A DNA stretch of 21,379 nucleotides from a virus, in IMG/VR virus record IMGVR_UViG_3300025151_000363, positions 1 through 21,379 of that record; one strand, written 5' to 3'. The position numbers and the translations under genes are program-made. Shown here one piece after another: positions 1 through 21,379 of this stretch. How positions within the stretch are numbered: position 1 is the first letter of the stretch; every line of letters begins with the position of its first letter. Under the pieces are notes generated by a model. It had not been told where the DNA came from. It did no database searches and saw only the letters and a program-made list of their open reading frames with translations.

Positions 1-206
1 ACGCCGGATGCCAAAGTAATCGACGTTTGCTCAATGGTCCACTGATTCAAGCCTCGATTGGCCCAATCTGCAAATAACAAATTTAACGAACGACGCGCGG
101 TTTTAAGATCGTAACCTGTTCTTACTTCAAGGCCACAACGCTCAAACGCCTCTTCGACGTACTCAGCGACATCTAATTCGAAATCTTTGCTATTGCTCGT
201 TGTCAT
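1..206 (-). CDS. Probable tail/adaptor virion protein, N-terminal part only
   Basis: This is the first 68 codons of a gene that leaves the window at position 1. It starts at ATG 206, inside the last codons of the upstream 226-aa gene (17-nt overlap). The protein begins MTTSNSKDFELDVAEYVEEA and continues with a segment around residues 24-50 that includes GYDLKTARRSLNLLFADW. I recognise this N-terminus from many marine podovirus genomes, where the gene lies among tail or head-to-tail connector genes. The family function (virion or adaptor component) is remembered knowledge; nothing catalytic is visible. The rest of the protein is needed to tell a connector from another structural role. Confidence 0.7.
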   Translation of the reverse strand, partial: MTTSNSKDFELDVAEYVEEAFERCGLEVRTGYDLKTARRSLNLLFADWANRGLNQWTIEQTSITLASG

Positions 207-870
207 TGTACAAGTTGTCAAAAATTTGGTTTACGTCAAGCGTGTAATCTAAATCGCTTTTCGAATAATGTATATGCGCAGAGGGCTTGAAATCTGGAGC
301 CCCTTCACCCGTTTCGAACCATGCCGGGTGAGTAACCCGTACTCGGTTGTTGGGCAAAGCAACGATGTTGCCCGTCCAAGAACCAGCGTCTAGCAACTGC
401 AAAACATGACTTTGCTTATGCTGCGCAGGATCGTCCGCGATCTCGCTTTCAGTGTAGTCCACCGTAAACAAATACTTCGCGGGATACATTTCTCCGTCGA
501 TTTTAGCCAACCAAGGGCACGGCGTTGCTCTATCAAGCACATACACAGAGTGATTGTGCGAGCTACAATCCCAAGGTTGGGCCGCCCAAACCGGCATAGG
601 TTCTGGCCACTCCTCCAACGGGACGTCCCCTACCAAAGCTGTGATCGGCATGCGAGCCCACATAGCGCCCCCATGAACGGTGTCTTCTTCTTCGCCCTCT
701 GCTTCGATCCCTGTAAAGATCAATTGAAAGCTCAAGCACCTGCACGGCATGGTTGTCACAGCAATTGCCATAGCGTGCAAAAACTCGCCGTGATACTCCT
801 CATGGTTTTTGGTGTATTCACGACGCACCCAGCACTTAAAATGCGGGATGTTGGATTGTAAGTAAGGCAT
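190..870 (-). CDS. Conserved marine-phage protein of unknown function (226 aa)
   Basis: The protein begins MPYLQSNIPHFKCWVRREY, a start I recognise from conserved hypothetical proteins in marine podoviruses. It has no signal peptide or membrane segment. It contains several Trp/Pro stretches (PLEEWPEPMPVWAAQPWDC near residues 84-102) and aromatic and His residues. The start ATG at 870 lies one base after the TGA of the upstream Lys/Gly-rich gene, and its 3' end overlaps the next gene by 17 nt, so it is part of one polycistron. Its place between virion-type genes and a probable tail gene suggests a role in the particle or its assembly, but that is inference from position. Confidence 0.8.
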   Translation of the reverse strand: MPYLQSNIPHFKCWVRREYTKNHEEYHGEFLHAMAIAVTTMPCRCLSFQLIFTGIEAEGEEEDTVHGGAMWARMPITALVGDVPLEEWPEPMPVWAAQPWDCSSHNHSVYVLDRATPCPWLAKIDGEMYPAKYLFTVDYTESEIADDPAQHKQSHVLQLLDAGSWTGNIVALPNNRVRVTHPAWFETGEGAPDFKPSAHIHYSKSDLDYTLDVNQIFDNLYNDNEQ

Positions 871-871
871 A

Positions 872-1144
872 TCAGATTTTGCCGCCTACCTTGTCACCCT
901 TCTTTTTGACCTTGCCGCCATTTCGGTAACCTTTTGTAGCCATCTTGCCGCCGTTCTTCATACCTTTTGGCTTCACGCCGCCGCCGTTCTTCATGCCGCC
1001 GGGCATCATTTCTTTCTTGCCGCCCATAGCGCCGCCTTTGGACTTCATCTTAGCCCCTTGCGCGCTGCCTTTGCTTTTCATTGCTTTCTTTTTTGGCGCA
1101 GCTTTCTTCTTGAAGCCACCCATACCAAGATTCACTCGAGACAT
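872..1144 (-). CDS. Small Lys/Gly/Met-rich basic protein (90 aa)
   Basis: The protein is low in complexity and extremely basic. Blocks of the type KNGGK or KSKGG recur along its length (for example MKNGG near residues 51 and 61, YRNGGKVKKKGDKVGGKI at the end). It has almost no hydrophobic core, so it is probably disordered. The minus strand reads GAGG about six bases before ATG 1144, a good ribosome binding site. Such proteins are common in marine phage genomes beside virion genes; their job is unknown. Nucleic-acid binding or DNA condensation is suggested by charge alone. It ends one base before the start of the 226-aa gene. Confidence 0.7.
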   Translation of the reverse strand: MSRVNLGMGGFKKKAAPKKKAMKSKGSAQGAKMKSKGGAMGGKKEMMPGGMKNGGGVKPKGMKNGGKMATKGYRNGGKVKKKGDKVGGKI

Positions 1145-1151
1145 ATCAACC

Positions 1152-1478
1152 TCACAAATACTTTGTTTTCTTCCTGCGGTCGCTCATAACAGCGCCACAG
1201 CCCCTTGCAATCTCCGCTCTCACAGCCCCGCCCGCCTTCATCTTGGTGACTTTAGCTTTGGGGGTGTTTGCAACAACGGTTTTACCTTTCGACCCTTCCC
1301 GTTTCTTTTTACGCGCAGTAGCCGCACGCTCTGATTTACTCAAGGATCGAGCTTTCTTTTCTGGCAAACAACGATCTGGGTTCTTTTTATTTTCAGAACT
1401 ACCACACTCGCCGACGATTTCACCTTCGGTATTGATACGAACCCATTTCTGATCAAGCCATTTTTTAAGCTCGCCCAT
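1152..1478 (-). CDS. Small basic protein with GELKKW...KWV start and CGAVMSDRRKKTKY tail (108 aa)
   Basis: The N-terminal half (GELKKWLDQKWVRI, then GECGSSENKKNPDRCLP) resembles the phage-associated DUF5872-type sequence, with conserved Trp and Cys residues. The middle is Lys/Arg/Ala-rich. The C-terminus (KAGGAVRAEIARGCGAVMSDR followed by KKTKYL) is a tail I recognise from other marine phage small proteins. It starts at ATG 1478, sharing its A with the TAA stop of the preceding gene (TAATG), which suggests translational coupling. Family assignment is from memory and moderate. The role is unknown; the Cys residues could bind metal. Confidence 0.72.
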   Translation of the reverse strand: MGELKKWLDQKWVRINTEGEIVGECGSSENKKNPDRCLPEKKARSLSKSERAATARKKKREGSKGKTVVANTPKAKVTKMKAGGAVRAEIARGCGAVMSDRRKKTKYL

Positions 1479-1705
1479 TATCGGCCCTTTCTCTTCCCAC
1501 CTTTTGCCTTTTTGGCATAATTCGGGTCTTTACAATACTTACTAGCCGCCAAGTTTGCATAAGCAGACGGGTAGGTATCAAAGGTGCGCTTGGCCCAAGC
1601 TTTGCCTTCGGGGCAAATTTTGCTGCCTTTGCTCTTCTTCGATGCCCCACCGCCTTTGGCATAGTACGTCAAACCTCTAGGCGTAGCGCCTCGTGTCATT
1701 ACCAT
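1478..1705 (-). CDS. Small basic conserved phage protein with CPEGKAWAKRTFDTYPSAYA motif (75 aa)
   Basis: A central conserved segment (SKICPEGKAWAKRTFDTYPS, then ANLAASKYCKDPNYAK) carries two Cys residues and is familiar from small marine phage proteins. The ends are Lys/Gly-rich. Two starts are possible: ATG 1705, with GGAG nine bases upstream, or ATG 1699, which forms a TAATG overlap with the previous stop. I keep 1705 because of the better ribosome-binding-site spacing. The gene ends in a TAATG overlap with the next gene. Function is unknown, and no enzymatic motif is visible. Confidence 0.72.
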   Translation of the reverse strand: MVMTRGATPRGLTYYAKGGGASKKSKGSKICPEGKAWAKRTFDTYPSAYANLAASKYCKDPNYAKKAKGGKRKGR

Positions 1706-1983
1706 GCGTCACAACTCCAGTATCGAGCCGTAAATTTATCCTTTGCCGTGTCACAATTGTGGCGGGCACGGAAGTTCTTACGGCGTCCGGGTTGGTTCTT
1801 CTTGATCGTCATGTCAGGGTCGCCGAATCGGACCATCTTCACCTGATCACCTTTTTTAGCCAAAACGACGGATTTTTTTGACTTACCTTGCGAACGCTTT
1901 GGCTGGTTGTATCCAGAAAACGTTTCGCCCCGGTATTGTATTCTCCCGGACGGTAGTCTTTTAACGTCCTTCGTCGTCGCCAT
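1699..1983 (-). CDS. Small conserved phage protein, VVLAKKGDQVKMVRFGDP type (94 aa)
   Basis: The conserved core runs from about residue 37: KKSVVLAKKGDQVKMVRFGD, then RRKNFRARHNCD and KFTARYWSCDAW at the C-terminus. This pattern (valine-rich strand, VRFGD, ARH, AAYW-like end) matches my memory of the DUF6321-type family found in phages and large viruses, though I could not search it. The protein is basic, with two Cys near the C-terminus. Its start shares bases with the preceding TAA (TAATG). It sits in a tight run of four small, mostly basic genes; their function is not established. Confidence 0.76.
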   Translation of the reverse strand: MATTKDVKRLPSGRIQYRGETFSGYNQPKRSQGKSKKSVVLAKKGDQVKMVRFGDPDMTIKKNQPGRRKNFRARHNCDTAKDKFTARYWSCDAW

Positions 1984-2387
1984 TAGTCGAAGCCTTTTCT
2001 CATATACAAGATCACGGTGTACGTGTCGGCTGAACTGGCACCCACGGTAGTAAACTTAATGTCCCCAGTTTTGCCAGACCCGGCGTTATTGGTGAGGCCA
2101 CCGAAGCTACTGTAGTCGTGATCTCCGCTTTGGTTCTCACCAAGTTCGATGATAAAAGCGTCTGAGGTTGCATCAAATAACAACTGCACTTTCATGCCTA
2201 TGCATTGCCACCAAATACGGTCGATAGTGACACTCGTGCAAGTGTCACCATCCGCGCTAGTTTGCAAAGCTGACACGTCCACTTTTGTGACCGCAGATTC
2301 ACCTGTACCGTCTGAAATGTTGGTTAATTTCAAAACAGCAAATTTAGGACCATCGACCAAAGTTTGCGATGTTACTGCATCAGCCAT
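1983..2387 (-). CDS. Conserved marine-phage virion-type protein (134 aa)
   Basis: The protein starts MADAVTSQTLVDGPKFAVLK and is rich in beta-forming Thr/Val/Ser residues. It has a conserved SSFGGLTNNAGSGKTGDI segment near residues 92-110 and ends YTVILYMRKGFD. Closely similar sequences are common in marine phage genomes beside capsid and tail genes, where they are usually taken as structural proteins. That role is knowledge from related genomes, not shown here. The minus strand reads AGGAG six bases before ATG 2387. It lies 12 nt after the upstream 168-aa gene and overlaps the next gene by TAATG. Confidence 0.78.
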   Translation of the reverse strand: MADAVTSQTLVDGPKFAVLKLTNISDGTGESAVTKVDVSALQTSADGDTCTSVTIDRIWWQCIGMKVQLLFDATSDAFIIELGENQSGDHDYSSFGGLTNNAGSGKTGDIKFTTVGASSADTYTVILYMRKGFD

Positions 2388-2399
2388 AACGAACTCCTA

Positions 2400-2906
2400 C
2401 TATTGATCGGCGAACGCCGGTGCAGTCGCGCCCGTCACAGTGCCGAAGATCTGATAATTGGTGGTGTTCAAACCAATAATTGTTACATCAAAGCCCGCAG
2501 GTACATTTAACTGGATGCTGCTATTGGAGTTGCCATCAGAAAAAACCGCACTTACTTCGTTGTCGGTATCAAGGAAAGTAACGCCACCAATGTAAAAATT
2601 GGTGTTTCCGGGCGTAACGATTAGCGCATCAGTTGCGTCAGCGGCACCGCCTGCGTAAACAAACCTAAACACAGACCCAGCAATAGGCGCTGGCAAGGTG
2701 TAGGTGTTGTCTTGGCCGCCATCTGGAACCAGCAGTATTCGTCCGCTGTGGGTAGCGTTAGTTAGGGTTACGTCGCCATCAGCAAGGCTAACGGGGCCGT
2801 CACCAATAGTTGCAACTTCAGTAATTGCGCCAGTGGTTGAGTTTTTGCTTACAGTCTTAAAGGTAGTTTCCGAACGCACCGCACCCGAAAAAGTGGTATT
2901 AGCCAT
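2400..2906 (-). CDS. Probable virion structural protein, beta-rich (168 aa)
   Basis: The sequence is Thr/Ser/Gly/Val-rich and looks like an all-beta structural protein. It includes HSGRILLVPDGGQDNTYTLP near residues 53-72 and a hydrophobic VPAGFDVTIIGLNTTNYQIF segment near the C-terminus. Two ATGs are in frame, at 2912 and 2906. AGGAG abuts the first directly but sits six bases from the second, so 2906 is the better start. It is the first gene after the capsid terminator and therefore probably begins a new transcript. Related marine phages have a similar gene after the capsid gene; the exact role (head decoration, neck or fibre) is unknown. Confidence 0.75.
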   Translation of the reverse strand: MANTTFSGAVRSETTFKTVSKNSTTGAITEVATIGDGPVSLADGDVTLTNATHSGRILLVPDGGQDNTYTLPAPIAGSVFRFVYAGGAADATDALIVTPGNTNFYIGGVTFLDTDNEVSAVFSDGNSNSSIQLNVPAGFDVTIIGLNTTNYQIFGTVTGATAPAFADQ

Positions 2907-2931
2907 TGTCATCTCCTGTCGTGGCTGGTGT

Positions 2932-2950
2932 CAGGCACGGGATGCGCCTG
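2932..2950 (-). promoter_or_regulatory. Leader hairpin before the 168-aa virion gene
   Basis: On the minus strand CAGGCGC, a five-base loop and GTGCCTG form a seven-pair stem with one G-U pair. It lies about 25 nt upstream of the start at 2906 in the only gap between the capsid terminator and this gene. TGTCAGG is repeated at 2929-2935 and 2949-2955 on the plus strand. It could stabilise the mRNA or modulate translation. No convincing -35/-10 pair is seen in the same gap. Confidence 0.35.
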
Positions 2951-2980
2951 TCAGGATAGGAGAAAGATAACTAAGAAACG

Positions 2981-3011
2981 GGCAAAAAGAAAGGGCGACA
3001 TTGTCGCCCTT
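2981..3011 (-). terminator. Intrinsic terminator after the capsid gene
   Basis: AAGGGCGACA and TGTCGCCCTT pair perfectly around one central base (the real loop is three to five bases). On the minus strand the stem is followed by TCTTTTTG. It lies 20 nt after the capsid stop and divides the head operon from the downstream virion genes. Confidence 0.85.
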
Positions 3012-3031
3012 CCAAAGCAGGAAAGATCTGC

Positions 3032-3937
3032 TTATGCGCCGGGTGTTCCGAACACAGCACGCCAATCGCTGACGCCGAAAGAATATCTTTCGCGCGCCTT
3101 GAAACGCATGTTGCCTGTGTCGAAGTCGCCTTCCATCGCTGTCTTGATGGGGGTTCTTTGGAACAACTTGAAGCCGTTGGGAGCGTCTGTCTTAATGAAA
3201 AACGCGTCTGTATCCGTCAAGAAGTGGTTTACAACCGCCCCTTCTGGAAGCATACCCATAGACTTGTTGGCATTGATATCGTTATCTGCCGTTCCCGGTC
3301 GCAGATTTGAGTTCAGAACTCGTTCTGCGATGAATTGCAGTTCTTTCGGTATGATCAATTTCATACCACGAACAGCAATCTTCAGACCTCTTTCGTCGGT
3401 CAGACCAGCAATATCGATCAACATCTGCTCCAGCGAAGTCTCATTGAGATCTGCTGCAGTAGCGAGAAGGTTAGTCTGGTTACCAGAGATAGAGGGGTGA
3501 GCCGCCGAACACAGCGCCGCACCGTCACCGATAGGTGATGCAGTGCTGAATGCTTGGTTCAAAACGGTAGCAGCACGGATCTGCTTGGTTTGAGACATTG
3601 AACGAGCCAGCGCACGCGTATAACGCGCAGCCAGACGGTCGTACAAATTATCTTCTACCGCTTCCTCGGTGATCGAAAAAGCGAGCGCGATTGTCTCGTG
3701 CGTATAACGTGCAGTATATGTTTCCTGCGCGTCATCGAACGAGATTGCGCTGCCTTCTGATTTAACAGGGGCAGTACCAAAACCAGAAAGCATGACTTCT
3801 TCTTCAAACGCGCGGTCTGAAGATTCTTCGTCGAAGATTTCTGCGTGCTCTTGATCGTAACGATCATATTCCAGCCCGAACAAAGCATTAAGGCCGGGTT
3901 CAAGCTCTTTCGCTAATTGTGCGCGAGTAATAGGCAT
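3032..3937 (-). CDS. Major capsid protein
   Basis: This 301-aa protein matches the capsid proteins of marine podoviruses as I remember them. It starts MPITRAQLAKELEPGLNALF, has an acidic stretch (EHAEIFDEESSDRAFEEEV) near residues 30-48, and ends RYSFGVSDWRAVFGTPGA. The middle carries a Thr/Ala-rich helix with a conserved-looking ARSMSQTKQIRAATVLNQAF at about 111-130. A HK97-type fold (gpT-like branch) is likely for this family. AGGAG sits seven bases before ATG 3937, a strong site that fits high expression. Scaffold, GroES and portal lie just upstream in the same operon, and an intrinsic terminator follows directly. No prohead protease is visible in the window. Confidence 0.9.
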   Translation of the reverse strand: MPITRAQLAKELEPGLNALFGLEYDRYDQEHAEIFDEESSDRAFEEEVMLSGFGTAPVKSEGSAISFDDAQETYTARYTHETIALAFSITEEAVEDNLYDRLAARYTRALARSMSQTKQIRAATVLNQAFSTASPIGDGAALCSAAHPSISGNQTNLLATAADLNETSLEQMLIDIAGLTDERGLKIAVRGMKLIIPKELQFIAERVLNSNLRPGTADNDINANKSMGMLPEGAVVNHFLTDTDAFFIKTDAPNGFKLFQRTPIKTAMEGDFDTGNMRFKARERYSFGVSDWRAVFGTPGA

Positions 3938-3952
3938 TGAAGTTCTCCTACC

Positions 3953-4603
3953 TTAGATGCCAGTTGTGGTGGCAGTGGTTTGTGAATCGAATCGAGCGTT
4001 AGTCGAATTGTAGTGTGCATTTATGCGTACAATCAAACCAATACCTGCTGCAGTGAAGTCACTGTTAGCATCGTCATCGACGAGGCCCATGATCTTCAAC
4101 GGCAGAGTAGCAGTTGTAGCGATAGATGAAACACTCAAAGCCGAGTTAGAACGACCCGTGTTAGTAGAGCCCGTACGAGCAGACGTACCAAGGCTTGCGT
4201 TTGCAAACACACCGGCCAGTGCAGTAGCACGATCGGTAAGTGAAGCGTCGCTTGCGACTTGGAAAGTTTGCATCGGATTATCTGCAACTAAAGCTTTGAC
4301 AGGGAAATTAGTGTCAACACTTACGTTGTTTGATCCGGGCCAATAGTTGCTAAATACAGTCTTCTTCGAAGTCGAGTCGACATATTCTACACCTACCAAA
4401 ACACCCAGAGCAGCAGTTGTGCCGCCTGCAGTGTCTCCAGCTTGATCGATCACGCCCGCCGCAAGCGGGATCACGATGCTGTACTGGAAAATGGCATTGG
4501 TGTTGTCAGAAGCAATTTCGTACTTCGTAACACCAGTAGAATTGACGGCACTACCTACGAGTCCGATTGGACGTAGACCGTACGCGGTTTCCTGATTTGC
4601 CAT
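3953..4603 (-). CDS. Virion structural protein beside the capsid gene, possible head decoration protein (216 aa)
   Basis: The protein starts MANQETAYGLRPIGLVGSAV and contains LGVLVGVEYVDSTSKKTVFS near residues 66-85, followed by NYWPGSNN and VKALVADNP. This pattern is frequent in marine phage genomes directly next to the capsid gene. Composition is Ala/Thr/Ser-rich and beta-like, with no enzymatic motif. It lies 15 nt before the capsid start and 18 nt after the 162-aa gene; AGGAG precedes ATG 4603. A role as a decoration or minor head protein is inferred from position and composition. It could also be a second capsid-lattice protein. Confidence 0.75.
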   Translation of the reverse strand: MANQETAYGLRPIGLVGSAVNSTGVTKYEIASDNTNAIFQYSIVIPLAAGVIDQAGDTAGGTTAALGVLVGVEYVDSTSKKTVFSNYWPGSNNVSVDTNFPVKALVADNPMQTFQVASDASLTDRATALAGVFANASLGTSARTGSTNTGRSNSALSVSSIATTATLPLKIMGLVDDDANSDFTAAGIGLIVRINAHYNSTNARFDSQTTATTTGI

Positions 4604-4621
4604 AAAAAGTCTCCTAATACC

Positions 4622-5110
4622 TTACTGATTACGAGGACCACCAAAAGTAACACGCGATTGGCGTTCAGGTTTGCCAATGCGCATAGTTGAATGTGCATTC
4701 TCTCGTAGGACATCAGTTTCAACGGCTTCGACTTGATCCGCATGCTTCCTGTTGAAGTAATCGGTTCGTTCCGACACCGTTTCTAACGGAATCCTAGCTA
4801 GAAGCAATCCGCCAACTCCAAACACTCCTTCATACTTACCCGATTCAATAGCAGGTGCCTCAAAGTCAGGGTACTCATCGCGTCGGACTAACTCGTAGCC
4901 CTCTCGAAGACGTGCGCTGATGTTACTTGTGTCATCAAAGCCACGAGTTTCGGCACGTATCCAGCGATGTTTAAACCCTGCAGGCGCGGGTGGAGCATCT
5001 AAATTTGACTTAGGGGACCACGGCTTGCGTTGTGCAGTCGCAGCCCTCGATGATTTTGCGCGGGAAGTTTTCTTGATCGCTTCAATTTCTTTTTCGTTTG
5101 AATCTACCAT
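4622..5110 (-). CDS. Conserved phage head-module protein of unknown function (162 aa)
   Basis: After a basic, disordered N-terminus (AIKKTSRAKSSRAATAQRK) comes a conserved core: NLDAPPAPAGFKHRWIRAET, RGFDDTSNI, REGYELVRRDEYPDF, and GVGGLLLARIPLETVSERT near residues 99-117. The C-terminus ends RQSRVTFGGPRNQ. I recognise this arrangement from many phages, always between scaffold and capsid genes. The function is not known to me; a minor head or assembly protein is likely. The start ATG 5110 is two bases after the scaffold stop, and its ribosome binding site (AAGGAG) is formed by the last scaffold codons. Confidence 0.78.
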   Translation of the reverse strand: MVDSNEKEIEAIKKTSRAKSSRAATAQRKPWSPKSNLDAPPAPAGFKHRWIRAETRGFDDTSNISARLREGYELVRRDEYPDFEAPAIESGKYEGVFGVGGLLLARIPLETVSERTDYFNRKHADQVEAVETDVLRENAHSTMRIGKPERQSRVTFGGPRNQ

Positions 5111-5112
5111 GT

Positions 5113-6024
5113 CTACTCCTTCACGTACTTCGCATATTCTTCAAGCGGCACTCCCAATCGTTTGGCAATAGTTACTTGGCTAGGGGAGAGTCTAACCTTT
5201 TTGCCGCGCCCGCCTTTCGACGGACGAGATACCCCGGCTACAGTTTGTGTAGTCCGGCGTGTTTGCGAAACTTCTTCTTCACCGTCCGAAAACTTGTGAG
5301 GAAACGCCTTTCGCATCTCGGAATCTAACGCATCATAGTATTCGTCGCTAGTGCCGTCCATGCCTTTCTCTTGGATCAACTCTTTGTGAATACCGAATGC
5401 GGCGAAAGTCATCGCAGAATCTTGGCCAAACCAAGAATTGTTTTCTGCCCAATCTTCCGCTCTGGGATCTGGTCTTTGCGTTTGAGGCGCAGGCTGGTAA
5501 ACAGGCTGCTGTGCCTCTTGTTGGAACTGTGCGGCCTGTACCTCTCGTTGAGCACGCGCTTGGGCGTGTCGATCTGCAGCCACCGCCAGTTGGGAAATCT
5601 TTTCTTGCGCCGCCAGTTGGCGATCAGTGTCCCCGGTTTCGATAGCGGTTTTGAGCTCGTCTTTAGCCCGCTGTTGCTCCGACGAAACACGATTACCGTA
5701 CTCGTCGATGTAATTCTTATCGAGGTTATGCAGTCGCTGTTTGACGCTTTGGTTTTCGTGCTGAACCGCTTGGGCGTATTTGACCGCCTCTTCGCGCTCT
5801 CTTTCAGCCTCTCGGGCACGTTTTGTAAGCTGATTGATGCGTTTTTGCACCGATTTGCCATACTGCTCGTGCTCGTCTACCGATTCGGTTTCAGTTTCAA
5901 TCGCCTCTGGCGCTTCTGCTGCTTGTTTTGAATCGTCGTCTAATACAATCTCTTGCGCTTCTTCGTCGAACTCCAGATTAATCTGTCCGTCATCCGGCTC
6001 GTGCGCAGGGCTTGACTCTGCCAT
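5113..6024 (-). CDS. Capsid scaffolding protein
   Basis: The 303-aa protein has the layout of a phage scaffold. An acidic N-terminus covers residues 1-55. A long charged coiled coil runs from about 57 to 175 (KRINQLTKRAREAEREREEA). A Pro/Gln linker lies at 174-187. A compact conserved domain spans 195-245 (NNSWFGQDSAMTFAAFGIHK, then EYYDALDSEMRKAFPHKF), and the C-terminal tail is basic (GGRGKKVRLSPSQ). Scaffolds guide capsid polymerisation and leave the procapsid. AGGAG is seven bases from ATG 6024. It lies between GroES and the 162-aa gene, upstream of the capsid gene. The 195-245 domain recurs in a separate gene at 19986-20258. Confidence 0.85.
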   Translation of the reverse strand: MAESSPAHEPDDGQINLEFDEEAQEIVLDDDSKQAAEAPEAIETETESVDEHEQYGKSVQKRINQLTKRAREAEREREEAVKYAQAVQHENQSVKQRLHNLDKNYIDEYGNRVSSEQQRAKDELKTAIETGDTDRQLAAQEKISQLAVAADRHAQARAQREVQAAQFQQEAQQPVYQPAPQTQRPDPRAEDWAENNSWFGQDSAMTFAAFGIHKELIQEKGMDGTSDEYYDALDSEMRKAFPHKFSDGEEEVSQTRRTTQTVAGVSRPSKGGRGKKVRLSPSQVTIAKRLGVPLEEYAKYVKE

Positions 6025-6034
6025 TTTTTAACTC

Positions 6035-6481
6035 CTAACCGTGATAAATGTCTTTCGGGTCTAAAATCGTGCCCAACACCTCGTCATCGTTCAGCATGCG
6101 AACTTCGCTGCCAAAAGCAGCTTTTTTATCGCCGTTGAGACGGAAACGAGATCCAGCGTATCGGGCAAAAATCACCCAATCGCCTTCTTTGCACCATTCC
6201 CCTGTCGGGTAACGCTCTTTGTCTTTGTACGCGAGCGGCCCAGCTTTCAACACGTAACCGACCTGAGTCTGTATTACGTCTTCTTCTAGGGTTTTTGGAG
6301 CAAGCAAAATACCGCCATCACTCTTTTCGGGTGGGCGGAAAGGCATGATTAAAATACGCCAACCTGTTGGTTGTGGTAGGCGTTCGATAAGTTCTTTATC
6401 CATTAGGGACGGGTCTAAAACCCGTTTTTCTTCTGCGACGTAGCACTCAGACACATCTAGTGCTTCATTCGAATCAGGCAT
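6035..6481 (-). CDS. Phage GroES-like co-chaperonin
   Basis: The 148-aa protein carries a Cpn10 domain from about residue 35. The first strand is QPTGWRILIMPFRPPEKSDG, followed by the mobile-loop region GGILLAPKTLEED, then VGYVLKAGP, GEWCKEGDWVIFARYAGSRF, and a C-terminal strand ending DDEVLGTI. These are the order and key glycines of GroES, with a family-typical KEGDWVIFARYAG where bacteria have a GDRVLFGKY-like motif. It would cap host GroEL and help fold capsid proteins, as T4 gp31 does. The N-terminal 34 residues are an extra acidic extension. It overlaps the upstream 65-aa gene by 8 nt and precedes the scaffold by 10 nt. Confidence 0.88.
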   Translation of the reverse strand: MPDSNEALDVSECYVAEEKRVLDPSLMDKELIERLPQPTGWRILIMPFRPPEKSDGGILLAPKTLEEDVIQTQVGYVLKAGPLAYKDKERYPTGEWCKEGDWVIFARYAGSRFRLNGDKKAAFGSEVRMLNDDEVLGTILDPKDIYHG

Positions 6482-6671
6482 TTCTTTGTTCCTGTTTTTC
6501 TAGCATTTCAGAAAGTTCCACCAAAACGTAATCACACGCTCTGATTTCACCCATGCACTCTCTGTAATGTTCCATATCTTTAATCCCGCCTTCACACATG
6601 AGTTCTTGAATTTGGGCTTTGCGACCTTTTAATGTTTGTTGCACAAATTGCACAACATCTAGATCGTTCAA
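6474..6671 (-). CDS. Small conserved phage protein (65 aa), TTG start
   Basis: This short helical, acidic protein has the core FVQQTLKGRKAQIQELMCEG, then HYRECMGEIRACDYVLVELS. This is similar to small proteins found between portal and scaffold genes in other marine phages. No ATG lies at the N-terminus. TTG at 6671 is preceded by AAGGA with a six-base gap, which decides the start. The 3' end overlaps GroES by 8 nt. The two helices could form a coiled coil, but the function is unknown. Confidence 0.7.
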   Translation of the reverse strand: MNDLDVVQFVQQTLKGRKAQIQELMCEGGIKDMEHYRECMGEIRACDYVLVELSEMLEKQEQRNA

Positions 6672-6720
6672 GGGCTTTCCTTGTCGTTTACTCTCCGAGT
6701 AAGTCCGATACTATCGCTTT

Positions 6721-6924
6721 TTATGCGATTGTAAAGCGCCCACCACGTAAAGCAGCGCCCATCCCACGTTTTTTACCGCGTGTAATTTTGGCTGTCATGG
6801 TGTTAGGGGTAGCCTCTTCGGTAGCCACAGCGTATGGAATACTGCCTTGGCCTTCGATTTCTGCCTTTGCAACAGGCTTTGGCGGCTCTTTTGGCTTTAC
6901 GCCATTAACTTTGACTGTTCTCAT
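6721..6924 (-). CDS. Small conserved basic phage protein (67 aa)
   Basis: The protein begins MRTVKVNGVKPKEPPKPVAK and ends with the conserved-looking RGKKRGMGAALRGGRFTIA. The C-terminal RGMGAA-x-RGG pattern is one I know from small proteins next to portal genes in marine phages. The N-terminal half is Pro/Lys-rich and probably disordered. It starts within the portal stop (ATGA overlap), with GAGGTG just upstream, so it is translationally coupled to the portal. Function is unknown; a portal-associated head factor is a guess from position. Confidence 0.72.
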   Translation of the reverse strand: MRTVKVNGVKPKEPPKPVAKAEIEGQGSIPYAVATEEATPNTMTAKITRGKKRGMGAALRGGRFTIA

Positions 6925-9359
6925 GCGTCACCTCTCTGTTTCAATAGTTCCCGTTCGATACCCGCTTGGATGCGAGCTTGCGTTTGGGCCTCTTGACTTG
7001 CCAGCCTTTGCTGGAAGTTTGCTTCACGTTGCGCAAGTTTTTCACGCTCCAGTTGCAGCTTGGCCTGCTCTTCCGCAACATCGTTCTGTTCTTGCTGGGC
7101 CTTGAGTTGCAGTTCTTGCTCCTTCAAAGCAATCAATGGATCAGGTCCCGCCTGCTCCTGCGGTTGTCCCGCCTGCTGAATCTGTTGACCTAACTGAACG
7201 ACCTGCTGCATGCCCTGTGCCACAAACTGCGCCACCATCGATTGATATGGCGCATTGTTCGACGGATCTGCTAGAGCAACGTTTGGATTCTGCTGTGTAA
7301 AAGCAGCCTCAGCTTGTTCTTCCGCCATCAACTGGATGTGGTTCAATATGTGCTTCTGTATCGCAAGCACCACCTGCGGCAACGTAGCAGCCACACCGCC
7401 CGTTACAAACAAAAGGTGGGCCTGTATGTGGGCCATATGGTCTTGGCCCTTAAACGCCTCCAGAGACACGTTCTCGAGCGCGTCCATATTCTCCTGCGCA
7501 GGGTCTTTCGGACGAAGTTCGTCCGAAACTTCCGCATTCAGAATTTGGTCTACATTTTTGACACCCATAGCGTCGTAAACCCGACGGTATACCTGCGGCA
7601 TGTTGTGGATCTGCGGCGCTTGCATAGCCATTTGTAGCTCTGTTTGAGCTAAAGCAATTCGCTGGCTTTGCGAAAAGATGTTTGGGTCAGAAACCGGTAA
7701 TACGTCTACACGTTCATCAAAATCTCTTGCTTTCACCGCCTGATCTGCCCCCGCAACGGCGTACGGGTACACATTAGGTAGGCTTTCGTTCATTACACGC
7801 GCCAAAATCCTAAATTCCACCTTCATAGCGTAGTGAAGGCGTTTATGGATCGCGCTCATCACGCGGGCACCTTGCTCAATCATAGCAATCGTCGTGCCAA
7901 CTGCGGCAGATTGGTTGCCATCGCCTATCTTCATATCGGTAATCGTGGCAAAACGTTGAGCGGCTTGAACTACAAACCCTAAAAGCTGAAATAACGTGCC
8001 GTCAGGGCCTTTGAAAGGCAACGGCATCAAAGAATCGCGTATTTGACCACCGGGAGCGTCTACATCTCTGAATTCACCCGGTTGAAGAGGATCTTCGTCG
8101 TCTCTGATCCTCAAACCACGGGCTTTGAAGCCCGCAGGCAGGTTAGAAAGCGTTCCTGCATCGATTAATTGACGTAAAGCTGCCGTCGCAGTGCGAGAAA
8201 GGCCACCAATCGTGTGAATCAGGCCCATTCCGTAAAAACCGAAGCCGGGCAAAAACTTATAATGGACAAAATACTGGATTTTTGACGTCAAAGGGTCGTC
8301 TTCGCGGTAATTTCGTCGGATTGCCAGCACTTTTCCGTTGTCTTCACTGATCGTAACGACATACGGGACCTTAATTCCGGTCATTTCGCCGTCTTCGTCC
8401 GTATCTTCATACCCTTCAAGGTCTAAATCGACGTGGCATTCCAACAAAGTGCAATCATAGTCGACCCCAGAGGCCCGAGTGCCGTCAATATAGTCTATTT
8501 CGTCGCTGACACTGGTCGAATCTGGCTGCGAAGGCAGTACTTTGATGTCTCGATAGAAGCCACTGACCTGTTGTTTACGCAAATCGTTCAAAGACATGCG
8601 AACAACGTGCGTGATGTTAGGACACGTCTCCAGATCGTTGCTCTCATACGGCACCACAAGGTGCTCTGCCGGTATAAATTTACAAACTGGCCGCCCCAAA
8701 GCGTCATCGAAGTACACTTTTTTGAACGTAGAGCCCGCCAACGGCAAATAAAACAGCATTTGGTCAAACTCTGGCGTGTATTCCTCCATCACATTGGTGA
8801 TGTAGTAGTTCATAAAGTCTTGAACACGCTTGGCTTGATCCATCTTGTCCGTGGTCTGTGAGCCAAGGACCGTGGTTCGTACTGGGCCGTCCGCAGGCAA
8901 AAGCTCATTGAACGCTTGCGCTTGGAACTGAACCGCCGCTTCTGCCAAAAGGGGATGCGTTACACCAGTAGCGCCCCGGAAAGGCTCCGTACGCTCTTCG
9001 TAATTGAAGCCCAAAAGCTCAAGGCCCTTGGAATAAGCGTCTTCCCAATCTTGTCGTGACGCACGGTTCGCGCTGTACTGCTCCATAAGCTCGTTAGAAA
9101 CTTGAGCGAGCACCGAATCAGGCAAAAACTCCGCAAGATTGTCGTAAAAATCGTCTTCTCGTTCACGGTTGCGGAATGGATCGAAATCCAGAGTCGCCCC
9201 ACCGTCATCTTCGCGAATAATTTCTATGCCTTCGATCTCTACGTTAGTGACTAGATCACCGGGCAAAGCCTCTACTTCTACGGCCTGCAAGTCCTCATCG
9301 TCAAGAGTCAAACCTTGTCGATCCATCAATGAAACGGGTGGGGTATCACCATTTGCCAT
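6921..9359 (-). CDS. Portal protein (P22-type)
   Basis: This 812-aa protein has the length and order of podovirus P22-like portals. It has an acidic N-terminus, then a conserved region from about residue 75 (DDFYDNLAEFLPDSVLAQVS, RASRQDWEDAYSKGLELLGF). Next come FRGATGVTHPLLAEAAVQFQ near 125-145 and KFLPGFGFYGMGLIHTIGGL near 365. From about 720 it is Gln/Glu-rich and strongly coiled-coil, matching the portal barrel/C-terminal helix region. The dodecameric portal is the DNA entry point, TerL docking site and nucleus of capsid assembly. GGAG precedes ATG 9359. The next gene starts inside its stop codon. Confidence 0.9.
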   Translation of the reverse strand: MANGDTPPVSLMDRQGLTLDDEDLQAVEVEALPGDLVTNVEIEGIEIIREDDGGATLDFDPFRNREREDDFYDNLAEFLPDSVLAQVSNELMEQYSANRASRQDWEDAYSKGLELLGFNYEERTEPFRGATGVTHPLLAEAAVQFQAQAFNELLPADGPVRTTVLGSQTTDKMDQAKRVQDFMNYYITNVMEEYTPEFDQMLFYLPLAGSTFKKVYFDDALGRPVCKFIPAEHLVVPYESNDLETCPNITHVVRMSLNDLRKQQVSGFYRDIKVLPSQPDSTSVSDEIDYIDGTRASGVDYDCTLLECHVDLDLEGYEDTDEDGEMTGIKVPYVVTISEDNGKVLAIRRNYREDDPLTSKIQYFVHYKFLPGFGFYGMGLIHTIGGLSRTATAALRQLIDAGTLSNLPAGFKARGLRIRDDEDPLQPGEFRDVDAPGGQIRDSLMPLPFKGPDGTLFQLLGFVVQAAQRFATITDMKIGDGNQSAAVGTTIAMIEQGARVMSAIHKRLHYAMKVEFRILARVMNESLPNVYPYAVAGADQAVKARDFDERVDVLPVSDPNIFSQSQRIALAQTELQMAMQAPQIHNMPQVYRRVYDAMGVKNVDQILNAEVSDELRPKDPAQENMDALENVSLEAFKGQDHMAHIQAHLLFVTGGVAATLPQVVLAIQKHILNHIQLMAEEQAEAAFTQQNPNVALADPSNNAPYQSMVAQFVAQGMQQVVQLGQQIQQAGQPQEQAGPDPLIALKEQELQLKAQQEQNDVAEEQAKLQLEREKLAQREANFQQRLASQEAQTQARIQAGIERELLKQRGDA

Positions 9360-9361
9360 AT

Positions 9362-12130
9362 TTAAGCTCCAAAGCTTCCAATGCCTCGACTCAAGCCTAC
9401 CTCACCGCCGTATCGCATACCACCCGGATTCGCTATGTCAACAATCTCGGGATCTTTACGGGGTGGCTTACCCGGACCGCCGCCACCAGTTCGTACACAA
9501 ACGGGTTTGCCATTTACAAACTGCAACGTGTAACCGTTACCACATCGATACATTTGCGTAGGTTCTAGTCCAAATGTGCCGGGGGCCGTGCTTTGAGTAC
9601 CTGTATTAATCACGCCTGAGTCTGGTCCCGGTGCCGCTGATCCGGCAGTAAATGCATCTGTGTTTACGCCGCTTGTGACGTCGCGCGTTCTGAACAACGA
9701 CGGCATTGATTGTTGAGCCACCGGCTTGTAGATAGGCATTGTGTAACCTGTTGCACGTTCTTCTTCCGTGCCTTCAAAAGGCATGTAGGTGCGTTTGATT
9801 TCCATGCCCTGACTACTGGGGTATCCGCTAGTGTATGGAGTTATTGAATCTGCCACATCTAGATCCACCTTTCCTAGCAACGATTGTATGCCTGCAAAGT
9901 TCTGGGCGCTTTCTTGCGCTCGTTGTTGTGCTTGTTGCTTGGCAGCCAGTTGTTGCTCGTACGCAGCGGCAGCCGCAGGCGTCGGATGTAGAGTGCCGTC
10001 GCTTGCTTCTGTGATCACCGCAGGCGTTTGGTTTTGCTGCATCGGATCTTGCTGTGCCGTAGTGGTTGTAGTTGCCGGATCTGCTGTCGTGGTGGTAGTG
10101 GTGACCGGGTCAACAACCTGACCATACATGCTGCGATCAATCGCGGTTCCGGTTTCAGACGGTGTTGTGAACAAGTCTCCTGCGGCAGCTTGTGCTGTTT
10201 CAGCAGCCTGTAAAAGTTCACCTTGCGTCGGTGCGTCGTAGATCGGATCGGGATCAGGAGTGGCCGCGAGTTGCGCTTCCATTGCTAGACGATCCGCTTC
10301 TTGTTGCGCAGCTAGTTGTTCTGCTCGTTGTAACTGGGCAGCCGCTTCTTGATCGGCGGCGATTTGTGCGGCCTCTTGCGCAGCTAGTTGTTCTGCCGCT
10401 AACTGGGCAGCAGCGATACGCTCTGCTTCTGCGGCGGCTCGTGCCTCTTGTTCTGCGGCAAGAGCCGCTGCTTCTTCAGCGGCTTGTCTTTGCGCCAAAG
10501 CTTCGAGAGCGGCTTGCTCATCTGCAAGGGCCTGTGCGGCGGCTGCATCTGCGGCTGCTTGCTCTGCTGCGATTCGCTGAGCCTCTTCTTCTGCAAGACG
10601 AGTCTCTTCCGCCTGTGCGGCCGCTTGTTGAGCAGCTAACGTCTCTGCGGCAAGCCTTTGTGCTTCTTCTGCGGCAGCCTGTTCTTGAGCAATACGAGCA
10701 GCTTCTTGCTGGGCAAGTAGCTCTGCTGCTGCTTGTTCGTTTGCTATTCGAATAGCTTCTTGCTCCGCTGCAACACGGTCTGCTTCTTCTTGTGCAATTC
10801 GTAATTGTTCTGCCTCTTGTGCTGCGAGTGCGTCTGCTGCAGCCTGTTCTGCTGCAAGAACCTCGGCAGCAGAAGGGCCCGGTTGGACGGGATCTGTTTG
10901 GACGGGTGGCAAATAAACAGGGCCAGTTGTACCGCCGCCAGTTGTGCCACCGCCAGTTGTACCGCCGCCAGTTGTACCGCCGCCAGTTGTGCCACCGCCA
11001 GTTGTGCCACCGCCAGTTGTGCCACCGCCAGTTGTGCCACCGCCAGTATCACCGGGTCCGGGTCCGGGTCCCGAATCCGGTGGTGGGTCTGTGTAAACAG
11101 GGGTGTCATCCGGTTTGACGTCATCAACGGGTGTTTCTGCTGTCGTGCCGCCGCCGGGCAGCATGCCCGGCTCGTCCGGTGTTTGACCGGGGGCAGTTAC
11201 AAGCGAACTAGGCGAGATCAAAACATCACTGCCTTCCTGTAGATACATACCCGGCGTAAACGTTTGATCAGGAGACGTGCCATAAATTGTTTGCTCTGGC
11301 AGACCCTCCGGGTTTTGAAATGCCGCCGCCTGTTCGAGCGCCCTTTGTTGGGCTATCAACTCTTGTGTCGTAGGCATCGCTGGCGCGGCTGCTGTGGTAG
11401 CTGCCATCGTTGTGGGCGCGGCTGCAGTTTGCTGGGCCGCTTGCTGGGCCGCTTGCTGGGCCGCTTGCTGGGCTGCCAGTTGCTCAGAGGCCAACCTTTC
11501 TGCCTCTTGCTGGGCTGCCAGTGCGTTTGCTCTGTCTACCTCCGCTTGCATCGCCGCAGCTTCTTCCATTGCTTGTTGATATGCCGCAGCCATTTCCGCT
11601 TCCGACGGACCTGCAGGGCTGGTGCCTGTCGGTGGACCAGAAGTGGTTTGTGTAGGTGGGGGTGGCGGTGGTGGACCGGCCCGCTCTTGAGTTTGCGCCT
11701 GCTCGGCTGCTGCGGCTGCTGCTGCCGGTATTGCATAGGCCGGGAGCTTCGAAAAGTCAAAGTTTGACATGTCAATCTTGGGTTCAAAGCCACCCATCAT
11801 TCCACCCGCAAACATGCCAACAGGTTCTTGTGTTTCACGTGAAACACGTGCAAGAGGCCCCTGTGTGTAACCACGCAATAGGCCCGAGAGCCCCGGTCCG
11901 ATTACACGGCCGCCTTGTGAAAAACCTTCGGGTGGGAATTGATCCGGGGGTGTTTGTTCTTTGATTTGTCTTCGTAGATCTTTTATCTCATCAATCGTTT
12001 TACGCTGTTTTGCCTCTAGACGTTTCCGAGAGACGGCAGTCATAGATTCCTCTGCCAACTCGCGTCCTTGTTTCATAGCTCGGCTTTTTGCTGCTGCTAA
12101 CAGCCTCATAAGCATTACAGGGACAGTCAT
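9362..12130 (-). CDS. Large low-complexity Ala/Gln/Glu-rich protein between TerL and portal (922 aa)
   Basis: I do not recognise a family for most of this protein. Residues 1-60 are basic and helical. SQGGRVIGPG follows at 71-80 and a seven-residue poly-Pro run at about 153-159. Residues 180-240 are an Ala/Gln helix and 362-402 a GGGTT pentapeptide repeat (about eight copies). About 415-650 is a very long Ala/Glu/Gln coiled coil, then Thr- and Pro-rich linkers. A compact C-terminus has FVNGKPVCVRTGG, RKDPEIVDIANPGGM and RYGGEV. GGAG precedes ATG 12130. The gene lies 24 nt after TerL and 2 nt before the portal, so it belongs to the head operon. An elongated virion or internal protein fits, but that is inference. 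A perfect parS-like palindrome lies in codons 95-101. Confidence 0.75.
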   Translation of the reverse strand: MTVPVMLMRLLAAAKSRAMKQGRELAEESMTAVSRKRLEAKQRKTIDEIKDLRRQIKEQTPPDQFPPEGFSQGGRVIGPGLSGLLRGYTQGPLARVSRETQEPVGMFAGGMMGGFEPKIDMSNFDFSKLPAYAIPAAAAAAAEQAQTQERAGPPPPPPPTQTTSGPPTGTSPAGPSEAEMAAAYQQAMEEAAAMQAEVDRANALAAQQEAERLASEQLAAQQAAQQAAQQAAQQTAAAPTTMAATTAAAPAMPTTQELIAQQRALEQAAAFQNPEGLPEQTIYGTSPDQTFTPGMYLQEGSDVLISPSSLVTAPGQTPDEPGMLPGGGTTAETPVDDVKPDDTPVYTDPPPDSGPGPGPGDTGGGTTGGGTTGGGTTGGGTTGGGTTGGGTTGGGTTGGGTTGPVYLPPVQTDPVQPGPSAAEVLAAEQAAADALAAQEAEQLRIAQEEADRVAAEQEAIRIANEQAAAELLAQQEAARIAQEQAAAEEAQRLAAETLAAQQAAAQAEETRLAEEEAQRIAAEQAAADAAAAQALADEQAALEALAQRQAAEEAAALAAEQEARAAAEAERIAAAQLAAEQLAAQEAAQIAADQEAAAQLQRAEQLAAQQEADRLAMEAQLAATPDPDPIYDAPTQGELLQAAETAQAAAGDLFTTPSETGTAIDRSMYGQVVDPVTTTTTTADPATTTTTAQQDPMQQNQTPAVITEASDGTLHPTPAAAAAYEQQLAAKQQAQQRAQESAQNFAGIQSLLGKVDLDVADSITPYTSGYPSSQGMEIKRTYMPFEGTEEERATGYTMPIYKPVAQQSMPSLFRTRDVTSGVNTDAFTAGSAAPGPDSGVINTGTQSTAPGTFGLEPTQMYRCGNGYTLQFVNGKPVCVRTGGGGPGKPPRKDPEIVDIANPGGMRYGGEVGLSRGIGSFGA
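10922..11048. repeat. 15-bp tandem repeat encoding GGGTT units
   Basis: About eight copies of a 15-bp unit built on CGCCAGTTGT lie head to tail. Two variants alternate (flank ACCGC or GCCAC). On the minus strand each encodes Gly-Gly-Gly-Thr-Thr, so the reading frame is kept at any copy number. Near-identity of the copies suggests recent expansion or slippage. Confidence 0.92.
11830..11847. promoter_or_regulatory. parS: Perfect parS-like centromere site inside a coding region
   Basis: TGTTTCACGTGAAACA at 11831-11846 matches the bacterial chromosomal parS consensus (bound by ParB) at all 16 bases, and one more flanking pair extends the palindrome to 18 bp. It lies in codons for RVSRETQ of the 922-aa protein. 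By composition-free chance a given 16-mer is expected about 5 in a million times in 21 kb per strand. The DNA match is direct; binding by a ParB is inference, and no ParB gene is in the window. Confidence 0.7.
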
Positions 12131-12154
12131 AAACGTTCTCCGAAAGTAAAACTG

Positions 12155-13630
12155 TTATCCATAATAATTTGCCGCTGAAATCATTTGAGCCGGTCCATAG
12201 CTGTCTTCCCAATCGTCACTGGGCAAATTCACAAAGTTACCTTGACGGTATCGCATCAACGCCTGCGTCGTGCTATCCACCAAGTCATCATGGGTTCCGT
12301 TCGGAAATGCCGCACACTCTTCAATCACCTCGTGCGCCCAGCTTTCATCCGGGGCCCAGATCATCCCCGCTTCAAACAACGGAGAGATAGAATGTACTCT
12401 TGATAACTTATCATTACCACGGCTAGGTGTGAAATTTACAACCGGTATACCCACCTGCCGTAGCTCGTGAGTCAGAGGGGTCCCTGTGGCTTTTGCCTCA
12501 ATAATCACCGTTTCGGGCTCCCAATACTTGTACTGCTCTAACGCAATCTCTTTCAACTCCGGAAAATCCCACCGCCCCTTCTTCGCATCGAGCAAGATAA
12601 GATTCGCGGGGCCCCCAGCCTCCTCCGGATAGAACACACCCCACGTAGTGATCGCACTGTAGTCCGCAGTCTCGCGTTTTGAAAACGCCGTATCGTAACT
12701 TTGTATTACATACTGCAAGTTTGGGATATTGACGCCTTCCCACACCTTCCACCATTCGCGCTTTAAGATCGCCAGCGTTTCTGACGTCGGGGCCTGCTGA
12801 TACTGCGCATTCCACTGGTACGGCGGTATTGACGCCTTTACAGACTCCAACTCTTCTTTTTTCCAGAACTCAGGCCACGTAGGCTCGCCAGACGGTAAAA
12901 TGGCCGGTAATTCCACCACTTCCCACTGATCTGCATGGGGGTCCCTAGTCATTTGACGGATCAAGTTGCCCGTCATGTCTTTTTCAGACCACCGTGTCTG
13001 TACCAAAACGATCGCACCACCCGGCTGCAAACGTTGCCGGGGACCCGCCGTGTACCACTCCCACGCGTTTTCAAACCCGCTCGCCGACATCGCTGTCTGC
13101 TCCGAGTGCGGGTCGTCAATAATAATTAAGTCACCACCACGACCAGCCAAGTTCGAACCGACGCCCACCGCGTAATACATACCACCGGATTTCGTGTCCC
13201 AGCGCCCCGACGCCTTACTGTCCGCCGACAAGATCGTATTATCGAAAATCTCCTGATAATCGTCTTGCTCCAGAAGATTCTTGACCTTTCTACCAAAGTT
13301 CACCGCAAGCTCGGTCGTATGCGTCGCCTGTATGATCTTCATCGCCGGATTGCGCCCAATCATCCACGCCGGAAACAAAAACGACGCAAATTCAGACTTC
13401 GTGTGACGCGGCGGCATGTTAATTATCAACCGCTTCAACGTCCCATTCGCGATCTGCTCTAGCTTCTCAGCGATCAAATGATGATGCCGACCCGCAATAA
13501 ACTGCGGCCACATAGAATTTACAAATGGTAAAAAATTATTTTGGCAGGATTCCACACGCTCAAGCTGCTTCAGACGCAACTCTAAACGTAATTTCTGGAC
13601 ATCCGTTGTTGAATCTAAACTAAGGCTCAA
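12155..13630 (-). CDS. terL: Terminase large subunit (TerL)
   Basis: The 491-aa protein shows both TerL domains. The ATPase has a variant Walker A at 72-80 (MPPRHTKSE), Walker B at 168-175 (LIIIDDPH) with the catalytic acid, and a coupling-like VLVQTRWSEKD near 208. The RNase H-like nuclease has D313 (SYDTAFSK), E378 (VIIEAKATG) and D448/D449 (THDDLVDS). It pumps DNA through the portal and cuts concatemers. It has a TTG start at 13630, overlapping the nuclease stop (TTGA), with AGGGA five bases upstream. The next in-frame Met is far inside, at about residue 40, so TTG is favoured. The 922-aa gene follows after 24 nt. Confidence 0.95.
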   Translation of the reverse strand: MSLSLDSTTDVQKLRLELRLKQLERVESCQNNFLPFVNSMWPQFIAGRHHHLIAEKLEQIANGTLKRLIINMPPRHTKSEFASFLFPAWMIGRNPAMKIIQATHTTELAVNFGRKVKNLLEQDDYQEIFDNTILSADSKASGRWDTKSGGMYYAVGVGSNLAGRGGDLIIIDDPHSEQTAMSASGFENAWEWYTAGPRQRLQPGGAIVLVQTRWSEKDMTGNLIRQMTRDPHADQWEVVELPAILPSGEPTWPEFWKKEELESVKASIPPYQWNAQYQQAPTSETLAILKREWWKVWEGVNIPNLQYVIQSYDTAFSKRETADYSAITTWGVFYPEEAGGPANLILLDAKKGRWDFPELKEIALEQYKYWEPETVIIEAKATGTPLTHELRQVGIPVVNFTPSRGNDKLSRVHSISPLFEAGMIWAPDESWAHEVIEECAAFPNGTHDDLVDSTTQALMRYRQGNFVNLPSDDWEDSYGPAQMISAANYYG

Positions 13631-14046
13631 AGGGGTCCCTGACTTAAATACTTAACAAGTGGACTATAGCCACCAGAACACGGAAACGTAAGACGCGGCG
13701 GCGATTTGTGCATCCCGTTCACCGATACATCCATCACCTGATCCGCTGAATACAACAAACACTCCGGCTGCGTGTCCGCTGGCCGCCAACGCTGCACCAA
13801 TACCCAACAATTACTGCCCTGATGCCGTACCGCGAAGCTCACTTGAAACGGAGACAAGTTAACCTGATTGCCCTTCGCAACCTTCAACTCGATCATATGC
13901 AACCGCTTGTTACGGTCCATCAACAATAAATCTGGGATACCCGGTGTCTGACTGTTCTCAATACGCGTCAGTACAACGTCCGAGTCCAGCTTCTCAATGT
14001 TAGCCTTGAGCGCCTTCCAGAAGTTCGACTCCGTCCGCTTCGACAT
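13627..14046 (-). CDS. PD-(D/E)XK nuclease of the VRR-NUC type
   Basis: The 139-aa protein shows a minimal PD-(D/E)XK core: E6 in TESNFW, GIPD with D39, E53-L54-K55 in HMIELKVAKG, then QVNLSPFQ. This order (N-terminal acid, PD, E-x-K, SP-x-Q) is that of small phage VRR-NUC or resolvase-like nucleases. A role in resolving branched DNA before packaging, or in host DNA breakdown, is plausible but not shown. It begins at ATG 14046, overlapping the end of terS by 47 nt, with AAGG seven bases upstream. It ends in a TTGA overlap with terL, so packaging genes and nuclease are translated together. Confidence 0.83.
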   Translation of the reverse strand: MSKRTESNFWKALKANIEKLDSDVVLTRIENSQTPGIPDLLLMDRNKRLHMIELKVAKGNQVNLSPFQVSFAVRHQGSNCWVLVQRWRPADTQPECLLYSADQVMDVSVNGMHKSPPRLTFPCSGGYSPLVKYLSQGPL

Positions 14047-14539
14047 CGATCACCTTCTCACCCAACTGGGCCTTCAACTCGTTCAACGCCTTCACAACCT
14101 CTTCCTTCGACATCTGGTCAATCGACCCATGACGAATCTCGCTCTTGTTGACGTAGATGTCACCTTGGGCCAAGCCCCGCGCTTTCTCAGCCTGTACCGC
14201 AGCACTGTACGCACCGTTCTCCAAAGCCTCGTCACGTATCCGCTGCAAATCCCGAATGTGCCTCGAGTACGTCACTTCATACTTCTCAGCTAACTCGCGC
14301 CGCCGCTCACGCAATGCCTTCACAATATGCGGCGATTTTTGCGGGTTTAACATCTCATACGCCCGGGTATGCGCACCCTTAACACTAAACCCAGCCTCTG
14401 CAGCCAGATTACGAAGCGTATCCTGCCCCTCCCGCGTCGCAACCAACTCGACAAACTTCACCTGCTTGCCGGTCAAACGCGTATTCTCAGATACTCGCGG
14501 ACGACCCCGCGTTTCAACTTTTCCTGCCTCTTTGGCCAT
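14000..14539 (-). CDS. terS: Terminase small subunit (TerS)
   Basis: The 179-aa protein has a Terminase_2-type N-terminal DNA-binding region: LTGKQVKFVELVATREGQDT near residues 22-41, followed by NLAAEAGFSVKGAHTRAYEM and LNPQKSPHIVKAL. A coiled-coil oligomerisation region follows (KALRERRRELAEKYEV). The conserved C-terminal segment HGSIDQMSKEEVVKALNELK, near 138-157, is typical of marine phage TerS. TerS recognises pac or cos DNA and recruits TerL. It is the first gene of the head operon, preceded by a promoter-like sequence and by the GC-rich noncoding stretch. The ribosome binding site is weak (GGGA). Confidence 0.85.
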   Translation of the reverse strand: MAKEAGKVETRGRPRVSENTRLTGKQVKFVELVATREGQDTLRNLAAEAGFSVKGAHTRAYEMLNPQKSPHIVKALRERRRELAEKYEVTYSRHIRDLQRIRDEALENGAYSAAVQAEKARGLAQGDIYVNKSEIRHGSIDQMSKEEVVKALNELKAQLGEKVIDVEADGVELLEGAQG

Positions 14540-14575
14540 GCATCAAATCCCATATCTAAGTGGACTTGGGACGCA

Positions 14576-14603
14576 AATATAGCACTTTTTTATCACAGTT
14601 AAA
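14576..14603 (-). promoter_or_regulatory. Candidate promoter for the late head operon
   Basis: Reading the minus strand, TATATT (14581-14576) is a good -10. TTAACT (14602-14597) or TTTAAC lies 15 or 16 nt upstream as a weak -35. Transcription would start about 30 nt before ATG 14539 of terS. It is the only clear promoter-like element before a roughly 11.6-kb operon that ends at the capsid terminator. Confidence 0.55.
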
Positions 14604-15133
14604 GGCCCACGGACCTTGGTTCGTTTTCACGCCGTATTGTTTGCGTAAAACCTGCACACTTACACGCTTTGTTTTTTTTTACCAACGACCGCGTTGGAAT
14701 CGCCGGGGCGTCGATCGCTGTGCATTGTTGTTAGCCTCGATTGTCCGGGGGACCCGGGCGGGGAACCGGGACCGGGGGCCAATGTTCGCGGACCGGGGGC
14801 CAATGTTCGCGGGCCTTGGAAGTTAAAAAGCGGCAAAAAATCACTTCCACGTTTTAAAAAAACCAACGTCCACGGGGCGCGGGCCTTGGATCGCGGACAA
14901 ATGCCGGCCGCTGCGGGCGCGTTTCCTGCAGCAAACCGGCGCGGACAGTTCGATTTCACCCGGTTCGCGGGGCGTAACCCCGCAGAATTGCACGCTGCGC
15001 GCGGATCGCGGGCCAATTGCTGCGGCTTTTGGGCCTGCAGCGGGGCCAATAAACCACGCGCCACGGGGCGCGGTACGTTTCAAGCCGCCCCCGGGCGGCG
15101 GGGCGGGGCCTGTTTCACCGGTAAATAACAGGC
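14604..15133. other. GC-rich noncoding region with repeats and hairpins, candidate packaging site or structured element
   Basis: I find no credible gene here. By hand count 14701-15120 is about 66% G+C. GGGCCAAT occurs four times (14776, 14797, 15010, 15043). CGCGGGCCTTGGA occurs twice (ends 14820 and 14890), and a related ACCTTGG lies at 14612. Strong hairpins lie at 14967-14983 (GCGGGG/CCCCGC), 15057-15072 (CGCGCC/GGCGCG) and 15084-15099. An inverted repeat GCCTGTT/AACAGGC at 15108-15133 closes the right edge. It sits between a terminator and the terS promoter. Phage pac/cos sites often lie by terS, hence the suggestion; an origin or noncoding RNA is equally open. Confidence 0.6.
14771..14812. 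repeat. Two perfect tandem copies of a 21-bp unit
   Basis: The unit begins ACCGGGGGCCAATG and ends TTCGCGG. Copies at 14771-14791 and 14792-14812 are identical and directly abut. Parts of the unit (GGGCCAAT, CGCGGGCC) recur further right, so the tandem looks like the densest part of a degenerate array. Confidence 0.9.
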
Positions 15134-15159
15134 AAAAAAAGGCCCGCATATAGCGGGCC
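15134..15159 (-). terminator. Intrinsic terminator after the 170-aa gene
   Basis: The minus strand reads GGCCCGC, a TATAT loop, GCGGGCC and seven T. The stem has seven GC pairs. It lies 21 nt after the stop of the gene at 15180-15692 and shields the GC-rich region and terS from upstream transcription. Confidence 0.9.
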
Positions 15160-15179
15160 AGATCCACCAGGGCGATCTA

Positions 15180-15692
15180 TCACATTTCTTGAATCCAGCC
15201 GGCGACCTGCTGAATATACCGCTCGACCGTGTAATAAACGTAATTACTCGATTGTTCGGATAGTCGGTGAATATCTTTCAACTCTATTTTTTGCCACGCG
15301 TCCCACCATGAATGCTCGAAATAAAAATTATCGGTCGCCCCGTACCCGTCGAATTCCGCGACGATCTTAACCGCTGGGCCGCCCCCCGCTAAAATAATAC
15401 GCGCCTCGACGCCAGCGTCCGACGCGTGCCAATTTTCTGGATCAGTAGACCAACAGGAACGGTACTCCACACCATGATGGTGATCGTCCCAATTCCATTT
15501 ATTAAACTCGTCTAAATCCGAATCTTTAAACGCGCCTTTATAAGTGGCCTCTTCTAATTGCCAATGCTGATCGGTGACCTCAACAACCCGGCGAATGCAC
15601 GCCCAGACAGTATTTTCTTGATCGCCAAATGCGCTTAATTCTGAAATAGCTATATCGTGAACGCTGCGAGCGTCGTTAGAAATTAATTCCAT
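15180..15692 (-). CDS. Unknown acidic protein behind the 47-bp repeated leader (170 aa)
   Basis: I do not recognise a family. The start is ATG 15692 (MELISNDARS). An in-frame extension to 15758 would translate the repeated leader and promoter, so it is rejected. The protein is Trp/Asp/His-rich (NKWNWDDHHHGVEYRSCWST near 79-98) with a hydrophobic strand AVKIVAEFDGYGATDNFYFE near 120-139 and a helical C-terminus. The EFDGYGAT part resembles IEVDGYSHT at the end of the neighbouring 76-aa protein, a hint of distant paralogy. It has its own promoter, leader and terminator. A marine-phage early or accessory role is possible but unproven. Confidence 0.72.
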   Translation of the reverse strand: MELISNDARSVHDIAISELSAFGDQENTVWACIRRVVEVTDQHWQLEEATYKGAFKDSDLDEFNKWNWDDHHHGVEYRSCWSTDPENWHASDAGVEARIILAGGGPAVKIVAEFDGYGATDNFYFEHSWWDAWQKIELKDIHRLSEQSSNYVYYTVERYIQQVAGWIQEM

Positions 15693-15734
15693 TTTTCGTT
15701 TTCCTATTAGTGCGCCCCGGTATGGGACGTTGCG
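15688..15734 (-). repeat. 47-bp direct repeat, leader copy 1
   Basis: All 47 bases are identical to 16030-16076. On the minus strand it runs from the predicted transcription start through a hairpin (CGTCCC, ATACC loop, GGGGCG) and TAGGAAAAC to the start codon (AAAATGGA). So both genes share the same 5' untranslated region. Confidence 0.95.
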
Positions 15735-15737
15735 TTG

Positions 15738-15764
15738 ATTGTATCGAATTGCGCGCATAAAAAA
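15738..15764 (-). promoter_or_regulatory. Candidate promoter for the 170-aa gene
   Basis: Minus strand TACAAT (15743-15738) is a good -10, three bases before leader copy 1. A T run (part of the preceding terminator) lies 15 nt upstream and replaces a -35. The layout equals that of the promoter before leader copy 2. Confidence 0.55.
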
Positions 15765-15781
15765 AGGCCCGCAGCGGGGCC
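15759..15781 (-). terminator. Intrinsic terminator after the 76-aa gene
   Basis: The minus strand reads GGCCC, a short loop, GGGCC and seven T. It follows the stop at 15804 by 22 nt. Its T run lies just upstream of the next gene's -10. Confidence 0.82.
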
Positions 15782-15803
15782 TTAATTCGTGCCGATTTGA
15801 CGT

Positions 15804-16034
15804 TTAGGTGTGAGAGTACCCGTCGACTTCTATGCCGATCGTCATACCGGGCACAGTCGCCAATAAACAATTATCCAGATATTCGAGCTGGATAACGTCG
15901 CGCTTGATCCAATCCATAAAACCAACGTTTTTAAAATCGCCGTGTTCGCTATCGCGCACGTGCCGCTCGAAAATTCGAACAAGGGCGGTCGATTGTTCTT
16001 TTGTTGCGGTTTCTAATAAATCTAATAAATCCAT
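15804..16034 (-). CDS. Unknown small acidic protein behind the 47-bp repeated leader (76 aa)
   Basis: The start is ATG 16034 (MDLLDLLETATKEQST), at the end of leader copy 2. A longer reading frame to 16175 would translate through a terminator and promoter and is rejected. The N-terminal half is helical. The C-terminal part (IKRDVIQLEYLDNCLLATVP, then GIEVDGYSHT) looks like two or three strands and resembles the EY-C-...-E-x-DGY pattern of the 170-aa neighbour. No known family was recognised. It is flanked by terminators on both sides, so it is a single-gene transcript. Confidence 0.68.
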   Translation of the reverse strand: MDLLDLLETATKEQSTALVRIFERHVRDSEHGDFKNVGFMDWIKRDVIQLEYLDNCLLATVPGMTIGIEVDGYSHT

Positions 16035-16076
16035 TTTTCGTTTTCCTATTAGTGCGCCCCGGTATGGGACGTTGCG
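16030..16076 (-). repeat. 47-bp direct repeat, leader copy 2
   Basis: All 47 bases are identical to 15688-15734, with the same distance (three bases) from the -10 box on one side and the start codon on the other. Bases outside the repeat differ at once, so identity is limited to the leader. Confidence 0.95.
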
Positions 16077-16079
16077 AGG

Positions 16080-16106
16080 AGTATAGGAGTTGACGCAGAC
16101 AAAAAA
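16080..16106 (-). promoter_or_regulatory. Candidate promoter for the 76-aa gene
   Basis: Minus strand TATACT (16085-16080) is a near-consensus -10. As in the neighbouring promoter, a T run ends 15 nt upstream and the repeated leader starts three bases downstream. Confidence 0.58.
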
Positions 16107-16125
16107 AAGGCCCCGGAATGGGGCC
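16101..16125 (-). terminator. Intrinsic terminator after the DUF932 gene
   Basis: The minus strand reads GGCCCC, an ATTCC loop, GGGGCC and eight T. It begins 22 nt after the stop at 16148. Confidence 0.9.
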
Positions 16126-16147
16126 TTATGTTGGTGGGTGCGTAGAT

Positions 16148-17263
16148 CTACGCAGCGCGGGCTATCGTTTCCCACTGGTTAGCAGGCAAGTCCAAAACGG
16201 CGCGGCCGTTCCCGTACCATTCATCGACGTTATCCGCCGGGACAGTATGGGCGACTGCAGTTACCGCGTTAACAATGGTCGCGCGCGAGATCGGCTTGTT
16301 GGTGTACCCCGGCTGCTGAATGGTTTGCATCAAGCCCGCGAGAATGTCGCCGCTGGATTTTTTCGGCAGGCTTAACACTTTCACGACGCTATCAACGACG
16401 GCCGTAGGATTCGCTAAACCATTCTCGACGATATCACCATGCGCGATTCGGAATTTTTCAAGGGCCTCGTCGAAACTATCGCGGCTGGTGTACCCGGCGA
16501 CAACATCGCGCAATTTCAACTGCAGCGCGTGATTATCCGCATCCTTAGCTTCGCTTGTGAGTAAGGACCAATCTTCGGTCCCCCGGGCGCTTGTGACGTG
16601 CGTATGGCGGCTTTTTCGTTGGCTTTGCATGCCGTTCAAACAAGCCAACGTCCAAATAAGCTGCATAACCTCAACGCTACCCATGCCTACTTCACTATTC
16701 CGAAGCATGATCCCGTTCGCCATATGATCACCTAGTGCCGGCTCGCCTACTTGAGTTAACGATTTTAGGCGCATGTATAAACGCTCGTCGGTAACGGTGC
16801 CGTTGACGATCTGCCAGTTGGCCTCGCTTTCCATTAGCTGCGGAAGCGCGGCCTCGACTAAATCGACGTTATCAAACGTTTTAAATTTGTCGCTAACGAT
16901 CGCGCGAACTAACGGCTGATCACCGTCAAACGTGCGCAACATTTTGGATTTAGGCTCGTTAACCAGAATTTTATTAATTAGGTTATCGAATTCCGGCGCG
17001 TAGTTTTCATTGTCGCGCAAACGTCGCGCCGTTCTAACGTCAATGTCGCAATTGCTGGCCAATTGTTGGAATGCAACCTCATTGGTTTGGAATTCCATCG
17101 TTGGCATACCCCGGTTAGCTTCTAGCACTATGTTGGTGTTGCCGTCGACAGTTTGTACCTGTAACGCATCGGTCGGCGCTACATAGTCTACTTTGCGCGC
17201 GGCCTCGGCTTGGATTTTTTCCAAAATGCTCTGCAATGTGCCTTTTTCGTTTTCGATGTTCAT
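16148..17263 (-). CDS. DUF932 phage/plasmid protein (371 aa)
   Basis: The sequence pattern is that of DUF932 (phage/plasmid-like, TIGR03299 type). MEFQTNEVAFQQLASNCDID (near 76-95) precedes ARRLRDNENYAPEFDNLINK. PLVRAIVSDKFKTFDNVDLV lies near 128-147, then YMRLKSLTQV, GIMLRNSEVGMGSVEVMQLI, and a conserved Cys in WTLACLNGM. These proteins occur in many phages and plasmids near replication or recombination genes. Their reaction is not established and no catalytic motif is clear. AAGG lies ten bases before ATG 17263. It is separated from the GP88 gene by a 100-bp gap with a palindrome and is closed by its own terminator. Confidence 0.82.
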   Translation of the reverse strand: MNIENEKGTLQSILEKIQAEAARKVDYVAPTDALQVQTVDGNTNIVLEANRGMPTMEFQTNEVAFQQLASNCDIDVRTARRLRDNENYAPEFDNLINKILVNEPKSKMLRTFDGDQPLVRAIVSDKFKTFDNVDLVEAALPQLMESEANWQIVNGTVTDERLYMRLKSLTQVGEPALGDHMANGIMLRNSEVGMGSVEVMQLIWTLACLNGMQSQRKSRHTHVTSARGTEDWSLLTSEAKDADNHALQLKLRDVVAGYTSRDSFDEALEKFRIAHGDIVENGLANPTAVVDSVVKVLSLPKKSSGDILAGLMQTIQQPGYTNKPISRATIVNAVTAVAHTVPADNVDEWYGNGRAVLDLPANQWETIARAA

Positions 17264-17283
17264 ATCACTTTTACCTTATTGTT

Positions 17284-17330
17284 GGCCCAGCGGCGGGGCC
17301 TTAATTAATACCGCATGCGAATAATCGCAT
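17284..17330 (-). promoter_or_regulatory. Hairpin and palindrome in the DUF932 leader
   Basis: ATGCGA-ATAA-TCGCAT at 17315-17330 is a perfect six-bp-arm palindrome. GGCCC/GGGCC at 17284-17300 forms a hairpin without a T run. TATTAA between them may be a -10, though no good -35 is seen. The palindrome could be an operator, or the hairpin a weak terminator for the GP88 gene. Confidence 0.4.
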
Positions 17331-17363
17331 ACTGGTAGTTAACTGCAACCGATTTTTAAAAGT

Positions 17364-18092
17364 TTACGCGGCGACGCGCGCTATCAATTTGGTATTGACC
17401 ACAAAGCCGGTTGTGTCGTTTTTAGCGGGGCCTTTCGCTTTCAAGCCAATGACTACAGGCCCGGCTAATGCGTTCAATATGTCCGATCGGTCGCCGTCAA
17501 TAACCGGCCGCCCCCGGTACTCGGCCGGGAATCCATTTTTAAAAACTACGGCAATCGGCGCGGCGGTTTCTTCGGCAGCTTTCACTTGTTTCGCATACTG
17601 CGGCCGGTCGCTGTAGCTGAATATCAAATGGTAGTTTGCAGGCGTTTTGCCGAGTCGTTTAGCAAGCTTGGTGTAATCTAAAAAGAAAAGCTCCGGGAAT
17701 GCTTGCGGTATGCCGTGCCGCTCCCACTGAATATCCGACAATACATTTAACCGCACGACGCCCTGCACGCCCTGCTTGCGGCATAGTTTTAAAAAATTGG
17801 TTAGTTCCCGGCGTAACTGATCCAAAAAGCCGGCTTGGTCGGCTTGCCAAAAATCAGTCTTAGCTTGCCGGGCCTTATTGATAGATTCGAACACGGCCGC
17901 CATGCCCGCCTCTTTTAAGCAGGGTTTCATACAGCCGGCGGCTTTGCTACCGGGGCAAAGCGTATCGTTCGGTAACAGGCTTAACGACGCCAGCCGCACG
18001 GGGCCTAAGCTAGTCTCAAACGCGGCTGTTTTCGCTACTTTCGTGTTGCCGTTAGTCGGGTCAGTGTCTAAAAGTTTCTTTATCGTTGTCAT
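17364..18092 (-). CDS. GP88-family phage protein (242 aa)
   Basis: It matches the phage gene product 88 family as I know it. A Cys cluster lies at 46, 54 and 58 (C-x7-C-x3-C, in LCPGSKAAGCMKPC). RLNVLSDIQWERHGIPQAFP follows near 112-131, then FLDYTKLAKRLGKTPANYHL and IFSYSDRP, with a C-terminal domain containing VINGD-like RPVIDGDRSD. The cysteines suggest a metal or Fe-S site. The biochemical role of the family is not known to me. ATG 18092 is chosen over GTG 18101 because GAGAG sits eight bases away. The start overlaps the end of the small gene upstream by 32 nt, and DUF932 follows. Confidence 0.82.
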   Translation of the reverse strand: MTTIKKLLDTDPTNGNTKVAKTAAFETSLGPVRLASLSLLPNDTLCPGSKAAGCMKPCLKEAGMAAVFESINKARQAKTDFWQADQAGFLDQLRRELTNFLKLCRKQGVQGVVRLNVLSDIQWERHGIPQAFPELFFLDYTKLAKRLGKTPANYHLIFSYSDRPQYAKQVKAAEETAAPIAVVFKNGFPAEYRGRPVIDGDRSDILNALAGPVVIGLKAKGPAKNDTTGFVVNTKLIARVAA

Positions 18093-18258
18093 GGTTCGCA
18101 CTCTCTTTTATAGGTGTATGCGAATCATCATATATAACGGCGTCCCGATCAACTGTATTTTTTGCGCGCTCATATTCGCGCATCCGCTCCCGTAACCGAT
18201 CGTCTACTTCGGGCGGCCGATCAAACCAACTTATAATTTTCATCAATAACCAAGTCAT
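18061..18258 (-). CDS. Hypothetical small charged protein at the head of the minus-strand genes (65 aa)
   Basis: The protein starts MTWLLMKIISWFDRPPEVDD, a short hydrophobic stretch, then a charged helix (RLRERMREYERAKNTVDRDA) and a polar tail. No family is recognised. It overlaps the GP88 start by 32 nt, which would allow coupling. A perfect TTGACA lies 32 nt upstream (18295-18290), but the matching -10 is poor and no clear ribosome binding site is seen. Coding status is therefore moderate. Confidence 0.45.
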   Translation of the reverse strand: MTWLLMKIISWFDRPPEVDDRLRERMREYERAKNTVDRDAVIYDDSHTPIKESANHDNDKETFRH

Positions 18259-18622
18259 ACCCGAACGCTAACACTATGCGATCGTCCGGTGTCAATAGGA
18301 TATCCCATATTTATTAATCGCCCTTCTGTTATAGACTTTTCCAGCCATTTTTATTTTTTTTCAAAAACTTTTTTTTCAAACGCCTATAACACACAGTCCC
18401 TTTTTTCTAAAACTGTCCCACCACTGCAAAACAGTGGTACGGGTAGTGGTACGCCTGAAACCCTTTTGCGACAAGGGCTAGAGCCGATCTGTACCGCCGT
18501 ACCGCCTGTACCGCCATTTTGAAAATTTATTTTTTTTTCAAAAAGTAATTTGCTCCAAAAACTCTATATATAAAGCCGTTTTTTGTCCCCCGGGCCGTGA
18601 CCCGTGCTACTTGAGGTATCAC
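18259..18622. other. AT-rich divergent intergenic region with GTACC iterons, candidate origin
   Basis: There is no gene here. T-rich tracts flank a repeat cluster. GTACCGCC occurs three times at 18491-18515. Its core recurs inverted as AGTGGTACG at 18433 and 18445. A seven-bp-arm hairpin (ACCACTG/CAGTGGT) lies at 18420-18438 and CCCTT/AAGGG at 18461-18477. CCCATATT lies at 18304. TATATATAAA lies at about 18564. The region sits where minus- and plus-strand genes diverge. An origin or a control region fits; no initiator gene in the window supports either. Confidence 0.5.
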
Positions 18623-18651
18623 TTGTTACCTTTCGTAACACTCCATATAAG
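18623..18651 (+). promoter_or_regulatory. Plus-strand promoter overlapped by a palindromic operator candidate
   Basis: TTGTTA (18623-18628), a 17-nt spacer and TATAAG (18646-18651) form a near-consensus sigma-70-type promoter. TGTTAC-CTTTC-GTAACA at 18624-18640 is a perfect inverted repeat covering the -35 and spacer, the usual place for a repressor. CCCATATT and CCCATGTT follow at 18656 and 18707. The leader to ATG 18790 is about 130 nt and contains a hairpin AAGCAG/CTGCTT at 18740-18760. Confidence 0.6.
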
Positions 18652-18789
18652 ATCTCCCATATTTCTTCACCAACAGTCCATTATCTCTCCACCATATGCG
18701 ATGTCTCCCATGTTAAAATATAGGGACGCCTAAAAATCCAAGCAGCGTGGCGGACTGCTTTGTTCATTAACAACGAAAGGAGGTTCACC

Positions 18790-19104
18790 ATGTGTGAAGA
18801 CCAAACCGTGGACGGCAGCGGCCGGCCCGTTATGAAAAGTCTCGAAGATATAAATGATTATATCGAGAAAAACTTTCCTGACGGCTTGAAGGTTAAACGA
18901 AAGACCGATTTCTTTGAGGGCGGCGCTTTCATTGGTTTCAACCTGTGTCGATATGCCTACACCGATCTATTGGCTGCGGAGTGTCACGCGATGCGAGACG
19001 CCCTTCGAGGCCGAATAGGTTACTCGTACGGCTGCCCATTCGAACCCCATGTGAAAACGCGTAGGGATGAAGATGGCGAGTGGTACGAAGTCTACACCGG
19101 GTAG
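18790..19104 (+). CDS. Unknown small protein, first gene of the plus-strand block (104 aa)
   Basis: No family is recognised. ATG 18790 is fixed by a full AAAGGAGG six bases upstream, the strongest ribosome binding site in the window. The in-frame TTG at 18760 is rejected. The protein has four Cys (residues 2, 47, 59 and 76), an acidic helix (SLEDINDYIEKNFPDGLKVK) and an aromatic centre (FFEGGAFIGFNLCRYAYTDL). Its position behind a promoter with an operator-like palindrome suggests an early gene. A GGGGGC-TTCG-GCCCCC hairpin follows the stop. Confidence 0.75.
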   Translation: MCEDQTVDGSGRPVMKSLEDINDYIEKNFPDGLKVKRKTDFFEGGAFIGFNLCRYAYTDLLAAECHAMRDALRGRIGYSYGCPFEPHVKTRRDEDGEWYEVYTG

Positions 19105-19120
19105 ATACCCTCAACACATA

Positions 19121-19145
19121 GGGGGCTTCGGCCCCCAAACTTTTT
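19121..19145 (+). terminator. UUCG-tetraloop hairpin, probable weak terminator
   Basis: GGGGGC-TTCG-GCCCCC is followed by AAAC and five T. The stem is very stable, but the T run is displaced by four bases, so partial read-through into the next gene is likely. Confidence 0.65.
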
Positions 19146-19159
19146 AAGGAAAATGTGAA

Positions 19160-19495
19160 ATGAAGAAAGGCGAAAGAGTCGTCTATGAGTGGTGGCTTTG
19201 GACAGACTGTAAAGACCATGACGATCGCTCTGGTGATTTCGATGCAAGCGAAACGTATGCGCAAGCAGCGCGGCATTGTGATGCAGCAGAAGGCGATTTT
19301 ATTGAACTCACCCGGTCTGTCTGGTGTAAGGACAACGGTCTGTTAGACCGGTTGTTTGCCACTGTAGAAGACGAAACGCTGCCTGAGTGCTATGACGGAT
19401 CGACCGTCAAGATAGCCAAAAAACTCCACGCAGAAATAAAGGCGGCGCACAAAGAAGAACGCGTACCTTGGTTAGAGGACTTTTTTAAACTGTAA
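19160..19495 (+). CDS. Unknown acidic protein (111 aa)
   Basis: No family is recognised. The protein begins MKKGERVVYEWWLWTDCKDH, is Asp/Glu-rich, and has a helical C-terminus (VKIAKKLHAEIKAAHKEERV). Four Cys and several Trp are present; there is no signal peptide or membrane segment. AAGGA lies ten bases before ATG 19160. Hairpins lie on both sides, so it may be a separate or attenuated transcript within the early block. Confidence 0.72.
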   Translation: MKKGERVVYEWWLWTDCKDHDDRSGDFDASETYAQAARHCDAAEGDFIELTRSVWCKDNGLLDRLFATVEDETLPECYDGSTVKIAKKLHAEIKAAHKEERVPWLEDFFKL

Positions 19496-19507
19496 ACACA
19501 ACCAACC

Positions 19508-19523
19508 GGGGGCTTTGGCCCCC
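19508..19523 (+). terminator. UUUG-tetraloop hairpin between early genes
   Basis: GGGGGC-TTTG-GCCCCC is the sister of the hairpin at 19121. It is followed by ATAAATTTAGG without a proper T run, so processing or mRNA stability is at least as likely as termination. Confidence 0.5.
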
Positions 19524-19542
19524 ATAAATTTAGGAGAAGTGA

Positions 19543-19755
19543 ATGACAGAAGATTGGAAAAAAAGTTTGCCAGAGGACGTCACCGTGAATGACGGCTGGC
19601 TGACTTTCAAAGGCGAGAAGATGCGGATCAACCCAACCAACCCAGAGCAGGTTGAAGTGTACAGCCCCAGTGGCTTCCGGGTCATGGCTCTTGGATCGTT
19701 ACCGATGGGGCCGATGTACTGGCTCAAGATGCTCGACGACGAGCAGGAGAAGTGA
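19543..19755 (+). CDS. Unknown small protein (70 aa)
   Basis: The protein is short with a strand-rich centre (VTVNDGWLTFKGEKMRINPT, then QVEVYSPSGFRVMALGSLPM) and an acidic end. No family is recognised. AGGAGAAGTGAATG surrounds the start; the same string surrounds the next gene's start. It ends with TGA directly followed by the ATG of the next gene, so both are probably translated from one mRNA. Confidence 0.7.
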   Translation: MTEDWKKSLPEDVTVNDGWLTFKGEKMRINPTNPEQVEVYSPSGFRVMALGSLPMGPMYWLKMLDDEQEK

Positions 19756-19965
19756 ATGAAACTGTACCTAGCAAGGTTTAAGCACAACGAAGGGGCCGAG
19801 AGCTTCGTGATGGTTTTCCCAACCGCGAAGGAACGCGCACAGTACGTTAAACGCGACGAAGATCTTGGTCGCGGCTACGAAGTAGAAAAACATACGTGTG
19901 AGTTCCCGGCGACCAAAGAAGGCATCGTGGAGTTTTTTAATCGCCATGCGTGGCATTGGCAGTAA
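19756..19965 (+). CDS. Unknown small protein (69 aa)
   Basis: The protein starts MKLYLARFKHNEGAESFVMV and reads like a small alpha/beta protein: two N-terminal strands, a helix (AKERAQYVKRDEDLG), a strand and a C-terminal helix ending HAWHWQ. No known family. Its ATG abuts the previous stop, and AGGAG is in the previous gene's last codons. A strong tetraloop terminator starts at its stop codon, ending this sub-operon just before the convergent minus-strand gene. Confidence 0.7.
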   Translation: MKLYLARFKHNEGAESFVMVFPTAKERAQYVKRDEDLGRGYEVEKHTCEFPATKEGIVEFFNRHAWHWQ

Positions 19966-19987
19966 GGGGCTTCGGCCCCTTTTTTTT
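19964..19987 (+). terminator. Strong intrinsic terminator with UUCG loop
   Basis: AAGGGGC-TTCG-GCCCC is followed by nine T on the plus strand. It starts in the TAA of the upstream gene, and its T run reaches the stop codon of the convergent minus-strand gene. On the minus strand there is no T run. Confidence 0.9.
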
Positions 19988-20258
19988 AATCTTTCCACGG
20001 ATACTCTGGGAACCGATCCCGCATATGACCGTCGAGATAGTCGTAGTAAAGCTGCTCCTCTGGATCTAAACCCATGTTTATCGCTTCGGAATGTAAACCA
20101 AAGGCCGCCATCGTCATCGTCTTATCCTGCTCGCTGCCGCCGCCAAACCAGCGGTTACGCCGATGCCACCTACTAGGCCTGCTCCACGGCATAGGCCCGG
20201 TTTTAAAACTGATCCACCGATACTTAATCGCCCACCACTTATGCTTAATCCAACTCAT
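19986..20258 (-). CDS. Stand-alone scaffold-domain mini-protein (90 aa)
   Basis: Residues 35-84 (NRWFGGGSEQD, then MTMAAFGLHSEAI, YYDYLDGHMRDRFPEYP) match residues 196-245 of the scaffold in the same genome: N-x-WFG, D-x-x-MT-x-AAFG-x-H, E-x-I, YYD-x-LD-x-x-MR-x-x-FP. That is roughly half identity over about 50 residues by eye. The N-terminal 34 residues are unrelated, very basic and Trp-rich (MSWIKHKWWAIKYRWISF). ATG 20258 is favoured over TTG 20261 because AGGAG is six bases away. The gene is alone on the minus strand within a plus-strand block and has its own promoter-like sequence. It may regulate or mimic scaffold; the function is unproven. Confidence 0.85.
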   Translation of the reverse strand: MSWIKHKWWAIKYRWISFKTGPMPWSRPSRWHRRNRWFGGGSEQDKTMTMAAFGLHSEAINMGLDPEEQLYYDYLDGHMRDRFPEYPWKD

Positions 20259-20284
20259 CAACTTCTCCTGATCCGAGAGCCAAG

Positions 20285-20311
20285 AGTATAGGGGCTTGCA
20301 TTGGTATGCAA
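20285..20311 (-). promoter_or_regulatory. Promoter and palindrome before the scaffold-domain gene
   Basis: Minus strand TATACT (20290-20285) is a near-consensus -10. TTGCAT (20311-20306) lies 15 nt upstream. TTGCAT-TGGT-ATGCAA at 20296-20311 is a perfect palindrome covering this -35, so it may be an operator. On the plus strand only a weak -10 (TACTCT, 20319) is spaced from it. Confidence 0.5.
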
Positions 20312-20349
20312 CATCCTTTACTCTCGCTTACCCATTTACGGAGAATGTG

Positions 20350-20592
20350 ATGAAAGTTCGAGTAAACCCTTACCTGCGCGACTGCCTTGTGTACCGCGCG
20401 ACGCTGCGCGATCTAGCGCGAACCAAAGACCCGGATCAACGGGAGTATTTGCAAGGTGCCTTGGAGCAACTGGCCGAGGTGATCGGCGTTGAGCAGGCGC
20501 ACGCGATTACGGATCTTGAGATCGCAAAGCAAGAAAGCGAACGCGAAGAAATCCAAGCAAAAATCGACGCAATAGAGGAAAGAACCAAATGA
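20350..20592 (+). CDS. Unknown small helical protein (80 aa)
   Basis: The start is ATG 20350, with GGAG seven bases upstream; an in-frame extension to 20296 would translate the palindrome and is rejected. The protein is helical throughout: RDCLVYRATLRDLARTKDPD, then a coiled-coil-like C-terminus (LEIAKQESEREEIQAKIDAI). No family is recognised. It is the first of five genes linked by ATGA overlaps. Confidence 0.72.
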   Translation: MKVRVNPYLRDCLVYRATLRDLARTKDPDQREYLQGALEQLAEVIGVEQAHAITDLEIAKQESEREEIQAKIDAIEERTK

Positions 20593-20909
20593 AGCTTTAC
20601 AACAGCGTTTTGTCTTTTTGCACGACCGTGTACCACCGTCAAGAAGACGGCGCGGATCTTACGCGGGAGTACGTACTCAAGTGCGTAATCGACCGTATCA
20701 ACAATGTTTTTGACTGTCAGGAAGAACTGGAAGCTTTTGAGTTGTTTGACACGCAAGAGGAAACCGTGACGCCGCAGGGCGATTGCCAATCCATTTATTC
20801 TGAGTTTCAGACGGCTATGGTGAAAGCGGGATTCGATGAAGAGATCTCGTATCTTGACGAACAGTTCCGGGAGTTTTTGGAATGGAACGAGATAGAGGTG
20901 CGGGTATGA
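20589..20909 (+). CDS. Unknown acidic protein (106 aa)
   Basis: The protein begins MKLYNSVLSFCTTVYHRQED and is strongly acidic in its second half (ELEAFELFDTQEETVTPQGD). Four helices are likely, and no family is recognised. Its ATG overlaps the previous TGA (ATGA) and its stop overlaps the next ATG. Strong negative charge is common in phage host-takeover or DNA-mimic proteins, but nothing specific supports that here. Confidence 0.72.
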   Translation: MKLYNSVLSFCTTVYHRQEDGADLTREYVLKCVIDRINNVFDCQEELEAFELFDTQEETVTPQGDCQSIYSEFQTAMVKAGFDEEISYLDEQFREFLEWNEIEVRV

Positions 20910-21061
20910 CTGACACAGAGATTCTCAAGTTGATCGTGGATGTGTTGGACACGGAGATCGGCCCAGATTGCAGCAATTTTGATTGGCAGGAATGGTGGGA
21001 AATGTCCGACGAAAATTACGCGCTTGTGCAAGAAGCGGTAAAGCGGTTGAGGTTGGCATGA
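20906..21061 (+). CDS. Unknown very small acidic protein (51 aa)
   Basis: The frame runs from ATG 20906 (in the previous gene's TGA) to TGA 21059-21061. The protein is MTDTEILKLIVDVLDTEIGP followed by a Trp-rich turn (NFDWQEWWEMSD) and a basic helix (VQEAVKRLRLA). No family is recognised. The uninterrupted frame and ATGA overlaps on both sides support it. Confidence 0.68.
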   Translation: MTDTEILKLIVDVLDTEIGPDCSNFDWQEWWEMSDENYALVQEAVKRLRLA

Positions 21062-21225
21062 AGCGCATCGAAGTCCGGGTTGAGATGGACGAGGACGAGG
21101 CTCGTGAGTTTATGGATTTGATCCAAGATTCGCGGGCCGTGCTCGATGAACTTTTAAAAGAAGTCCGCTCACTGAAGCGCAAGCTGCGCGAAGTTGAGGT
21201 CGCGGTCAAGGATGCGGCCAAATGA
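21058..21225 (+). CDS. Unknown small coiled-coil protein (55 aa)
   Basis: The start at ATG 21058 overlaps the previous stop (ATGA); an upstream extension to 20983 lies in another gene and is rejected. The protein begins with a strand (KRIEVRVEMDED) and continues as one long heptad-type helix (LDELLKEVRSLKRKLREVEV). A dimerising coiled coil is likely. No known family. Confidence 0.68.
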   Translation: MKRIEVRVEMDEDEAREFMDLIQDSRAVLDELLKEVRSLKRKLREVEVAVKDAAK

Positions 21226-21379
21226 GTTTCGAAGAATCTATCGACTTGCATACGGAGCTATTGCAGTTGCAGAGCAAGCCGAAGAGATCGTCTGCGGAGA
21301 AGAACAGGTTGCGGTTCCTGCGTCGCATATGCGGGGCAGACAAGGCTGCAACCTCGGGTTTATCCGAGACGGAAGTGGG
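21222..21379 (+). CDS. Unknown protein, N-terminal part only
   Basis: The frame opens at ATG 21222 (ATGA overlap with the previous gene) and is still open at the window end after 52 codons. It begins MSFEESIDLHTELLQLQSKP, then a basic, Arg-rich stretch with one Cys (NRLRFLRRICGADKAA). It could be a small DNA-binding protein, but no family is seen. Confidence 0.6.
   Translation, partial: MSFEESIDLHTELLQLQSKPKRSSAEKNRLRFLRRICGADKAATSGLSETEV

Follow-up and report, generated by a model that had tools for sequence, protein, structure and literature searches.

Why should a phage carry, inside a gene of its head operon, a perfect copy of the sequence at which bacterial chromosomes load the partition protein ParB, and what could the site do there? 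Chromosomal ParB recognises parS, forms a closed CTP clamp there and spreads outwards (PMC12704722). The copy discussed here lies in an IMG/VR virus record (IMGVR_UViG_3300025151_000363), of which positions 1 to 21,379 were analysed; this whole stretch of 21,379 nucleotides is called the window below. A first-pass annotation had reported the perfect parS within a phage gene and had suggested that the phage recruits host ParB, or uses the site as a packaging or replication landmark.

The central claim of that annotation was confirmed. The 16-mer TGTTTCACGTGAAACA at 11831-11846 is exact and equals the consensus of chromosomal parS, the same sequence that was used for ParB-parS crystallography (PMC7383237), so that the site is of the chromosomal type as defined by the 16-bp consensus. 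Together with an outer G/C pair it forms a perfect palindrome of 18 bp (11830-11847). This extension, which had also been noted, is present in the window, but the relatives described below keep only the 16-mer. The 21.4-kb virus record contains no other match to parS, even at three mismatches, and 100 shuffles of the window gave 0.20 matches at up to three mismatches. By chance, an exact parS is expected about 5e-6 times in 21.4 kb. Judged from the sequence, the presence of parS in this phage is not due to chance.

The site is embedded in an open reading frame directly downstream of the gene for the terminase large subunit (TerL). Around it extends a head and packaging module with genes for the major capsid protein, GroES, the portal protein, the site-bearing protein, TerL and a weak match to the terminase small subunit (TerS). 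The relevant features are:

6921-9359, minus strand: portal protein
9362-12130, minus strand: ORF of 922 aa containing parS, low-complexity and rich in Ala/Gln/Pro/Thr; weak PHROG match, virion structural protein
11830-11847, no strand: 18-bp perfect palindrome, outermost G/C pair variable in relatives
11831-11846, no strand: parS, 16-bp palindrome and conserved unit (consensus, PMC7383237)
11849-11860, minus strand: GPLA codons adjoining parS, internal control with free synonymous drift
12155-13630, minus strand: TerL, anchor gene for finding relatives
13627-14046, minus strand: small protein upstream of TerL; PHROG 2165 'DNA helicase', VRR-NUC nuclease-like by eye
14000-14539, minus strand: terminase small subunit; weak match, phrog_51

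The 922-aa ORF also contains a low-complexity tract of short tandem repeats (GGGTT-type peptide) at 10744-11127. Upstream of the TerS-like gene, the GC-rich and repetitive stretch 14660-15167 holds no convincing gene on either strand. Two neighbouring minus-strand ORFs, 15180-15758 and 15804-16175, have the peptide NVPYRGALIGKRKM in common, close to the start of each, indicating that a direct repeat precedes both genes. A role in defence was considered for the site-bearing ORF and for three further proteins of the window, and was dropped since PADLOC matched none of the four.

We subsequently searched IMG/VR with TerL and obtained 80 related viral loci. About 56 of them carry parS-like 16-mers near TerL; 34 have an exact parS, 41 a site with at most one mismatch and 52 one with at most two. 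As an empirical null, every palindrome whose half-site has the same composition as that of parS, 840 in all, was counted in the same 80 loci. The 839 palindromes other than parS had no exact match, matched at most one locus with one mismatch, and matched a mean of 0.23 loci with two mismatches. In this TerL family the distance between the site and TerL does not exceed a few kb, with the site on one side of the gene or the other. The longer contigs usually contain a single parS, for example one each in contigs of 56.5 kb and 47.7 kb. A 50.9-kb genome (G004, L216) has two sites 11 kb apart (3193-3208 and 14292-14307), of which one is distant from TerL and lies in another ORF.

Not every relative has the site. 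Two loci with 95-96% TerL identity (L011, L012) have no parS in the stretch examined. Six low-GC, SAR11-like members of the family (L073-L076, L078, L079) have no good parS, which indicates that it is not needed by all relatives; a normal parS is present in at least one SAR11 genome. The best case among isolates is the relative HTVC027P, with a parS-like site that has one mismatch. This site lies between gp31 and gp32 in an unannotated open frame (L201:16180-16520; MN698241.1) that resembles a VRR-NUC-type nuclease. HTVC027P was therefore downgraded as an isolate with a clean parS, because of the mismatch and because FHVKH in its frame could be a protein motif.

The palindrome was then considered beyond this family. 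Exact scans of IMG/VR for TGTTTCACGTGAAACA, TGTTCCACGTGGAACA and the 18-mer GTGTTTCACGTGAAACAC returned at least about 120 matches each, compared to 20 and 11 matches in complete scans with two control palindromes. Chromosomal contamination of the viral contigs was rejected as an explanation, since gidA, gidB or parA of the chromosomal kind occurred in 0 of 350 parS-bearing viral loci among the matches listed. More than one parS was present in 51 of these 350 loci, again among the matches listed. ParB_N was found in 2 of 50 and 3 of 40 parS contigs (5/90), above the curated cut-off in one contig per set. Orphan parS thus appears to be widespread among phages, and many others apparently borrow host ParB, too.

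Some of these phages carry arrays. In a 116.7-kb contig with a GC content of 0.65, twelve exact copies of TGTTYCACGTGRAACA follow one another at intervals of a few hundred bases, apparently at gene boundaries (L165:8906-13878); ParB_N was not found in this contig. Five copies of TGTTCCACGTGGAACA in L442:4324-10457 have an operator-like arrangement, each shortly before a promoter-like stretch and a ribosome-binding site. Such multiple intergenic copies, as in stoperator or start-associated operator arrays, set these two loci apart from the window lineage, which mostly has one copy. In a second TerL lineage (L096, L123, L132), clusters of three to five parS lie upstream of TerL and no ParB was found; the related L128 has one parS at the contig edge. 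L277:4238-4277 contains TGTTTCACGTGAAACA and TGTTCCACGTGGAACA in tandem upstream of TerL, with starts 24 bp apart. Roseobacter phage CRP-810, an isolate that encodes an integrase, carries TGTTCCACGTGGAACC within a large hypothetical gene (L206:16551-16566). The records of the isolate phages Yara and ct7L0027, related to the multi-site arrays, showed no parS in the stretch read.

A different location was also observed close to the window clade. In a sister clade (clade B), the DNA that holds parS is upstream of TerL and does not code for protein, the relevant frame being interrupted by stop codons; the distance to TerL is mostly 37-166 nt or about 1,070 nt. Between the clade B subgroups the flanks are wholly different around an intact 16-mer. 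Most loci of the largest subgroup have a conserved promoter-like TTGTTA-N17-CATATT about 45 nt downstream of parS. L038, L054 and their clade B kin share a conserved TGCCTA motif together with TTGTTA-N17-CATATT, 0-75 nt after the non-coding parS.

These arrangements bring up the main rival to ParB loading, namely that a phage-encoded regulator other than ParB uses the palindrome as its operator, or that the palindrome is a transcription switch dependent on host ParB. Such a role is plausible from the intergenic arrays, with twelve copies at gene boundaries in L165 and five before gene starts in L442, and from the clade B sites shortly upstream of TerL, often ahead of the promoter-like element. 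It is not plausible from the site of the window clade, which is single and lies within coding sequence, with no promoter context seen. Furthermore, the degeneracy of chromosomal parS is exactly kept, which an independent regulator need not do. Overall, we consider an operator unlikely. A possible binder of this kind would be a phage-encoded protein with parS-like specificity but without ParB_N.

Still less probable is a landmark function, in which TerS or another phage protein would read parS as a signal for packaging (pac/cos) or replication. The position of parS within a few kb of TerL in the window's family would fit such a role, but many members of this family lack the site, and a TerS target is not expected to match the consensus of bacterial parS. 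In contigs sampled by parS only, 16 sites were within 2.5 kb of TerL versus 13.8 expected (Fisher p=0.23), a distance not shorter than chance, and a general proximity of parS to TerL or packaging genes was therefore rejected. Many seemingly independent cases of TerL-adjacent parS turned out to belong to the same extended TerL family. A replication-origin landmark was rejected because the GC-skew minimum of the window is at 18.7 kb, away from parS. We regard both versions of the landmark as very improbable.

A further question is whether the protein could account for the site. The codons GTT TCA CGT GAA ACA within the palindrome encode VSRET on the minus strand, in the wider stretch R-V-S-R-E-T-Q. 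It had been argued initially that the amino acids hardly demand the site. This does not hold as such, since the relatives do conserve a peptide V[SP]R[EG]T; the codons, however, show that it is the DNA which is conserved. We compared the 28 coding copies of the window clade. The position of parS in the ORF after TerL ranges from about 95 to over 1000 codons in this clade, but its frame is constant, and it always lies a few codons past an invariant GPLA. This peptide is encoded by 4 (G), 4 (P), 5 (L) and 4 (A) synonymous codons across the 28 loci. Within parS, in contrast, the V codon is GTT in 26 of 28 copies and TTT in two, the S/P codon is TCA or CCA, the R codon CGT and the E/G codon GAA or GGA in all 28, and the T codon is ACA in 24. 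Most of the aligned copies were identified through the site itself, and the copies are related rather than phylogenetically independent, so these conservation figures are descriptive and not formal probabilities.

The wobble positions of GTT-[TC]CA-CGT-G[AG]A are thus fixed, even across the changes from S to P and from E to G. The two changes mostly coincide, converting TGTTTC..GAAACA into TGTTCC..GGAACA, and thereby keep the palindrome. Entropy is near zero within the 16-mer, except at positions 5 and 12 and, less so, at positions 1, 2 and 16, and rises to 1-2 bits directly outside its edges. The first-pass annotation had proposed synonymous drift as a check on the site, and the result came out in its favour: the wobbles are frozen within the site, whereas those of the invariant codons next to it drift. 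The codon evidence indicates that selection is acting on parS at the DNA level, beyond the coding demand.

A coincidence at the protein level, in which a conserved V[SP]R[EG]T merely happens to be encoded by a palindrome, is thereby largely refuted by the codon data, and we give it hardly any credence. It can draw on the conservation of the peptide beside GPLA in 28 loci, but under the codon usage of the family the probability of the palindromic spelling is 0.002 for VSRET and 0.0008 for VPRGT, and in clade B this DNA does not code for protein. Moreover, locus L031 retains GPLA and has lost both VSRET and parS, so the peptide is dispensable.

An RNA hairpin or terminator with a UGUUUC/GAAACA stem is just as remote: symmetric substitutions would also preserve a stem and a hairpin is predicted in L038 (z -2.7), but it is weak in L067 (z -1.2) and not predicted, hence not favoured, in the window transcript (z -0.83), and the invariance of the central ACGT and of most stem bases does not fit a freely compensating stem.

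Does the phage provide its own ParB? The claim that the window contains no ParB gene proved correct for the 20 window ORFs scanned. ParB_N (PF02195) was absent from 20 of 20 relatives, including contigs of 57.5 and 56.5 kb, several of these records being incomplete. ParA (PF13614) and integrase were each found in 0 of 14 records (the window, 12 larger contigs and HTVC027P), several of which are likewise incomplete. A ParB or ParA of their own was therefore rejected for the window and its relatives, within the ORFs and related records scanned. Since the record is a phage and its relatives yielded neither gene, parS is an orphan and does not belong to a complete system. For HTVC027P, an obligately lytic life cycle is described (PMC12753301), which makes prophage partition an unlikely purpose of parS in its kin. 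The window lineage consists of marine tailed phages that are apparently lytic and yielded neither ParA nor ParB.

On the bacterial side, the TerL hits led to genomes and MAGs whose parS is TGTTTCACGTGAAACA or TGTTCCACGTGGAACA, and a mixed form occurs as well. The phage sites show the same two forms and the same degeneracy as bacterial chromosomes. In a Pelagibacteraceae single-cell genome, parS is located inside gidB next to parA and also encodes VSRET.

We therefore return to the host protein: the 16-mer of the window is probably an orphan parS, a candidate cis-acting loading site that recruits chromosomal ParB of the host. The recruitment proposed at the outset gains support from the DNA-level conservation, while its variants as a replication or general packaging landmark remained unsupported. 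Judging by the established biochemistry of ParB, phage DNA that enters the cell or replicates would be recognised by host ParB at parS. ParB would close as a CTP clamp on the phage DNA and spread over kilobases, as at chromosomal parS, and a single site per genome would be enough to nucleate the ParB complex. During phage replication, the number of parS would rise to the number of phage genomes. Two consequences can be envisaged, and they are the least certain steps. ParB might tie phage genomes to the ParA-driven partition and positioning machinery, in effect hijacking the centromere function. Alternatively or in addition, the multiplying phage sites might titrate ParB, and ParB-dependent SMC loading, away from the chromosome, which would disturb segregation and division of the host. 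That genome positioning, ParB titration or both are the main benefit of recruitment is a tentative suggestion, to which we give slightly less than even chances. Beyond this lineage, a large set of phages rather likely uses orphan chromosome-type parS as 'centromere mimics', which would capture host ParB in lytic infection in order to position or segregate phage genomes and/or sabotage segregation of the host chromosome.

For lytic phages, it is largely open how and where in the host their genomes are kept and moved. A 16-bp site is easily deleted or transplanted, so that the use of a host centromere protein by a phage is directly testable. If the proposal is true, phages that interact with the segregation machinery could be told from their sequence by this site, and ParB clamp loading would have a part in infection.

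Already known are ParABS systems of phages that encode their own ParB, and an integrative element that hijacks a plasmid parABS. In the searchable literature, which excludes preprints and most subscription journals, no description of chromosome-type parS on ParB-less phages was found. A chromosome-type parS under DNA-level selection in phages without ParB is thus apparently new to this literature.

Chromosomal parS, for example inside gidB by parAB, has the same 16-bp sequence and variants, and its coding copies use the same VSRET frame. In contrast to it, the phage site has no parAB or oriC adjoining it on the same replicon, is not near a chromosome origin and usually occurs once per phage genome. 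The Noc-binding site (NBS, TATTTCCCGGGAAATA) is also a palindromic loading site of the ParB family, but the window site matches parS and not NBS. Phage-plasmids such as P1 and mycobacteriophage RedRock encode their own ParA and ParB and have divergent parS repeats for prophage maintenance (PMC7157519). They resemble the window phage in carrying a centromere sequence, which is bound by ParB in their case and predicted to be so here; the window lineage differs from them in that neither par genes of its own nor an integrase were found. Phage Lacachita has an orphan ParB-like gene (PMC10286716) and thus also an incomplete partition set, the mirror image of a parS without ParB. A comparable arrangement is that of SGI1, which has parS-like sites without par genes and uses ParA and ParB of IncC plasmids for its own stability (PMC10954446). 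It also upsets IncC plasmid partition by centromere competition (PMC10954446). SGI1 is integrative and its parS is of the plasmid type, whereas the window phage, with no integrase found, has the type of the host chromosome. Like SGI1, the window phage is a mobile element that carries the parS of another replicon and no par genes of its own.
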